In this document: positions 1 through 64,000 of the stretch, one piece after another
How the letters are laid out: the number at the start of each line of letters is the position of its first letter
How positions within the stretch are numbered: the first letter of the stretch is position 1
From: Lachnospiraceae bacterium
GTDB taxonomy: Bacteria; Bacillota; Clostridia; Lachnospirales; Lachnospiraceae
Direction: 5' to 3'
DNA: 64,000 nt
Assembly: GCA_017935565.1 (NCBI GenBank)
Contig: JAGBHK010000042.1
Span: 33,789-97,788, forward strand
The notes under the pieces: generated by a model
The model's input: the letters and a program-made list of their open reading frames with translations, nothing else
Told to the model about the DNA's origin: nothing
Database searches by the model: none
Position numbers and translations under genes: made by a program

Positions 1-566
1 TCTACTTCTCTCTTTTCTCTATCATACACACCCTTAAATTCCTTACCCGAACCAATTGGCCAGTTTACAGGGCATGTCTTAATGCCAAGAACATTTTCAA
101 TATCTTCCAATAATTCGAATGAATCCTTAGCATCTCTATCCATTTTATTAATAAATGTAAAAATAGGAATATGTCTCATAGCACAAACCTTGAAAAGCTT
201 AATAGTCTGTGCCTCAACACCCTTTGAACCATCGATAACCATTACTGCTGAGTCTGCTGCCATAAGTGTACGATAAGTATCCTCAGAGAAATCCTGATGT
301 CCTGGTGTATCAAGAATATTTATACAAAATCCATCATATTCAAACTGCATAATAGAAGAAGTAACTGAAATACCTCTTTCCTTTTCAATATCCATCCAGT
401 CAGATACTGCATGTTTTGAATTAGCTTTACCTTTTACGGAACCAGCTGTATTTATAGCACCACCATATAACAAAAACTTTTCAGTCAATGTTGTTTTACC
501 AGCATCGGGATGTGAAATAATAGCAAAGGTTCTTCTTCTTTTGATTTCGTCCTGTATGTTTGACAT
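1..566 (-). CDS. prfC: Peptide chain release factor 3, 5' part
   Basis: Translational GTPase that recycles RF1/RF2 from the ribosome after termination. The frame starts at the ATG complementary to 564-566 and runs off the left edge, so only about the first 188 residues are present. Visible GTPase motifs are the P-loop HPDAGKTT near residue 19, the switch region with [10 protein letters not shown], the G3 motif [14 protein letters not shown] and G4 NKMD. The short G domain with SEDTYRTL is characteristic of RF3 rather than EF-G or LepA. An AGGAT stretch upstream of the ATG is a modest ribosome site. The next gene upstream (a HAD phosphatase) ends 50 bp away, so co-transcription is possible. 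The C-terminal half lies outside the window. Confidence 0.95.
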
Positions 567-616
567 TTTAAAATCCTACTCTTTCTATCAAAATAAATCT
601 TTTAATCAGCAAATAC

Positions 617-1210
617 TTATTTTAACCGAGATTCCGTAATTTGTAAATAATTATCTTTAAAAACAACAGCATTCATTCCAACTTTTCTTGCTCCCTCTAC
701 ATTATCCTCTCTGTCGTCAATGAATAAGCATTCTTCTGGAACAAGACCGTATTTCTCTAGCAAATAATTATATATTGCCTCGTTAGGCTTAATAATATGC
801 ACATCTGATGATACAACAACACCATCAAAAAAATTCAAATCATATTCTTTTGGAAAATATTCGTAAAATTTCGAACAAGCATTGGATAATACAAAAATCT
901 TGTAACCTTTTTTCTTTACGTTTTTGCAGAATTCTTTGGCACCGTTTACAGGAACCATGCATATATCCCAATAGTCTACACATTCTTTCAACTTCTTATG
1001 TAGATGTTCTGGAACTCTTTCTTTTACTAGTTCATATCTTTCTGAATTATTGATTTGTCCTAAGTCACCCATTATCCACTCTGGACCTTGGAATAGATTC
1101 TTAAAAATAATCTGTTTTTCTTCTTCGTTGTCACATACTTTGTTTAATATTACATTGGGATTGTAATCAAGAAGTACATTTCCCATATCTAAAATTATAT
1201 TTTTTATCAT
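617..1210 (-). CDS. HAD-superfamily hydrolase, YihX-like sugar-phosphate phosphatase family
   Basis: Predicted cytoplasmic haloacid-dehalogenase-type phosphatase, 197 residues. Motif I is DMGNV (residues 8-12): the nucleophile Asp is present but the usual second Asp is Asn, the pattern I know from YihX-type glucose-1-phosphate phosphatases and related HAD-IA proteins. Motif II is VLSNA, the motif III lysine is in IIKPNEAIY, and motif IV is FIDDREDN. An AAGGTG ribosome site precedes the ATG, 9 bp after the GH30 stop codon, so it is the last gene of the EAL-LamG/ankyrin/GH30 operon. A role in dephosphorylating a sugar phosphate derived from the glycan is inference from position only. Confidence 0.85.
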   Translation of the reverse strand: MIKNIILDMGNVLLDYNPNVILNKVCDNEEEKQIIFKNLFQGPEWIMGDLGQINNSERYELVKERVPEHLHKKLKECVDYWDICMVPVNGAKEFCKNVKKKGYKIFVLSNACSKFYEYFPKEYDLNFFDGVVVSSDVHIIKPNEAIYNYLLEKYGLVPEECLFIDDREDNVEGARKVGMNAVVFKDNYLQITESRLK

Positions 1211-1219
1211 ATTGTCACC

Positions 1220-2785
1220 TTACAACTCAACATCACTTATCACAAATGTCGTAATAGAATTTCCTTTAAGAGTTGCGCTAAATTCACTTGAATCCACTTC
1301 AATTTCTTCAAGTTCTGCCCAACTTTCACCATATCCCATACTTCCACTTGTTCTAATTGGCTTTGCACTTTCACCCACACTAGCAAACTCACTTAAATCA
1401 AAACAGTACTGTTTTTCTTTTGCCGCAGCATTAACCGCAACTATTACAAGTTCTTTATTCTCACTATCATAAGCCGCAAGCATTGCATCATTAACATGGA
1501 TAATTGTGGCGCCTGGACGAATGTATCTTGAAAACTGTCCTATCGCATAATACTTCTGTGTCAAAATTATTTTGTTTGCATCATGATTTGCTACAGCTGC
1601 GCCCCAGAAACCTTTCATTATATTGACCATTCCCGAGTCTTTATTTCCATTGTAGCCTTCTTTCGAAACATGATTATCAATAACCTGCCACATAACCCAT
1701 GCAGATGGAGAAAGTCCATTTATATCTTCAATAATCTTTCCTGCCATCCACAATGCCGAACTCATTTCACCTGCGCCAACACCTGCAACACCATCTCCAT
1801 CAACTTCACTCATCCAAAGATTAAATCCTTTTTGTTTTGATAAATTTGCAAGGCTTTCCATACCATTTGTATAATATGTATGAGTACTTATTCTATCTAT
1901 AACTGCCAATGCTTCCTCTGAATATTTATTATAAGCCTCTACCTGTTTATCCGGTGCAGTTTCATCGCTTCCTATTATCTCAACATCTACAAGTCCTTGC
2001 TCTTTAAATGCCTTAGCTGTTTCAACTATTATACTAGACTGCGCCTCACCTGGGTCCACATGACACCCCTCCTGTTTCGGACTATTAGCGCCCCAATAAT
2101 CCGTGTTAGGTTCGTTCATAGGAGATACACTTGAAACTTTAATACCTAAATCATCATTTATGTATTTTGTAACATGTGCAAGATATTCTGCAAATTCAGA
2201 ATAACATTCTTTTTTTAAGTTATTTTTCGCCGCATCTTCATTACCTGAAGAACATCCACTTTCCGTCATGAAATATGGTGGTGAATTTGAAAACACTTCT
2301 ACATAAGCATCTTCGCCTGCAGCCTTTACTGCTTTTTTAAGAACATTTAATTGGTTCTTATCTGCTTCATAATCATATACATATTGTCCGCTTGCTTCAT
2401 CATATACAAGCCATCCTGGAACTGCACTATCAGTACGTGTAATATGTTTATGTGTCGGGTCATCACCACCGCCAATATTATATCTCATAATATTAAATTT
2501 AAGTCCATCTTCACCAAAGAATAATTCAGCCGCCTGACTTGCTAATTCATCTGAATAACCTAATCTATTAGCCCACCAACAAAGACTAGTACCCCAACCT
2601 TGAAATTTTCCGTCATTGGTTGTAGACATCTTATCTGGAGAGATAACAATATTAATAGCCTTCTTTTCTTCTTTTTTCACAGTTTCCACCTCCGAAGTAT
2701 TTTCCTCACCTGCACTATCATTACATCCGACAAGAGAAAACATCATACAAACACACATAGTTATCGCCAAAAATCTTTTTTTCAT
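1220..2785 (-). CDS. GH30-family glycoside hydrolase, lipid-anchored (endo-beta-1,6-galactanase-like)
   Basis: 521-residue predicted surface glycosidase. The N-terminus is a lipoprotein signal peptide with lipobox LVGC (Cys21), followed by an acidic spacer. The (beta/alpha)8 domain begins near residue 45 with FQGWGTSLCWWANRLG and carries the GH30 hallmarks RYNIGGGD (101-108), SPMNEPNTDYWG with the likely acid/base Glu225, and WMSEVDG with the likely nucleophile Glu327. A C-terminal beta-sandwich follows. The N-terminal signature resembles bacterial GH30 endo-beta-1,6-galactanases (arabinogalactan side-chain cleavage); I cannot exclude another GH30 specificity. The start is set by AGGAGG six bases upstream. 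It lies 10 bp after the ankyrin gene and 9 bp before the HAD gene, in one operon. Confidence 0.88.
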   Translation of the reverse strand: MKKRFLAITMCVCMMFSLVGCNDSAGEENTSEVETVKKEEKKAINIVISPDKMSTTNDGKFQGWGTSLCWWANRLGYSDELASQAAELFFGEDGLKFNIMRYNIGGGDDPTHKHITRTDSAVPGWLVYDEASGQYVYDYEADKNQLNVLKKAVKAAGEDAYVEVFSNSPPYFMTESGCSSGNEDAAKNNLKKECYSEFAEYLAHVTKYINDDLGIKVSSVSPMNEPNTDYWGANSPKQEGCHVDPGEAQSSIIVETAKAFKEQGLVDVEIIGSDETAPDKQVEAYNKYSEEALAVIDRISTHTYYTNGMESLANLSKQKGFNLWMSEVDGDGVAGVGAGEMSSALWMAGKIIEDINGLSPSAWVMWQVIDNHVSKEGYNGNKDSGMVNIMKGFWGAAVANHDANKIILTQKYYAIGQFSRYIRPGATIIHVNDAMLAAYDSENKELVIVAVNAAAKEKQYCFDLSEFASVGESAKPIRTSGSMGYGESWAELEEIEVDSSEFSATLKGNSITTFVISDVEL

Positions 2786-2795
2786 ATTGAACCTC

Positions 2796-3602
2796 CTACT
2801 CTCCGTCGACTAAATCTAATAACTTCTCATAATTATCATCTTTATCAACCATTTCTTTTGCTGTAGTTTCCACATACTCAAAATACAATTCATAACTATA
2901 CGAAGCACCATTTAAATGTAATAATTTTACCAGTTCAATATCCTCATCACTTATTATTTTATCCTGACAAATCCATCCAGTTAAGTAAAATAGCACATTT
3001 GGTGCATCTTCATCAATTAATTCTACCGTAGCCCCATTTTCAAGCATAAACTCCACAATTTCGTACACTTTTTCATCAGCAAAATCATACGCCTTCGGCC
3101 TTTTACCTATTTCATCTAAAAACGCTTGTATAGAACTTTCATATTTAGATTCCTTAAATATGATTTTGCTATCAAATTCTGCTCCATATTCAAGAGCTAA
3201 TTTCAACATTTTTATATTTCCATTCAAGGCTGCTTTTTGAAGAATATCCTCACCCTCATCATCATAGCAATAGACAAGTTTTGGTTCTTCTTTAAGCATA
3301 TCTTCCACTTCCTCTAGATCATCGTTACCTACATTAACTAAATAATCTTCGATTACATTACTCCATAATTTAACTAAGCCGTCAGGTGTGTCTACCGAAA
3401 CTTTTTTCGGTCCTATAAGAAAATAACCGCCAAATAATATTGCCAGCATATTTAAAATAGCAAATATTATAAATGCAATACTTGCTATCTTATCTTTTCT
3501 TAATTTAATAACACCTATAACTAAAAGTACAATATTTACAATAACCGCTACCGTTAGCAACAAAAATATAATTCCAATGATCCCAACTATAAAAATCGTC
3601 AT
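2796..3602 (-). CDS. Membrane-anchored ankyrin-repeat protein
   Basis: 268 residues. Two hydrophobic segments at about residues 2-35 and 41-66 form a membrane hairpin, followed by a soluble region of helical repeats. Ankyrin-like signatures include LQKAALNGNIKMLKLALEYGAEFD near 120-145 and later degenerate units ending VEFMLENGATVELID and VKLLHLNGASYS. Acidic stretches separate the membrane part from the repeats. No enzymatic motif is visible; it is most likely a protein-binding scaffold. It sits between the EAL-LamG gene (17 bp upstream) and the GH30 lipoprotein (10 bp downstream), which suggests co-expression with a c-di-GMP-linked glycan-response unit. The ribosome site (AGGGAG, 12 nt away) is weak. 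Confidence 0.75.
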   Translation of the reverse strand: MTIFIVGIIGIIFLLLTVAVIVNIVLLVIGVIKLRKDKIASIAFIIFAILNMLAILFGGYFLIGPKKVSVDTPDGLVKLWSNVIEDYLVNVGNDDLEEVEDMLKEEPKLVYCYDDEGEDILQKAALNGNIKMLKLALEYGAEFDSKIIFKESKYESSIQAFLDEIGKRPKAYDFADEKVYEIVEFMLENGATVELIDEDAPNVLFYLTGWICQDKIISDEDIELVKLLHLNGASYSYELYFEYVETTAKEMVDKDDNYEKLLDLVDGE

Positions 3603-3619
3603 TTTACTTTATGCTCCCT

Positions 3620-5038
3620 CTATAAATATGACTCGTATAATTCCTTGATAAATTTGTCACTTTTAACTTCATTATACACAACCATTTCACATATTGAACC
3701 ATTATATGATGGTTGAAATGCATCCCCACCTAAAACAAACTGTTCAGCATGCCTGTTGGTAGGCACATTTTCAAGACTATTAATCAAACAACCGTTTATA
3801 TAAGTCTTCATAATTTCTTTTTTAGCATCATACACTATTGTATAATGTGTCCATACATTTTCTTCACATACTGGTGCCGGCGAATCAAACCAACCATCTA
3901 TTCCCACAGAATTCCATATTCTAAAATTAGATTTCCCTTCCCAAGATAATGGTGATATAGTCGCAAAACCTATGTCATGTCTTATGTACAGCGCACATGC
4001 CCATGGATAAAGTTTTTCCGGTTTTATCCACATAGATATCGTGTAACTTTGGCTAACCATTATACTTGCCGGAATCGTAACAAGGTTTGTCCCCTGTGAA
4101 CCTCCAGGAAAATATAATGCTTTTGTTCCAGCACATACACCCTCTCTATATTCTAAACCTTCACCTACAATCGTACCTTCAACGCTTCCATCTTTAGATG
4201 TAAGCGTACCATTCAAAGTGAATTCGTAACAATTTAATGCTGCAACCGCATATTTTTCTGCAAATTTTTCAAATTCATCTATCGGCAATGGTTTAGAATA
4301 GTAGTATCCTTGTGCGATTTGGCATCCGCAACTCATAATAAATTCTGCCTGTTCTTTAGTCTCAATTCCTTCTGTAACAACATCCGCCTTAAGATCCATA
4401 CATAACGCTATTACATTTCTAATGATTCCCTTTCCACGAGATGTCTCTCCTGAACCATGTATAAAATCACGATCAATTTTTATTGTATCAACGTATAAAT
4501 CTTTTAATAGATTTAATGCCGAAAATCCCGAACCAAAATCATCAATTGACACCAAAAAGCCCTGTTCGCTTATCCTGTTTACATTGTCAATCAATACATT
4601 AATATCTTCTTCAAATACACTTTCAGTAATTTCCACTTCAAGTTCCTCTCGTGGAATACCATACCTATCCGCAATTAACGACAGTTCTTTGCAAAATTCC
4701 GTTTCATGTAAATGAACACGTGACATATTTACAGAAATAATGGTATTTGCATAAATCTTTTCATCTTTAATCCATTTAGATTTTATGCGACATACCTCTT
4801 CAAACATATACATATCCAATTTGGATACGAAACCATTTTTCTCAAATATCGGAATAAAAACAGCAGGAGAACGCATACCATCCACCGGATGTATCCATCT
4901 GACTAAAGCCTCAGCACCATACAATTTCGTTGTAACCATATTAACTTTTGGTTGTAAATACACATGAAACTGCCCATTTGCCAAAGCGTAGTCCATTTCA
5001 CTTTCGATTTGACTTTTTGTAATTACATTTTCACTCAT
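3620..5038 (-). CDS. EAL c-di-GMP phosphodiesterase fused to a LamG/concanavalin-like domain
   Basis: 472 residues. Residues 1-260 form an EAL domain with an apparently complete active site: EAL(43-45)VRW, VNMSR, EITES (136-140), IDDFGSG (165-171), IKIDRDF, TEGIE and QGYYYSKP. It should hydrolyse c-di-GMP in the cytoplasm. Residues about 300-465 form a LamG-like jelly-roll (KALYFPGG, SYTISMWIKP, WTHYTIVYD, KTYINGCLI, FVLGGD, YNGSICEMVVYN). LamG modules are usually extracellular, yet there is no signal peptide or membrane segment, so a lectin fold appears to regulate or target a cytosolic phosphodiesterase. I chose the ATG at 5038 over one nine codons upstream because GGAGG lies directly before it. 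It is the first gene of a four-gene operon ending with a GH30 and a HAD enzyme. Confidence 0.88.
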   Translation of the reverse strand: MSENVITKSQIESEMDYALANGQFHVYLQPKVNMVTTKLYGAEALVRWIHPVDGMRSPAVFIPIFEKNGFVSKLDMYMFEEVCRIKSKWIKDEKIYANTIISVNMSRVHLHETEFCKELSLIADRYGIPREELEVEITESVFEEDINVLIDNVNRISEQGFLVSIDDFGSGFSALNLLKDLYVDTIKIDRDFIHGSGETSRGKGIIRNVIALCMDLKADVVTEGIETKEQAEFIMSCGCQIAQGYYYSKPLPIDEFEKFAEKYAVAALNCYEFTLNGTLTSKDGSVEGTIVGEGLEYREGVCAGTKALYFPGGSQGTNLVTIPASIMVSQSYTISMWIKPEKLYPWACALYIRHDIGFATISPLSWEGKSNFRIWNSVGIDGWFDSPAPVCEENVWTHYTIVYDAKKEIMKTYINGCLINSLENVPTNRHAEQFVLGGDAFQPSYNGSICEMVVYNEVKSDKFIKELYESYL

Positions 5039-5093
5039 AAGCACCTCCAAAATAACTACATACATTATATCATTATTATCAGAATTTTTCTAT

Positions 5094-5138
5094 AAAAAAA
5101 GAAGATAGAATATCACTCATCATCTATCCTCTTTTTTT
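5094..5138 (-). terminator. Rho-independent terminator of the two-component operon
   Basis: On the minus strand the stem AGAGGATAGA pairs with TCTATCTTCT (one G-U pair) around a loop of about 13 nt and is followed by a run of T. It lies just past the stop of the 125-residue membrane protein and before the EAL-LamG gene. Confidence 0.75.
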
Positions 5139-5139
5139 C

Positions 5140-5517
5140 TTATTCGTTCATTAATTCATCAGTAAGCCTAATTATTTCAGGTGCCACTCTTTCTCTTTCC
5201 TTTTTAACAAGCATTCTATATGCTGGATATGCGAGCGCCACAATACAAATTCCCAATAATCCTATAATTATCCCAGGTATAAATAAATCTCCCTGCCAAA
5301 CCATTACGAGGCTCATTCCAAATCCCATAATAAGACAACCTATGACCCCTAGCATTATGGAAATTATAGTTCCTTTTTTGGTTACACTCTCATCAAGACG
5401 ACGAAGTCTATCTAATTTGCTTTCTTCTCTAGGTACATATTTATCTCTTATCATTCTTACTTCTTCTTGTTCTACAGCTGAATATGTATACGTAAAACCA
5501 TTATTCTTCTTTTCCAT
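5140..5517 (-). CDS. Two-pass membrane protein of unknown function
   Basis: 125 residues with a charged N-terminal segment (residues 1-48), two transmembrane helices (about 49-70 and 77-98) and a basic/acidic C-terminal tail, so both ends are likely cytoplasmic. No known catalytic motif is seen. The start overlaps the end of the preceding 304-residue membrane protein by 17 bp, indicating translational coupling. It is the last gene of the operon led by an OmpR-type regulator and its kinase. It could be an accessory or target of the kinase; this is inference from linkage only. Confidence 0.65.
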   Translation of the reverse strand: MEKKNNGFTYTYSAVEQEEVRMIRDKYVPREESKLDRLRRLDESVTKKGTIISIMLGVIGCLIMGFGMSLVMVWQGDLFIPGIIIGLLGICIVALAYPAYRMLVKKERERVAPEIIRLTDELMNE

Positions 5518-6415
5518 TGTTTAACTCCTTTATTTCTTTCAGTTCCTTAGTTGTACGAACAATCATATAAATAGACATAATAACTACTATAATGCTAATT
5601 CCTGCTCCAGTTATCATAATCATTATTCTTTGCATATTAATTGATGTATCCGCTCCAAACTGTGCAAACATCGCAGTTTCCAAAAACAACATTGAAAACA
5701 ATGCTGATGCGAACTTTATCACCTTAGATACAGACATAATAGGGCTTTTATATTTTCTATATTTTACCATATCAATTATAGCTGTAGTTGTAATATAAAA
5801 TGTATACAACGCTACAACATAAATCAAAAAGCCTTGATAAGTAAATCCTCTATTAAAATACACCATCATAAGTACTGCACCTGATAACGACATATTAACT
5901 GTCAAAAGAATAACACTACAGACTCTTGCTCTTTTTAGTTCTCCCAACTTACTTTGACCGATTTCATTTTCTCGCACATAACGAACTAATAAAAACCTCA
6001 TAACTGCCATAATTGCATAATATACAGCAAATATTCCAAACCAGTATGTACGATACACTATACCTGATATTGCATTGATAAATACATACAATAAATTAAT
6101 ACCCAAAGAACTATACAATTTAACTTGAGTCTTATATGCAACATCCGTTAGATATCTATTAGCATATTTATTATCGTAAACCTTTTCCTTTGTATTTCGA
6201 TAATAACCTGGAATATATTTCCAACACGCTACACATACAATTGACAAACTATATGCAGAAAATCCATACATCAAATACGCAATTAATGTATTTTCTAAAC
6301 CATTAAGGAAAATAACAACCAACGCAATTGCTGTCACTATAGTACACAAAGCAATCAACCATATCGGTACAAAAAATACTTTAATTAAAAGGTTTTTCCA
6401 ATTTTTCATCAGCAA
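5501..6415 (-). CDS. Polytopic membrane protein of unknown function
   Basis: 304 residues with about seven or eight hydrophobic helices and a short polar C-terminus (KELKEIKELNNGKEE). I do not recognise a family signature. Its start overlaps the histidine-kinase stop by 7 bp and its end overlaps the next small membrane gene, so it is co-translated with the two-component system. Kinase-linked membrane proteins in Firmicutes are often sensors, envelope-stress modulators or peptide exporters; the sequence does not decide between these. Confidence 0.65.
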   Translation of the reverse strand: MLMKNWKNLLIKVFFVPIWLIALCTIVTAIALVVIFLNGLENTLIAYLMYGFSAYSLSIVCVACWKYIPGYYRNTKEKVYDNKYANRYLTDVAYKTQVKLYSSLGINLLYVFINAISGIVYRTYWFGIFAVYYAIMAVMRFLLVRYVRENEIGQSKLGELKRARVCSVILLTVNMSLSGAVLMMVYFNRGFTYQGFLIYVVALYTFYITTTAIIDMVKYRKYKSPIMSVSKVIKFASALFSMLFLETAMFAQFGADTSINMQRIMIMITGAGISIIVVIMSIYMIVRTTKELKEIKELNNGKEE

Positions 6416-7482
6416 CTCCTAAATTTAACTATAAATGTGCTACCTTCCCCCATAATACTATCAACTTTTATTTCCCCCTGGACAATATCTATCACTCGCT
6501 TAACCAAGGCCAAACCAAGCCCATTACCTTGAGTAGCGTGAGATGTATCACCTTGATAAAATTTCTCAAAAATGTGTGCTCCGACATCAGCTGACATCCC
6601 ACAACCAGTGTCCTTAACTTTAACTATCGCATAACCATCAATGCTGTCTAATGTTACACTCACTTTTCCGCCTTCAGGCGTAAATTTGAATGCATTTGAA
6701 AATAAATTATTCCACACTAAAGACAATAATTCACTGTCAGTATTCACTTTCACATCTTCTGCAATTTCTGTTTCTATTTCAATATTTTTCTTTTCCCAAA
6801 CTGTTTCATATGCTAACAGACATTCACATAACTGTTCACCCAAATTATATTCCTCTGTTTTAGGGTATATTTGTTGTTTTTCAAGACGATTAAGTTTTAA
6901 TATATTCATCATCATATCTGTTAAGCGACGTGTTCCTTCTGTAACGCCTTTTGCATATTCCATTCTTTTTGCATCATCCAAATCTGGCGCCTGAAGAAGT
7001 ACACCGTAATTTTGTATGACAGCGAGGGGCGTTTTCATCTCATGGGACACATTAGCAATAAAATCTGTTCTAAGGGTTTCTACTCCTGACAATTCTTCTG
7101 CCATCGCATTAAAATAGCCTATAATTTCATTAAAATTCTCATCGGCCGCAAAGTTGCTTGTCTGTTCTATTCTTACGCTAAAATCTCCTTCAACAACCTT
7201 TTTAGCCGCTGACGCTATCTTTTCCGTTATTTTTTCAGTTGTAAACTTTCTTCGTACTGCATCAATAATCGTAAATATTACGCTTAAAAATATTACATTT
7301 CCGAAGGTTAGTTTTGCTGACAATGCAATGTTTTCTTCAGTAAATTCAACATCCAATGATTCTGATAAAACTGTAATAAACAATAACATGGAACAAGTTA
7401 CTAAAAAAGCAACTAGCATAAAAAACAAAACATAGTTATATAAAATCCTATAAATTTTGTGATGCTTGTTTACTTCTTTCAT
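6409..7482 (-). CDS. Sensor histidine kinase
   Basis: 357-residue inner-membrane kinase. Two transmembrane helices (about residues 15-37 and 55-72) bracket only about 18 extracellular residues, so it probably senses within the membrane or via a partner. A HAMP-like linker is followed by the H-box VSHEMKTPL (phospho-acceptor His), N-box NNLFSNAFKF, G1 VKDTGCGM, F-box FEKFYQG and G2 GNGLGLALV. The start overlaps the response-regulator stop by 4 bp. It should phosphorylate the partner encoded immediately upstream. The tiny sensory loop and two co-translated membrane proteins fit an intramembrane-sensing kinase. Confidence 0.93.
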   Translation of the reverse strand: MKEVNKHHKIYRILYNYVLFFMLVAFLVTCSMLLFITVLSESLDVEFTEENIALSAKLTFGNVIFLSVIFTIIDAVRRKFTTEKITEKIASAAKKVVEGDFSVRIEQTSNFAADENFNEIIGYFNAMAEELSGVETLRTDFIANVSHEMKTPLAVIQNYGVLLQAPDLDDAKRMEYAKGVTEGTRRLTDMMMNILKLNRLEKQQIYPKTEEYNLGEQLCECLLAYETVWEKKNIEIETEIAEDVKVNTDSELLSLVWNNLFSNAFKFTPEGGKVSVTLDSIDGYAIVKVKDTGCGMSADVGAHIFEKFYQGDTSHATQGNGLGLALVKRVIDIVQGEIKVDSIMGEGSTFIVKFRSC

Positions 7483-8150
7483 TTTAACACCACCTTATAT
7501 CCAAGACCATGAACTGTAACTATTTCAAACGAATCACAATCAGACAATTTTTGACGAAGTTTTGTCATATACACATCTACCGCTCTAGGCGCTGTTTCTG
7601 TATCTGCATCCCAAAATTCGTCCATAAGTTGGGTTCTTGTAAACGTTTTCTTTGGATACGACAATAATTTATATAAAATACTAAATTCACGATTGGTAAG
7701 CAATATTTCTTCATCGTCATAATAAGCTGTATGCTCATCCGCATCCATAACAAATTTTCCAATTTCAAGTTTTTTGCTCGCTGCTATTTTGGCTCTTCTA
7801 AGTAATGCGCCTATTCTCAAGAACATTTCTTCAAGGTCAATAGGTTTTACCATATAATCATCTACACCAATACGGAATCCTCTCTGTTTAGAGACAATAT
7901 CATCTCTGGCAGTCATAAACATAATCGGTATATCTTCATTTAGTTCTCTAACATTTTCTGCAAACTCAAAACCATCAACTCCTGGCATCATAATATCTGA
8001 TATAATTAAATCAAATATCTTTTCTCCAAGTTCATCATATGCATCTGTAGCATTTAAACATCCAATAGCCTCATAACCTGCATGATTCAAAAATGAACAT
8101 ACTGTTTTATTTAATTCTTTATCATCTTCAACAACCAATATTTTAAACAT
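7479..8150 (-). CDS. OmpR/PhoB-family response regulator
   Basis: 223 residues. The receiver domain has the acidic pair EDD near residue 8, phospho-acceptor Asp in LIISDIMMPGVDG, the conserved Thr in MFMTARDD and Lys in DYMVKPID. The C-terminal winged helix includes LTNREFSILYKLLSYP and AVDVYMTKLRQKL. I placed the start at the ATG at 8150, not the one 12 bp upstream, because GGAGAGAG sits directly before it. It begins an operon with its kinase and two membrane proteins. The target genes cannot be read from this sequence. Confidence 0.93.
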   Translation of the reverse strand: MFKILVVEDDKELNKTVCSFLNHAGYEAIGCLNATDAYDELGEKIFDLIISDIMMPGVDGFEFAENVRELNEDIPIMFMTARDDIVSKQRGFRIGVDDYMVKPIDLEEMFLRIGALLRRAKIAASKKLEIGKFVMDADEHTAYYDDEEILLTNREFSILYKLLSYPKKTFTRTQLMDEFWDADTETAPRAVDVYMTKLRQKLSDCDSFEIVTVHGLGYKVVLK

Positions 8151-8220
8151 ATCTCTCTCCATATATTTGCTGAATTTACAGTTACAAATTAAATATTATC
8201 AAACAAATGTTAAAGTTTTG

Positions 8221-9228
8221 TTAATATTTTAATGTTGCTTTTCCATTTTTATATTTGAATTCGGCATTCATTCCATTTATCATCGTCCAAGAAGGTTCCT
8301 TGTGTCCTATATCTGCACCAAATACAATTGGCACATTTAGTTCTTCTAACGCCGTCATAACCGCCTGCTCATATGAAATATCTGAAAATGCTTTATAAAA
8401 ACATGGGCGGCCAAAAATAAATCCCTTAGCATTTTTAAACCATCCTAATTCTTTTAGTTTCCATAGATTAATGATGATTCGCTCACCTACAGCGTCAAAA
8501 CTTTCAATAAACCACAATATTCCGTCTTCTTTATATGTTTCAGCGTACCCGGAAACATTCTCATACTTTGTTCCCGCCATATCTACAAGAACATCCAAGC
8601 AACCGCCAAGCAGTCTACCACTCATTATAATTTCTTCTTCATTTCTTGCAGGCTTTAACTCAACATTGGTGGTAAAATTGAATCCTTCTAATCCTGTAAT
8701 CTTGTCAAAGAAGCCGTCTTCAAACATATCAAAACTATTTTGAACAACATTTTTTCCCGCAACTAAATCAATATTATTTTTTACACTATCATGCCATTCA
8801 TCCATACCGTAATTTCCAAAATTATATCCGTAGATAGTAGCAATATCACACAAAGTCGTAATCGCTAATAAAAGACTAGTGTTATCAGAATATCCCTGCA
8901 CCCATTTTGGATTCTTCTTAATCTTTTTAAAATCCAAATACGGAAGCATTTCTGCCAGATAATCTCCCCCCTTTGCCGAAACAATATAATCTATCGTATC
9001 GTCCTTAATAAGAGACATAAACTCTTTTGCTCTTACACACTTATCAGAACTTCTTCCATATCCGTCATCACAAAAAACATTGTCCGTAAAAATCACATTA
9101 TACGACAATTCTTTTAATTTATTTTTAGCATTTTCAAATCTTATCTTGTCAGTAGGTTTGTACGCACCACCAGATGGTGCTGTAACACCTATGCAACTAT
9201 CACTTTGTATATATTTTGGAATAATCAT
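8221..9228 (-). CDS. S66-family peptidase (LD-carboxypeptidase / MccF-like)
   Basis: 335-residue cytoplasmic serine peptidase. The likely triad is Ser114 in the nucleophile elbow GYSDNTS, Glu241 in WFIESFD and His309 in DIGHKEP. The N-terminal IGVTAPSGG and AKGGDYLAEMLPYLDF are family signatures. Members either trim the terminal D-amino acid from murein tetrapeptides during recycling (LdcA) or cleave acyl-sulfamoyl-adenylates such as processed microcin C (MccF). The length fits both; IES rather than a canonical LdcA pattern leans slightly to MccF-like. The start overlaps the PAP2 stop by ATGA, so the two are co-translated, which slightly supports a cell-wall role. Confidence 0.85.
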   Translation of the reverse strand: MIIPKYIQSDSCIGVTAPSGGAYKPTDKIRFENAKNKLKELSYNVIFTDNVFCDDGYGRSSDKCVRAKEFMSLIKDDTIDYIVSAKGGDYLAEMLPYLDFKKIKKNPKWVQGYSDNTSLLLAITTLCDIATIYGYNFGNYGMDEWHDSVKNNIDLVAGKNVVQNSFDMFEDGFFDKITGLEGFNFTTNVELKPARNEEEIIMSGRLLGGCLDVLVDMAGTKYENVSGYAETYKEDGILWFIESFDAVGERIIINLWKLKELGWFKNAKGFIFGRPCFYKAFSDISYEQAVMTALEELNVPIVFGADIGHKEPSWTMINGMNAEFKYKNGKATLKY

Positions 9229-9752
9229 ACATTCTCTTTTCCTTTCATTTTATCTGAAATAAGTTTTACTACAATCACTGATAAAACCGCAGAAACAATA
9301 CCTACAATCACACCACCTAGAACATCGGTTGGATAATGTACACATACATAAATTCTTGATATTGAAATAAGTATTGCTACTACGAGAGCAATAATTCCTT
9401 CTCTTTTATGGTAATACAACAAACTTAACGCTGCAGCTATAGATGCCGATGTATGACCCGAAGGGAAAGAAAAATCATGCGCTTGTGTAAGATTATGCAA
9501 TGTAGGGTCCGCGTCAAATGGTCTCTGCCTTGCAACCAAATTTTTAAGTACAATATTAGTAAATAGTAACGAAAATAATAGTGCTACAGTCATACCTGCA
9601 CCTGACTTTCTGTACTTTTTAAAGCACAACAAAAACAATGCTAAGGCAATCCAAATCAATCCAGCATCCCCGAGATGAGTGATAAACAACACAATCTTGT
9701 CAAAAAATGTTCCATGCAAATCTGCAAAAAAATGTAAAATATCTAATTCCAT
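9225..9752 (-). CDS. PAP2-family lipid phosphatase (undecaprenyl-pyrophosphate phosphatase-like)
   Basis: 175-residue membrane phosphatase with about five to six helices. The three-part active site is visible: KNLVARQRP, PSGHTS and RIYVCVHYPTDVLGG, with the general-acid and nucleophile His in the second and third blocks. Such proteins dephosphorylate undecaprenyl pyrophosphate or phosphatidic acid at the outer membrane face. I chose the ATG at 9752 because GGAG lies six bases before it; an ATG four codons upstream (9764) has a poorer site. It shares an operon with the LD-carboxypeptidase-like gene. Confidence 0.85.
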   Translation of the reverse strand: MELDILHFFADLHGTFFDKIVLFITHLGDAGLIWIALALFLLCFKKYRKSGAGMTVALLFSLLFTNIVLKNLVARQRPFDADPTLHNLTQAHDFSFPSGHTSASIAAALSLLYYHKREGIIALVVAILISISRIYVCVHYPTDVLGGVIVGIVSAVLSVIVVKLISDKMKGKENV

Positions 9753-9779
9753 AATAAACTCCATTCTTTAATAACTCTA

Positions 9780-12700
9780 TTATACAACAATTACTTCATT
9801 GAATTTTGTAGAATATATGAGTTTTTCTTTAACGTTCTTTCCTGTAACCTTCTTAATCGCCTCACCATAGCAATCAAGTTGGGCTTTATATCTTCCCACC
9901 AATTCTTCAATTGTCGATACATTATCTGTCTTATAATCAACAATAACAACCTCGCCATCCTCATAAAAGAAAGCGTCTATGATACCTTGAACAACTACAA
10001 TTTCATCACTATCATAGCTTTCATCCACTTCTCTAGCTTTCATTCCCATAACAAATGGACGTTCTCTAAATAACTCTTTTCTTTTATACGCCTCTTGCAT
10101 TCTAAGTCCCAATCCGACTTTCATGAAATCTGCGAAAATTTTCGGAACAACTAATTCTAATTCCTTGTCATTCATAGTTCCCTTATTTCTTATTTTTTCT
10201 TTCATTTTTTCAATATCTGACACTTCAAAAGTTTTAGCATCATAGTCAAATAATTCAAAGAATCTGTGAACCGCACTACCTCTTAAAGCACCTCCGTTTA
10301 CATCCTCTTTTTTGTCATCTTCATTTCGCATAAAAATCGGAATGTACTCTTCTACATCTTCTGATAAATGCATCTTATTTTCTTCAAATTCTCCAATTTC
10401 CATTTTAGCATGTTTTATATCAGAAACACTGTGTTTTGCACGAATTCTTGTGTCACCATCATATTTATATACATAGAGAAATCTACTATTTAATTTTTCT
10501 CTTATATCATCTGAATAAACTTTAGATGCATCCCAATTTATTAACTCTTCTTTTGTTATATTCTGACTAACCACTTCTTTAACCACATCATATGCAATGT
10601 CTTCCATACCCAAAAGAGTTATTTTGAATCCACCTTCATAATTATATATAACATTATCTTCTCTTGGTTCTTTTAATAAAAGTCTATTTATTCCATCAAA
10701 AGAATTATGTCTAATAAGCGCCATTATCATTAAATCTATAATGCATTTTGCTTCAAATATCAAATCTCTTGGCACTGTAGGTGAATTACTATAAGAAAAT
10801 TCTTGGTACCTTTTTATTGTTGATGATACATCACCACTTCCAATTAAAATCAGTTTTTCTTTAGCTCTTGTAAGAGCAACATATAAAATTCGTAACTCTT
10901 CAGCAATATCTTCCTCTTTAATTTTATTGCTAATCATTCTTCTCATAAAAGTTGTGTACTTGATTCGTTTACGCGTATCAACTCTATCAACTCCAATACC
11001 TAATCTACTATGAATAAGTACTTTTGCCAACACATCACTCTCATTATATTTTTTTCCAATTGTAGCCACAAATACAATAGGATATTCCAAGCCTTTACTC
11101 TTATGAATAGTCATAAGTTTTACTGTATTTTCTTCATTAGAAAGAGTTGTATCGTCTTTTTCTTCTGCATTATAACTTTTAACCTTATCAATATATCTAA
11201 TAAAATTAAACAATCCAGTATATGAACCTTTTGCATATTCTTCTGCTCTTTGAATGAATATGTCAATATTAAATAATCTTTGTTCGCCATTATCCATAGC
11301 GCTAATAAAATCAATAAAATTCGTTTCATCAATAACATTTTTTATTAATCTATAAATAGGCATATATGTTGCATAATGACGATACTTTTGAAGAAACTTA
11401 AGCACCGTATCTCTTTTTGCATCCATTTCTCCTTCATATTCAACAAAGCAATCATAAAAGCTCTTTTTAGCTTTAGTCCCTTTAATCATTGCAAGTTCTG
11501 TTTCATTAAACGAAAATATATTTTTAAGTACCGAAACTAAAGGGATGTCCTGTCTTGGATTATCTATAACTTTAAGCATATCCATAATTACTCTAATTTC
11601 AAAGGCATCAAGCATACTCTCTTTTATAGATGACGTAACAGGTATTCCTTTTGCTAGCAAGGTTTCATAAAATGTTCCCATTACACCCTTGGTTCTAAAC
11701 AATACCACGATATCTTTGTATGTTGCTGGTCGCATATCATCCAATTCTTTATCATAAACTAGTAATGCTTTGTCGCCTTCAGTCATCTCTTTAATTTTAT
11801 TGGCTACAACTATTGCTTCTGCCTGTATGTTTGTTACATCATCTTCGTCTTCAGCAACTTCACCTGCAAGTTGTAAATTTCCAGTGTTTCCAATTCTATC
11901 TTTAGATTTATCTATAAGAATCAATTCGCATTCTTGATTTTGCTCAACATTTTTATACTTTGCACCCAAATATAACTTGCTGTCATCATCGTATTCAATT
12001 CCACCAAGTTCTTTTGTCATAATCTGACTGCAAATCAAATTAACAGAATTAATAATCTCATTTCTGCTTCTAAAATTCATAGATAAAATAATTTTTATAA
12101 CATCACTATCATTGCTAGTCGGATAATTTCTATATTTTTCAAGGAATAACTCTGGTTTTGCTTGTCTAAACTTGTAAATACTTTGTTTTACATCGCCTAC
12201 CATAAATATGTTATTCTTACCAGTATGACATTTAGAGACAGCATTAAGCAATACTTCCTGAACATGATTGCTATCCTGGTACTCGTCAATCATTACCTCC
12301 ACATATTCTTCCGAAATCTCTTTTGCAATTTGAGTTGGATAGTAAATTCCATCCTTTTCTTCTGTTAAAATGGACAACACCAAATGAGCTACATCTGGAA
12401 AATCTAATATATTTCTTTCCATTTTTAGCTCCCATAATTTTTCACCATATTCTATTGTCAAATCTATTAACGCATTAACGATTTTCTTGCATTCTCTAAA
12501 ATTTTGCAACATTGCCGTCAAGGACATCTTACAATAGCCGTCTTTAAGCCCATCTATTAAATTCTTAATAGTTTTCCTCTTTCCTGATACAAACTTTTTT
12601 TCATTGTCATCTACATTTTTTACAGGCTTAAATCTAACTGGAGAATAATTTTTAACCATCTCAAATTTCACTTCTAAATCGCTAGTATTTAAAATTGATT

Positions 12701-15700
12701 CCATCTGTTCTATATCGTTCAAAAACGCCTCTTTATACGGCATTAATCCATTTTCTTCTGTACATAATTCGATTGCATTTTTTGCATTTTTTATAGCTTC
12801 ATTTACATCACTGTCAATATCATCACTTATGTATCTTGCTACATCTCCCTTTTTCCATGAATCTATATCTTCAAAATCATAATTCAATCCACTATTTTTC
12901 ATCCATGCATTAGGATTTGGATAACTAGACGCATATTTATGTAGTTTAAAGATAAGTTTTTCAATTTCTCCATCTCCTACCTTTGCGCTATATGTATCAA
13001 CGAATTCCATAAAATGGGCATCACCACTCTCATACTTGGCATTCAACACCTCTTCGATGGCATCAGCCTCCATAAGAACAATTTCACTTTTTTCAGCCAT
13101 TCTATATGCCGGGTCTATATCGACATTTGCAATATTTTCTCTAAGAATATGCTGACAAAAACTATCAATCGTTGTTATTTTCGCACTATGAATATAGGTG
13201 CATTGCTTTTGTAAATGTTCCCTTATCGCATCATCGGTAGCTTCGTTCAAGGCTTTCTCTAAAGCTTTTAAAATTCGCTCTCTCATTTCACCTGCTGCAG
13301 CCTTTGTAAATGTAACCACCAATAATTTATCCACGTCAACTGGATTATTAACATCTGTTATTAGTTTTATAATTCGTTCAACCAAAACTGCAGTTTTTCC
13401 TGAACCTGCAGCTGCTGATACTAAAACATTTTTATTTCTAACTTTTATAACTGCTTCTTGTTGCTTAGTCCATTCCATATTTTTCTCCATCTTTATCATA
13501 TTTTTAAGTTTTCTGTAATTATTTCCAAATTCCTGTTTGCTAAATGAACATATTGTATTGTAACTACAATATGAGCAAGACGATGCATTTTGTCCCTTGT
13601 TATAAGGATTTATATCAATAACACCATCATATATTTCTTTCGTAAATGTTTTAGCCTTATCATTTACATATTCAATTACTTTTTCGATATTTGCACTAGA
13701 CAATCCCATCGAAGCAATTTTCACTTTATCCTCAACGTCTACATCTGATTTTGAAGCCTTCACTATATCAGAACTACTATTTCTAACAAGATTTGGAATT
13801 TCTTTGTCTATATTAAGTAAAACTTTTGAAGCGCTATTATATATTCCCGTCATTTGAAAATGCTTTAAAGTCGCCTTTGATATATTATCTTCCTCTAACA
13901 AACTTTCTTCATATGCAATTACTGGGTCTTTTATATTAAAATAGAATAATCCCGCAGGAGTTACTGTTTTATCTGGATTTAGTCGTTTTTCATATTCCAA
14001 TGCAGTTCCCATATAATAAACCAATTGCATTTGTAGACCATTAATTAAATCATTTGTATCAAATGCATCATTTCCTGACTTATAATCTATGATTTTTACA
14101 TACAAGCAATCCCCTGATTCCATCAAGTCGATTCTATCAATTCGACCTTTTCCAGTGGAAACTTCAAATTGTTCAGGGTTAAATTCACCTCTTTTAATAT
14201 GTTCACAAATAGCCCATGCTGATTTAGATGTTACTCTTCTAATTTTATCCAAAATATACTGATTCTTAGCTGATTCATTAAGGCTTTCCATTCCATAATA
14301 ATTAATTGCCTCAGTTACACTTAAATCAACTAATTTTTCTCGTTCTTCATCACTCACATTTTCAAAATCAAAGTCACTTGACTTTATCTGTTCTGAAAAA
14401 ACTTCTACTGCCTTGTGATATATATTTCCTATATCAAATTCTTTTATTTCATATACAGGTCGTTCCACAAGATTCAAACCATACATCAAGAAATGCATAT
14501 ACGCACATTTGGCATACTTTTCCAATCTTGTAATACTACCCTCTACATTGTTACCATAGATTGCTTTTGCCACTGCACTTTCCAATTTCACATCGAGATT
14601 TCTATAAAAAGCGCCTTCTAGAGCTCTGCTAATTTTTTTTGAATACTCTGGCTTCATAGAATAATATGAAAATAATTCTTTCCATACATTTCCCATCTCT
14701 TTATCTCTTAAACCTTTAGTAATAATTTTGAACGCCGCCTCTCTTGAAACAACTTTTAGCACCCCAGCGTCATCATATATTTTTGACATACTTTCCACTT
14801 TTATTCCATCAAACATTTTCAACAAAGTATTAATTAAATATGACGGTCTTTTTGCATTTCCATCCAAAGATGAATCAGAATACGTCAAAATTAATTTTTC
14901 GCTTGGTTTAGTAAGATTTAAATATAAGTAAAATTTCTGAATAAAACTATTTTCTTTAATTGTAGGTGACATCTCTACACTTATGTTTTTCAAAACATTT
15001 CTATCGCGTTGAGATAATACGCCCATATTACCACCTGCTTTTGGAATAATATCATCGTTAACACCAAGTACACATAATACTTTAATATTATTCATTCGCG
15101 TTCTCTCAATATCACCAACTACCATTTGATCCAAAAGGACAGGAATAGTACCAACCTTTATCTCTTCGAATCCATCATCCAATATCTTTCTATATTCTTT
15201 TAAACTAATTACTTCGTCACCAAATAAACCGACCATTTTATCAAAAAGTTCCATAATCAGCTTATAACTTTGCGTATATTCTTGTTTTTCACTATCTTCA
15301 TCTGAAAAAATATCAATATAGCCTTTCAACTTGTTATACAAGTCATTATCCTTGATGAACTTATAGATAGCCTTTGTTATATCAGAAACATTTTTGTCTT
15401 TGATATTCTCCTTAAACACTAAAATCGGCTCTATGAATCTTATCCTAATGCTCTCACATCGATTAAATTCTTCATCAGTCAATCCTCTATATTTCTTTCT
15501 AAAAGGCTCTTTATACTGTTTTTGTCCCTTTATACCACATCCAATGACATAATTCTCGAATATATCAATATCTTCCCTTGATAAATCACTCATTCCTCTT
15601 TTCAAATATCTAAATACCGGTTCATACTTAAAATTCTCATCTACCATTTCGAGTAATGCCCTTATACACTCCACAAAATTGTTATTTAACAAACTTTTCT

Positions 15701-16853
15701 TATTATCAATGAAATATGGTATTTTATTTGCGCTTAAAGCTTCTTCAAGTGGTCTTTTATATAGTTCCATATCTCCTGTCACAATAGCAAAATCCCTGTA
15801 TCTCAAATTTCCTTTTGATTCTGCAACCATATTGTGGATAAGGTCAGCAATCCCTGAAGCTTCATCTATAGGATTTACTGCATTATAAATAAACAAACTC
15901 TTTCCGTCTGCCTGCAATTTTTCACTATTTCTAAATAAATTCTTCTCCAAATGAGCTAACTCATTATTATCTCTCAATCTAATAACATTTTCATAATCGC
16001 ATATTTTATCGATATTTACGTCAATATCATTCTTCGCTGCCAACTTAACTAGTGTATTCACTGTATTTTTTGACAAATTAAACAATTCATGTTCTTTAAC
16101 TATTGAAAAACCATCTTTCTCACATTTTTCAGTTTCTTTCTTATCTAAAGTTACAGTTACAACTACCTTTTGAGCCATTTTAAGTAAATGTTCAATAACT
16201 CTGTATTGTATAGGGGTAAATCCTGTAAATCCATCTAATACAACAACACTATCTTTTACTAATTCAGATTCATCGATAACATTGCATAATTCATTTAATA
16301 ATTCTTCTTTAGTAATATATTTTGCCTGCGGACTACTGATACTTTCTACATATTCTGCGAACTTATCATAAATAAGTTTGATATCATTCAACTTACTTTT
16401 AACAGTACTATTGGCTGGTATTTTTTCGCATATTTCTTCAATATCTTCCACATTTATGCCATACTGATACAACTCAGATATTGTAGATTTAATATTTTCT
16501 ACAAATCCGAATTTTTTCGCTTTTTCTCTAAAAATCGTAAGGTTATCCTTATTTTGCTCTACAACCCTTCTAAGTACAAGCATTTTACCTGTATCATCTA
16601 AAACTGATATTTTATTAACACCTAATTCACCAAACACTCTATATGCTAAACGTGAAAAACTAACGATGTCAATATTCATCGTGCCACCATTAGGATGCCT
16701 TTCAACAATATCTCGCTGTGTTTCCAATGTAAATTGATCTGGTACAATTAAATAATAATTAGTACTATGATTTTTTATAGAATCCTTTATTATTTTTTCA
16801 TATACTTTATGTGTTTTTCCTGCTCCTGATCCACCCAATACTATTTCTAACAC
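9780..16853 (-). CDS. addBA: AddB-AddA fusion: complete helicase-nuclease in one polypeptide
   Basis: 2357 residues. Residues 1 to about 1125 are AddB: P-loop GGSGAGKT (7-14), nuclease motif GRIDRID ... IIDYKSG, and the Fe-S cysteines CAYMHF plus C-x2-C-x5-C (CSYCSYNTIC) close to the junction. From Met1126 (MEWTKQQ) the frame continues without a stop into a full AddA of 1232 residues: P-loop AAAGSGKT (about 1147-1154), MIDEYQDSN, YVALTRAKEKL and C-terminal nuclease DYKTDN (2306-2311). In other Firmicutes addB and addA are separate adjacent genes. All catalytic motifs of both subunits look intact. It processes double-strand breaks for RecA loading and degrades linear DNA. The start is GTG, eight bases after AAGGAGG. 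An internal ribosome site precedes the AddA part and is listed separately. Confidence 0.93.
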   Translation of the reverse strand: MLEIVLGGSGAGKTHKVYEKIIKDSIKNHSTNYYLIVPDQFTLETQRDIVERHPNGGTMNIDIVSFSRLAYRVFGELGVNKISVLDDTGKMLVLRRVVEQNKDNLTIFREKAKKFGFVENIKSTISELYQYGINVEDIEEICEKIPANSTVKSKLNDIKLIYDKFAEYVESISSPQAKYITKEELLNELCNVIDESELVKDSVVVLDGFTGFTPIQYRVIEHLLKMAQKVVVTVTLDKKETEKCEKDGFSIVKEHELFNLSKNTVNTLVKLAAKNDIDVNIDKICDYENVIRLRDNNELAHLEKNLFRNSEKLQADGKSLFIYNAVNPIDEASGIADLIHNMVAESKGNLRYRDFAIVTGDMELYKRPLEEALSANKIPYFIDNKKSLLNNNFVECIRALLEMVDENFKYEPVFRYLKRGMSDLSREDIDIFENYVIGCGIKGQKQYKEPFRKKYRGLTDEEFNRCESIRIRFIEPILVFKENIKDKNVSDITKAIYKFIKDNDLYNKLKGYIDIFSDEDSEKQEYTQSYKLIMELFDKMVGLFGDEVISLKEYRKILDDGFEEIKVGTIPVLLDQMVVGDIERTRMNNIKVLCVLGVNDDIIPKAGGNMGVLSQRDRNVLKNISVEMSPTIKENSFIQKFYLYLNLTKPSEKLILTYSDSSLDGNAKRPSYLINTLLKMFDGIKVESMSKIYDDAGVLKVVSREAAFKIITKGLRDKEMGNVWKELFSYYSMKPEYSKKISRALEGAFYRNLDVKLESAVAKAIYGNNVEGSITRLEKYAKCAYMHFLMYGLNLVERPVYEIKEFDIGNIYHKAVEVFSEQIKSSDFDFENVSDEEREKLVDLSVTEAINYYGMESLNESAKNQYILDKIRRVTSKSAWAICEHIKRGEFNPEQFEVSTGKGRIDRIDLMESGDCLYVKIIDYKSGNDAFDTNDLINGLQMQLVYYMGTALEYEKRLNPDKTVTPAGLFYFNIKDPVIAYEESLLEEDNISKATLKHFQMTGIYNSASKVLLNIDKEIPNLVRNSSSDIVKASKSDVDVEDKVKIASMGLSSANIEKVIEYVNDKAKTFTKEIYDGVIDINPYNKGQNASSCSYCSYNTICSFSKQEFGNNYRKLKNMIKMEKNMEWTKQQEAVIKVRNKNVLVSAAAGSGKTAVLVERIIKLITDVNNPVDVDKLLVVTFTKAAAGEMRERILKALEKALNEATDDAIREHLQKQCTYIHSAKITTIDSFCQHILRENIANVDIDPAYRMAEKSEIVLMEADAIEEVLNAKYESGDAHFMEFVDTYSAKVGDGEIEKLIFKLHKYASSYPNPNAWMKNSGLNYDFEDIDSWKKGDVARYISDDIDSDVNEAIKNAKNAIELCTEENGLMPYKEAFLNDIEQMESILNTSDLEVKFEMVKNYSPVRFKPVKNVDDNEKKFVSGKRKTIKNLIDGLKDGYCKMSLTAMLQNFRECKKIVNALIDLTIEYGEKLWELKMERNILDFPDVAHLVLSILTEEKDGIYYPTQIAKEISEEYVEVMIDEYQDSNHVQEVLLNAVSKCHTGKNNIFMVGDVKQSIYKFRQAKPELFLEKYRNYPTSNDSDVIKIILSMNFRSRNEIINSVNLICSQIMTKELGGIEYDDDSKLYLGAKYKNVEQNQECELILIDKSKDRIGNTGNLQLAGEVAEDEDDVTNIQAEAIVVANKIKEMTEGDKALLVYDKELDDMRPATYKDIVVLFRTKGVMGTFYETLLAKGIPVTSSIKESMLDAFEIRVIMDMLKVIDNPRQDIPLVSVLKNIFSFNETELAMIKGTKAKKSFYDCFVEYEGEMDAKRDTVLKFLQKYRHYATYMPIYRLIKNVIDETNFIDFISAMDNGEQRLFNIDIFIQRAEEYAKGSYTGLFNFIRYIDKVKSYNAEEKDDTTLSNEENTVKLMTIHKSKGLEYPIVFVATIGKKYNESDVLAKVLIHSRLGIGVDRVDTRKRIKYTTFMRRMISNKIKEEDIAEELRILYVALTRAKEKLILIGSGDVSSTIKRYQEFSYSNSPTVPRDLIFEAKCIIDLMIMALIRHNSFDGINRLLLKEPREDNVIYNYEGGFKITLLGMEDIAYDVVKEVVSQNITKEELINWDASKVYSDDIREKLNSRFLYVYKYDGDTRIRAKHSVSDIKHAKMEIGEFEENKMHLSEDVEEYIPIFMRNEDDKKEDVNGGALRGSAVHRFFELFDYDAKTFEVSDIEKMKEKIRNKGTMNDKELELVVPKIFADFMKVGLGLRMQEAYKRKELFRERPFVMGMKAREVDESYDSDEIVVVQGIIDAFFYEDGEVVIVDYKTDNVSTIEELVGRYKAQLDCYGEAIKKVTGKNVKEKLIYSTKFNEVIVV
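13476..13488 (-). promoter_or_regulatory. Internal ribosome site and ATG for a possible free AddA
   Basis: Within the fused frame, GGAG (13488-13485), six bases and an in-frame ATG (13478-13476) stand exactly where addA starts in species with separate genes. Reinitiation here could yield free AddA alongside the fusion. Presence is seen; use is inference. Confidence 0.5.
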
Positions 16854-16916
16854 TGAAACAGCCTCCTTTTTCCAATGTTTTTATTTTTAGTCATATTACT
16901 ATAATCACCTTAATAT

Positions 16917-16922
16917 ATTATA
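16917..16922 (-). promoter_or_regulatory. Extended -10 promoter element upstream of addBA
   Basis: TATAAT with an upstream TG (TGTTATAAT on the minus strand), about 65 bp before the GTG start of addBA, in the divergent gap with the 142-residue gene. No convincing -35 was identified. Confidence 0.5.
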
Positions 16923-16949
16923 ACATAATAATTATTCGGAGTAAAAAAT

Positions 16950-17378
16950 ATGGAAAACAATCCCAAAATCTTTGTATTTCAACTTAAAGAACTTATTTAT
17001 ACTATAATATTTGTCATATTGGCTATATGTCTAATTTTATTACTTGTATTTATGTTTTTACCTAAAGAAGAAGAAACAGATACCACTACAACAACATATA
17101 CCTCTGGTACCTATTCTTCTCATGTAATTTTCAATTCAGTTCCTATGGAGGTATCCGTGAAACTGGATAGCAACCACATTAATGCTATTGATTTCATTCC
17201 TCTTTCAGAAGATATTACAACTACTAGTCCTCTCATGCAAAACTGCATTGATAATATAGAAAAACAGGTGCTTTTTAACCAAAGCACCTTAAATCTCAAT
17301 TCCTATGAAGAGAACCAATATACCTATGCTATATTAGCTCACGCCATAGACACCGCCATAAACAAAGCTACTCGCTAA
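16950..17378 (+). CDS. Single-pass membrane protein, possibly FMN-binding-domain-like
   Basis: 142 residues: a short cytoplasmic N-terminus, one transmembrane helix (about 14-38), a Thr-rich linker and an extracytoplasmic domain (about 52-140) with the pattern GTYSSHVIFNSVPMEVSV ... INAIDFIP. This repeated-strand pattern recalls small FMN-binding-like domains in Clostridia, but I do not see a decisive flavin-attachment motif, so function is open. A CGGAG ribosome site precedes the ATG. It is divergent from addBA, and its last 11 bp overlap the end of the convergent eight-helix membrane gene. Confidence 0.65.
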   Translation: MENNPKIFVFQLKELIYTIIFVILAICLILLLVFMFLPKEEETDTTTTTYTSGTYSSHVIFNSVPMEVSVKLDSNHINAIDFIPLSEDITTTSPLMQNCIDNIEKQVLFNQSTLNLNSYEENQYTYAILAHAIDTAINKATR

Positions 17379-18324
17379 GTTTTTGTCTAAATGCCCTTAC
17401 TGCAATTATTAAATTAATAATCACCATCAAATATGAGAATATAATATACGAAGAATCGGCATATCCTCTTTTTGAAAACTCCTGACCCATAGCTGTTGTT
17501 GAAACAATAATATAAAATGCGATTATTGCACATTGTCCCAATAAAACAATTTTATTCGCATACATAATTGTTTTGTTTCCTTTTACAAATATCAACACTG
17601 TCATAACAAGTTGAATAACACTCATTACAAGACCTGCGTAAAACACTCTGCTAAACAAACCGATATATTTGCTATTATCTACATACTGTAATGCATCATA
17701 TGCTTTTATATCATTCTTAAAATATAAACACAACAAATAAATAGCCAATGACATTACAATAAAACTTGCCATTGTAATACCAGTGAATTTGTTATTAAGT
17801 CTAGCAACCTTTACCTCACCACTAACGTCTTTTGGTGCTTTTCTTCCTATATCATAGTACTTTCTGCCCAATACGCTCATAACAATCGTTGTAATCGAAT
17901 ATGCCAACACAACCAAACCAAGTACCAAACCAATATACAATATGGTTTTTGCATATGAATCACTCCATGTGATTTTTGCAAACCAAAGTGAATATATCGT
18001 TGAATAAATAAATACCACTGTAAACACTGAGGTCATCGCAGAAATAATCATCAAAAATTTAAATACACCTTCAGATGATGAAACCATACCAACAATTCCA
18101 CCTATAAGTAAACATAATATTGCAAACGCACCCAAGAAAAATGTCATATAAAATCCATATAAAACAAATTCACTTATCTGCGCATTGGTATCTGGCGATA
18201 ATTCACCAAAATCCGATATGTATATAGCAAGTCCTGAAATACACATTACCCAAAACGCATTAACTGCTGATAAAAAACCATTAATTCTTCTATAATAATT
18301 TCTAACTTCTAATCTCGTAGCCAT
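17368..18324 (-). CDS. Eight-helix membrane protein of unknown function
   Basis: 318 residues with eight predicted transmembrane helices and short loops, beginning MATRLEVRNYYRRINGF. No transporter or enzyme motif is evident. The start at 18324 is chosen over two upstream ATGs because GGAG lies six bases before it. It is divergent from the amidase gene (97 bp gap) and convergent with the 142-residue gene, so it is probably monocistronic. Confidence 0.65.
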   Translation of the reverse strand: MATRLEVRNYYRRINGFLSAVNAFWVMCISGLAIYISDFGELSPDTNAQISEFVLYGFYMTFFLGAFAILCLLIGGIVGMVSSSEGVFKFLMIISAMTSVFTVVFIYSTIYSLWFAKITWSDSYAKTILYIGLVLGLVVLAYSITTIVMSVLGRKYYDIGRKAPKDVSGEVKVARLNNKFTGITMASFIVMSLAIYLLCLYFKNDIKAYDALQYVDNSKYIGLFSRVFYAGLVMSVIQLVMTVLIFVKGNKTIMYANKIVLLGQCAIIAFYIIVSTTAMGQEFSKRGYADSSYIIFSYLMVIINLIIAVRAFRQKLSE

Positions 18325-18421
18325 TTCTTTCTCCATTCTAAACCATTTTCCTACATAATTGTACCACAAACAATATACTTTTGCATATACTAATAATGAA
18401 TTAATTTTTGAGGTAAATTAC

Positions 18422-18958
18422 ATGGCATATACAGTTGCAATTGACAGCGGGCATGGTGGCGCAGACTGGGGCGCTACTTATGAAAATCGAAAGGAAAAAG
18501 ATGATGTACTTAATCTTGCATTTGCCGTCGGAAACATTTTAGAAGACAATGGCATAAATGTCATTTACACTAGAACAGATGATGTCTACAATACACCTTA
18601 TGAAAAAGCAATGATTGCAAACAATGCAAATGCTGACTTTTTTGTATCTTTACACCGAAACGCTAATCCAACTCCTAATTCATCATCAGGAATTGAAACT
18701 CTTGTCTATGACGATTCAGGTATAAAAGCAGATATGGCTCGCAACATCAATAAAGAATTATCCGAACTAGGTTTCATTGATAGAGGTGTCATCGAACGCC
18801 CTAATCTAGTAGTTTTAAAAAGGACCAAAATGCCTGCTGTTTTAGTAGAAGCAGGATTTATAAACAACGATAATGATAATGAAAAATTTGACAATGAATT
18901 TTATTTAATAGCCAACGCAATCGCCACTGGAATTCTAGACACACTAAATACTTTATAA
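18422..18958 (+). CDS. N-acetylmuramoyl-L-alanine amidase (Amidase_3) without signal peptide
   Basis: 178 residues made almost entirely of a zinc amidase domain that cleaves the lactyl-peptide bond of peptidoglycan. Zinc ligands are His11 (DSGHGG), Glu25 and His78 (SLHRNA); catalytic Glu143 lies in LVEAGFINN. No signal peptide, membrane helix or wall-binding module is present, unlike CwlD or LytC, so it may act after lysis, be exported non-classically, or act on cytoplasmic muropeptides. The start is the ATG after GAGGTAAATTAC; an upstream in-frame ATG at 18359 lacks a ribosome site. A strong hairpin follows the stop. Confidence 0.9.
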   Translation: MAYTVAIDSGHGGADWGATYENRKEKDDVLNLAFAVGNILEDNGINVIYTRTDDVYNTPYEKAMIANNANADFFVSLHRNANPTPNSSSGIETLVYDDSGIKADMARNINKELSELGFIDRGVIERPNLVVLKRTKMPAVLVEAGFINNDNDNEKFDNEFYLIANAIATGILDTLNTL

Positions 18959-18966
18959 ATAGTTCA

Positions 18967-18995
18967 GAGCAGAATAACTCTATGTTATTCTGCTC
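18967..18995. terminator. Perfect 12-bp hairpin between convergent genes
   Basis: GAGCAGAATAAC, a 5-nt loop and its exact complement. It lies between the amidase (plus) and the Asn-rich lipoprotein (minus). T-runs are short on both sides, so it may be a weak bidirectional terminator. Confidence 0.6.
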
Positions 18996-19011
18996 AATTA
19001 CACAATATTAT

Positions 19012-19347
19012 TTATCTAGTTGTTGTTTCTCTTGTTTCATCATTTCTATCACTAGTAGCATCATTGATACCGTCTTCTATGTCATCTTTGATATTATCAA
19101 TACCATCTTCAAGGTCTTCACCTAAATTGTTATCATTGACATCGTTGTTATTTCTATCTGTGTCTTTCTCATTTTTATCATTGTTGTTTTTATCATTGTT
19201 GTTTTTATCATTATCTTTTTTGTCGTCAGTTGTTTCACTTGTTTCTTCATTAGTTTCGTTTGTATCTGTTCCACAACCACAAGCAGCTGCTGTAACCATA
19301 ACAAAAGTCATAGCTGCACACAACACAAAAATCTTGATTTTCTTCAT
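19012..19347 (-). CDS. Small Asp/Asn-rich lipoprotein
   Basis: 111 residues. A lipoprotein signal peptide ends in the lipobox TAAAC (Cys23). The mature part is low complexity: a Thr/Glu/Asp spacer, DKNNN repeats around residues 45-60, then an amphipathic DNIKDDIEDGI segment and an acidic tail. No catalytic motif; it may be a surface spacer or a calcium-binding or wall-associated protein. Its ribosome site is embedded in a terminator-like hairpin (19352-19419). Confidence 0.65.
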   Translation of the reverse strand: MKKIKIFVLCAAMTFVMVTAAACGCGTDTNETNEETSETTDDKKDNDKNNNDKNNNDKNEKDTDRNNNDVNDNNLGEDLEDGIDNIKDDIEDGINDATSDRNDETRETTTR

Positions 19348-19351
19348 AAAA

Positions 19352-19419
19352 AAATCTCCTTTTTATTTATTAATTAAAAAGTTTTCACTTTTATAATTTA
19401 ATATTTCCAAAGGAGATTT
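19352..19419 (-). promoter_or_regulatory. Terminator-like hairpin that also contains the downstream ribosome site
   Basis: In minus-strand RNA, AAATCTCCTTT (19419-19409) pairs perfectly over 11 bp with AAAGGAGATTT (19362-19352), which is the ribosome-binding site of the small lipoprotein, followed by a T-run and the ATG. Between the arms sits a second hairpin AAAAGT-GAAA-ACTTTT with a GNRA loop (19392-19377). The structure can end transcription of the DUF4340 operon and can hide the lipoprotein ribosome site in read-through RNA. Confidence 0.6.
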
Positions 19420-19432
19420 CTTTTATTCATTT

Positions 19433-20953
19433 TTATTTAAGTTCTTTTAGTACTTCCACAGCGCTATCAACATCACGACGCACAGCCAATGAATCTACAA
19501 CACCATTAATTAAAACTTGGTAGTATGTTGCATCATATTCTCTAAATTCCATTACAGCGTCGCCAAAATAATCATCATCAACTCTGTCATATTTAAACAC
19601 ATAAGTTGGTTCACAATCTACTATCTTATCTTTTTCGTAAATAACTCTATTTACATAAATTTTTACAACTTTGTAATAAAATTCTTTAAACTCATCAACA
19701 TCTATGTCTTGTCCATCAAATTTCATTGATTCTGTCAATGGAATTGTTGAAGTTTCTGTTTTGTACTCAGCCTCATACTCAAATTTATATTCTGTTCCAT
19801 CATCATCGATTACAGTCATTCCGCCACCGGCAAAATCTTTCATTGGAACATAAAGCATGAACGGATAAATATAATCTACTGGGTCAATGTTTAAGATTTT
19901 ATCAGCATACGTTCTTGAAATAAAGTTTATAGAACGAGCTCTCTCAACATCAATTTCCATACCTTGTGTCAAAATAACTCTGGCATAATACGCATCTGCT
20001 TCTTCGTCATAATTTCCAAAAAGCACTTTTACAGATACAATTTCATATTGATCCTTATCTTCATCATCCTGAAACTTATATACAATTTCATAATACTTGT
20101 CTGAATTTTTCAAACCATATGCTTCAAGTTCTTCGTCAGTTGCATAATAGTCCACCTTTTGACTAAAACCAACACCTGTGAAAACTTCATCAAAATTATC
20201 TATAACAACACTAGATTCACATGCTCTATAATAACTAAACGGTGAATTAATAAACCATGTTGAGTTTCCTAACGGGTCACTTTCATGACCTTTAGGTAAA
20301 TATAAAAATTCAACCTTTTTTTCACCATTATTCATTATCATATAATCTAATGATGTAGTAGAAAATGAAGGGAATGTATCGATTTCAGCAAAATCATATA
20401 TATCATCTCTACAAATATATAAGAAATCCTGTGTTCCAGCATATAACTTATCTTCTTCTTTATGATATATATAATACGAAGAAATTACACTATTATATGC
20501 GCCTATTAAATAAGTTCTTTTATTTTCTTTAGTATCAACAACTTCTAATGTTGCACTTGGTTCATCCATACCATAGTCAGAAAGATTATCATAATCATCT
20601 ATAGTTGCATACATCTGTCCATCAATATACCTTTGAAGAAACTGATTCTTAAACGAATCTTGAGAAAATGGAAAATCTTTGTCTCCATTAATAACCCAAT
20701 CTTCACCAACTTTCTCAATCACAACTGTTTCCTTATCTTTCAAAGTATATGATACTTTAGCAATATCACTAACTTTCATATCAGTAATACTCTCGCCTTC
20801 CATAGAAACCATCTGATATAATTCAACATCCTGGCTTTGTTCAGCAAGACTCAAATCATTTTTTTCTTTGCAAAAGATTAATGCACAAATCAAAATAGCA
20901 ATCACAACAAGACCAATTATATAATCTCTAATATTTTTTTGTTTTGTTGTCAT
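19433..20953 (-). CDS. DUF4340-type membrane-anchored protein of a Gld-like ABC system
   Basis: 506 residues with one N-terminal transmembrane helix (about 11-30) and a long extracytoplasmic region rich in beta strands and acidic residues. The motif order (KVSDIAKVSYTLKDKETVVIEKVGEDWVING early, then repeated YLIGAYN-type units) matches DUF4340 proteins encoded beside GldG-like subunits. The start overlaps the GldG stop by 4 bp, so the ABC ATPase, permease, GldG and this protein form one operon. In gliding Bacteroidetes the related complex helps envelope export; in non-gliding Clostridia its substrate is unknown. Confidence 0.8.
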   Translation of the reverse strand: MTTKQKNIRDYIIGLVVIAILICALIFCKEKNDLSLAEQSQDVELYQMVSMEGESITDMKVSDIAKVSYTLKDKETVVIEKVGEDWVINGDKDFPFSQDSFKNQFLQRYIDGQMYATIDDYDNLSDYGMDEPSATLEVVDTKENKRTYLIGAYNSVISSYYIYHKEEDKLYAGTQDFLYICRDDIYDFAEIDTFPSFSTTSLDYMIMNNGEKKVEFLYLPKGHESDPLGNSTWFINSPFSYYRACESSVVIDNFDEVFTGVGFSQKVDYYATDEELEAYGLKNSDKYYEIVYKFQDDEDKDQYEIVSVKVLFGNYDEEADAYYARVILTQGMEIDVERARSINFISRTYADKILNIDPVDYIYPFMLYVPMKDFAGGGMTVIDDDGTEYKFEYEAEYKTETSTIPLTESMKFDGQDIDVDEFKEFYYKVVKIYVNRVIYEKDKIVDCEPTYVFKYDRVDDDYFGDAVMEFREYDATYYQVLINGVVDSLAVRRDVDSAVEVLKELK

Positions 20954-22356
20954 CGTCTCTTTCTCCTAAACCATACATATCCGCCATACGCGAAAATAGT
21001 TAATGGAATGCCTATAACTGCAATATACAAAACTGTCTTTTTTGCATTTACAGTAATAACAAGGTTTGTTAACTGCATCCACTTCTTTGAAATAGTTACT
21101 TTATGCTCATGATCAGCAAGCCACTGCATTGCACCTAACGCCAACTCATAGTTACCACCAGATACTTCTGTGTCGTAAGTATCTTCAACTAATGATGATG
21201 ATGTCACAACAAATAATCTTGCTTCTACATCGTCAGATATCTTATCAGTTACTGCAACAGCGATATCAAATGGTCCAATAGGGTCTGTGTCAAGTTTTTG
21301 TGTAATCTTATCACTACCCATCTTTGCATATGCTCTATCTGATGATGTAAGAACGCTTGTAATTGTAACTGTATCTGGAACATCATCTCTTACAATTCTA
21401 TCTGGAGCCATAAGCATAACGCTCTTATCTTGTTCCTTAGACTCTTCTGTAATCTTATGTTCTTCATAATTTGGTTTAACAATATATGGTGTATCTTCAT
21501 TGTACATATTAGCATCATTTGTTTCAATAACCTTATATCCTGGTATAATCAAACCATAATGAGCCATAAGTTTATTGAAATATACAAATTCTTCAGTAGT
21601 ACTGTTGTTATAATATGTCGCAACGAATAATTCGCCACCAGCCTCTAAAAAGGCTCTTACAAGTTCATACTCACTTTCCGTAATGTCGCTTTCACCTGTA
21701 ACCAATATTAAAATATCAGCATCATCAGGAATCTTGTTTTCTTTTGTCAAATCAACAATATCCATAGTAATATTCTGTCTACCAATATAATCTGCTAAAT
21801 CTGATGAAATAGAATTCTTACCATTACCTGACAATACATATGCAACTTTACTATTATCAGATGAAACGTATTCGATAGCACTTGTCAACTGACCTTCAAC
21901 GTCAACCATATATCTTGAAGCACCGTTAACATCATCAATATTTACGATAAGGCTTGTAGCTTCAAGGCCTCTTGACTTACCTTCGCACTCTACAACCAAA
22001 CTACCCATACTAACATTAACATTATGTTCAGCAAGGAATTTATAATCTATTGTAGGTTTAACTCTCTCAACTTTAATCTTATCAGAATATTTCGCGTATT
22101 GCTCAACTACATTTGTAATTGTAATACTTTCATTACTTGGGCCATCAGCGATAATGTAGATTGTAACTTCTTTTTCCAATCTATCCAAAGTTTCCTTTGT
22201 TGTATCTGTTAATGAATACATATCAAATACACTGATATCCACTCTATTTGTAACTTTATCAACTAAAACATTTACTAAAACTAATGCGATAAACACTATA
22301 GCCGTCATAACCATCATATGAATTGCATTAGAAATTTTATTTTCAGCTCTATTCAT
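20950..22356 (-). CDS. gldG-like: GldG-family ABC-associated protein
   Basis: 468 residues. A transmembrane helix near residues 13-34, a long extracytoplasmic domain of the ABC-associated GldG type (beginning VDISVFDMYSLTDTTKETLDRLEKEV, with VAYVLSGNGKNSI and ILVTGESDITESEYELVRAFLEAGGELFVA), and a C-terminal helix (about 440-460) ending in basic RRKRR. It likely works with the ATPase and permease encoded upstream and the DUF4340 protein downstream. Substrate unknown. Confidence 0.85.
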   Translation of the reverse strand: MNRAENKISNAIHMMVMTAIVFIALVLVNVLVDKVTNRVDISVFDMYSLTDTTKETLDRLEKEVTIYIIADGPSNESITITNVVEQYAKYSDKIKVERVKPTIDYKFLAEHNVNVSMGSLVVECEGKSRGLEATSLIVNIDDVNGASRYMVDVEGQLTSAIEYVSSDNSKVAYVLSGNGKNSISSDLADYIGRQNITMDIVDLTKENKIPDDADILILVTGESDITESEYELVRAFLEAGGELFVATYYNNSTTEEFVYFNKLMAHYGLIIPGYKVIETNDANMYNEDTPYIVKPNYEEHKITEESKEQDKSVMLMAPDRIVRDDVPDTVTITSVLTSSDRAYAKMGSDKITQKLDTDPIGPFDIAVAVTDKISDDVEARLFVVTSSSLVEDTYDTEVSGGNYELALGAMQWLADHEHKVTISKKWMQLTNLVITVNAKKTVLYIAVIGIPLTIFAYGGYVWFRRKRR

Positions 22357-22365
22357 GTTTACCTC

Positions 22366-23250
22366 CTAGTTCCATCTTCTCTTTTCCAATGATTGATTTG
22401 TCAAGAAAAGACAAAATACAATAATTGAAACATTGTATACTACTGCCACTATATCAAAATACTGAACACAGAAATGCGACAAATTCTGATACAATGATAA
22501 TTTCAATAAGAATGACTGTATTGCACCTACAAGCCATGCTTCCTTAACAAAATAAATAACAACAAGTGCTATAACACATACTGCTAAAAATCCGCCAGAA
22601 CACATAATTGCTATCTTTACATTTGACTTAAGTTGTGCAAAAACAATCAATGCAAGCAATGCTGCTATTACTGAAAAGAATATAACTGAAGCCAATGCAT
22701 TATTTGGGAATGATGTATTCATATAAAAACATGCGAATGACACAAGTAATATTACGAATGTCACTACAGCAGACATAATCTGATTTTCAGTAATTGATGA
22801 AATAAACACACCAATCGCAATTGCCGACAATCCCATAAGCCAAAATCCAAAAATTGAATTGTATGATGCAAGCCATGGTATTGTACCATAATCAGATAAA
22901 ACCAATGGATAAAAACAAAATACAAGCATTGGTATTGTAAACATTGTTGCTATAGCAAGAAATTTACCCATAACAATCGAAAAAATCTTTACAGGTGCTG
23001 TAAAAAGCATCTGGTCAGTTTTTGAATGTCTTTCGTCTGCAAATATCTTCATAGTCATTACCGGAATAAGAATCATAAGCACTATCTGAAGATAGTTATG
23101 TTCAAATACATATCCGATAAATGCGTTCTTCTTAATAATATTAATATTATAAAAAAGGAAACTCAAAATTAACAAAAGTAATCCAATAAATAAATATCCG
23201 ATAACTGATGTAAAATATGATCTTAATTCTTTTTTATACACAGCTAACAT
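22366..23250 (-). CDS. gldF-like: ABC-2 type permease (GldF-like)
   Basis: 294 residues with about six to seven helices starting after MLAVYKKELRSYFTS, the usual beginning of ABC-2/GldF permeases. The start is the ATG at 23250, nine bases after AGGAGG and one base after the ATPase stop, so it is translationally coupled to the ATPase. An in-frame upstream extension overlaps the ATPase gene and is not credible. It should form the membrane channel of the exporter. Confidence 0.87.
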   Translation of the reverse strand: MLAVYKKELRSYFTSVIGYLFIGLLLLILSFLFYNINIIKKNAFIGYVFEHNYLQIVLMILIPVMTMKIFADERHSKTDQMLFTAPVKIFSIVMGKFLAIATMFTIPMLVFCFYPLVLSDYGTIPWLASYNSIFGFWLMGLSAIAIGVFISSITENQIMSAVVTFVILLVSFACFYMNTSFPNNALASVIFFSVIAALLALIVFAQLKSNVKIAIMCSGGFLAVCVIALVVIYFVKEAWLVGAIQSFLLKLSLYQNLSHFCVQYFDIVAVVYNVSIIVFCLFLTNQSLEKRRWN

Positions 23251-23251
23251 A

Positions 23252-24220
23252 TTACTTTGCCTCCTTACGTTTTCTTCTATCAGTCTGTTTACCTTCTGTA
23301 ACCTTGATGAATACATCCTCAAGAGAAAGGCTTGAATACTGCATACTTACAATTGGACACTTAGCTGTAGCAAATGCATAGAAAACATTTTCCCTAACAT
23401 CCTTATCAGCACTTGATGAAACAAACACTTTAGTAATTCCATCTTCTTCTGAATCAACAACCTCAAATTTACTAACATCAGAAACCTTTGAAAGAATAGC
23501 TTTCACCTTATAATCAGGTGCTTTTACCATCAATTCCAATGTATTACTTCCTGAAACGTGCTTGCTCAAATTGTCTGGAGTATCCTTTGCAATAAGTTCT
23601 CCATGAGCAATAATAAGTACCTCATCACACAATGCACTTACTTCCTGCATAATATGTGTACTAAGAATAACTGTATGTTTCTTTGCAAGACCTCTAATCA
23701 AATCTCTCATTTCCATAATCTGCTTAGGGTCAAGACCTACTGTAGGCTCATCTAGAATAATTATCTCAGGATACCCAATAATTGCCTGAGCAACACCAAC
23801 TCTTTGTCTATAACCTTTTGATAAATTTTTAATCAATCTGTTGTATACATCCTTAATACCCGCTAATTCTACAACCTCATCGATCATTTTCTGTCTTTCG
23901 CTTCTCTTTATACCCTTTAAGTCAGCAGAAAATTCCAAATATTCCTTAGGAGTCATTTCTAAATATACTGGTGGAATTTCTGGAAGATAACCAATACACT
24001 TCTTTGCTGCTTCCGGTTCGTCATAAATATTATGACCATTCACCACAACTTCTCCGCTTGTTGGAGCAAGATAACCAGTGATGATATTCATTGTTGTAGA
24101 CTTACCAGCACCATTAGGTCCAAGAAAGCCGTATATTTTGCCTTTTTCTATGTTAAAGCTAAGATCATTTACTGCTACATGATCTCCATACTTTTTAACA
24201 AGATTTTTTACCTCTATCAC
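23252..24220 (-). CDS. gldA-like: ABC transporter ATPase (GldA-like)
   Basis: 322 residues. Walker A GPNGAGKST, Q-loop YLPEIPPVY, signature LSKGYRQRV, Walker B IIILDEPTVGLD and switch His in LSTHIMQEV are all present, with a C-terminal regulatory extension typical of ABC-2 export ATPases. I start it at the GTG at 24220, seven bases after AGGAGG. The upstream ATG at 24274 lies across the -10 promoter box and cannot be the start. It powers the permease encoded next. Confidence 0.92.
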   Translation of the reverse strand: MIEVKNLVKKYGDHVAVNDLSFNIEKGKIYGFLGPNGAGKSTTMNIITGYLAPTSGEVVVNGHNIYDEPEAAKKCIGYLPEIPPVYLEMTPKEYLEFSADLKGIKRSERQKMIDEVVELAGIKDVYNRLIKNLSKGYRQRVGVAQAIIGYPEIIILDEPTVGLDPKQIMEMRDLIRGLAKKHTVILSTHIMQEVSALCDEVLIIAHGELIAKDTPDNLSKHVSGSNTLELMVKAPDYKVKAILSKVSDVSKFEVVDSEEDGITKVFVSSSADKDVRENVFYAFATAKCPIVSMQYSSLSLEDVFIKVTEGKQTDRRKRKEAK

Positions 24221-24262
24221 GGTAATACCTCCTATCTTTTCTTTAGCTTCACAACGCTCTCC

Positions 24263-24268
24263 ATTATA
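24263..24268 (-). promoter_or_regulatory. Extended -10 promoter of the Gld-like ABC operon
   Basis: TGGTATAAT on the minus strand (TATAAT at 24268-24263 with upstream TG), about 45 bp before the GTG start of the ATPase. The -35 region is weak, as is usual for extended -10 promoters. Confidence 0.6.
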
Positions 24269-24326
24269 CCACATATTGAATAATTTTTATATGGTTTTTG
24301 TGTGAATTTTTTTATTTTCTGCCACC

Positions 24327-26099
24327 CTATACAATTTTCTGCCCTGCATACTCTAATTCGCAATTATAGGTTGTCTCATATATTTCTTTCCAGACTCTAA
24401 AATTCTCTTCCATCATATGTTTTATATTTTCATTTCTACTCATATTTTTGTCTGGATATATAGGCTTTCCAATATGTATTGTATATTCTTGCACATAAAA
24501 GCCATCTTCACCAAGAATATCGCTATCTTCCATTGTAATAAAACAAGGAAGAACTGGAACATTGTTTTTCACAGCAAATATATATCCGCCTTTCTTTAAT
24601 GGCTTAGGTTTTTTATAATTCCACCACATACTTTGTTCAGGATAAATCAGCATAAAATGTCCTTCTTGCAAGACTGTATCTACTGATTTCATAAATTTCG
24701 CCATAGTTTCTTTATTTGAACTAAGTGGAAATGTATTACAATTACGCATTAACATACCGAAAAATCCAGGGAAATTTGTGTAATTTCCTTCACGAATAAT
24801 TCTATAAAAAGTTCTATCTTTATGGCCTGACGCCTCATACGCCATATGCATTGCAAAACTATCCATCGCATTGAAATGATTACATGTGATAATAGCGCCT
24901 GAATTAAGGTTTTTATAATTTTCAAGTCCTTTTATTTCTTTTATTATCAATTGTTTATTATCAATAATATGGTTCAAATACTTACGTGCAACACTATAAG
25001 CAAACTTTCTTTTTATTTTACTTCTTATCTTCGTTCTCAAATAATCAATATCATCTGGTAATAATTCTTTTGTTGGAGGGTCTTCCTCAACATCCTCGTC
25101 AAACCTACCCTCACGTTCGAATTTTGCAATCTTATCAATTATATCTAATCTATCCTTAGATTTTGTTGTACCATTTGTAATTATATTTAAATAATTATTT
25201 TCTTTATTTGTCTCATACTCTGCAGTTTGGAGCAATCTATCACAAGATAAAGCATCATTCTTTCTTTGCTCATCAGTATAGTTTAAAAGAATCTGACGAA
25301 TCTCCTCGTATACAAAGGTTTGCTTAGCATATTTCCAGAAATACTCCTTATATCTGCAATCTTCGTAATGCCATGGTTTTGAAACCATTATATAATGAAG
25401 CACCTTAAAAGTAGATTCATCGTATTTTATGTCTCCAAATACTTCCATGTTCCACTGTTGCTCAATCCACAACACTTTATCTTTACATAAAATATTTAGA
25501 TAATCTTCATCCTGAGTAACTACAAAATTATATACTCCAAGCAACTCTATGAATTTCTCTAAAATATGATTTTCTCTAAACTGATGGCAATTAATTAGTA
25601 ATAATCCTGCATTAAAAAACTTATTTCTATCTATACCTAGAACTTTTTCTACATATTGACCATAAGTATCAACCTGAACCATAGCCTGTTCATTAGCCGC
25701 ACCTACATAATTGTCGCCTAATTCTTTTTCGAACAATTCCGAAATATCGCCAACAACAATAGTATCGCTATCAATATAGATAACCTTATCATATTGTGGA
25801 AACATCTCCGCTATAAACATTCTATAATAAGTTGTATTGGAGTAATAATCTCTAATTGGCAATTCATAGCGCACAGAATCAAGATAATTTCTTACATCAT
25901 CAAAACTAATGCTAAAATTACCATCTTCCATAGCCTTTATCTTTTCTTTCATTTCATCAGATATGTCAATATTTAATATATGTACATCATAATTATACTC
26001 TTTTGATGCATTACACATCATTGATTTCAATGAAACAACTGTATATTTAACAAAATTATTATCACATGCAAAAAAAATAGGAACTATTGTTTTATTCAT
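24327..26099 (-). CDS. GT8 glycosyltransferase fused to PlsC-type acyltransferase
   Basis: 590 residues. Residues 1 to about 270 are a GT8 galactosyl/glucosyltransferase domain with IPIFFACDNN at the start, the metal-binding DSD in IYIDSDTIVVGD and FFNAGLLLINC. A charged linker (about 300-355) leads to a PlsC acyltransferase with HX4D as NHFNAMD, the block YPEQSMWW in place of FPEG-type motif III, and VPVLPCFI. One protein therefore carries sugar-transfer and acyl-transfer chemistry, suggesting synthesis of an acylated glycan or glycolipid at the membrane. The start follows GAGGAGG and overlaps the preceding GT8 gene by 8 bp. Confidence 0.87.
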   Translation of the reverse strand: MNKTIVPIFFACDNNFVKYTVVSLKSMMCNASKEYNYDVHILNIDISDEMKEKIKAMEDGNFSISFDDVRNYLDSVRYELPIRDYYSNTTYYRMFIAEMFPQYDKVIYIDSDTIVVGDISELFEKELGDNYVGAANEQAMVQVDTYGQYVEKVLGIDRNKFFNAGLLLINCHQFRENHILEKFIELLGVYNFVVTQDEDYLNILCKDKVLWIEQQWNMEVFGDIKYDESTFKVLHYIMVSKPWHYEDCRYKEYFWKYAKQTFVYEEIRQILLNYTDEQRKNDALSCDRLLQTAEYETNKENNYLNIITNGTTKSKDRLDIIDKIAKFEREGRFDEDVEEDPPTKELLPDDIDYLRTKIRSKIKRKFAYSVARKYLNHIIDNKQLIIKEIKGLENYKNLNSGAIITCNHFNAMDSFAMHMAYEASGHKDRTFYRIIREGNYTNFPGFFGMLMRNCNTFPLSSNKETMAKFMKSVDTVLQEGHFMLIYPEQSMWWNYKKPKPLKKGGYIFAVKNNVPVLPCFITMEDSDILGEDGFYVQEYTIHIGKPIYPDKNMSRNENIKHMMEENFRVWKEIYETTYNCELEYAGQKIV

Positions 26100-26940
26100 A
26101 ATTGCCTCCTCTTATGTTTCTCTCATACTTCTTTTTCAAATAAACATATTCAAATAAAATATCATCAAATACATAATACTTAAAAACCTTATGCACTTTA
26201 CTAATCATCCACTGTTTTATATTATCCGTATGTGGATAAGGTAAATAAAACAATCTTTTTGAAAAATGTCTTACAACAGTATGTTTATGCAAGAATTTTT
26301 GGTCATTATATCTTTGCGGTAACATTTTTTTCTTTGTTGTCGAACGATATATTGCGCTTTGATCTGCAAAAACTAACTTCTTTGTTTTTATCAATTCTCT
26401 AGCTTTAGCAAGAAGTCCTGTCTTTTTCATTTCTTTCATATTAAAAAGTAACACTCCTGCATTAATGTAATTAGGGTGCAGTAAATACTTTCCATAATGG
26501 TCTCTTGCAGCCGCATATTCATATCCTTCTACATCAATATCATACAACAGTTTTATATCTCTATTAAATAATAAATCAATATCTAAATATAATAACTTAT
26601 CAGGCATATCTGGGACTAAATCCGCAAATAACCTAAGCAACGTATATGGCGAGCAATACGCCATTTCATTTGGACAATATGCAAATTCCTTTTCATATAT
26701 ATCTGAAACATCAACCCTTATAACCTTATTTAAAGGATTATATGTTTTTGCTATCTCATCCAAATATTTAACCGCTTCTTCACTAATCGCCGTATATTCC
26801 TTTTTTATTCGAGTGATATCCATCGTGTAAATATAAAAACAAAATGGCTCCGTCGTATTGGTCCTCGTAAATATAGATAACATACATGTTATTACGCCAT
26901 CCAATACTTTTTCATTTCCAGAAAATAAAATATTAATCAT
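26092..26940 (-). CDS. GT8-family glycosyltransferase
   Basis: 282 residues. Opens with INILFSGNEKVLDG, has the DXD motif as LYLDIDLLFNRD and the family block INAGVLLFNMKEM. It probably transfers a hexose from a nucleotide sugar. The start at 26940 follows GGTGAG and overlaps the PlsC stop by 8 bp; seven upstream codons lack a better site. It sits between a PlsC protein and the GT8-PlsC fusion, so all three act in one glycolipid-like pathway by inference. The C-terminal third is basic, fitting peripheral membrane contact. Confidence 0.87.
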   Translation of the reverse strand: MINILFSGNEKVLDGVITCMLSIFTRTNTTEPFCFYIYTMDITRIKKEYTAISEEAVKYLDEIAKTYNPLNKVIRVDVSDIYEKEFAYCPNEMAYCSPYTLLRLFADLVPDMPDKLLYLDIDLLFNRDIKLLYDIDVEGYEYAAARDHYGKYLLHPNYINAGVLLFNMKEMKKTGLLAKARELIKTKKLVFADQSAIYRSTTKKKMLPQRYNDQKFLHKHTVVRHFSKRLFYLPYPHTDNIKQWMISKVHKVFKYYVFDDILFEYVYLKKKYERNIRGGNYE

Positions 26941-27718
26941 CTTTCTCACCAGCTTTAACATATTTTATTAACTCAACATTACTCATTTTAGCCCTATCCA
27001 CCATAGTGTTATAAACCCTATTTCTCAACTCTTCCCTTTGATTTTTCCCACTCATTTCCTTATTCGGATAAAATGGTCCATCAATATATGTAACAATTCT
27101 TGGCGTTTTTCTAAAACGTCTCTTTTGATAAGTATTTGTAAAACAAAACACTGGAACCCCACATTTTATCGGATAGCGAAAAGATGTATCTAAAAATGGA
27201 CGTATCTTTGTATAATACGGCCATATATGTGCTTCCGGATATATTGTAACTCCATTTTTTTCTTCAATTCTTTGTTCTACAGCCCTTATAAAATTCTTCG
27301 TAGCCTTGGCATCATCAGGTAAAGGTAATGCTCCCAAACTCGGTGTGATTCTTCCAAGGTACGGCATCGATACATTGTTTGGATGTACTATTACATACAT
27401 ATCTTTCGGTACGCTAATCATTGACGGAATCAATGCATCCGCCATAAAATGCGTATGGTTACCATATATAAACCAGCCACTTTTTTTGAAATCTTTTAGT
27501 ATCTTTTTGTTCATAATCTTATGACCAAAATAAATCTTCATATAAAGAAATGCCAATGGTGTGGCTACAATTCTATACCAGAAAAAATGTGTAAACTTCT
27601 TCCATATTCCTTTATGAATGTATATATAATTTTCATCAATTCTTTTAGCCTCGATAACCGCCGTAGAAAACTCATTATTCAATTCATCGTCATAGTAAAT
27701 TATTTGTTTTTCCATCAC
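26933..27718 (-). CDS. PlsC-like acyltransferase with variant His motif
   Basis: 261 residues. A 1-acyl-glycerol-3-phosphate acyltransferase fold is indicated by the block GNHTHFMADALIP and by YPEAHIWPYY, PFLDTSFRYPIKCGVPVFCF. The spacing from the first His to Asp is five residues, and from the second His three, instead of the canonical four. Start choice: GTG at 27718 or ATG at 27715, both close to GAGGA. It is the first gene of the glycosyltransferase/acyltransferase operon and has a good promoter just upstream. Confidence 0.8.
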   Translation of the reverse strand: MMEKQIIYYDDELNNEFSTAVIEAKRIDENYIYIHKGIWKKFTHFFWYRIVATPLAFLYMKIYFGHKIMNKKILKDFKKSGWFIYGNHTHFMADALIPSMISVPKDMYVIVHPNNVSMPYLGRITPSLGALPLPDDAKATKNFIRAVEQRIEEKNGVTIYPEAHIWPYYTKIRPFLDTSFRYPIKCGVPVFCFTNTYQKRRFRKTPRIVTYIDGPFYPNKEMSGKNQREELRNRVYNTMVDRAKMSNVELIKYVKAGEKDD

Positions 27719-27744
27719 TATCTATCCTCTTTCCCACCTAGAAA

Positions 27745-27773
27745 AGTATAACACTCGACATAAAATCCGTCAA
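27745..27773 (-). promoter_or_regulatory. Promoter of the acyltransferase/glycosyltransferase operon
   Basis: TTGACG (27773-27768), 17 bp spacer, TATACT (27750-27745) on the minus strand, about 30 bp upstream of the PlsC start. Confidence 0.75.
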
Positions 27774-27805
27774 TAAATTTGTTTGCGCGTAAATTGCGCA
27801 AATAA

Positions 27806-27851
27806 AAAGATTTTCAGCCCATTACATCTCTATAACGAACTGAAAATCTTT
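27806..27851 (-). terminator. Terminator downstream of rubrerythrin
   Basis: A 12-bp perfect stem (AAAGATTTTCAG and complement) with a 22-nt loop; on the minus strand the stem runs into TTTTTATTTG. Placed 21 bp after the rubrerythrin stop. Confidence 0.8.
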
Positions 27852-27872
27852 ATATTTCTCATTATTATTTTA

Positions 27873-28412
27873 TTAATAATTCTCTTTTCTAACTTCAAAA
27901 TATGCCTGTGGATGATTACATACCGGACAAACTTCTGGAGCCTTTGCGGATACAACTACATGACCACAGTTTCTACATTCCCACATAACCACGCCACTCT
28001 TTTCAAATACTTCATTTGTTTCAACATTTTTAAGAAGTGCTCTATATCTTTCTTCATGCATCTTTTCAATAGCTGCCACTCCTCTAAACTTTGCTGCTAA
28101 TTCAGGGAAGCCTTCCTCTTCAGCATCCTTAGCCATCTGGTCATACATGTCTGTCCATTCATAATTTTCACCTTCAGCTGCGCTTAAAAGGTTTTCAGCT
28201 GTATTTCCAAGACCACCAAGTTCCTTAAACCACATCTTAGCGTGTTCTTTTTCATTTTCTGCTGTTTCAAGAAAAAGTGCTGCAATCTGTTCAAATCCAG
28301 CTTTCTTAGCTACAGATGCGAAATATGTGTACTTATTTCTTGCCTGTGACTCTCCTGAAAATGCATCTCTTAAATTCTGTTCTGTTTTTGTTCCTGCATA
28401 TTTGTTTGCCAT
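27873..28412 (-). CDS. rbr: Rubrerythrin
   Basis: 179-residue non-heme diiron peroxidase that detoxifies hydrogen peroxide in anaerobes. An N-terminal four-helix ferritin-like domain carries the carboxylate ligands ([38 protein letters not shown]), and a C-terminal rubredoxin-like domain has [10 protein letters not shown] ... [11 protein letters not shown] with two CxxC pairs. The start at 28412 is fixed by GGAGG six bases upstream; a 7-codon extension begins inside the ribosome site. Monocistronic, with a clear terminator. Confidence 0.95.
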
Positions 28413-28506
28413 AATTTTCCTCCATTCTTGCAATTATACATAAAATATCATTGCCATATATATTATTAATTATACAATATCGTTAAGTTTTTGCCAATCA
28501 TTAAAT

Positions 28507-28911
28507 TTAATAACCATGATCCACATGTTTCCATTGTCCGCCATTTATTCTTACCAATATCCAGTTCCAGTCATCATAAGTGCTATCAGGACTCAAAGAG
28601 CCATCACCTCCAGAGGAATCCACATCAAACGATGATAACAAAACAATAACTTCATCTGCATCATTTCTATCAGCCCAATCTTGATGGTCTTTTGTCACCT
28701 CATCCCCTGCATAATAAATTTCTGTAAGTGTACATCCGCTCCATTCTTCCTTAAACTCATCCTTAATAACATCAATTGCTGATTCAATATCCTCTTGAGA
28801 ATAAATTTCCGAATCCACCTCATGAGTCTTTGCACCACTTACTTTTCCACCACAAGCGCACAAACTAATAGCTGATAAAGCGCTGATTATTATACATATA
28901 TACTTTTTCAT
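28507..28911 (-). CDS. Small lipoprotein of unknown function
   Basis: 134 residues. Signal peptide with lipobox SLCAC (Cys20). The mature part has an alpha-helical stretch (EDIESAIDVIKDEFKEEWSGCTLTEIYYAG) and a C-terminal strand block (DDWNWILVRINGGQWKHVDHGY) recalling small DUF4829/NTF2-like lipoproteins of Clostridia. The fold assignment is tentative. It lies between rubrerythrin and pflA; no operon link is forced by spacing. Confidence 0.7.
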   Translation of the reverse strand: MKKYICIIISALSAISLCACGGKVSGAKTHEVDSEIYSQEDIESAIDVIKDEFKEEWSGCTLTEIYYAGDEVTKDHQDWADRNDADEVIVLLSSFDVDSSGGDGSLSPDSTYDDWNWILVRINGGQWKHVDHGY

Positions 28912-28939
28912 AATTTTCGCCTCCGAAAAAATCCCTCTT

Positions 28940-29707
28940 CTATTTCACAAGTTTTACAGCCAACTCCTGCTTTTTTTTCTTCATATAATATAAAATCAAA
29001 TCCCTAGCCTTCACCGCTTCAGATTTTTCAAGAGCAGGTACATCCTTTAAAGGATACTCCATACCAAGTGACTCATATTTAGGCACGCCCATTGTATGAT
29101 AAGGCAACACATCAAGTGCCTTTACATTATTGAGTTCACCCAAAAACTCACCTAATTCCTGCAAATATTCTTTTATATAAGTTATTCCTGGAACTGTTAC
29201 ATGACGTATCCATACAGGGAAATCAATTTCATTCAAGTATTTAGCAAAGTCAAGAATATTTTTATTCGACTGCCCTGTAAGTTTTTTATGTTCCTCATCT
29301 CTAATATGCTTTATATCAAGCATTATAAGGTCCGTATATTTCAAAAGTTTGTTAAGCTTGTCCATAAAATCCTGACTTTTTCTGTTAAACACCACTCCTG
29401 ATGTATCAATACAAGTATGAATATCTCTTTTTTTCGCTTTTTCAAACAACTCTATCATAAAATCCATCTGCCACATTGGTTCGCCACCAGTTACAGTAAG
29501 CCCACCACCTGTCAGATATGGTCTATAACTTTCATAATCATCTAATATTTCATCTGCAGTCTTCACCTCACCAATCTTTGGCTCCCATGTATCAGGGTTG
29601 TGACAATACTGACAACGCATTGGACATCCTTGAACAAAGACTACATATCTTACCCCTGGTCCATCAACTGTACCAAATGTTTCTATTGAATGTATGTATC
29701 CTTCCAT
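28940..29707 (-). CDS. pflA: Pyruvate formate-lyase activating enzyme
   Basis: 255-residue radical-SAM enzyme. The [4Fe-4S] motif is C28-x3-C32-x2-C35 in QGCPMRCQYCHNPD, followed by TGGGLTVTGGEP for SAM binding and DTSGV. It abstracts a hydrogen from the glycyl-radical glycine of pyruvate formate-lyase. Here that glycine is on the separate 80-residue protein encoded about 200 bp upstream. Length and motifs match PflA (about 245 residues). An AGGAG site precedes the ATG by four bases. Confidence 0.95.
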   Translation of the reverse strand: MEGYIHSIETFGTVDGPGVRYVVFVQGCPMRCQYCHNPDTWEPKIGEVKTADEILDDYESYRPYLTGGGLTVTGGEPMWQMDFMIELFEKAKKRDIHTCIDTSGVVFNRKSQDFMDKLNKLLKYTDLIMLDIKHIRDEEHKKLTGQSNKNILDFAKYLNEIDFPVWIRHVTVPGITYIKEYLQELGEFLGELNNVKALDVLPYHTMGVPKYESLGMEYPLKDVPALEKSEAVKARDLILYYMKKKKQELAVKLVK

Positions 29708-29861
29708 AGCTCTCTCCTGTTTTATCTATAATATAAATCAATTTGTTTTATCTAATTCTAACATTATTTATCCCATTAAACAACTGATATTTATTTCCTG
29801 TTAACCATTTATTTTTTATGATTACCTACAATCTGGTATACATTCATTGCCCGTTACACAC

Positions 29862-29893
29862 AAAAAGGACCATCGCTTATGCGACGGCCCTTT
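29862..29893 (-). terminator. Terminator after the split pfl operon
   Basis: Minus-strand stem AAAGGGCCGTCGC with its partner (two G-U/mismatch positions), 4-nt loop, then TTTTTGTG. Located 14 bp after the stop of the glycyl-radical gene, separating it from pflA. Confidence 0.8.
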
Positions 29894-29906
29894 AAATCAC
29901 TTTTTA

Positions 29907-30149
29907 TTAGATAGCTGCATGGAATGTACGTGAAATTACGTCATCCTGCTGTTCCTTTGTTAATTTAATGAAGTTTACAGCATATCCTGAAACACGGATT
30001 GTAAGCTGTGGATACTTCTCTGGATGCTGCTGAGCATCTAATAATGTTTCTCTAACGAGAACGTTTACATTTAAGTGATGGCCACCTTTTTCAATATAAC
30101 CATCAAGCATTGATACTAAGTTTGCTTTCTGCTGAGCTGTTACTACCAT
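29907..30149 (-). CDS. grcA-like: Stand-alone glycyl-radical domain of pyruvate formate-lyase
   Basis: 80 residues equivalent to the last domain of PFL. It contains [46 protein letters not shown] with the radical glycine Gly55, and the terminal [13 protein letters not shown]. Enterobacterial GrcA is an accessory copy that repairs damaged PFL, but here the neighbouring PFL gene lacks this domain, so the small protein should be essential for catalysis, as an obligate subunit. AGGAGG precedes its ATG and it is 29 bp after the PFL stop. Confidence 0.92.
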
Positions 30150-30178
30150 AATATTTCCTCCTATTCTGATTTTTCTAA

Positions 30179-32302
30179 TTAAACATCAAGGTTAGGGATG
30201 TTACAAGCTGAGTTGCATCCGCAACCTTCTTCAATACCTGCAATCTGCTCTGGTGTAAGCTCGATATCGAGATCACCTGTTCCAACGAATAATGTGTCTT
30301 TACCTAAAGCATCTGGAAGGATTGTAAATGTATTAGAGATACCATCCTGTGCGTTTTCAAATGGAAGCTTAGCTACTGAAGATAATGAAGCTAAAGCACC
30401 ATGTGTATCACGTCCATGCATTGGGTTAGCACCTGGAGCCAATGGAACACCTGCTTTTCTACCGTCTGGTGTGCTACCTGTGTTCTTACCATAAGCAACG
30501 TTTGATGTAATTGTAAGGATAGATGTTGTAGGAATAGCATTTCTGTATGTTGGATGCTTTCTAATCATATCCATGAACTTGTTAACGATTTCAACTGCGA
30601 TAGAGTCAACTCTGTCATCGTTGTTACCATATTTAGGGAAATCACCTTCGATTTCGTAATCAACTACGATACCCTGTTCATTTCTTACTGTCTTAACCTT
30701 AGCATACTTGATAGCACTAAGTGAGTCAGCAACAACTGAAAGACCAGCGATACCTGTTGCGAACCATCTCTTAACTTCCTTATCATGAAGAGCTAACTGA
30801 ATCTTTTCGTAGCAGTACTTGTCATGCATGTAGTGGATAACATTTAATGTTTCTACATATAAGCCTGCTAACCAATCCATCATATCTGTATATCTTTCCA
30901 TTACTTCATCGTAATCTAAGTATTCAGATGTGATTGGTCTGTACTTAGGACCTACCTGTTCGAATAATTTTTCATCAACACCACCGTTGATAGCGTATAA
31001 TAAACATTTTGCAAGGTTTGCTCTAGCTCCGAAGAACTGCATTTCCTTACCAACCTTCATTGAAGATACGCAACAAGCGATAGCGTAATCATCACCATGA
31101 GTTACTCTCATCATATCATCATTTTCATACTGAATAGCTGATGACTTGATTGACATTTCTGCACAGTAGTTCTTCCAGTTCTGTGGAAGGTTCTTTGCCC
31201 AAAGTACTATCATATTTGGTTCTGGAGATGTACCTAAGTTATCTAATGTATTTAAGTATCTGAATGATGTCTTTGTTACAAGTGTTCTACCATCGATACC
31301 CATACCACCAAGTGATTCTGTTACCCATGTTGGGTCACCAGCGAATAATGCATTGTATTCTGGAATACGAGCGAATCTAACCATTCTAAGTTTCATAATG
31401 AAATGGTCAATCATTTCCTGAATCTGTTCTTCTGTATACTTACCAGCTGCTAAGTCTCTTTCAATATAAATATCAAGGAATGTAGCTGTACGTCCAAGTG
31501 ACATAGCTGCACCATTCTGTTCCTTAACTGCTGCAAGGTATCCGAAATATGTCCACTGGATAGCTTCTTTAGCATCAGCTGCTGGTTTAGAAATATCGTA
31601 ACCATAGATTTCACCGAGTTTCTTTAACTCATTAAGAGCTTTAATCTGCTCAGCAAGTTCTTCTCTATCTCTAACGATATGTTCTGTCATATCACCAACT
31701 ACTGAATTAAACTGATTCTTCTTATCTTCGATAAGTAAATCAACACCGTATAATGCTACTCTTCTGTAGTCGCCGATGATACGTCCTCTACCATAAGCAT
31801 CTGGAAGACCTGTGATGATGTGAGCATGTCTAGCTGCCTTCATCTCTGGTGTGTATACATCGAATACACCCTGATTGTGTGTCTTTCTCCAGTTCATAAA
31901 TACATTTATAATTTCAGGATCTACTTCGTAACCATATGACTTACATGCTGTTACAGCTGTTCTAATACCACCAAATGGCATAAATGCTCTCTTGAGTGGC
32001 TTATCTGTCTGGAAACCAACGATCTGTTCTGTGTCCTTGTTTAAGTAAGCTGCACCGTGTGAAACGATTGTTGATGGAATCTTTGTATCCATATCAATAA
32101 CACCACCGTTTTCGCGTTCCTGCTTACTAAGTTCCATTACCTGTGCCCATAAATCTGTTGTTGCTTTTGTTGGACCAGCAAGGAATGATTCATCACCTTC
32201 ATATGGTGTGTAGTTAAGCTGAATGAAATCTCTTACATTTACTTCAGAAGACCATTTACCCTCTTTAAATCCATTCCACTGTGGCTGCATTTCTTTGTTC
32301 AT
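30179..32302 (-). CDS. pflB: Pyruvate formate-lyase catalytic subunit lacking the glycyl-radical domain
   Basis: 707 residues (E. coli PFL is 760). Converts pyruvate and CoA to formate and acetyl-CoA. Catalytic Cys410-Cys411 are in AIACCVSS, and PFL blocks such as [30 protein letters not shown] and [17 protein letters not shown] are present. After ILPDALGKD, where normal PFL continues into the radical domain, this protein instead has an acidic stretch ([16 protein letters not shown]) and a Cys-rich tail CGCNSAC (Cys694, Cys696, Cys700), then stops. The missing domain is the next gene. The tail could dock the subunit or bind metal; this is inference. Confidence 0.93.
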
Positions 32303-32351
32303 TTTTTTACTTCCTCCTGTTATATTTTTGCTCGCGCAATTTTATATTAAA

Positions 32352-32380
32352 ATTATAAAAAAATACTGTATACAAGTCAA
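32352..32380 (-). promoter_or_regulatory. pfl promoter
   Basis: TTGACT (32380-32375), 17-bp spacer, TATAAT (32357-32352) on the minus strand, about 50 bp upstream of the pflB ATG. Near-consensus, fitting high expression. Confidence 0.85.
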
Positions 32381-32419
32381 TAGATTGCTTTGTACTTTTA
32401 AAAAAACATTCCAGCGAGC

Positions 32420-32573
32420 AAATGTGGGATGAAAATTATATTGAGCCAGCACCAAAGGTGCGTTGCCTATCAATTGAAAAGTCTCAAAAACAAGCTTGTT
32501 TGTTTTTGAGGCTTCTTAATTGATGGCAGGTGCATAGCACCTATATGCTCAATATAATTTTCATCCCACATTT
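32420..32573. repeat. 154-bp palindromic element with nested hairpins (MITE-like or structured RNA)
   Basis: Outer arms 32420-32446 and 32547-32573 are a perfect 27-bp inverted repeat. Inside are hairpins GCACC-AAA-GGTGC (32449-32461) and AGGTGC-ATA-GCACCT (32528-32542) and a long central hairpin (32465-32527) built on CTCAAAAACA / TGTTTTTGAG and ATCAATT / AATTGAT. The element is bordered by GCGAGC on both sides (32414-32419 and 32575-32580), a possible 6-bp target duplication. It lies directly upstream of the pfl promoter. No reading frame for a transposase is present. Confidence 0.8.
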
Positions 32574-32590
32574 CGCGAGCCCCCCTAAGT

Positions 32591-32621
32591 GGAATAGGAA
32601 TCGCAACGCGATTCCTATTCC
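32591..32621. terminator. 14-bp perfect hairpin between the coiled-coil gene and the palindromic element
   Basis: GGAATAGGAATCGC, loop AAC, exact complement. It follows the stop of the 406-residue gene by 13 bp on the minus strand but lacks a T-run in that direction, so termination strength is uncertain. Confidence 0.5.
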
Positions 32622-32634
32622 TTTCCTTTTCCCT

Positions 32635-33855
32635 TTAATACCTATCAAGCACTGCCATTATTTCAGCAGCCAACTCCGGTCTTTTTTTCATAACATTTTT
32701 AACTTGAGCTTTATACCTATCAACTGTATTCATATTAAATTCAATAGACTTTCTCAACTTCTGTCTTCGAACATTTAGTGTGTGTCTAATTTCTGTCATT
32801 TCTCTGCCCTCTAAAATAGCATCAACCTGCGCTGGCCATACAGATGCATCGAAAATATGAAGCCCGTTCAAAAAATCTTCCATAGCTGCAATTGTTTTAT
32901 ATAACTCATCATTATTTTTTTCATAAGCTTCCTGTTCTTTTTTTACGCTAAGATATAACGACCACATTTCTGCTAATTCATACGAATTTTTCACGCCATT
33001 TTTCTCATAGGTATAATCTAAAATACTTTGCGCATTTACAAAGCGAAGCCTATATTTATTTAATAATCGCACGGCTTTTTGGCGTTTCATACCAACGATT
33101 TTCATTTCTTTATAATATTTCTGATTAAGTACCAACACCACTGCAAATGACGCAACAGCAATCATTACAGTCCCATAAATTGGAACTCTCATGTCCATAT
33201 CCATATAGAAATGTGCCATAAATAAAGCCACAATTATAATTCCCATAGTTAAAAGCAGTATTTTAAAAATGCTCTTAACAACATTTATCATTCTTACCGC
33301 ATAGGCTTCTTCCTGACGCAATGCAAACTTCTCGCCTTCAATATTATGCAAATCCATCTTTATCTGCTGACATAAATCTTCACTTTCCTTCATTTCCTTT
33401 AGGATAGTAGGCATCTTGTCTTCATTTTGTTGCATATAAAGATATTTATCACCAGGCATCTTTGTAGTAAATTGCTTTAACTCTTTTTTTCCTTCATTGA
33501 GAGTCTTTATTCTTTTTGCATAATAATGTAAATCCCTCTTCTTATCTCCTTCCAAACTTTCAATAGTTTGGATATCATTGAGGTAATTGTTAACCATTGC
33601 ATATTCTTGTTTCGCATCATCAATACGTTTCGAACACGCTGCCATTTGTTCACAACAATTTTCAATATAAGAAGTTTTATCAATATTTCTAGAATCCTTT
33701 TCTTCTTCTAAAACCTCTTCAATAATCCCTTTATCAATAGAAAGATAAACTGCATCTTCATCTACATAATCTAAAGAATACTCATTTTCAGAAAAATCCA
33801 GCTCTTCGATTTCTTCTTTCTTTTTTCTTCCAAACAACCAACCCAAGTCATTCAC
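32635..33855 (-). CDS. Membrane coiled-coil protein, last gene of the rarA-linked operon
   Basis: 406 residues. An acidic N-terminal region (about 15-60), a long coiled coil (about 65-180), two transmembrane helices (about 195-217 and 224-244), and a second coiled coil (about 250-390). The topology puts both coiled coils on the cytoplasmic side. The N-terminal LGWLFGRKKK is basic and may also contact membrane. I do not recognise a family. It begins 9 bp after the TPR gene and probably anchors the soluble partners of the operon to the membrane. Its stop is followed by strong palindromes. Confidence 0.7.
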   Translation of the reverse strand: MNDLGWLFGRKKKEEIEELDFSENEYSLDYVDEDAVYLSIDKGIIEEVLEEEKDSRNIDKTSYIENCCEQMAACSKRIDDAKQEYAMVNNYLNDIQTIESLEGDKKRDLHYYAKRIKTLNEGKKELKQFTTKMPGDKYLYMQQNEDKMPTILKEMKESEDLCQQIKMDLHNIEGEKFALRQEEAYAVRMINVVKSIFKILLLTMGIIIVALFMAHFYMDMDMRVPIYGTVMIAVASFAVVLVLNQKYYKEMKIVGMKRQKAVRLLNKYRLRFVNAQSILDYTYEKNGVKNSYELAEMWSLYLSVKKEQEAYEKNNDELYKTIAAMEDFLNGLHIFDASVWPAQVDAILEGREMTEIRHTLNVRRQKLRKSIEFNMNTVDRYKAQVKNVMKKRPELAAEIMAVLDRY

Positions 33856-33864
33856 CGACCTTTC

Positions 33865-34698
33865 TTACGCATCAATAGCCTTTCTATAATCTTCCTTCCA
33901 TCCTGAAAGGATATGCGTAATATTCTCATAATACAAATTCAAACTCTTTTTACTATCATACTTAAACTGTTCTGTAAACTGCTTATATTTATCGCTACTT
34001 CTAACCATTTTGTTTACATTAGAAAATGCCAGTTTGTATTCATTTACAATTTCCTCATCAATATGATATCTGCTAGTTATCAAATGCAACCTTTCTTCAT
34101 CCCCTAGCATCATAAGTGCACACACGAGGAAGTCTCTATATTCTTCAATTGGATCAATATCATAAGCCATTTCGAAATATTCTGCTGCCTTGTCATACAT
34201 GAACAATTCTGTGTATATTACGCCAATATTACTTTTAACACTAGCATTAAATTGCAACGACATTATTTCTTCTTTATTATCCAAAATACTTTTATAAATA
34301 GCCATTGCTGATTTTAACTTTCCTGCCTTAACCATCATATCAGCTCTTGCTTTCATTCTTTCTTTAACAGATGTACTATCAAGATATGCCAATGTGGTTT
34401 CAAATTTTTTCAACTCATCAGTACTATAAAAATAAGCACTTTCCAACACACGCATTATAAACGTTCTCAATGGTTGCTTATGAGCAATGCATTCTTTTAT
34501 CTTTTGAGCCAATGAAACCTGTTCAAGTTCATTTTCACAAAACATAATAAATTTTTCATCAAAAAAATCCGCAGTTATCATATATGTATAATTATATAAA
34601 TAATAACAAAGTTCTTCTAAATTGTAGATTCTAATAGAACCATTTTCTACATACAACGGATTTACTGCCTGCTTTGTACACAATAATAATCCACTCAC
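33865..34698 (-). CDS. TPR-like helical-repeat protein
   Basis: 277 residues. The N-terminal part (SGLLLCTKQAVNPLYVENGSIRIYNLEELCYYLYN) is a short conserved-looking block, followed by TPR-type repeats such as KAGKLKSAMAIYKSILDNKEE and SNIGVIYTELFMYDKAAEYFEMAYDIDP. No catalytic motif; a protein-interaction role is likely. I start it at GTG 34698, seven bases after AAGGAGG and 14 bp after the actin-like gene stop; the upstream ATG overlaps the ribosome site. It is the fourth gene of the rarA-led operon. Confidence 0.75.
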   Translation of the reverse strand: MSGLLLCTKQAVNPLYVENGSIRIYNLEELCYYLYNYTYMITADFFDEKFIMFCENELEQVSLAQKIKECIAHKQPLRTFIMRVLESAYFYSTDELKKFETTLAYLDSTSVKERMKARADMMVKAGKLKSAMAIYKSILDNKEEIMSLQFNASVKSNIGVIYTELFMYDKAAEYFEMAYDIDPIEEYRDFLVCALMMLGDEERLHLITSRYHIDEEIVNEYKLAFSNVNKMVRSSDKYKQFTEQFKYDSKKSLNLYYENITHILSGWKEDYRKAIDA

Positions 34699-34711
34699 AC
34701 TGACACCTCCT

Positions 34712-36019
34712 TTATCCAAAAAGTTCTTCTGTATTTATTGTTTCTTTCACAATCATTCCTGATGTTTTAAAGAAATCTCCAAAACCTAAATCTTTTACCA
34801 CAACATCAAATACTGTATCATTAACAAAGCTTAAAAGTATTTCAACTCTAGTCGCTTTATTGACGCGCTTTGGAAACGGACTAACATCAATATCCACATG
34901 TTTAACCGCTCCATTGTCAACCGACGACACCAACAGACGAATTTTATCTACATTATCCAATATACATGTTGTCTTCACACCAGCCTCATACCAATTAGTT
35001 CCAGCTTTAGATAATGCAACAGACATCTGTCTTTCCTTATGATTAATAACAATACCAACGTTTGCTTTAGTTCTTCCCTCGCAAGCGAAAATATATTCTG
35101 TATCAGTTATGTTATTGTATCTTTTCAAAGCACCATAACACGCGCCTTTAACAAATAAATTATAACCTTTAAATACTCGTCTTCTATTACATATTTCTTT
35201 GATAGACTTATCTGCCCATTCATCATAGAATCCAACACCAGTTAAAAAAACAGTAGAAATAATATTTTTTCCAAACTTTTCTTGGACAAGACGTAAAAAC
35301 TTATCGTCCAATCTCTCTTTATCTGCTGGCGAGCTAAGATAAGACATGTCCATAAGTTTAGAAAAATCTTCCTCTTCAACTGTTATAATTCCCGGAACAC
35401 GATTTTTAATAGTCTTAAGTCTACGATATTTAAAATGATGATTACTAAAGTCAAACAATACAACATCATTAACCCATAATTCACGCTTTTGATTAATTAC
35501 ATAATATATAAACGCTTCAGTATGGCTCAACATTCTAATGTTTTCATCCCTGTAACCCATTATTCTAAGCTTACCTATAATAGTATCGACAACATTTTTT
35601 TCTGTTTCCTCAACTGTAACAGCAATATGACTAACACTATCATATTCTAATATAGTTTTAGCCTTATCCATAACTAACTCAAGGTAAATTGCCAATAACT
35701 CTTTTGCCTTATACTCTTTGTCTTCTATCGTGTAGGTACCTTTATTTTTTACTGCTTCTAATAGATTATCAATATAGTTTGCACCATTATCCTCATCCTT
35801 TGCTCTAAAAGAAGCTTCTTCACCTATACACCATTCTTGAACATTTTTCATCTTATACATACAAGTAGGTATAAGGTATCTGTTTTCTTCTTTGGACATA
35901 CTCATAGAATCTGGCTCCGCCATACCAGGTGCCGAATACCCAACCAAAGTGTAATCCTTTGAAATATCAATACCTAAAGCAGATATATTAAGTTGTTTCT
36001 TTAAAACTAAATTTTCCAC
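34712..36019 (-). CDS. Actin/Hsp70-fold protein (DUF5716-like)
   Basis: 435 residues. The opening ALGIDISKDYTLVGYS resembles phosphate-1 of the actin/Hsp70 ATPase fold, and VLFDFSNHHFKYRRL resembles phosphate-2; VFLTGVGFYDEWADKSIKEICNRRRVFKGYNLFVKGACYGAL matches the adenosine-site end of FtsA/MreB/Hsp70-type proteins. The DG of the usual GTD/DGT motifs is changed, so ATP hydrolysis may be slow or lost. From memory, Lachnospiraceae proteins annotated DUF5716 look like this. It is 14 bp downstream of the 1192-residue gene and upstream of TPR and membrane proteins, suggesting a filament or chaperone-like assembly. Confidence 0.72.
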   Translation of the reverse strand: MENLVLKKQLNISALGIDISKDYTLVGYSAPGMAEPDSMSMSKEENRYLIPTCMYKMKNVQEWCIGEEASFRAKDEDNGANYIDNLLEAVKNKGTYTIEDKEYKAKELLAIYLELVMDKAKTILEYDSVSHIAVTVEETEKNVVDTIIGKLRIMGYRDENIRMLSHTEAFIYYVINQKRELWVNDVVLFDFSNHHFKYRRLKTIKNRVPGIITVEEEDFSKLMDMSYLSSPADKERLDDKFLRLVQEKFGKNIISTVFLTGVGFYDEWADKSIKEICNRRRVFKGYNLFVKGACYGALKRYNNITDTEYIFACEGRTKANVGIVINHKERQMSVALSKAGTNWYEAGVKTTCILDNVDKIRLLVSSVDNGAVKHVDIDVSPFPKRVNKATRVEILLSFVNDTVFDVVVKDLGFGDFFKTSGMIVKETINTEELFG

Positions 36020-36033
36020 TTTTTCTCTCCTGT

Positions 36034-39000
36034 TTACTTAAATCTAAACATTTCTTCATTTAATTTACCGTATGCATAAAAATCAGATGCAAGTTCTAAA
36101 AGGGTTGTACCTTCTGAAACTTCCTTGCACAAAATCATACTATTAATCATACCGTATCTTGTATCATTTCGAACGATTTCCTCTTCACCCATAGAAATAT
36201 TTTTACTTTCAGAAACATTTTTTTCATCTACATTTTCCTCTGAAATATAATATTTCAATGTTTCTCCGTAAAACATCACCTGTGAAAATACATAAACGCC
36301 ATGACAAACTTCCTGCATTTCCTTAACAATATAATTCTGCTCGTTATGGTCACCTTTTTCAAGAATATAGTGAATGAACACTCTTCCTGCAGGTGTTGTC
36401 CTATATTCAATAATAAATATATCCTGCATACTTTCCGGAAGTGCAAAATATTTTTCAAATTTCTTATAGAAATTGAACCTTTTCCCCTTCTCACACATAC
36501 ATTCAATGATATCTTCACATATTTCAATCGTATCGCCTTCGATTTCAATATCCGAACAATACTTTAAATATGCCAATTTACAAATATCTATAAGGTCTTC
36601 ATTTTCTTCGATTGCCCTTCTAATATGAGTAAATATATTTTCATCAATAACCACTTCTTTAGAGAAATAATCATACGCCTTACTTACAAGAACAGCCTTT
36701 TTAACCTTATAGTTGGCACCTTTCTTGCAATAATCATCAAATACTTTTCCAATATGCGAAGAACATTCTCCAGTAAAGAGAATCTGCGAAATAACCCTTT
36801 CATCCAATTCTCTACTCTCACACTGGAAATTATTGCAAGCCTTCCAAACATCAAGCATTTCTTTGGTTGTTGCATTGTAATTTTGGCTAATATAATTCAA
36901 TGTATTCTCATTGTATTTTCCATGTTTATAGGCATAAACAGCCATATCTGTCAATGATGTATTACTTTCCATACCTCTTTCAATAAGTTTCGAACAGCAT
37001 TTCATAACTCTTCCAGGCTCAATATTACCATATCCAAAGTCACACATCATCTGATATGCTTTTTCAAACATACCTCTAACTATTGCAAGTTCAATAATCT
37101 TAATTTTAGATTCATTGGTAAGTCCTGTAATATCAACACTTTCCAAGTATGTATCTACTACATCACCATCATAATTAAGTGCGTAATAATCGACTATTTC
37201 CTTTTCAATAATCAGCCTGTATCTTTCTTTTATTCCTTCTAAATTAGAAACAAACTTCAACACAGAGGCTGAATTACCATTTGATATGCCATAATTCAAA
37301 TATTTGTCGCAAAAATATAAGAGTATGCCATCATTTTTAACCGAAATATCAAAGCACAACTGCATAAGATTGTCCAAACGCAACAATCTGATAACTTCAC
37401 CATGCATATCTCCCACATATCTATTGCCAAATAAATCCACATAAACAAGGACGGTATCTTCAGTATACATAGTTACATATGCTTTATTTCCGATTACAGG
37501 TACCACTTCTCCTTTTTCTAGTTCTTTGTGATACACTACCACTTCCTTTACATATGGATTCTTGCACTTAACAAGATATGTATTAATAATCTGAGGAATA
37601 TTATTTGCCATTTGAGGGTCAATGATTGATGGTCTCAAAAATTCATTATATATAACACTGTAATTTTCATCAATCTTACCATTTAACACACCGTCAATAG
37701 CAAACAATTCCATTTGCTTCTCGTAAATATCATAAATACTTCTAATTTCATCTTTGTGTTCAATTACATTTCTATACAATGCAGCCAAACGACGACTTGA
37801 AATATTTCTGCCAGCTAAAACACCATTTTCGGAATTTAAATCATTGTATGTAAAGTACAACAAAATAACCTGCGGAATAAGTTCGTCATAATCATCAGGC
37901 AATGTCTGTAAATAATATTCATACAATCCCGTAACTTTAATGCCATTTTCAACAGCTTTGTTATACCACTCAAAATAATTCTTCTCGCTCTTATTTGAAC
38001 GTATAAGCATTTGCACAATCGATTCTAATATTTGATTGTCTTTATATGAATCATACAAAGATGTCATAACTCTAAATAACTTTTTATTGAGTTTCTTTTC
38101 TTTCATAAGAAGTTCAGAAACTTGTTTCGCAAGTCTTTTATTTATAGCATTATATTTCGCACCAAATAGTAATATTTGAATCTCAAAGTCATTTAATATA
38201 CGCAAATACTCTGGGTATTCATTGAACACATTTAATGCTTCATAATACATCAAAGGAGTTCTCATACCATTTGCATATTGTTCTTTTATTCTGGTTAATT
38301 TTAAACTAATATTTGTATCATAAGCCTCATTAAGGTATAACAATATCCATAAAACTTTCCAGTTATCATATCCTTCTCTATAGTATTGGTCTACCTTTTT
38401 TAACATTTCAGCAGTAAATATTGGATCTCTTTTTTCAATTGTACGAATATATAAATAATAACAATACAATTCTATATTCTCGTTGCGTTTTTCCAACAAT
38501 TCTTCCGCAACATTTTCTAAAAGCCACGAACTTTCAGTATCAAGACCTTTAGTAATATAAATTTGCGCAAGAAACAACTTAACAAACAAAGAATCATCCT
38601 TAATACTTCTTATTCTTCTAATCAAATCTAATGACTTTTCCTGCCATTCACTACTCTGAATTTTACGCAATCTAAATTCAATATATGCATTTTCCAACTC
38701 ACACATATATTTTTTTAACATAATGCTATTTTCATTACTTATGCAATTTTGCGACACTTTTATCTCAAGTTTCAATTCATGAGCGTAATTCTTAAAAATA
38801 ATCTCGCCGTAGTTATTACCATTATGAAGCTTATCTGCGCATATTACATAATTAAATTCATAATTGCTTCCAGCAAAATCCAATGTGGAAATCGATTTTT
38901 TATCCACACTGATAAAATCTCCTTTTACTTCCACATCAAAGTTAGCATATCCCCAATTATTCTTAGAAAGAATAACCGTATCACCAAAATTTGCAGTTAT

Positions 39001-39612
39001 ATCTTCATAAATCTTATAATTGCTCAAAAGTTGTATATCTATAGCATGTTTTTTATTTGCAACAATCAAGAACTCTTCCAATGCAAGATTTTTATTTGGA
39101 TTGTCAATAAGTCCGTCATATACACTTAATAAATGTATCTCATCACGTAAAAAAACTTCCTTAAACTTATCTGAACAAAATAGTTTTAAAGCCTCATCAT
39201 AACTTGTCTGTACCAAATTTGCGAAATGGAAAATATTTTTAACATTTCCAATTGTTGTATCAGCGCTTCTCTGGCCCACTTCAATATCAAAAGGTATGTT
39301 AAACTCACCACCATTTGACACAATATTAACCAAGCCTTCGATTTTATCATTTTTCTCTGAATATGTAGTGTCAATCCAGTATCTAATACAATTGTGAGTT
39401 CCGTAAAACTCATTATCAATTATCTTAAACTTCTCATGAGTTGAATAAACAACTCCCTTAACTGGAACAGAGTTTTTTGATACAACCTCGATAACTCCTT
39501 CTTTCACAGAGGCAGCGTTAACCTGCATATTTATCTCAGATACCGATATAATTGGTTTCGGTAAATCATGTTCAATTATTCCAAGATATAATTTGTCAAT
39601 TACCTCTTTCAT
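36034..39612 (-). CDS. Giant beta-domain plus helical-repeat protein (DUF5717-like)
   Basis: 1192 residues, no signal peptide or membrane helix. The first 300 residues contain two beta-rich, Ig-like segments (QVNAASVKEGVIEVVSKNSVPVKGVVYS, and VILSKNNWGYANFDVEVKGDFISV), followed by about 800 residues of irregular TPR/Sel1-like helical repeats. No enzymatic motif. From memory it corresponds to the Lachnospiraceae family labelled DUF5717. Its ATG lies one base after the rarA stop, and three more genes follow within 15 bp of each other. Probable scaffold of a multi-protein assembly. Confidence 0.75.
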   Translation of the reverse strand: MKEVIDKLYLGIIEHDLPKPIISVSEINMQVNAASVKEGVIEVVSKNSVPVKGVVYSTHEKFKIIDNEFYGTHNCIRYWIDTTYSEKNDKIEGLVNIVSNGGEFNIPFDIEVGQRSADTTIGNVKNIFHFANLVQTSYDEALKLFCSDKFKEVFLRDEIHLLSVYDGLIDNPNKNLALEEFLIVANKKHAIDIQLLSNYKIYEDITANFGDTVILSKNNWGYANFDVEVKGDFISVDKKSISTLDFAGSNYEFNYVICADKLHNGNNYGEIIFKNYAHELKLEIKVSQNCISNENSIMLKKYMCELENAYIEFRLRKIQSSEWQEKSLDLIRRIRSIKDDSLFVKLFLAQIYITKGLDTESSWLLENVAEELLEKRNENIELYCYYLYIRTIEKRDPIFTAEMLKKVDQYYREGYDNWKVLWILLYLNEAYDTNISLKLTRIKEQYANGMRTPLMYYEALNVFNEYPEYLRILNDFEIQILLFGAKYNAINKRLAKQVSELLMKEKKLNKKLFRVMTSLYDSYKDNQILESIVQMLIRSNKSEKNYFEWYNKAVENGIKVTGLYEYYLQTLPDDYDELIPQVILLYFTYNDLNSENGVLAGRNISSRRLAALYRNVIEHKDEIRSIYDIYEKQMELFAIDGVLNGKIDENYSVIYNEFLRPSIIDPQMANNIPQIINTYLVKCKNPYVKEVVVYHKELEKGEVVPVIGNKAYVTMYTEDTVLVYVDLFGNRYVGDMHGEVIRLLRLDNLMQLCFDISVKNDGILLYFCDKYLNYGISNGNSASVLKFVSNLEGIKERYRLIIEKEIVDYYALNYDGDVVDTYLESVDITGLTNESKIKIIELAIVRGMFEKAYQMMCDFGYGNIEPGRVMKCCSKLIERGMESNTSLTDMAVYAYKHGKYNENTLNYISQNYNATTKEMLDVWKACNNFQCESRELDERVISQILFTGECSSHIGKVFDDYCKKGANYKVKKAVLVSKAYDYFSKEVVIDENIFTHIRRAIEENEDLIDICKLAYLKYCSDIEIEGDTIEICEDIIECMCEKGKRFNFYKKFEKYFALPESMQDIFIIEYRTTPAGRVFIHYILEKGDHNEQNYIVKEMQEVCHGVYVFSQVMFYGETLKYYISEENVDEKNVSESKNISMGEEEIVRNDTRYGMINSMILCKEVSEGTTLLELASDFYAYGKLNEEMFRFK

Positions 39613-39613
39613 C

Positions 39614-40936
39614 CTACGCTTCCTCTCTAATCTTCTTCATATGGTCCTTTACTTTGACCTCATATCCATTATCCGATGGTTCATAGAACACTTCATTTTC
39701 TAAACCATCTGGCAAATATTGTTGTTTTACATAATGATTTTTATAATCATGTGCATATTTATATCCCAAACCATGTCCCAATTTTGCCGCACCTTTGTAG
39801 TGAGCATCCATTAAATGTGTTGGAACTCTAGGAGTTTCATCATTTTTTATCATTTCCATAGCTTTATTCAAAGCCATATATGAAGCATTACTCTTTGGTG
39901 CAGTTGCAACATAAACTGCTGCCTCAGCCAAAATAAGCCCAGCCTCCGGCATACCAATTTTATGAACAGCATCTGCTGCCGCATTAGCAACAACCAACGC
40001 GTTAGGGTCCGCCATTCCAACATCTTCGCATGCACAAATAACTATTCGTCTCGCAATAAATGTAACACTTTCCCCAGCGTAAATCATTCTTGCAAGATAA
40101 TATACTGCCGCATCAGGGTCTGAACCTCTCATACTCTTTATAAACGCAGATATAACATCATAATGATTATCTCCCGACTTATCATACTTGATAACTCGTT
40201 TTTGAATGCATTGTTGCGCCGTTTCAATGTCAATATGAATTTTTCCATCTTCGCTTCGATTTGTAGATAATACACCTAATTCAATGGCGTTAAGCGCCAT
40301 TCTGGCATCTCCATTTGATAAATTTGCTAAAAATTCAACTGCATCATCATCTATCACCGCATCATATGCGCCCATGCCCTTGTCATTATCATATACCGCT
40401 CTTAGTATCAAAGTTTTCACATCTTCTTTTGATAATGGCTGCAACTCAAAAATAATAGAGCGTGATATCAACGCACTGTTAACCTCAAAATAAGGATTCT
40501 CAGTAGTCGCGCCAATCAAAATAACCGTTCCATCTTCCACAAATGGCAACAAATAATCTTGTTGTCCTTTATTAAATCTGTGAATCTCGTCAATAAAAAG
40601 AATAGTCTTTTTTCCGCACATAGCAAGACTATCCTTGGCTGCCTCAACAACCTCTTCCATATCCTTTTTATTAGCAATAGTCGCATTAATCTGCTTAAAA
40701 TTAGAACTAGTTGTATTTGCAATAACTTTTGCAAGTGTCGTTTTACCTGTTCCCGGAGGACCATAAAATAAAACTGAACTAAGTTTATCTGCTTTTATGG
40801 CTCTGTATAGAAGTTTATCCTCACCAATAATATGTTTCTGACCCACCACTTCATCCAATGTCGTAGGTCTAAGTCTTGAAGCTAAAGGAGACTCTTTTTC
40901 CATTGTGTTACTACGCATATATTCAAATAAATCCAT
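39614..40936 (-). CDS. rarA: Replication-associated recombination protein A (MgsA/RarA)
   Basis: 440-residue clamp-loader-like AAA+ ATPase acting at stalled replication forks. Walker A is [14 protein letters not shown], Walker [17 protein letters not shown], sensor 1 [12 protein letters not shown], and the C-terminal part carries the MgsA tetramerisation block ([26 protein letters not shown]). It heads the operon containing the 1192-residue and actin-like genes; its stop codon is one base from the next ATG. This linkage may be functional or only convenience. Confidence 0.95.
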
Positions 40937-41036
40937 GTTGTTTTCCTTAGCTCCTTTCTTCTTTACATACCTCTTTTTATCATATCATATTTTTCAACAA
41001 AATTGTTAAAAATATGTTAACTTTTTTAAATTTTTG

Positions 41037-41065
41037 TTGTTGATATATTAAATTTATGGTAAAAT
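41037..41065 (+). promoter_or_regulatory. Promoter of citrate synthase
   Basis: TTGTTG (41037-41042), 17 bp, TAAAAT (41060-41065) preceded by TGG, 43 bp upstream of the gltA ATG. Confidence 0.65.
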
Positions 41066-41108
41066 GGCAGAAATCAACGCTTAAATGCGCTAGAAAGAGA
41101 GGGACATT

Positions 41109-42470
41109 ATGGCCGATATTAATTATTCAGAAATTACAGAAGATATTTTAAAGCTTGCTGAAAAATGTCAGTCACATACTATCGACCCTGAGTTATATGG
41201 TAAGTACGAAGTAAAAAGGGGACTTCGTGATCTTAGCGGAAAGGGTGTTCTCACAGGTTTAACTGAAATTGGTGAAATCAAAGCTTACACAATTGATGCT
41301 GAAGAATTAGTTCCTTGCGAAGGACAGTTATTCTACCGCGGATATGATATTGAGAAAATTGTTGAAGGTTTCTTAAAAGATGACCGTTTTGGATTTGAAG
41401 AAATTACATATCTTTTGCTTTTTGGTTCATTACCAACAAAAGATGAATTAAAAGATTTCAATGCATTACTCGCTAAATATCGTACTCTTCCAACAAGTTT
41501 TGTAAGAGACATTATTATGAAGGCACCAAGCCGTGATATGATGAACACATTGGCAAGAAGCGTACTTACACTCTACTCATATGACGAGTATGATGATGAT
41601 ACTTCGATTCCAAATGTTTTAAGACAGAGTTTGCAGCTTATTGCTTTATTCCCATTACTTTCAGTATATGGTTATCAAGCATACAAACATTATCATGATG
41701 GCGAAAGTTTATTCATTCACACACCTGATCCAAACCTTTCAACTGCAGAAAATATTTTGCATTTGTTAAGACCAGATCAGAAATATACTAAACTTGAAGC
41801 TAAAATTCTTGACATTGCATTAGTACTTCATGCTGAACACGGCGGTGGTAACAACTCAACATTTACAAATCACGTTGTTACTTCTTCAGGAACTGATACT
41901 TATTCAGCAGTTGCTGCTTCACTTGGTTCATTAAAAGGTCCAAAGCATGGTGGTGCAAACATCAAGGTTGTTAAGATGTTTGAAGATATGAAAGTAAACA
42001 TCAAGGATTGGACAAACGACGAAGAAATCGAGAATTATCTTGTTAAACTTCTTCACAAAGAAGCCTTTGACAAAGCTGGACTTATCTATGGTATAGGTCA
42101 CGCTGTATATTCGATTTCTGACCCAAGAGCAAAGGTTCTTAAGAGTTTTGTTGAAAGCCTTGCAACTGAAAAAGGTATGGAAAAAGAATTCTTCCTCTAC
42201 TCTTCTGTTGAAAGACTTGCTCCAAAAGTTATAGAAAGAGAAAGAAAGATGTACAAAGGTGTTAGTGCTAACATCGACTTCTATAGTGGTTTTGTATATC
42301 ATATGCTTGGACTTCCACTTGAGCTTTATACACCAATTTTTGCTATATCTAGAATTTCAGGATGGAGTGCACATAGAATTGAAGAATTAATTAATGCTGG
42401 AAAAATCATTAGACCAGCGTATAAAAATGTGGCAAAAAGAAAGCCTTACGTTCCAATTGAAGAACGTTAA
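41109..42470 (+). CDS. gltA: Citrate synthase
   Basis: 453 residues. Condenses acetyl-CoA with oxaloacetate. Active-site signatures are HAEHGGGNNSTFTNHVV, LKGPKHGGANIKVV, GIGHAVYSISDPRAKVLKSF with the catalytic Asp, and the C-terminal FAISRISGWSAHRIEE. In a fermentative anaerobe it feeds glutamate synthesis through an incomplete TCA branch. The N-terminus (about 50 residues before the core) matches long clostridial citrate synthases. Ribosome site GAGAGGG. Monocistronic, with promoter and strong terminator. Confidence 0.95.
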   Translation: MADINYSEITEDILKLAEKCQSHTIDPELYGKYEVKRGLRDLSGKGVLTGLTEIGEIKAYTIDAEELVPCEGQLFYRGYDIEKIVEGFLKDDRFGFEEITYLLLFGSLPTKDELKDFNALLAKYRTLPTSFVRDIIMKAPSRDMMNTLARSVLTLYSYDEYDDDTSIPNVLRQSLQLIALFPLLSVYGYQAYKHYHDGESLFIHTPDPNLSTAENILHLLRPDQKYTKLEAKILDIALVLHAEHGGGNNSTFTNHVVTSSGTDTYSAVAASLGSLKGPKHGGANIKVVKMFEDMKVNIKDWTNDEEIENYLVKLLHKEAFDKAGLIYGIGHAVYSISDPRAKVLKSFVESLATEKGMEKEFFLYSSVERLAPKVIERERKMYKGVSANIDFYSGFVYHMLGLPLELYTPIFAISRISGWSAHRIEELINAGKIIRPAYKNVAKRKPYVPIEER

Positions 42471-42496
42471 AATTTTAGAATCAATAACAAAGGAAG

Positions 42497-42535
42497 TACC
42501 TGTTGCGAACCCAGTTTCGCGCAGGTATTTTTTTT
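42497..42535 (+). terminator. Terminator of citrate synthase
   Basis: Stem TACCTG with an inner GCGAA/TTCGC stem and complement, followed by nine T. 27 bp after the gltA stop. Confidence 0.85.
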
Positions 42536-42640
42536 TCTCTTTTTTTATAGGTAAAACATCTAAAATTTTTTAACTATTTTGGTATGAATAAATAATGTTA
42601 AAATTAACATATGCTATATTGGCATAACTATATAATGCAA

Positions 42641-42692
42641 TGCGAAGATTGTATGTGGCAAGGGGTTGCCACTACGGTATGTGAACTTCGCA
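42641..42692 (+). ncRNA. Structured 5' leader element of the GH5 gene
   Basis: Outer stem TGCGAAG (42641-42647) with CTTCGCA (42686-42692) encloses a second stem GTGGCAA (42655-42661) with TTGCCAC (42666-42672) and a GGGG loop; the asymmetric internal loop is 7 and 13 nt. A TATAAT box at 42631-42636 places the start of transcription at or just before the outer stem, and the ribosome site GGAGGAG begins 10 nt after it. It does not match any riboswitch consensus I know. Confidence 0.5.
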
Positions 42693-42714
42693 AATAAAAA
42701 AAAGGAGGAGAAAC

Positions 42715-45387
42715 ATGCGTTTCAAAAAACTTATGGCAGTAGTATTAACTGCCGCTATGACCGTGGGGTTGTTTAGTGCTGCAAAATTCTCATCACCAAT
42801 GTCGGCTAATGCAGCATCATTTTCTGATTTAAGCCAAAACGACATCGTATCTGCAATGGGGGCAGGATGGAATCTTGGCAATCAGCTTGAAGCCTGTATA
42901 GGAGGTGTTCCTTACGAAACCGCCTGGGGCAATCCAACAATTTCAGAAGGCCTTATCAAAGCCGTAAAGGCAGCAGGCTTTAGCACAATCCGTGTTCCAG
43001 TATCTTACCTTAGTAAGATTGGAAGTGATTACACAATCGATTCTTCTTGGTTAAACAGAGTTAAAGAGGTAGTTGATATGTGTATCAACAATGATTTGTA
43101 TGTAATCATCAATATGCATGGTGATGGCTACAATTCAGTAGATGGCGGATGGCTTCTTTGCAATGGTTCTGACCAAACTACAATCAGAGCAAAATACAAG
43201 GCTTGTTGGCAGCAAATTGCAAACAAATTCAAAGATTATGATGAACATCTTATTTTTGAATCTATGAACGAAGAATTTGATGGTACATACGGTACCCCAA
43301 ATACTACTTATTATTCAAACATTAATGCTCTCAATCAGATTTTCGTTGACACTGTTCGTCAGACAGGCGGAAACAATGCAATGAGATGGTTAATGGTTCC
43401 TGGATGGAATACAAATATTGAATACACAGCAGGTAATTATGGTTTCGTAGTTCCTTCAGATAATTACAGATCAAGCTCTATTCCATCAAGTGAAAAGAGA
43501 ATTATGATCTCTGTTCACTATTATGATCCATGGGGATTCTGTGGCGAAGAAAGTTCAACATATACACAGTGGGGTTCTACTGCTACAGACAGTTCAAAAG
43601 TTTGTACATATGGTTATGAATCATTCATCCAGTCAGAGTTTGGTAAAATGTATAACACATTTGTCAGCAAGGGATACCCTGTAGTTATTGGTGAATATGG
43701 TGCTATCGATAAATCAGCTTATGATTCTAAAAACTTGGCATGTAGAGAAGAATACGCTAAAAAAGTATGTACATACGCTAAACAGTACGGTTGCGTGCCA
43801 GTATGGTGGGATAATGGTTACAATGGAACATATGGCTTTGGTCTTTTTGATAGAAACACATATGCAGTTACACAGCAGAGCATAATCAATGCAATTATTG
43901 GCGTTATGGGAACAGGTAGTTCGTCTTCTGGCGGTTCATCTTCTGGTGGTTCATCTTCTGGCGACTCATCAAGTTCTACTAGTGGAACAGTGATTTTCTC
44001 AAATGGTTCATCAGATGTATCATATTCAACATCAGATGCATCATGGTTGACAAAGGCATCTGATAGTGCAACAATTACATTAAAATATACATGTACAGAT
44101 TCAAGTCATGGATATTGGGGTGTACTTGGCTGGGGAGCATCAGTTAATGGTAATTGGGTAAATGGCAATAGCTACAGCGCTGCTGCCACAGCAACAGATA
44201 CAGTAACAGTAACATTTACAGCAGGAGAATTAAAGAGTAGCCTTGGAATTACAAGTAGTTCATCAGTTGATTATCTTGCTCTTAGCGCATATAATGGCGG
44301 TAAGATTGTGAGCCTTTCAATTTCAGATAGTGGTTCATCTTCTGGTAGTTCATCAAGTGGGAGTTCTGGCAATGGAAACACTGGTAGCGGAAATTCTTCA
44401 TCGAGTGGAACTGGTTCAACAGGTGGCTCAACAGACTCTGGCTCAACTTCGACAACTACTACATTGGAATTAAACGCTAACAAATTAACAAAAGGTACTT
44501 ATAAATCTGATTACACATATGGTGATTTCACAATTGGCGCATCATCAAGCAAATATATTTCAGTTGAAAGTACATCAGCTACAATCAACGGAACATCTTA
44601 TACACAGAGAATTAAGATGAATGGTGCAGCAAATAGCACAGGACGTTATATTAAGTTTACTACAACAGGCGCTGCTTCAGTTGATATTATTGGCATTTCA
44701 ACAAGTTCAGGTGCTACAAGAGTAATTAGACTTGCAAAAGATAGCGTTGGCGGAACAACTGTTGGCGATATCACAGTTACAAACACACCTGGCGTACAGA
44801 CTATTAAGGTTTCAAGCGCAGGTACATATTACCTTTATTCAACAAATAGTGGTATTTATGTATATGATGTTAAGGTGACTACAACTTCTTCTAGTTCGTC
44901 ATCTAACTCATCTTCAAATTCTTCATCTTCTAGTTCTTCAGGAACTTTGGATGGAACATATTATATAAAGAGTTCTTACAGCGGAAAATATCTTGATGTA
45001 GCTGATGGTTCATCTGCTAATAGCGCAAATATTCAGCAGTACAGTTACAACGGAGGCGCTGGACAGAAGTTCAAATTAGTATCTGCAGGCGATGGATATT
45101 ACTACATCTACACAGGTGCTTCAAGCTACTCAAAAGTAATCGATGTAGCAGGTAAGAGCACAGCAGACGGCGCAAATATTTGCCAGTACTCATACAATGG
45201 TAACTCAAATCAGAAATTTAAACTTACTGAGGTATCAAGTGGTGTATACGCAATTCTTACAGGTGTAACAAACGACGCATCTTGTCTTGACGTATATAAC
45301 TGGAGCACTGAAGATGGCGGCAATATCGCTCAGTGGTCATACTGGGGTGGCGCTTGCCAGCTTTGGATACTTGAAAAGGCTAACTAA
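42715..45387 (+). CDS. Secreted multimodular GH5 endoglucanase with C-terminal CBM13
   Basis: 890 residues. Signal peptide ending near ANA-AS (about 33). The GH5 domain (about 38-400) has GAGWNLGNQLEA, FESMNEEFD with acid/base Glu186, SVHYYDPW and VIGEYGAI with nucleophile Glu327; it most resembles subfamily 4-like endo-beta-1,4-glucanases or xyloglucanases. Ser/Gly linkers then separate a beta-sandwich module (about 420-545), a second beta module (about 585-720) like those on pectate lyases, and a C-terminal ricin-type CBM13 beta-trefoil with three repeats (QKF, QKF, QLW). No dockerin or sortase motif. GGAGGAG ribosome site; structured leader upstream, strong terminator downstream. Confidence 0.93.
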   Translation: MRFKKLMAVVLTAAMTVGLFSAAKFSSPMSANAASFSDLSQNDIVSAMGAGWNLGNQLEACIGGVPYETAWGNPTISEGLIKAVKAAGFSTIRVPVSYLSKIGSDYTIDSSWLNRVKEVVDMCINNDLYVIINMHGDGYNSVDGGWLLCNGSDQTTIRAKYKACWQQIANKFKDYDEHLIFESMNEEFDGTYGTPNTTYYSNINALNQIFVDTVRQTGGNNAMRWLMVPGWNTNIEYTAGNYGFVVPSDNYRSSSIPSSEKRIMISVHYYDPWGFCGEESSTYTQWGSTATDSSKVCTYGYESFIQSEFGKMYNTFVSKGYPVVIGEYGAIDKSAYDSKNLACREEYAKKVCTYAKQYGCVPVWWDNGYNGTYGFGLFDRNTYAVTQQSIINAIIGVMGTGSSSSGGSSSGGSSSGDSSSSTSGTVIFSNGSSDVSYSTSDASWLTKASDSATITLKYTCTDSSHGYWGVLGWGASVNGNWVNGNSYSAAATATDTVTVTFTAGELKSSLGITSSSSVDYLALSAYNGGKIVSLSISDSGSSSGSSSSGSSGNGNTGSGNSSSSGTGSTGGSTDSGSTSTTTTLELNANKLTKGTYKSDYTYGDFTIGASSSKYISVESTSATINGTSYTQRIKMNGAANSTGRYIKFTTTGAASVDIIGISTSSGATRVIRLAKDSVGGTTVGDITVTNTPGVQTIKVSSAGTYYLYSTNSGIYVYDVKVTTTSSSSSSNSSSNSSSSSSSGTLDGTYYIKSSYSGKYLDVADGSSANSANIQQYSYNGGAGQKFKLVSAGDGYYYIYTGASSYSKVIDVAGKSTADGANICQYSYNGNSNQKFKLTEVSSGVYAILTGVTNDASCLDVYNWSTEDGGNIAQWSYWGGACQLWILEKAN

Positions 45388-45404
45388 TTATTAGCAATAA
45401 ATTA

Positions 45405-45433
45405 GGGTGGTATCGGATTTTCCGATACCACCC
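45405..45433 (+). terminator. Terminator hairpin after GH5
   Basis: Perfect 12-bp stem GGGTGGTATCGG with a 5-nt loop, 17 bp after the stop, followed by TTGCTTGTTCTG. Confidence 0.75.
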
Positions 45434-45472
45434 TTGCTTGTTCTGAATGTAAATTGGTGATAAACGATGATT

Positions 45473-45730
45473 TTACGTGGTTTTGCAACAATTTATGAAT
45501 GACACACGTAACAAATCTGATTAAAATCAGGAATAATTACTATAGTTACGTGCATATCGAATCTTAAAACTATTTCACACGTAAAACAACTCAATTTCAC
45601 CAAAAAAAGTTCCTTTAATCTTAAAAATATACGTGTGAATTCGCAAAACTATTATCAACACACGTATATTTTTCGATTTCTGCTATAAATCTTACGTGTA
45701 TATCTCTTTAACACTACCATTCACGCGTAA
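45473..45730. repeat. Four 39-bp units with TTACGTG / CACGTAA ends
   Basis: Units at 45473-45511, 45546-45584, 45629-45667 and 45692-45730, each exactly 39 bp, each starting TTACGTG (third: ATACGTG) and ending CACGTAA (third: CACGTAT; fourth: CGCGTAA). The 25-bp cores are not conserved, and gaps are 34, 44 and 24 bp. This fills the 359-bp gap between the GH5 terminator and the convergent PD-(D/E)XK-like gene; no reading frame is present. Confidence 0.8.
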
Positions 45731-45746
45731 ATATCAAAAAAGTCTT

Positions 45747-46544
45747 TTACAACACTTCTTTCAACATATTTTCTAGCAAGAATATATTTAATGGTTTCTT
45801 GGAATACTCAAATGTTGCAAACAAGTCCTTTCCCAAAAAAATACCATTTTTATGATAATTCTCTAATTTATTAACCACTTTTTTTGAGTATTTAGGATCA
45901 TCCATCATACCAAAATGCTCTATATACTTTTCACTTCTTGTACTAATATCAAGTATAGTAAAATCTGGATATATTACGCCATAACCCTTCAAGTACAATG
46001 GAAATTCATATCGATAAGGTATGCCCATACTGTACAATTTATCAGCAATTATTTTTTCAGATTTTGATCTAACTCTTTCACCACGCTCCGTCATAATAAC
46101 ATTATCATCATCTAAAAAAGTTTTCCCATTATATTCAACATTTATCCATTCTTTAATATATTCTTCATCAGATAATACAACTGGCTTTATCAATATTCTA
46201 CGTTCTGGAATTAAATTCATATGTAGGTTTTGCAATCCTGCATCATCCAAATTTTCGAGAATTAGTTCCATTCTTTTTTTCTCTTTTTTTGCTTTTGAAA
46301 CAAATTGCCGCTCATAATCTCTTTGAGCAAATTTCTTAGCCTTTTTTATCTGATTCTTGCGTATGTATATTCTCTTATTTTTATCTTTAGGTATGTAGTG
46401 ATATTGAGTATTTCCATGTGATTTTGATACTTGCAAAACACCTTCAGGTGCGTTTTGTAAAGATTTTTCTAATTTTATAATGACCTTTTCTAGATTATCA
46501 ATTCTTTCATGATATAGTTCTTTTAAGATTTTTATTTCTTTGAT
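45747..46544 (-). CDS. PD-(D/E)XK-like nuclease-fold protein with apparent ATC start
   Basis: 265 residues if started at ATC 46544. The C-terminal half has RSKSEKIIADKL, YRYEFPLYL, YPDFTILD and YIEHFGMMDD, a pattern I recognise from small clostridial proteins of the PD-(D/E)XK/restriction-like fold (E in the first block, D in PDF). The N-terminal 36 residues (KEIKILKELYHERIDNLEKVI ... NAPEGVLQVSKSHGN) have no ATG, GTG or TTG before residue 37, but GGAGG lies seven bases before ATC, and a consensus promoter is just upstream. Family members, as I remember them, carry exactly this N-terminal helix and PEG motif. A TTG at 46436 is the alternative start. Function unknown. Confidence 0.75.
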   Translation of the reverse strand: MKEIKILKELYHERIDNLEKVIIKLEKSLQNAPEGVLQVSKSHGNTQYHYIPKDKNKRIYIRKNQIKKAKKFAQRDYERQFVSKAKKEKKRMELILENLDDAGLQNLHMNLIPERRILIKPVVLSDEEYIKEWINVEYNGKTFLDDDNVIMTERGERVRSKSEKIIADKLYSMGIPYRYEFPLYLKGYGVIYPDFTILDISTRSEKYIEHFGMMDDPKYSKKVVNKLENYHKNGIFLGKDLFATFEYSKKPLNIFLLENMLKEVL

Positions 46545-46578
46545 AGTAACGCCTCCTAGTATATTAATAATAAATTAA

Positions 46579-46607
46579 ATGTTACATACTTATTCCATCT
46601 ATGTCAA
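46579..46607 (-). promoter_or_regulatory. Promoter of the PD-(D/E)XK-like gene
   Basis: TTGACA (46607-46602), 17 bp, TAACAT (46584-46579). It gives a leader of about 28 nt to the ATC start and GGAGG (46556-46552). Confidence 0.8.
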
Positions 46608-46670
46608 TGGTCAAAAAATCTTTCTACTAATACCATAAATTTTCAATGTTAATTTCGTTAAAATGCAACA

Positions 46671-46703
46671 AAAAAGGATATATAATTCCGATATATCCTT
46701 TTT
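46671..46703 (-). terminator. Terminator of the HAD phosphatase gene
   Basis: 13-bp perfect stem AAAAAGGATATAT with a 7-nt loop; T-run on the minus strand. 34 bp after the stop at 46737. Confidence 0.8.
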
Positions 46704-46736
46704 AAGAGAATTCAATTGCCTTAAAATATCACAAAG

Positions 46737-47360
46737 CTACAATACCTTCACAAGTTCCGCAAACTCATTAATCTTCTTCGTCTCTGCGTTAATCTTTCCA
46801 AATCCATATGCAGCATGTATAAACTCTATACCTGCTTCCATTGTAGCATCGTAATCACCTTGTATATCTCCTACATAATAAGCCTCATCAAGGTTATTTC
46901 TCTCTACAACATTTCTTATATTATCGCCCTTTTTGAGCCCGTTATTTCCAAAACATTCAATATCTTCAAAATAATGCCCAAATCCATAATGCTCAAGGAA
47001 CGCCTCTATATATCCGCTTTGGCAATTACTTACAATATACAAATTATATCCTTTTTCTTTCAACTTCTGCCAAGTTTCTTCCAAACAAGGATACAAAACA
47101 CCGCCAAACTTTATGATGTATTCATTTTCAACTTCACAGCAATAATCAAGAAGTTTCATCTGCTCTTCGCCTTCTATTTCAGGAAATAAAGCCATAGCAA
47201 TTCTATCCATTGTAAGTCCCATAACCCTTCTCATATCATCAGATGTGATAATTTTATCAGACATACCACAATCTTTAACCGCATCAGTCCATGACGCAGC
47301 AACAATTTCTGTAGAATCCCAAAGGGTTCCATCCATATCAAAAATAATACCTTTTTTCAT
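46737..47360 (-). CDS. HAD-superfamily phosphatase, phosphoglycolate-phosphatase-like
   Basis: 207 residues. Motif I is canonical DMDGTLWDS, motif II IVSNCQSG, motif III Lys in GLKKGDN, and motif IV YVGDIQGDY. The cap is alpha-helical (C1 type), as in Gph/beta-phosphoglucomutase relatives. It probably dephosphorylates a small metabolite. AAAGGAG precedes the ATG. Upstream lies the GC-rich hairpin repeat. Confidence 0.85.
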   Translation of the reverse strand: MKKGIIFDMDGTLWDSTEIVAASWTDAVKDCGMSDKIITSDDMRRVMGLTMDRIAMALFPEIEGEEQMKLLDYCCEVENEYIIKFGGVLYPCLEETWQKLKEKGYNLYIVSNCQSGYIEAFLEHYGFGHYFEDIECFGNNGLKKGDNIRNVVERNNLDEAYYVGDIQGDYDATMEAGIEFIHAAYGFGKINAETKKINEFAELVKVL

Positions 47361-47377
47361 AATAATCTCCTTTCCTC

Positions 47378-47600
47378 GTGCTCGTCTTTTTCGGACGAGA
47401 CACTCGTAGGCTCAGCCTACTCGTGCGGCGTTGCCGCCTAATACATAGTTTTCGCCGAAAACTCCGTGCTCGTCTTTTTCGGACGAGACACTCGCAGGCA
47501 CAGCCTACTCGTGCGGCGTTGCCGCCTAATACGTAGATTCCGCCATAATCCCTCTTAAATGCGAGCATTTATCGGGATTTTGTCGAAATCTCCGTGCTCG
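47378..47600. repeat. Tandem 88-bp GC-rich hairpin repeat
   Basis: Two copies (47378-47465 and 47466-47553), nearly identical over the first 72 bp, plus a partial third beginning GTGCTCGTC at 47594. Each full copy contains hairpins CTCGTC/GACGAG, GTAGGC/GCCTAC and GCGGC/GCCGC in series. The unit is far richer in GC than its surroundings. It fills the 250-bp gap between the HAD gene and the AAA/DUF4143 gene and resembles REP/BIME-type elements. Confidence 0.8.
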
Positions 47601-47611
47601 TCCTCTTACGG

Positions 47612-48901
47612 TTACATGTTCCAAATAGAAAAAAGTGGGAGGTTTAGGATGCCGTTTGAGATTGACATTGTGTCTGTTGTTATTCGTACAGACATATTAT
47701 TCTTATAACGTTCCTTATAAACCTTCAAACTTTGCGCCTTCGTATTCTCTTCTAAATTTATCTCTATTGGAATTATGTTGTCTCCATCTTCAAATATGAA
47801 ATCTATTTTTGCTGTAGCCGATGATGTCCAATAATATATCTTTGATACATTTGGATTGTGTAACAATTCCTCAAATACATATTGAACCGCTAATGCTCCT
47901 TCAAAACGCTTCAAAATATCTGATTCTTCAAAATCATCCATTGTAAGCCCATACATAGATGACAACAAACCAATATCGGTTAAAAATAACTCGAAGGATT
48001 TTTTGTCTCTTCCTGCTTCTAATGGAGCCTTAGGTGTTGCCACTTTATACAATGGAGTAACATATTTTTCTTCAATCAAATATTTTACTGCATCCTGATA
48101 TTCTCTGGCGCGAGCTGTAATCTTTACTGAACCATACTGAAACTTTTTATTTTCCTGTGCAAGCTGCTTTGGTATACTTTCCCAAACTTGCTTGACTTTA
48201 CTTGAAAATGCTTTATTTTCAAGGTTTTCAAAATCATTGATATAACTAAAAATGATATTACTTTTCTCGGTTTCAGCCTCACTCAAACTATCAGTTTCAA
48301 CATATGTTTTAACAACGCTTGGCATACCCCCAATAAGCATATATGTTTTCAAATATTGCTTAATTCTAAGCAAGTATGTCTGGTCTATTTTCTTCTTGCT
48401 GTTCTCTTCAATAAGAGTACATAAATCGTCCTCTCCATTAACTCGCAAAAACTCACTAAAACTCAATGGATATAACGTTACAAAATCAACCGCATCATTT
48501 AAAAATGCATTGTTTTCTATAATGGAAAGCTCGTTTTTCATTGTTGTAAAACAAATATGATACTCTTTCAACTCTTTGCTAAGAAAATCAATAATATCTA
48601 TATAATTAGATATACTATCAATATTTTCTAAAATTACGAAAGTCTTTTCCGGTTCAATATTTTCACCACAAGTCACGCTCAGCATTTTAATTATTCGACT
48701 TTTCTCTAATTCACCCTCAAAAATAAAACGAACATATTCTTGAGTATTTAAATCAAAATACGCGGTATTATCATAAAAACCCATACCAAAATCATTCAAA
48801 GTCCAAGTTTTACCAACGCCTCTAGCGCCTGCCATAAAAAGCATTTTTCGATTTTTATTTTCTTTCCACTCTTCAAGCCATGTTAAAATCTCTCGATACA
48901 T
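47612..48901 (-). CDS. AAA_14/DUF4143 ATPase
   Basis: 429 residues. N-terminal AAA domain with P-loop MAGARGVGKTWTLNDFG and Walker B-like FVILENIDS, then YPLSFSEFL, a family signature. The C-terminal DUF4143 part has LIGGMP and a PD-(D/E)XK-like strand series (YYWTSSATAKIDFIFEDGDNIIPIEINLEE) as is common in this family. These proteins are widespread, often in many copies, with unknown function. Divergent from DUF4250. Confidence 0.9.
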   Translation of the reverse strand: MYREILTWLEEWKENKNRKMLFMAGARGVGKTWTLNDFGMGFYDNTAYFDLNTQEYVRFIFEGELEKSRIIKMLSVTCGENIEPEKTFVILENIDSISNYIDIIDFLSKELKEYHICFTTMKNELSIIENNAFLNDAVDFVTLYPLSFSEFLRVNGEDDLCTLIEENSKKKIDQTYLLRIKQYLKTYMLIGGMPSVVKTYVETDSLSEAETEKSNIIFSYINDFENLENKAFSSKVKQVWESIPKQLAQENKKFQYGSVKITARAREYQDAVKYLIEEKYVTPLYKVATPKAPLEAGRDKKSFELFLTDIGLLSSMYGLTMDDFEESDILKRFEGALAVQYVFEELLHNPNVSKIYYWTSSATAKIDFIFEDGDNIIPIEINLEENTKAQSLKVYKERYKNNMSVRITTDTMSISNGILNLPLFSIWNM

Positions 48902-48922
48902 ATTTCCTCCATACTATTGCTA

Positions 48923-48951
48923 TTGATTTTTATAATAAAGTATGGTAAAAA
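48923..48951 (+). promoter_or_regulatory. Promoter of the DUF4250 gene
   Basis: TTGATT (48923-48928), 17 bp, TAAAAA (48946-48951) preceded by TGG, 34 bp upstream of the ATG. Confidence 0.6.
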
Positions 48952-48985
48952 TGGGATGTTAAAAAACTAATCAAAGGAGTTTATT

Positions 48986-49162
48986 ATGTCAATCCCAAAT
49001 GACCCATTTATGCTTTTAAGTTATATCAACACACAACTTCGCGATTATTATAAAAATCTTGATGAATTATGTGAAGTTCTTGATATAGACAAAGCATACA
49101 TCAATAGCAAATTAAATTCAATCGACTATGAATACGACCAAACATTAAACAAATTCTGTTAG
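48986..49162 (+). CDS. DUF4250 small protein
   Basis: 58 residues: begins MSIPNDPFMLLSYINTQLRD, then YYKNLDELCEVLDIDKAYINSKL and NSIDYEYDQTLNKFC. This matches the DUF4250 family of short clostridial proteins. The middle looks like a helix-turn-helix-like pair of helices, but no function is established. Strong ribosome site AAAGGAG and a promoter upstream. The last four bases overlap the convergent GH13-like gene. Confidence 0.88.
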   Translation: MSIPNDPFMLLSYINTQLRDYYKNLDELCEVLDIDKAYINSKLNSIDYEYDQTLNKFC

Positions 49163-51006
49163 TCTTCAATAAACACTGCTACTGTACGTTCTTTCACTAA
49201 AACGGTTCGAGTATCTGTAAATGTGGCAGTGTCTGTCGAGAAGGCTAATTTCCATTTCTTGTCATTCTTCGTAACAGGCAAATTAAATTCTGCATCTTCC
49301 CAATACATATTAAATACCACATACATCTTGCCTTCGCCGACGTAGTCCTCATTGTACATAAATGCGAAGCATCTGCTTACATAGTTATAATCTGGTTTCC
49401 ATGGCAACTGACCATGTAAAGACAAATCAGGATTGCCTAACCCTTTATAATCTATCATTCTCGGCTCATTACTCATCATCAACATTTTATGATTTTTTCT
49501 AAAATCAATAAGCATTTTCACAAATTCAAAAAGGTCTGCATTCGCTTTTAAATCATTCCAGTTAATGTATGAAATAGCATTATCCTGACAATATGGATTG
49601 TTATTACCTTTAGTTGTATGTCCCATTTCATCCCCTGCATAAATCATAGGAGTTCCCTGGCTAAGAAGAAGGAATGCAAATGCATTTTTCATCTGTTTTC
49701 TTCGAAGTTCAATAACTTTCCTTTTCTTAGTAACACCTTCGACACCACAATTCCAGCTAAAGTTATATTCTGTTCCATCCATATTATTTTCACCATTTTC
49801 TTCATTATGTTTACGTTCATACGAAACCATATCCATAACTGAAAATGTATTGTGATTTGCAATGTAATGAATTATTCCCGCATCGCCTCTGCACTCTTTG
49901 ATTTTGCAGCTCATATCATAAACTTGGCCTTCATCACTCTTTAAAAATTTTCTTGCTGTAATCAAGAAACTGTCATTAATTACTGCATAACGTTTTTCAT
50001 TGCCATTTTTCTCGGCATAATCATTTATTATATTCCAATTATCCCCTATAATCTTAATTCCAGATAATATAGGGTCATTTTTAATCATATTAATCGGAGC
50101 AACGTCAAAATTAACGCTTACACCATCAATCTTGTATTCCATAACCCAATGTCTCAAGCAATCAACGATTAAGTAAGGGCTTGTGCCTCCTGCAAAATAA
50201 AATTCCATAAACACCTGTGTGCCATTTTTATGGAATTCCTTGACCATAGTCTTAAACTCATCCGCCACAGACATTTTTCCAGTGCAATAAGCACTTTTTG
50301 GAGCCAAATAATTTCCAGCCGTATATCCCCAGAAATTAATCTCATTACCAGTTTCGTAGGCGCCAATATTTTCTGTAACTTCCATGTTTGCTGGCATACC
50401 GATAACATTGCTTACTTTTGATTTATATTTAATTTCATTAAATTCGTAAGATGGCATTAATAAAACTGCATTAATTCCAAGTTCTTTGAGATATGGTATT
50501 TTCTCTACAACACCTAAAAATGTACCTTTGTCCTTCACCTTAGACATCTTGTTCATCGTAAATCCACGAACATGCAATTTATATATTATAGTTTCGTCTA
50601 ACGAAATATTTAAAGGTCTTGTATTTTCCCAATCATAACCATTTTCATAAACAGAATAAGTTATATCGGACTTTTCGCTCCAGTTTTCTTTGCCATTAAT
50701 CACTTTTGCGTATTCATCCTCATATAGTTTATCATTTTCCAAAAATCCATAATCAAACTCACTAGGGCTCATATTGCTAATGCACATGGCAAAAACATTT
50801 CCATATAACATATCTTCTGTAAATTCAATTTTAGACATAATGTTGGTTGTGCCCTTTTCAAAGAGAACTAACTCGTATTTTTTAGTCTTATCTCCTGCAA
50901 GAGCAAAATTAACTCCACCTAAATTCACAGAAACGCCCATAGGCATTGGCTTTCCTGCACTAATATTTATTTTTTTGTCTAATTTATTTATATCAATAAC
51001 CTTCAT
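49159..51006 (-). CDS. Glycogen-debranching-like GH13 protein with degenerate active site
   Basis: 615 residues. N-terminal CBM48-like region (about 15-95), a GH13 barrel related to GlgX/isoamylase (FLGVVEKIPYLKELGINAVLLMP; MIYAGDEMGHTTKGNNNPYCQDN) and a C-terminal beta domain. The catalytic positions are altered: region I DVVxNH is replaced by VFMEFYFAGG (265-274) with about 40 residues missing before DCLRHWV; region II reads DGVSVNFD (294-301), losing the invariant Arg; region III Glu is Asp322 (IIGDNW); region IV HD is His385-Asn386. The frame is open and codon use normal, so this is a probable pseudoenzyme, perhaps a glycogen-binding or regulatory protein, rather than a pseudogene. Confidence 0.85.
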   Translation of the reverse strand: MKVIDINKLDKKINISAGKPMPMGVSVNLGGVNFALAGDKTKKYELVLFEKGTTNIMSKIEFTEDMLYGNVFAMCISNMSPSEFDYGFLENDKLYEDEYAKVINGKENWSEKSDITYSVYENGYDWENTRPLNISLDETIIYKLHVRGFTMNKMSKVKDKGTFLGVVEKIPYLKELGINAVLLMPSYEFNEIKYKSKVSNVIGMPANMEVTENIGAYETGNEINFWGYTAGNYLAPKSAYCTGKMSVADEFKTMVKEFHKNGTQVFMEFYFAGGTSPYLIVDCLRHWVMEYKIDGVSVNFDVAPINMIKNDPILSGIKIIGDNWNIINDYAEKNGNEKRYAVINDSFLITARKFLKSDEGQVYDMSCKIKECRGDAGIIHYIANHNTFSVMDMVSYERKHNEENGENNMDGTEYNFSWNCGVEGVTKKRKVIELRRKQMKNAFAFLLLSQGTPMIYAGDEMGHTTKGNNNPYCQDNAISYINWNDLKANADLFEFVKMLIDFRKNHKMLMMSNEPRMIDYKGLGNPDLSLHGQLPWKPDYNYVSRCFAFMYNEDYVGEGKMYVVFNMYWEDAEFNLPVTKNDKKWKLAFSTDTATFTDTRTVLVKERTVAVFIED

Positions 51007-51111
51007 GAAATATTTTCCTTTCTAGCCAATAGAAATGCTTATCACAAACTTCAAATCAATCGTCATATAGACTTATTATATATGAAAATTTATATAATAA
51101 CAAGAAAAAAC

Positions 51112-51139
51112 TTGCAAATTCTCCTATTTAATGTAAAAT
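51112..51139 (+). promoter_or_regulatory. Promoter of the ABC-F gene
   Basis: TTGCAA (51112-51117), 16 bp, TAAAAT (51134-51139), 61 bp upstream of the ATG. Confidence 0.65.
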
Positions 51140-51200
51140 ATATAATGCGTTGAAATGCGCAAAGATATGTATTAAAATTTTGAAAGGTTAGGATTAAGTA

Positions 51201-52829
51201 ATGATTAGCGCAAATAATGTAACTTTACGACTTGGAAAAAAGGCTTTATTCGAAGATGTAAATATCAAATTTACTGAAGGTAACTGTTATGGTCTTATCG
51301 GTGCAAATGGTGCTGGTAAGTCTACATTCCTTAAAATTCTTTCTGGAGAATTAGAGCCAACAAATGGTGATATCGTTATCACTCCAGGACAAAGATTGTC
51401 TTTCTTAAAGCAGGACCACTTCAAATATGATGAATATCCTGTTTTAGATACAGTAATTATGGGTAATGCCCGTCTTTACGAAATCATGAAAGAAAAGGAA
51501 GCCCTTTATGCAAAAGAAGATTTTTCAGATGAAGATGGTATCCGTGCAAGCGAACTTGAAGGTGAATTTGCAACAATGAACGGATGGGAAGCTGAATCTG
51601 ATGCTGCTACTTTACTTAATGGTTTAGGTATAGAAACAGATCTTCATTACAAACTTTTGAAAGAACTTCGTGGTAGTGAAAAGGTTAAGGTTCTCCTTGC
51701 TCAGGCACTTTTTGGTAACCCTGACATCTTACTTTTAGACGAACCTACAAACCACTTGGATTTAGATGCTATCGCATGGCTTGAAGAGTTCCTTATTAAC
51801 TTTGAAAATACTGTTATCGTAGTTTCCCACGACAGATATTTCTTGAATAAGGTTTGTACACACACAGCAGACATTGACTATGCAAAGATTCAGCTTTACG
51901 CTGGTAACTACGACTTCTGGTATGAATCAAGCCAGTTAATCGTTAAGCAGATGAAGGAAGCTAATAAGAAGAAGGAAGAAAAGATTAAAGAATTACAAGA
52001 CTTCATTCAGAGATTTAGTGCCAATGCTTCTAAATCAAAGCAGGCTACTTCTAGAAAGAGAGCTCTTGAAAAAATCGAACTTGATGAAATCAAGCCATCA
52101 AGCAGAAAATATCCTTACATTGACTTTAGACCAAATAGAGAAATCGGTAACGAAGTTCTTACAGTTGAAGGTATTTCAAAGACTGTTGACGGCGTTAAGG
52201 TTCTCGACAATGTTTCATTTATCGTAAATAGAGATGATAAGATTGCTTTCGTTGGTGCAAATGAAATTGCTAAAACAACATTGTTCAAGATTCTTGCTGG
52301 TGAAATGGAACCAGACGAAGGAAATTATAAGTGGGGTATCACAACTACTCAGGCTTATTTCCCTAAGGATAATACAAAGGATTTCGATTGTGATGACTCA
52401 ATCGCAGATTGGCTTACACAGTTTTCTGAAATCAAGGATGCTACTTATGTTCGTGGTTTCCTTGGAAGAATGTTATTTGCTGGTGAAGACGGAATCAAGA
52501 AAGTACGCGTATTATCAGGTGGTGAAAAGGTAAGAGTTATGCTTTCTAAGATGATGATTTCAGGTGCAAATGTACTCATCCTCGATGAGCCTACAAACCA
52601 CCTTGACATGGAATCAATCACAGCCCTCAACAACGGACTTATTAAATTCCCAGGTGTAGCACTTTTTGCTTCACATGACCATCAGTTTGTACAGACAACA
52701 GCTAACAGAATCATGGAAATCATCAATGGACAGTTAATCGATAAGATTACAACATACGATGAATACCTTGAAAGCGATGAAATGGCAAGAAAACGTCAGG
52801 TCTATACAAACGACGAGATTGATAACTAA
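51201..52829 (+). CDS. ABC-F family ATPase (YbiT/YkpA-like)
   Basis: 542 residues, two ABC domains, no membrane part; ABC-F proteins act on the ribosome. Domain 1: Walker A GANGAGKS (34-41), signature LRGSEKV (degenerate), Walker B ILLLDEPTNHLD. A charged linker (about 245-300) is the P-site-tRNA-interaction motif. Domain 2: Walker A reads GANEIAKT (352-359), lacking the Gly before Lys, then LSGGEKVRV and VLILDEPTNHLD. I believe the second variation recurs in this subfamily, so it is probably not a defect. Probably a housekeeping translation factor rather than a resistance protein, as there is no resistance context. Confidence 0.9.
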   Translation: MISANNVTLRLGKKALFEDVNIKFTEGNCYGLIGANGAGKSTFLKILSGELEPTNGDIVITPGQRLSFLKQDHFKYDEYPVLDTVIMGNARLYEIMKEKEALYAKEDFSDEDGIRASELEGEFATMNGWEAESDAATLLNGLGIETDLHYKLLKELRGSEKVKVLLAQALFGNPDILLLDEPTNHLDLDAIAWLEEFLINFENTVIVVSHDRYFLNKVCTHTADIDYAKIQLYAGNYDFWYESSQLIVKQMKEANKKKEEKIKELQDFIQRFSANASKSKQATSRKRALEKIELDEIKPSSRKYPYIDFRPNREIGNEVLTVEGISKTVDGVKVLDNVSFIVNRDDKIAFVGANEIAKTTLFKILAGEMEPDEGNYKWGITTTQAYFPKDNTKDFDCDDSIADWLTQFSEIKDATYVRGFLGRMLFAGEDGIKKVRVLSGGEKVRVMLSKMMISGANVLILDEPTNHLDMESITALNNGLIKFPGVALFASHDHQFVQTTANRIMEIINGQLIDKITTYDEYLESDEMARKRQVYTNDEIDN

Positions 52830-52839
52830 TATATGTAAC

Positions 52840-52879
52840 AAAAAATCAGGGTTATTTAAACCAATAGCCCTGATTTTTT
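52840..52879. terminator. Bidirectional terminator
   Basis: Stem AAAAAATCAGGG with exact complement CCCTGATTTTTT around a 16-nt loop, 10 bp after the ABC-F stop and before the convergent lipoprotein stop; T-run in both directions. Confidence 0.85.
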
Positions 52880-52887
52880 ATTATAAT

Positions 52888-53964
52888 TTATTCCATTATA
52901 CCTAATTTCTTCCCTAAACACCAGTTTTCATTATAACTATGAACTATATTAGTGTTTTGAACAACCTCAAAAATCTCAATTTTATCATCATTCTTTTTTA
53001 TGGTAATATATTCTATATCTTTACAACAATCTATTTCAGATACTTTCTTTGACTCAACAAATTCCAATCCGTCATCTTTAATAACATATTTTTCAATAAG
53101 TCCTTTACCAAATCCAGTTATTTCATTAGGATAACCAAGACAATCTTCATTTGTCAAAACATACATATTAGTATTCTCTTTGCTTTCTATAAACTCAATT
53201 CTTGTAATATATAATGGATTAAATGCTTTGTTTTTTAACGTTCCAACCAATTCTTCGCCCTTAAATATACCAAGATATGTGCTTTTCGAAGAAACCATAT
53301 AATAGATCCAATATCCATCCTTTATATTTGTGTTAGTTGATACATCATAAATGATATACTCTCTCTTGTCATCTTCAGATATATCTAATTTTTTGCACAT
53401 TACTTCTCTTACAGTATCATAATCCAACAATTCGTTGATTTCTTGATTCCCCATAAAACAATGTAAAGCTATATAATTTGATATATTATCACCTTGTAAC
53501 ATTTTTTCTTCCCAACGTAATTGTACGTAAAAATTATATGTCTTATCGTATATCCTTATGCTAGGTTGTTCCTTATCCTCCCATAAGACTATATATTTTT
53601 CTTTCAATAAATCCACATAATTATTCCATTCTTCTAATGTTACCCCTGAAAAAACAAGTTCATTAATCATTTTAACATTTTTTTCGTGTTTTGCTCCTAA
53701 CGGTGCTGGAATTGGTAAAACTACATCTTCACTCCATTCATACAACGGTGCTGATGTATACTCATCCGTATATTTTATAATAGAATTATATACAAAAGGA
53801 GAAACATCTGATAACTCTTTATATTTGAACGAAAATTCATATTTAACAGAATTTTTATCATCATTAGTATTACTCTTTTCACCATTATCTTCTACTTTCG
53901 CACAACCAAACAAGAAAGCACATAAGATTATAGTTAATACAATATAATTATATTTATTATTCAT
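52888..53964 (-). CDS. Lipoprotein encoded behind the DNRLRE protein
   Basis: 358 residues. Lipobox FLFGC near residue 20, then a polar spacer and a mixed alpha/beta soluble domain. I do not recognise a family. The start at 53964 follows AGGAGG by seven bases and lies 11 bp after the DNRLRE gene stop; a longer frame upstream overlaps that gene. The lipid anchor and tight coupling to a secreted Cys/His-domain protein suggest a surface partner or immunity-type protein; this is inference. Confidence 0.75.
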   Translation of the reverse strand: MNNKYNYIVLTIILCAFLFGCAKVEDNGEKSNTNDDKNSVKYEFSFKYKELSDVSPFVYNSIIKYTDEYTSAPLYEWSEDVVLPIPAPLGAKHEKNVKMINELVFSGVTLEEWNNYVDLLKEKYIVLWEDKEQPSIRIYDKTYNFYVQLRWEEKMLQGDNISNYIALHCFMGNQEINELLDYDTVREVMCKKLDISEDDKREYIIYDVSTNTNIKDGYWIYYMVSSKSTYLGIFKGEELVGTLKNKAFNPLYITRIEFIESKENTNMYVLTNEDCLGYPNEITGFGKGLIEKYVIKDDGLEFVESKKVSEIDCCKDIEYITIKKNDDKIEIFEVVQNTNIVHSYNENWCLGKKLGIME

Positions 53965-53975
53965 ATAGTAACCTC

Positions 53976-55883
53976 CTATCCGACTTCGATAACTAAAAAC
54001 ATAGTTTGGCTCGTATATGCAGAATTCCAATTCACTGAAAGATTTGGATCATAATACGATGGTTCAGTTGCTGGGTAATATGAATTCTTTTCCGTCCATC
54101 TACCATCATTTATTTGAACCTTAAAGTGATAATTACTGTTATTTCCAACTCTAATTGCAACTAAATATTGATTAAATTCTAATTTATAACTTCTCCAATC
54201 ACCAGTAAATTTTTTTACAACAGTTCGTCTTGCAACACTATTATTTATATATTCCTCTACATCATTTGCAAAATGATATATATAGTTTGTATTTGGATTA
54301 AAACCTTGTCCAATATCTATTGTATTATCAACACCCATCGCATACCCGAAACAATTCGGCGTATACATTCCACCACTGTATTCCTCGCCTATTAAATTAT
54401 CCAAATATATCCATGTAAACGCCCCAGTATTATCAATATACGTCATACTAAAAGTTGGTTGATAATTCGCTCTTTCATACGATGCAAAAGTCTTACTTTG
54501 TACAGTTGTCTCATTTGCCGCCTTGAAAATCAAGCCACACCCTCTTTTTGTACTACTGTTTATCCATTCTTTTACCGCCACTGTAATATCAAATGAATAT
54601 ACATGAGATTTGTTAACTCCATTAGCATACGATACCGTTTGTGTATCATAAATTTCACCTACATATGAATTATTTACAAAACCTGACATTGATGCTGTAT
54701 TCTCTGACCAACCGGGGCTACCTGTAAACTGTCTGCACTCAATGACCATAGCATTCGATTCACACATTATGTCTCTTAGTGTAACAGTTGCACTCTGCAC
54801 CTCAATTGATGAACAAATAGAACTTGTAACTGACGGTATTCTCATCAACACTCTAGATATACCATTTTCTGTATTGCTTCTATTTCCAACAAACAAAGAG
54901 CCCGAAGATCCTGCCGATGTAGATGTCGAATTAATAGTTACGTCTTCTATTCCAGTACTACTATTATTTCTATTCACATTATAAGTATATGTCGGATCAA
55001 TAATAACTGGATATTCTGTATCATCATCTAGCAAAAACTCTTTATTTGGTATTACTTCAACAGTCCACGTTCCATCACTATTCTCATAATAATTCATATC
55101 TGAATTTGCATCAAATTTATTATTTGCATCAATCATATATATAGGCTCTATCAACCCTATATTTTCTCCATCACTTGAATAAATATATAAACAATCGTCA
55201 TCTAATGTGTTTATATATCCGTCCCCGATATCATAAACAAATGTGTATTTTTCTTTATAATTATACTTTTCCAGTACTATTTCTTCTTTTACACCGTTTA
55301 ATGTAGGCGTATATATTAGTTTTGTACCTTCACCATAAGCATCCTCGTATATAGCCTTATTGCCATCAACCTTAATCTCTCCTAACTTATTATCAGCAGG
55401 ATACATCTTTATGCTATGTCCATCATTTTCAGCAATAATCCCGTCACTAATTTTGTCTGGAAAATCAATATTTACAATATTATTCCCATTCGAATATGTA
55501 TAGCCTTTTTTCGTGTTTTTTGTAGTTATCTTTTCAATCCCTACATCTATGTCCTTAATTGTTCCGTCCAACTCAACATATTTTACGTTTTGGTCATACA
55601 CATACATTGTATAACTACCATCTTCATTTTGAAAAACGACTTCATCCAGACCCTTTTCTTTATCCTTCTGACGTTTTACATGCTTATTTTTCACAGCTTC
55701 GTTGTAATTCATTACTGATGGAACTTCTTCTTTGCTTAAAATATGCTTATCTTTCTCCTCATCAGTTTTTTCTGCAACAAATTTTTCCTCTTTTGCAAAC
55801 ACTATTTGAACATTTATTGCAAAAGAATTTGCAACTAGTAACAATGCTAAAACAACAGTTATGATTTTTTTCAATACTCTCAT
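53976..55883 (-). CDS. Secreted DNRLRE-domain protein with a Cys/His C-terminal domain
   Basis: 635 residues. Signal peptide (1-30), a DNRLRE-associated N-terminal region (about 80-295) ending in LLDDDTEYPVIIDPTYTYN, the DNRLRE beta-sandwich (about 310-485: FVGNRSNTENGISRVLMRIP, QSATVTLRDIMC, WSENTASMSG, FDITVAVKEWINSS), and a C-terminal domain (about 490-635). This last part has NCFGYAMG (Cys511) and SNYHFKVQINDGRWTEKNS (His587), reminiscent of papain/NlpC-like peptidases found at the end of RHS/DNRLRE toxins. No Rhs repeats here. It is followed by a lipoprotein gene. Confidence 0.8.
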   Translation of the reverse strand: MRVLKKIITVVLALLLVANSFAINVQIVFAKEEKFVAEKTDEEKDKHILSKEEVPSVMNYNEAVKNKHVKRQKDKEKGLDEVVFQNEDGSYTMYVYDQNVKYVELDGTIKDIDVGIEKITTKNTKKGYTYSNGNNIVNIDFPDKISDGIIAENDGHSIKMYPADNKLGEIKVDGNKAIYEDAYGEGTKLIYTPTLNGVKEEIVLEKYNYKEKYTFVYDIGDGYINTLDDDCLYIYSSDGENIGLIEPIYMIDANNKFDANSDMNYYENSDGTWTVEVIPNKEFLLDDDTEYPVIIDPTYTYNVNRNNSSTGIEDVTINSTSTSAGSSGSLFVGNRSNTENGISRVLMRIPSVTSSICSSIEVQSATVTLRDIMCESNAMVIECRQFTGSPGWSENTASMSGFVNNSYVGEIYDTQTVSYANGVNKSHVYSFDITVAVKEWINSSTKRGCGLIFKAANETTVQSKTFASYERANYQPTFSMTYIDNTGAFTWIYLDNLIGEEYSGGMYTPNCFGYAMGVDNTIDIGQGFNPNTNYIYHFANDVEEYINNSVARRTVVKKFTGDWRSYKLEFNQYLVAIRVGNNSNYHFKVQINDGRWTEKNSYYPATEPSYYDPNLSVNWNSAYTSQTMFLVIEVG

Positions 55884-56028
55884 TTATATTCCTCCTAAAA
55901 AATATCACGAAACCTATGTTACAATCTCAGTATAACACACTATATATAACTATGTCAATGCCTTTTCCCAAGTATGCCTCTCACAGCACGTTTGGACATT
56001 TTAACGACCAGTTTGGAATATTTTTATA

Positions 56029-57213
56029 TTATTTCATTCTCCTCTTCCACCTCTTATACACCAATCCCCCAAAAAGCATCACAACTGGGAATATCAAACC
56101 AACAAGCAAACCCTTTTTCAAATCATCACCAAATGCACCTGACACAAATCCTACTACTGTAGGTCCCGCACTACAACCAACATCTCCTGCCAAAGCTAAA
56201 ATCGCAAACATTGCTGTCCCACCGCGCTTTAGTGTTCCTGCTGCCATACTAAATACACCAGGCCACATTATACCAACTGATAAGCCGCAAACTGCACACG
56301 CAATCAATGAAATCACTGCATTATCAACCAACGACGCCACTATGTATGTCCCTATACAAAGACCTGCGCTTCCTAAAATAAAATTTATCAATTTAACTTT
56401 CTCACTATATTTACCGTAAAAAGTTCTCGCACATCCCATTAATATTGCAAACATACAAGGTCCCATTATATCGCCAATTGTCTTTGAAACATTAAGCCCC
56501 ATTTCTGCAAAAGCTGATGCCCACTGACTCATTGCCTGTTCCGAAGCCCCTGACGCAATCATAAGCACAAAGAAAAGCCAAAATATTTTCGTGGAAAATA
56601 ATTCTTTCATAGACATTCCCTCATCATCTTCGTTAAGTTTAGCTATAGGAACCAATGCAAATATTATCGCATTTACCAACGGAACCAATGCCCAAACAAT
56701 CGGTAAAACTCGCCAATTTTCTTCACCTACGAAGCGCAAAAACAATGTTGAAATCAATACAACAGCCACTACGCCCCAACAATAAAATGAATGTAACAAA
56801 CTCATTACAGCCGCCTTGTTATCCGTAGGACACGCTTCTACAATAGGACTAACTAATACTTCCAAAAGACCGCCTCCTATGGCATACAATATTACCGCCA
56901 ACAAAAGTCCTAAATATCCATCTGATAAAACAAACGGAAATACAGATAATCCGACCAGCCCTAATACCGAAAATACATGTGCCGCAATAATCGAAACTCG
57001 ATAGCCTATCCTATCTACAAACAATGCTGCAATAGAATCCACTATCAACTGAGTACCAAAATTAATAGTTATAAGCAATGTAATTTTACCTAAACTAATC
57101 CCGAACTCTCTTGTAAATATAATAAATAAAAGTGGCGCTAAATTATTCACAATCGCCTGTGTTATGTAACCAAAATAACTTGCTCTAATTGTATGTTTAT
57201 ATGTAAATTTCAT
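56029..57213 (-). CDS. MFS transporter
   Basis: 394 residues with 12 predicted helices. The central cytoplasmic loop is short and polar (KLNEDDEGMSMKEL). Features such as GGGLLEVLVSPIVEACPTDNKAA and GLSVGIMWPGVFSMAAG are typical of the sugar/FucP-like branch of MFS. Its ATG lies one base after the stop of the polysaccharide-lyase-like gene, so it is translationally coupled and probably imports the released oligosaccharide or monosaccharide; substrate unknown. Confidence 0.87.
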   Translation of the reverse strand: MKFTYKHTIRASYFGYITQAIVNNLAPLLFIIFTREFGISLGKITLLITINFGTQLIVDSIAALFVDRIGYRVSIIAAHVFSVLGLVGLSVFPFVLSDGYLGLLLAVILYAIGGGLLEVLVSPIVEACPTDNKAAVMSLLHSFYCWGVVAVVLISTLFLRFVGEENWRVLPIVWALVPLVNAIIFALVPIAKLNEDDEGMSMKELFSTKIFWLFFVLMIASGASEQAMSQWASAFAEMGLNVSKTIGDIMGPCMFAILMGCARTFYGKYSEKVKLINFILGSAGLCIGTYIVASLVDNAVISLIACAVCGLSVGIMWPGVFSMAAGTLKRGGTAMFAILALAGDVGCSAGPTVVGFVSGAFGDDLKKGLLVGLIFPVVMLFGGLVYKRWKRRMK

Positions 57214-57214
57214 T

Positions 57215-59176
57215 TTAATCGACCTTTTCTAAATACCATTTTTGGAAATTAAGGCAAGTATACCTATACTGTTGAAGATTCAAGGTTTCATCATCAGAGC
57301 CCCAAGGTATATCCAATGCCTTTCCACTATTTGACGCAATGATTCTATAATTATTTTCATCCGCTGTCAATATAGCAAATCTCTGACTAGCCTTACCATT
57401 TGCTTCCCAACCTATAATATTTGCAGCATTACTGTGAGAATCACCAGCAACAGACAACATAAGTCCTGTTTCCACATTTTTTATGTTAAATTCACCGTCA
57501 CCTAAATCTATGAATTCCCATAAATCTTTATCATCACTGCCCTTTACACATTGTCTTACCACATTGTCATCACACAATTTTAGAGACTTTCCAGTGTGAT
57601 AAGAAACAATCCTGTAAACGCCACTCTCTATATTACGCTTTGGCACAGTAGCCTCAGTATTTCCAACATTTCCTGCGTATGTTAATGTTCCCCACCCTGG
57701 TTGGTCGAAAGTTGTGGCATGTCCACCCGCACCATATTCAGCATTTCCAAAGGCTTCAAGACGAGCCTTTATATTTGGAGCTTCAAGTCCCATACGATTT
57801 ACATAATGATTATAAATCATAGACCATATAGGTCTCACTTCGCCTCTCCCCGCTTCTGAAACTACAGTGTGGTGTTTTACATCACCATTTCTACCTGAAC
57901 CCCATTCATACTCAGAAAAAAGCACATCCTCACCATTATTATATTTTGCAACATATTCCGCTGCTTTTAAAAATCTATTATCACCCCATGAGTACAAATC
58001 ATCTCCTTGATTCCACGCCATTTCAAGAATACAAGCCATTAATCCTACACCAAGATTTGTATGCCCCTGGTCACGACCAGACTCCTGCCATTGCACGGTC
58101 CCATCTTCATGTACATATGGCATTGCATTGTATATAGAACCATTTCCGATACCATTTATAAAATACTGTAATCCTACATTATATGCTTCTTCGTTATCGC
58201 AGAATATACCTATAGCCATTGCTGAAGCAATATTACATAAATCCCAGTTTGCCCAATAGTTTTGGAAATATGCATCGTTGTGAGGATAACCATATTCATT
58301 TCCAGTTAAGAAACGCTCATTCAATGGCTTGTAAAATACGGTATACAACATGTTTTGCATTTGCTCAAGTTTAAAATCCGGATGATCACGCATTATTTCA
58401 GACGCATTTGCCAACTGATATCCAAACAGGCCTGACGCCAAATATCTGTCTGCATTACCTGTTACAGTCTTTAAAGTCCCCGACCATGCATTTAAAATTC
58501 TACAAGCAGCTGCACCATGAGCCTCGCTACCACTGACTTTCCATATAAGCGCGCATTGATATGCTCTTGCAACATCTATGTATAGTTGAGCAACATTATC
58601 ACCATTACCACCTCTAATAACAGTTTCAAGTGGTCTAGGATTCCACGATGCATTGGAAAAGCCCGTGCTTAAAAGTACATTCCAAGTGTCAATATTAGGT
58701 GTAATGCTATTATTCACGGCATATGTCATATATTCAAACGACAACGCGGAATGCAGAAGCCCTGGATGAGAAAATGTAGAAGTTACAACTTCATCTTCTT
58801 TTTCTTCATCTTTTTTCGAGGTAGTTTCTTGCTCGGTTGTAGGCTCCTCTTTTTTTGTAGTCTCTTCTTTTGTTGTAATTTCACTAGTTGTTGTAGTTAT
58901 ATCATCGACTGTTGTTTCATCATCTATTGTTGATTCGTTTTTAACAGTGGTTTCATTTTTTATAGTTGTTCCATCTTCAACCGAGGTTTCATTTTTTGTA
59001 GCAGTTTCATCCTCTTCCGCTTCAAATGTGTTACTACTTTCACAACTTTCTTCTTCCTTTTTTCCACCTACACCATTACAAACGACTGCACTTATTAAAA
59101 CTATAATCAAAACCAACACTATTGTAATTATACTTATTGTTAATTTTCTTTTATCTGCCATATTTTTCATATTCAC
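57215..59176 (-). CDS. Membrane-anchored alginate-lyase-family protein with CBM13
   Basis: 653 residues if started at GTG 59176, six bases after AAGGA. A single transmembrane anchor (about 11-34), a long Thr/Glu-rich repeat linker (ETT units, about 45-130), an alpha/alpha-toroid lyase domain of the alginate-lyase superfamily (about 135-505; NYWANWDLCNIASAM, QESGRDQGHTNLG, HHTVVSEAGRGEVRP), and a C-terminal ricin-type beta-trefoil (about 510-653; SQRFAIL, FQKWYLEK). It likely depolymerises an acidic polysaccharide (glucuronan, pectin or alginate-like) at the cell surface. ATG at 59170 is an alternative start. Followed by the coupled MFS gene. Confidence 0.85.
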   Translation of the reverse strand: MNMKNMADKRKLTISIITIVLVLIIVLISAVVCNGVGGKKEEESCESSNTFEAEEDETATKNETSVEDGTTIKNETTVKNESTIDDETTVDDITTTTSEITTKEETTKKEEPTTEQETTSKKDEEKEDEVVTSTFSHPGLLHSALSFEYMTYAVNNSITPNIDTWNVLLSTGFSNASWNPRPLETVIRGGNGDNVAQLYIDVARAYQCALIWKVSGSEAHGAAACRILNAWSGTLKTVTGNADRYLASGLFGYQLANASEIMRDHPDFKLEQMQNMLYTVFYKPLNERFLTGNEYGYPHNDAYFQNYWANWDLCNIASAMAIGIFCDNEEAYNVGLQYFINGIGNGSIYNAMPYVHEDGTVQWQESGRDQGHTNLGVGLMACILEMAWNQGDDLYSWGDNRFLKAAEYVAKYNNGEDVLFSEYEWGSGRNGDVKHHTVVSEAGRGEVRPIWSMIYNHYVNRMGLEAPNIKARLEAFGNAEYGAGGHATTFDQPGWGTLTYAGNVGNTEATVPKRNIESGVYRIVSYHTGKSLKLCDDNVVRQCVKGSDDKDLWEFIDLGDGEFNIKNVETGLMLSVAGDSHSNAANIIGWEANGKASQRFAILTADENNYRIIASNSGKALDIPWGSDDETLNLQQYRYTCLNFQKWYLEKVD

Positions 59177-59261
59177 GCACCATCCTTTCGTTAATTTTAA
59201 CATAAAATAATTAAAAAATCATAAAAAAAGTATAATAATTAATGAACTTTTTAATAAACAC

Positions 59262-59290
59262 TTGATTTTCTAGTGTTTGGGGGTTATATT
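59262..59290 (+). promoter_or_regulatory. Promoter of the histone-tailed protein gene
   Basis: TTGATT (59262-59267), 17 bp, TATATT (59285-59290), about 48 bp upstream of the ATG. Confidence 0.7.
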
Positions 59291-59338
59291 ATATATACGA
59301 CACTTTAATAATCTAATACAATTTGGAGGAATTTAAGA

Positions 59339-59716
59339 ATGGCAAACAAAACTGTTAAAGAATTAGATACAAAGAAAACTACAGTAGAAGCTGTTGCTGA
59401 AAAAGCACCTGCTAAAGCTACTACAACAAAGAAGGCTGTAGCTCCTAAGAAAGAAACAAAGGACGCTGAAAAGAAAGCACCTGCTAAGAAGGCTACAACA
59501 ACAGCTAAGAAGACAGCAGAAAAGAAAGAAGAAATCTTCATTCAGTTCGCTGGTTTTGAATTTTCTGATGCTGAATTAATCGAAAAAGTTAAAGCTAACT
59601 ACACAGCTGAAACAGGCAAGAAGATTTTCAAGAACGTTAAATTATATGTAAAGCCAGAAGAAATGATGGTTTACTATGTAGTAAATGAAAAATACTTAGG
59701 CAAGGTTTCATTGTAA
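59339..59716 (+). CDS. Small protein with H1-like Lys/Ala tail (DUF6465-like)
   Basis: 125 residues. The first 62 are a Lys/Ala/Thr/Pro-rich disordered tail with PAKA, PAKK, AKKA and AKKT repeats, like eukaryotic H1 or bacterial HctA/AlgP tails. The rest (EEIFIQFAGFEFSDAELIEKVKANY ... GKKIFKNVKLYVKPEEMMVYYVVNEKYLGKVSL) is a compact alpha/beta domain that I recall from Lachnospiraceae proteins labelled DUF6465. It may bind DNA or polyphosphate. Strong promoter, GGAGG site and terminator suggest high expression. Confidence 0.8.
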   Translation: MANKTVKELDTKKTTVEAVAEKAPAKATTTKKAVAPKKETKDAEKKAPAKKATTTAKKTAEKKEEIFIQFAGFEFSDAELIEKVKANYTAETGKKIFKNVKLYVKPEEMMVYYVVNEKYLGKVSL

Positions 59717-59726
59717 TATTAATAAC

Positions 59727-59768
59727 AAAAAACCGTAGTGTTATCAAATGATGACGCTACGGTTTTTT
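59727..59768 (+). terminator. Terminator after the DUF6465-like gene
   Basis: Long stem AAAAACCGTAG ... TATCA with complement (few mismatches) and six T on the plus strand, 10 bp after the stop; on the minus strand it would also serve the CotH gene. Confidence 0.85.
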
Positions 59769-59788
59769 AATCCACTTTTTTTATAAAC

Positions 59789-62371
59789 TTACATTCCTTT
59801 TATGGTTTCATCCATCCATTTATATCTATTTTCAATAAATGTTCTTAAAAATTCTATCTGTTCTTCATAAGTTGTAAGTTCTCTAGTTCGCCAAGATTCG
59901 TATTGAACTTTAACACCTAAACACTTATCCCAAACAGTAAAGTTTTCGTCGGCTGATAAACCAATTTTTGCTTGCATTTCATCTATGGTTTGTAATGCAA
60001 TATTGTACATATCTTCTCCAACTTCTTCCCAACGCGCTTTCAACTGTTGTTTAAAATTCTCATCATTTAACAGATACGTAATCCAATTTGGTTTAATGTA
60101 CTTGCCTTCATAAGCGTCCGTCGCAGAATTACCTAAACATATCCACCCCTTAGGATTGCCAGGGTCCATATAAAAATTACCAAAGGCATAATCAAAATCC
60201 CAAGGAGTCGCAGCAAACAACTTGCCTCCCTGCTTTTTCATAAAGAAATCACTTCTTCTAAAAATACCATCCGTATTATATGAAAATTCATAAATCAAAA
60301 ACCAGTCAATTAACGACGGAATATCCAAATAATCCTCATATCCCTCCAATGCTTCAACCGCTTTGTCAGTCTCCACGATAAACTTTGAAATGTAGTCAAA
60401 TTGTTCCTGTGTTATTATTTCTGCGTCAGGATTTTTAACTTCGATTGACATATGCATATTAGTGCCAAATGTATTATCACCGAAACTTGTGACATCACCG
60501 CCACCACCCCATTCGATAAGATAATCTGTATCAATATCTGTACTGTTCTTATCTGCTGTGCCTTCAATTCTACCTTTTTTCATCTCTACCTGCTGTCCAA
60601 GAGAATACACACCTTGATATTCACCATTTACAAAAACATCCACAGGATAAGAAGATGGCACAAAAAGTAAATTATCGAGGACTTTAGACATTTCTAAAGC
60701 CACCGTATTTCTAATCAATGAACGGTCAACATGATTAGCCAATAAAACCCAATCCTTCGCCTCTTCAAAACCAAATAACGAATTTTTCGAATCAAACTTT
60801 ATCTTATAAGGCTTCTTATCCAATTTCCACGTAGAATTACCTCTTCCTCGAATCTGAATCTTAGCATCATAGATATTTTCAAAAGCTTCACTTCCATTGT
60901 AATCAATTGAAAACGTACCCTCAATATACTCGGTTTTTGATTTTACATTTTCACCTGTAGATGTTGTTATATACACCACAGGCAAAGTGTAATTTGGCAT
61001 ATCCATAGTGATCTTGTAGCCGAATTTTTTATCATTTTTATCAGTTGTAACAAGATAATATTTGCCTTCATTTTTCACAATCTCGCAAGTTCCGTCATTC
61101 GTTACGCTAACATCCAAATCGGGCTTATCTAAATTTACATAGTTTGAATATGTACACTTAATAAATGCAAAATTTCCATCAAATAAAAATGCAACGTCAT
61201 TGGCAGTAGCCTCGCTAATTCTAGCCTCACCCTCGCCGCCAATATTTATGTCAGTAGCCACTCCATTATAACTTTTAACGTTCATATACTGTTCGATATA
61301 GTCATTAGTATAAAGGTCAGCACCAGTTATAGTTACATCTGTATTCGGTGTATTAAAATCAATATTTTTTGCAATTTTGGTAATATTATTATCTGTAATA
61401 ATGCTAATTGCGGCTTCATCTAAAAAAGCAAAATTCACACTTGTAGCCTTAATATCTCCCTTAAATTCCACATTGACAGGTCTATTAAATGTAATTTTCC
61501 CCAAATCATAATCACCATTAAACACAATGTTTGCAACTTGGTCTTCTAAATTTAAAACGCCGTCATCACTGAATCTATTAACCTCTTCAAGCGAATCAAA
61601 CTGCATTTTTGTTGTATCAATCTTTGCGCCATTTACCGACAATGCCTTTACATAATAGTACTCTTCCTCACAAAAATTATTAAACAATACGCCTATTTCA
61701 TAGTCCCATTTTGGAGTGTCACAAAAAACATTCTCCGCCAAAATATCATCTGCAGAACTATTTAAAATCTTCATGAAACCTTCGTTTTCAGATACAAAAA
61801 CAATATCTTTTAAAACTTCGCACTTCTTATTATTTGTGTTCCAAATAAATGGATAGGTAATATTTAACTCATCGAAAGTTAAATCTGTTAATTGCAAAAC
61901 CGTCTTATCTGTAACATTTTCAGTGCTTATAATTTTTTCGAAGTTCTTTTCACCCGCTACCAAAAACTTATCTTCCTGATTTTGGATGATTCTAATCGAA
62001 ATATCATAAACACCTTTTGGATACTGGTTTAAATCAATGACACACTTACCTTTTTCAAGTTGAACCTGCTCATCTAAAACCACATTTTCTTCATTACAAA
62101 TCATAATGCCAATTTCAGTAATTTCTTCATTTTTGTTTGTAATCTTAAGTTCTGCTTTCTTGTTATTTTCACCTATTTCAAAAGAATTGTAACTCATATT
62201 TTCATAAGAAAAAACATTATATTTTTCACCATCATTAAACACAATCTTCAAATCTTTTCCACTATTAAAAAGCCAAATAAACACAAATATCAGCGCTGAT
62301 ATTGCTACCAACGCTGATACTGATATAATAACTATTTTCTTTTTGCTCATAGCTACTTTTTCTGAATTCAT
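59789..62371 (-). CDS. CotH-family protein kinase-like, membrane-anchored
   Basis: 860 residues. One N-terminal transmembrane helix (about 14-32), a beta-rich extracytoplasmic region (about 50-470) and a CotH kinase-like domain (about 485-850) with IQIRGRGNSTWKLDKKPYKIKF, LLANHVDRSLIRN, SSYPVDVFVNGEYQGVYSLGQQVE and PWDFDYAFGN (the DFD metal/ATP motif). CotH proteins phosphorylate spore-coat or surface proteins; in Lachnospiraceae they are often surface-located. Its ATG overlaps the clpB stop as TAATG, so it is translationally coupled to clpB. Confidence 0.88.
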   Translation of the reverse strand: MNSEKVAMSKKKIVIISVSALVAISALIFVFIWLFNSGKDLKIVFNDGEKYNVFSYENMSYNSFEIGENNKKAELKITNKNEEITEIGIMICNEENVVLDEQVQLEKGKCVIDLNQYPKGVYDISIRIIQNQEDKFLVAGEKNFEKIISTENVTDKTVLQLTDLTFDELNITYPFIWNTNNKKCEVLKDIVFVSENEGFMKILNSSADDILAENVFCDTPKWDYEIGVLFNNFCEEEYYYVKALSVNGAKIDTTKMQFDSLEEVNRFSDDGVLNLEDQVANIVFNGDYDLGKITFNRPVNVEFKGDIKATSVNFAFLDEAAISIITDNNITKIAKNIDFNTPNTDVTITGADLYTNDYIEQYMNVKSYNGVATDINIGGEGEARISEATANDVAFLFDGNFAFIKCTYSNYVNLDKPDLDVSVTNDGTCEIVKNEGKYYLVTTDKNDKKFGYKITMDMPNYTLPVVYITTSTGENVKSKTEYIEGTFSIDYNGSEAFENIYDAKIQIRGRGNSTWKLDKKPYKIKFDSKNSLFGFEEAKDWVLLANHVDRSLIRNTVALEMSKVLDNLLFVPSSYPVDVFVNGEYQGVYSLGQQVEMKKGRIEGTADKNSTDIDTDYLIEWGGGGDVTSFGDNTFGTNMHMSIEVKNPDAEIITQEQFDYISKFIVETDKAVEALEGYEDYLDIPSLIDWFLIYEFSYNTDGIFRRSDFFMKKQGGKLFAATPWDFDYAFGNFYMDPGNPKGWICLGNSATDAYEGKYIKPNWITYLLNDENFKQQLKARWEEVGEDMYNIALQTIDEMQAKIGLSADENFTVWDKCLGVKVQYESWRTRELTTYEEQIEFLRTFIENRYKWMDETIKGM

Positions 62372-64000
62372 TACCTGTTCCCAATCCTTGCAGACAATTT
62401 CTCGTCCTCAACATACATTTCAATAGTATCGCCCTGTTTTACCTGTCCGCCCAAGATAACCTTACCTGCAAGAGTTTCAACATACTTCTGCAAATATCTC
62501 TTTAACGGTCTGGCACCATAATTAACATCATAACCATTCTCTACTATAAATGTTTTAGCCTCATCTGTCAAAGATATTTTTATTTCTTTGTCAACAAGTC
62601 GCTTATTTATATCCACAATCAACAAGTCAACAATTCCAGTAATATTATCCTTAGTCAATGGTTTGAACATAATAATCTCATCAAGTCTATTTAAGAATTC
62701 AGGTCTGAATCCATTTCTTAACTGTTCCATAACAAGCGCTTCATTTTCAGGCTTAATGTTTCCCGCTTCATCGATTCCCTCAAGCAAATACATTGAGCCG
62801 ATATTTGATGTAAGAATAATAATTGTATTCTTAAAATCAACTGTACGTCCCTGCGAATCAGTAATTCTACCATCATCAAGAACCTGAAGCAATATATTAA
62901 ACACATCTGGATGCGCCTTTTCAATTTCATCGAAAAGAACTACCGAATAAGGCTTTCTTCTAACTGCTTCCGTCAACTGTCCGCCCTCATCATAGCCCAC
63001 ATATCCCGGAGGCGCTCCTACAAGTCTTGATACAGAATGCTTCTCCATATATTCGGACATATCAATTCTAACAATATTCTGCTCATTATCAAAAAGATTT
63101 TCCGCAAGAGCCTTCGCAAGTTCAGTCTTACCAACACCTGTTGGCCCAAGGAAAAGGAACGAGCCTATAGGCTTACTAGGGTCCTTAATTCCAGCCTTTG
63201 AACGGATAATCGCCTCTGTAACCTTTGTAACGCCTTCATCCTGCCCAATAACACGTTTGTGAAGCTGTTCCTCAAGATTAAGCGTCTTATTTCGCTCAGA
63301 TTCAGTCAATTTCATCACAGGAATGCCTGTCCATCTAGAAATAATCTTTGCAATCTCTTCATCAGTTACACTTTCCCTAATCAATGAAATCTCCTTATTC
63401 TTTACATTCGCCTCTTCTATTTGAAGCCTCTTTGTAAGTTCAGGAATTCTACCATACTGAAGTTCAGCCACCTTATCAAGGTCATAATTACGCTGCGCCA
63501 TCTTCATCTCATTATTGGCATTTTCAATCTCCTCACGAAGCTTACTAAGTCTGTCAACCGAACTCTTTTCATTCTCCCATTGAGCCTTCTTTGCATTAAA
63601 TTCATCGCGAATCTCAGCCAACTCTTTTCTAAGATTTTCAAGTCTTTCCTTGCTTAAATTATCTGTTTCTTTCTTAAGAGCCGCCTCTTCAATTTCTAGC
63701 TGCATAACTTTTCTTCTCAAGTCATCAAGTTCTGTAGGCATCGAATCTAACTCCGTTTTAATGAGTGCACAAGCTTCATCAACCAAATCAATTGCCTTAT
63801 CTGGCAAAAATCTGTCAGAAATATAACGATTTGAAAGAACTGCTGCATTTACCAATGCGGCATCCGTAATCTTAACGCCATGGAAAACCTCGTATCTCTC
63901 CTTCAATCCACGAAGAATCGAAATCGTATCCTCAACTGTTGGCTCATCCACCATAACAGGCTGGAATCTACGCTCCAACGCAGGGTCCTTCTCAATATAC
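62371..64000 (-). CDS. clpB: ClpB disaggregase, C-terminal part
   Basis: The frame runs off the right edge; about 543 residues are present, starting [15 protein letters not shown] in the first ATPase domain. Then come the coiled-coil middle domain (about residues 85-175), and NBD2 with Walker [16 protein letters not shown], Walker [16 protein letters not shown], sensor TSNIGS and the C-terminal [12 protein letters not shown] block. It rescues aggregated proteins with DnaK. The stop overlaps the CotH ATG by one base; the rest of clpB, including any CIRCE element, is outside the window. Confidence 0.96.

What the first reader, a model, noticed from the sequence alone, without database searches (positions are those of the whole stretch)
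45473..45730. Array of four 39-bp inverted-repeat units, TTACGTG-N25-CACGTAA
All four units have the same length and half-site spacing (about three helical turns), yet different cores and irregular gaps. Length conservation without core conservation points to selection for a protein-bound architecture or recombination sites. It lies downstream of two convergent genes, which is unusual for a promoter operator.
Basis: seen in the sequence. Interest (0 to 1): 0.8.

Follow-up and report, generated by a model that had tools for sequence, protein, structure and literature searches.

The report
Nuclease gene with phased repeat arrays
Beside an unnamed bacterial gene of DNA-cutting type lie mirror-image DNA sites set at whole helical turns, and most of the gene's relatives carry their own version, which points to an undescribed gene-plus-landing-site system in gut and rumen bacteria.

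Summary
In detail: four 39-bp TTACGTG-N25-CACGTAA units lie at 45473-45730, the only exact matches in the 2.48 Mb draft genome. They start 16 bp after the stop codon of an unannotated PD-(D/E)XK-type gene (45747-46544, minus), and that gene is the key. Of 104 family genes with both flanks readable, 89 have such an array beside them, mostly upstream, against 4 of 400 control windows and 3 of 220 shuffles. The half-site word differs between genes and follows the protein. The gaps are not irregular: start-to-start distances are multiples of 10.5 bp (here 63, 73, 83), so sites lie on one face of the helix. For four of six words examined genome-wide, arrays or single units also occur in intergenic DNA without the gene; some are copied blocks. 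Best reading: a nuclease with cognate double-stranded DNA sites, working like a REPtron (TnpA-REP plus REP repeats) but with an unrelated enzyme and phased sites. Binding, cutting and mobility are inferred. Pure operator, RNA hairpin or guide array, and chance fit less well. No family library names the protein; nine open-access literature searches listed no description.

The parts
45473..45511 (.). unit 1: TTACGTG-N25-CACGTAA, half-sites 45473-45479 and 45505-45511
   Evidence: exact match
45546..45584 (.). unit 2, 73 bp after unit 1 (7 helical turns)
   Evidence: exact match
45629..45667 (.). unit 3 (ATACGTG...CACGTAT), 83 bp after unit 2 (8 turns)
   Evidence: 2 mismatches; 15-nt fully complementary arms at 45623-45637 and 45659-45673
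45692..45730 (.). unit 4 (right arm CACGCGTAA), 63 bp after unit 3 (6 turns)
   Evidence: 1 mismatch
45747..46544 (-). partner gene: PD-(D/E)XK-type protein of an unnamed family; likely start an atypical ATC at 46544-46542, 7 nt after AGGAGG; first ATG/GTG/TTG of the frame only at 46436
   Evidence: family alignment A1; no Pfam family, no NCBIfam match above cut-off, three weak PHROG matches
45404..45434 (+). 14-bp perfect hairpin after the cellulase gene, probably its terminator; not part of the array
   Evidence: inverted repeat I3

Best explanation
The four units are the cognate binding sites of the protein encoded next to them. SHOWN by sequence: most genes of this family carry, in one or both flanks, an array of inverted-repeat units; the half-site word (about 8 bp, centres about 30 bp apart) belongs to the individual protein lineage; units follow each other at whole helical turns; and arrays or single units with the same word occur elsewhere in some genomes without the gene. 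INFERRED: a protein dimer binds each unit through its N-terminal half, neighbouring units on the same helix face let dimers assemble side by side, and the PD-(D/E)XK domain cuts DNA bound in this complex. Gene plus array then behave like a REPtron: a nuclease gene with cognate inverted-repeat elements that spread as non-autonomous blocks, through breakage and copying of array DNA, into intergenic regions. The window locus is a compact member: one gene, four units, no copies elsewhere in the draft genome.
For: Array beside the gene in 89 of 104 genes (score 26 or more) against 4 of 400 windows elsewhere in the same loci and 3 of 220 dinucleotide shuffles; at score 36, 67 of 104 against 2 of 400 and 0 of 220 (recounted). 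Later sample: 7 of 9 full-length genes reach score 26 and 6 reach 36, while 0 of 10 loci with only the nuclease domain do, though several of those had short or missing flanks. Phasing: period 10.50 bp, R 0.77 over 50 clusters at 60% protein identity, maximum 0.34 in 2000 jittered sets. Half-site similarity of 0.8 or more in 8 of 8 pairs above 80% protein identity, 10 of 20 at 60-80%, 3 of 32 at 50-60%, 33 of 2286 below 50%. Arms 397/432 identical between orthologous arrays against core 319/435 and gap 625/737 (7 of the 14 pairs compared were pooled). E169, D200 and E215 invariant in 51 of 51 members. Arrays or units without the gene: own genome, two of three words; Lachnospiraceae RM5, eight places, 8 of 8 intergenic. 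A copied block shared by two RM5 arrays starts at the outer half-site with unrelated left flank.
Against: No binding, cleavage or movement has been seen. No clean empty site was found. 15 of 104 genes show no array at score 26, among them four of the six distant members of genome G043. The window's own word has no exact copy elsewhere. Counts of loose matches do not always exceed the reversed-pattern control: 20 against 74 for the window's word and 35 against 39 in RM5; the case for RM5 rests on clustered, near-perfect units. Whole-turn phasing is not needed for spreading and fits a standing nucleoprotein complex equally well. Core hypervariability, which cutting in the core might cause, appears between orthologous arrays (core against gap p 3e-6) but not within arrays (core above gap in 12 of 23). 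Three of the 14 ortholog pairs (L080/L086, L074/L085, L060/L087) do not show arms above cores.
Confidence: 0.6

Rival explanations
1. Chromosome-organising or host-beneficial DNA-binding protein: the arrays are fixed assembly platforms (insulator, nucleoid or partition-like), and the nuclease fold is used for structure or a triggered cut, not for spreading.
For: Whole-turn spacing at arrays far from the gene as well as beside it; arm constraint; arrays in convergent, tandem and divergent intergenic regions alike.
Against: Patchy: gene in 17 of 61 genomes searched, the window's own included, and in 1 of 8 other genomes of RM5's genus. A DNA query carrying RM5's C7b array found no match over its array part in those 8 genomes. 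The array upstream of mreB was not matched in the 6 same-genus genomes with that region. Array blocks are copies of each other.
Confidence: 0.22
2. Autoregulatory operator: the protein represses its own gene from the array.
For: Array upstream in 82 of 105 readable upstream flanks against 13 of 115 downstream.
Against: The window gene, both paralogues in the same genome and several relatives have it downstream (13 of 115) or on both sides; up to 17 units in the stretch scanned (L079); arrays elsewhere; active-site residues invariant. Autoregulation may exist in addition.
Confidence: 0.1
3. RNA-level array: hairpins or guide RNAs with constant-length variable loops, CRISPR- or TIGR-like (both recalled).
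For: Constant loop length with variable sequence.
Against: 10.5-bp phasing is a property of double-stranded DNA; arm mismatches show no clear strand bias (G.T 43, A.C 29, other 74); each of the four window cores has no exact match in the viral contigs; cores are often repeated within an array.
Confidence: 0.04
4. Chance or simple tandem-repeat artefact.
For: Loose pattern alone is not rare in the window or genome; some arrays are regular tandem repeats.
Against: Controls 4 of 400 and 3 of 220; heterogeneous arrays such as the window's keep arms and phase while cores differ.
Confidence: 0.02

Closest known systems
REPtron: TnpA-REP (RAYT, HUH family) with REP/REPIN repeats
   Same: One nuclease-type gene with cognate inverted-repeat elements beside it; elements dispersed in intergenic DNA; word co-evolves with protein; inverted doublets with a spacer (seen: abstracts of PMC3116915 and PMC8266576, and the section 'REPtrons and potential evolutionary route' of PMC8266576).
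   Different: Protein is PD-(D/E)XK-like by motif, not HUH; half-sites are short words of about 8 bp; units spaced at whole helical turns; a few to tens of units seen, whereas REPs usually exceed 100 copies per genome (abstract of PMC2817692 in the search listing).
Ssn, GIY-YIG single-strand nuclease with NTS repeats (recalled; searches returned no paper)
   Same: Nuclease gene with repeats nearby, as recalled.
   Different: Different nuclease fold; no helical phasing that I recall.
Iteron or partition-site arrays of plasmids (recalled)
   Same: Phased arrays of protein sites beside the gene of the binding protein, as recalled.
   Different: Inverted units with long cores, nuclease-type partner, extra arrays elsewhere; no plasmid record of 72,556 covers 80% of the protein.

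Membership tests
REPtron (TnpA-REP/RAYT + REP) | HUH/Y1 transposase protein | tested here: not met
   Pfam scan of 51 members gave only 19 weak families, each in one member, none a Y1 transposase; no HxH among invariant or nearly invariant columns, while E169, D200, E215 are invariant
REPtron (TnpA-REP/RAYT + REP) | cognate repeats beside the gene that follow the protein | tested here: met
REPtron (TnpA-REP/RAYT + REP) | repeats dispersed in intergenic DNA without the gene | tested here: met
   4 of 6 words examined genome-wide; not the window's own word
REPtron (TnpA-REP/RAYT + REP) | each repeat forms a single-strand hairpin, often with a tag motif | tested here: inconclusive
   by inspection half-sites are about 8-bp words that pair across a core of about 20 bp; some words are themselves palindromic; no folding was computed
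PD-(D/E)XK nuclease | E, D, E (H/K) active-site pattern | tested here: met
   E169, D200, E215 invariant, H216 nearly invariant in 51 members; assignment is by motif and recall
PD-(D/E)XK nuclease | fold and cleavage activity | not testable with these tools
   structure prediction switched off; PDB sequence search gave 4 weak, unrelated chains
CRISPR or TIGR-type guide array | cores match foreign DNA | tested here: not met
   0 exact matches for each of the 4 window cores in viral contigs; exact matches only, cores of other loci not tested
Known anti-phage defence system | match to a defence model | not tested

The most novel reading that the evidence does not exclude
An undescribed class of gene-plus-landing-site system: a PD-(D/E)XK nuclease that assembles on helically phased, protein-specific inverted repeats and spreads array blocks through the genome, with several distinct lineages coexisting in one cell (five genes in Lachnospiraceae RM5; seven full-length in G212) and relatives in Lachnospiraceae, Treponema and Fibrobacter of the gut and rumen.
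Probability: 0.5. Interest if true: 0.9.

Novelty: categorically new. Interest (0 to 1): 0.8.

Why it matters
It gives a family with no library name a concrete DNA substrate and a testable code: dozens of natural protein-site pairs with different words and one shared geometry. If the nuclease acts on its array, this would be a second, independent invention of the REPtron way of life and a source of site-specific DNA-binding nucleases. If it only binds, it is an unusual natural case of helical phasing over hundreds of bases preserved by evolution. 'Categorically new' rests on the unrelated enzyme plus the phased site geometry; judged by lifestyle alone it would be a new variant of the REPtron kind.

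Tried and rejected
Operator only: rejected as the full account because of downstream, two-sided and gene-free arrays.

RNA hairpin or guide array: rejected on phasing, no clear strand bias in mismatches, and no viral matches of the window's cores.

Phage or plasmid cargo: 8 relatives in viral contigs, each matching only part of the protein, 5 partial in plasmids, 3 in phage records of which one covers 96% of the protein on an unannotated 4.2-kb faecal record.

Core hypermutation as a footprint of cutting: seen between orthologous arrays but not within arrays, so not claimed.

Empty site: upstream of mreB the array is not matched in 6 relatives, but the flank is rearranged, so there is no clean junction. 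RM5's genus relatives are too diverged in that intergenic DNA.

Register: in tandem arrays the unit can be read two ways (for example L026), which inflates the discordant list (8 pairs). L018 has overlapping units and causes several false similarities there. L065dn is probably an unrelated 37-bp tandem repeat but was left.

Duplicates: L037 and L038 are identical in protein and L120 and L132 show one split locus; all were counted. The cluster test handles relatedness at 60, 50 and 45% identity (R 0.77, 0.73, 0.66).

Full report
OBSERVATION. The pattern with up to 3 mismatches is not rare by itself (5 in the window, 1.9 expected), and at up to 2 mismatches the genome holds no excess over the reversed-pattern control (20 against 74). 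But four matches with 0, 0, 2 and 1 mismatches lie within 258 bp, and they are the only four places of WTACGYG-N25-CRCGTAW without mismatch in the draft genome. Start-to-start distances are 73, 83 and 63 bp.

THE NEIGHBOUR. The array starts 16 bp after the stop codon of a minus-strand gene, 45747 to about 46544. The first ATG/GTG/TTG of its frame is codon 43 of P0001, inside the conserved region. An AGGAGG seven bases before an in-frame ATC suggests an atypical start. The protein matches no Pfam family, has one NCBIfam match far below its cut-off and three weak PHROG matches. Among 51 family members the Pfam scan gave 19 weak families, each in a single member, and the PDB search gave four weak, unrelated chains. 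The alignment of 51 members shows invariant K167, E169, E186, D200, E215 and E252, with nearly invariant H216 in an E-H-F-G block: a PD-(D/E)XK-type pattern (the fold name rests on the motif and recall). A nuclease domain of this kind without the N-terminal half occurs in other, mostly larger proteins, and four of five plasmid hits lie in genes annotated as AAA family ATPases. The genome has two more members at 33-34% identity. A scan of GTDB contigs found 260 relatives, of which the best 80 were kept; they include many Lachnospiraceae and also Treponema and Fibrobacter.

THE ARRAY BELONGS TO THE GENE. I scored each gene's flanks for repeated inverted units with the same word and length. Of 116 gene loci examined, 104 had both flanks readable (350 bp or more). 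89 of 104 reached score 26 and 67 reached 36. Control windows elsewhere in the same loci reached these in 4 and 2 of 400, dinucleotide shuffles in 3 and 0 of 220. Upstream flanks reached 26 in 82 of 105, downstream in 13 of 115, so the window's downstream position is the minority form; four loci reached it on both sides (L032, L046, L065, L092; in L065 the downstream repeat is probably unrelated). The 15 without an array at this threshold include four of six distant members of genome G043 and one split locus counted twice. In a later sample drawn evenly from the phylum, 7 of 9 full-length genes (from three genomes) had arrays at score 26 and 6 of 9 at 36; one of the nine (L221) shares its word with genes already in the first set. 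None of 10 loci with only the nuclease domain reached 26, although several of these had short or missing flanks and in some the flank scored may not be the true gene flank. One further locus, an N-terminal fragment, scored 27.

ANATOMY. Half-sites occupy about positions 11 to 18 from the unit centre, so their centres are about 30 bp apart; cores are not conserved (60 arrays). Within 23 regular arrays, mean pairwise difference is 6.6% in arms, 32.5% in cores and 32.4% in gaps. Between orthologous arrays, arms are 397/432 identical, cores 319/435, gaps 625/737 (7 of the 14 pairs compared were pooled; L074/L085 and L060/L087 show the opposite trend and the near-identical L080/L086 none).

HELICAL PHASING. 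Of 118 distinct start-to-start distances up to 130 bp from 60 arrays, 113 fall at 51-54, 61-65, 72-75, 83-86, 94-96, 103-108 or 124-126; the other five are 37, 48, 91, 92 and 101. Best period 10.50 bp, R 0.79. With one array per protein cluster the result holds: 50 clusters R 0.77, 39 clusters R 0.73, 27 clusters R 0.66, each above all 2000 jittered sets. The detection procedure does not use spacing, beyond forbidding overlap. The window's 63, 73 and 83 are about 6, 7 and 8 turns.

SPECIFICITY. Half-site words are alike (similarity 0.8 or more) in 8 of 8 gene pairs above 80% protein identity, 10 of 20 at 60-80%, 3 of 32 at 50-60% and 33 of 2286 below 50%. RM5 carries five members; three of the four others have clear arrays with different words (ACGGATA, TTACTAG, CTATAAA), and the fourth only a weak downstream score. 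Treponema bryantii has two members with words one base apart, TTCCAACAA and TTCCGACAA, each with its own array; the second gene is 37% identical to the window protein.

ARRAYS WITHOUT THE GENE. Six words were examined genome-wide. Window word: no other exact place. L017 word: one further array at C19, 83.4-83.8 kb (18 against 2 control matches). L018 word: further arrays at C10 and C33 (180.6 kb) and single places at C21 and C33 (135 kb). All five lie between the open frames listed and none of those is a family gene. RM5 word: eight further arrays or single units, 8 of 8 between the open frames listed, with spacings of 63-64 and 74-75 in the multi-unit ones if one 5-mismatch place is set aside; the loose pattern count itself (35) does not exceed its control (39). 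T. bryantii: no further exact place for TTCCAACAA; TTCCGACAA was not searched on its own but appears within the 2- and 3-mismatch matches, at its own gene and at one single unit elsewhere. Some arrays are copies: RM5 C7a and C15 align from the outer half-site of the first unit to about 15 bp past the last unit of C7a, with unrelated left flank, and the C10 and C33 arrays of the window's genome are alike within the array and not outside it in ungapped comparison. Against pure end-to-end copying, one alignment of C7a with C7b runs about 85 bp further left, and a looser gapped alignment of C10 with C33 runs past the array.

DISTRIBUTION. The gene is in 17 of 61 genomes of the relatives search, the window's genome included, in 2 of 9 genomes of RM5's genus including RM5, and 15 of 299 genomes of the phylum sample have a profile match, of which 4 (the window's genome included) have full-length members. 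RM5's C7b array was not matched in its 8 genus relatives. The family is rare in phage, plasmid and viral collections.

MECHANISM. Shown by sequence: gene-array association, word-protein matching, whole-turn phasing, arm constraint, gene-free arrays, copied blocks. Inferred: binding, dimer geometry, cutting, and spread by array copying. I give about 0.85 to 'the adjacent protein binds these units' and 0.6 to the full REPtron-like account as worded. The main rival is a standing nucleoprotein architecture (0.22). The corrections made on checking (G043 count, the loose-match controls, the hairpin row) did not require a change of these odds.

KNOWN RELATIVES. REPtrons are the closest way of working: inverted doublets with spacers, dispersed in extragenic DNA and linked to a specific transposase (abstracts of PMC3116915 and PMC8266576 and one section of the latter seen). 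Membership fails on the enzyme; whether the repeats act as single-strand hairpins was not decided. Nine literature searches (open-access full text only, read as listings) listed no paper that by title or abstract describes this family; five of the nine returned no paper at all because of their strict terms, so this is weak evidence. Most subscription papers and all bioRxiv preprints are outside the library.

Noticed in passing
window 46542-46562, minus strand: The nuclease-type gene seems to start at ATC (AGGAGG, 7 nt, ATC); no ATG, GTG or TTG before codon 43 of P0001. Real atypical start or an assembly error.
   Followed up: partly
window 42715-45387: GH5 cellulase with ricin-type lectin domains and serine-rich linkers, followed by a strong hairpin at 45404-45434.
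   Followed up: no
window 47612-48901, minus: AAA_14/DUF4143 ATPase gene, a family often seen near mobile DNA (recalled).
   Followed up: no
L163 2780-3045 (own genome C33, near 180.3 kb): A different long inverted-repeat element next to the gene-free array, with partial copies at C8 and C3 of the same genome.
   Followed up: no
L065 4906-5040: Short tandem repeat (spacings 37 and 74) with inverted arms GCACAAAC downstream of a family gene, unlike the gene's own upstream array.
   Followed up: no
G043 (L122, L131, L154-L157): Genome with six distant family members, four of them without a detectable array at score 26; may mark a subfamily with other sites.
   Followed up: partly
L120/L132 and L130: Split copies of family genes: L120/L132 without an array, L130 with only a weak two-unit score (26).
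   Followed up: no
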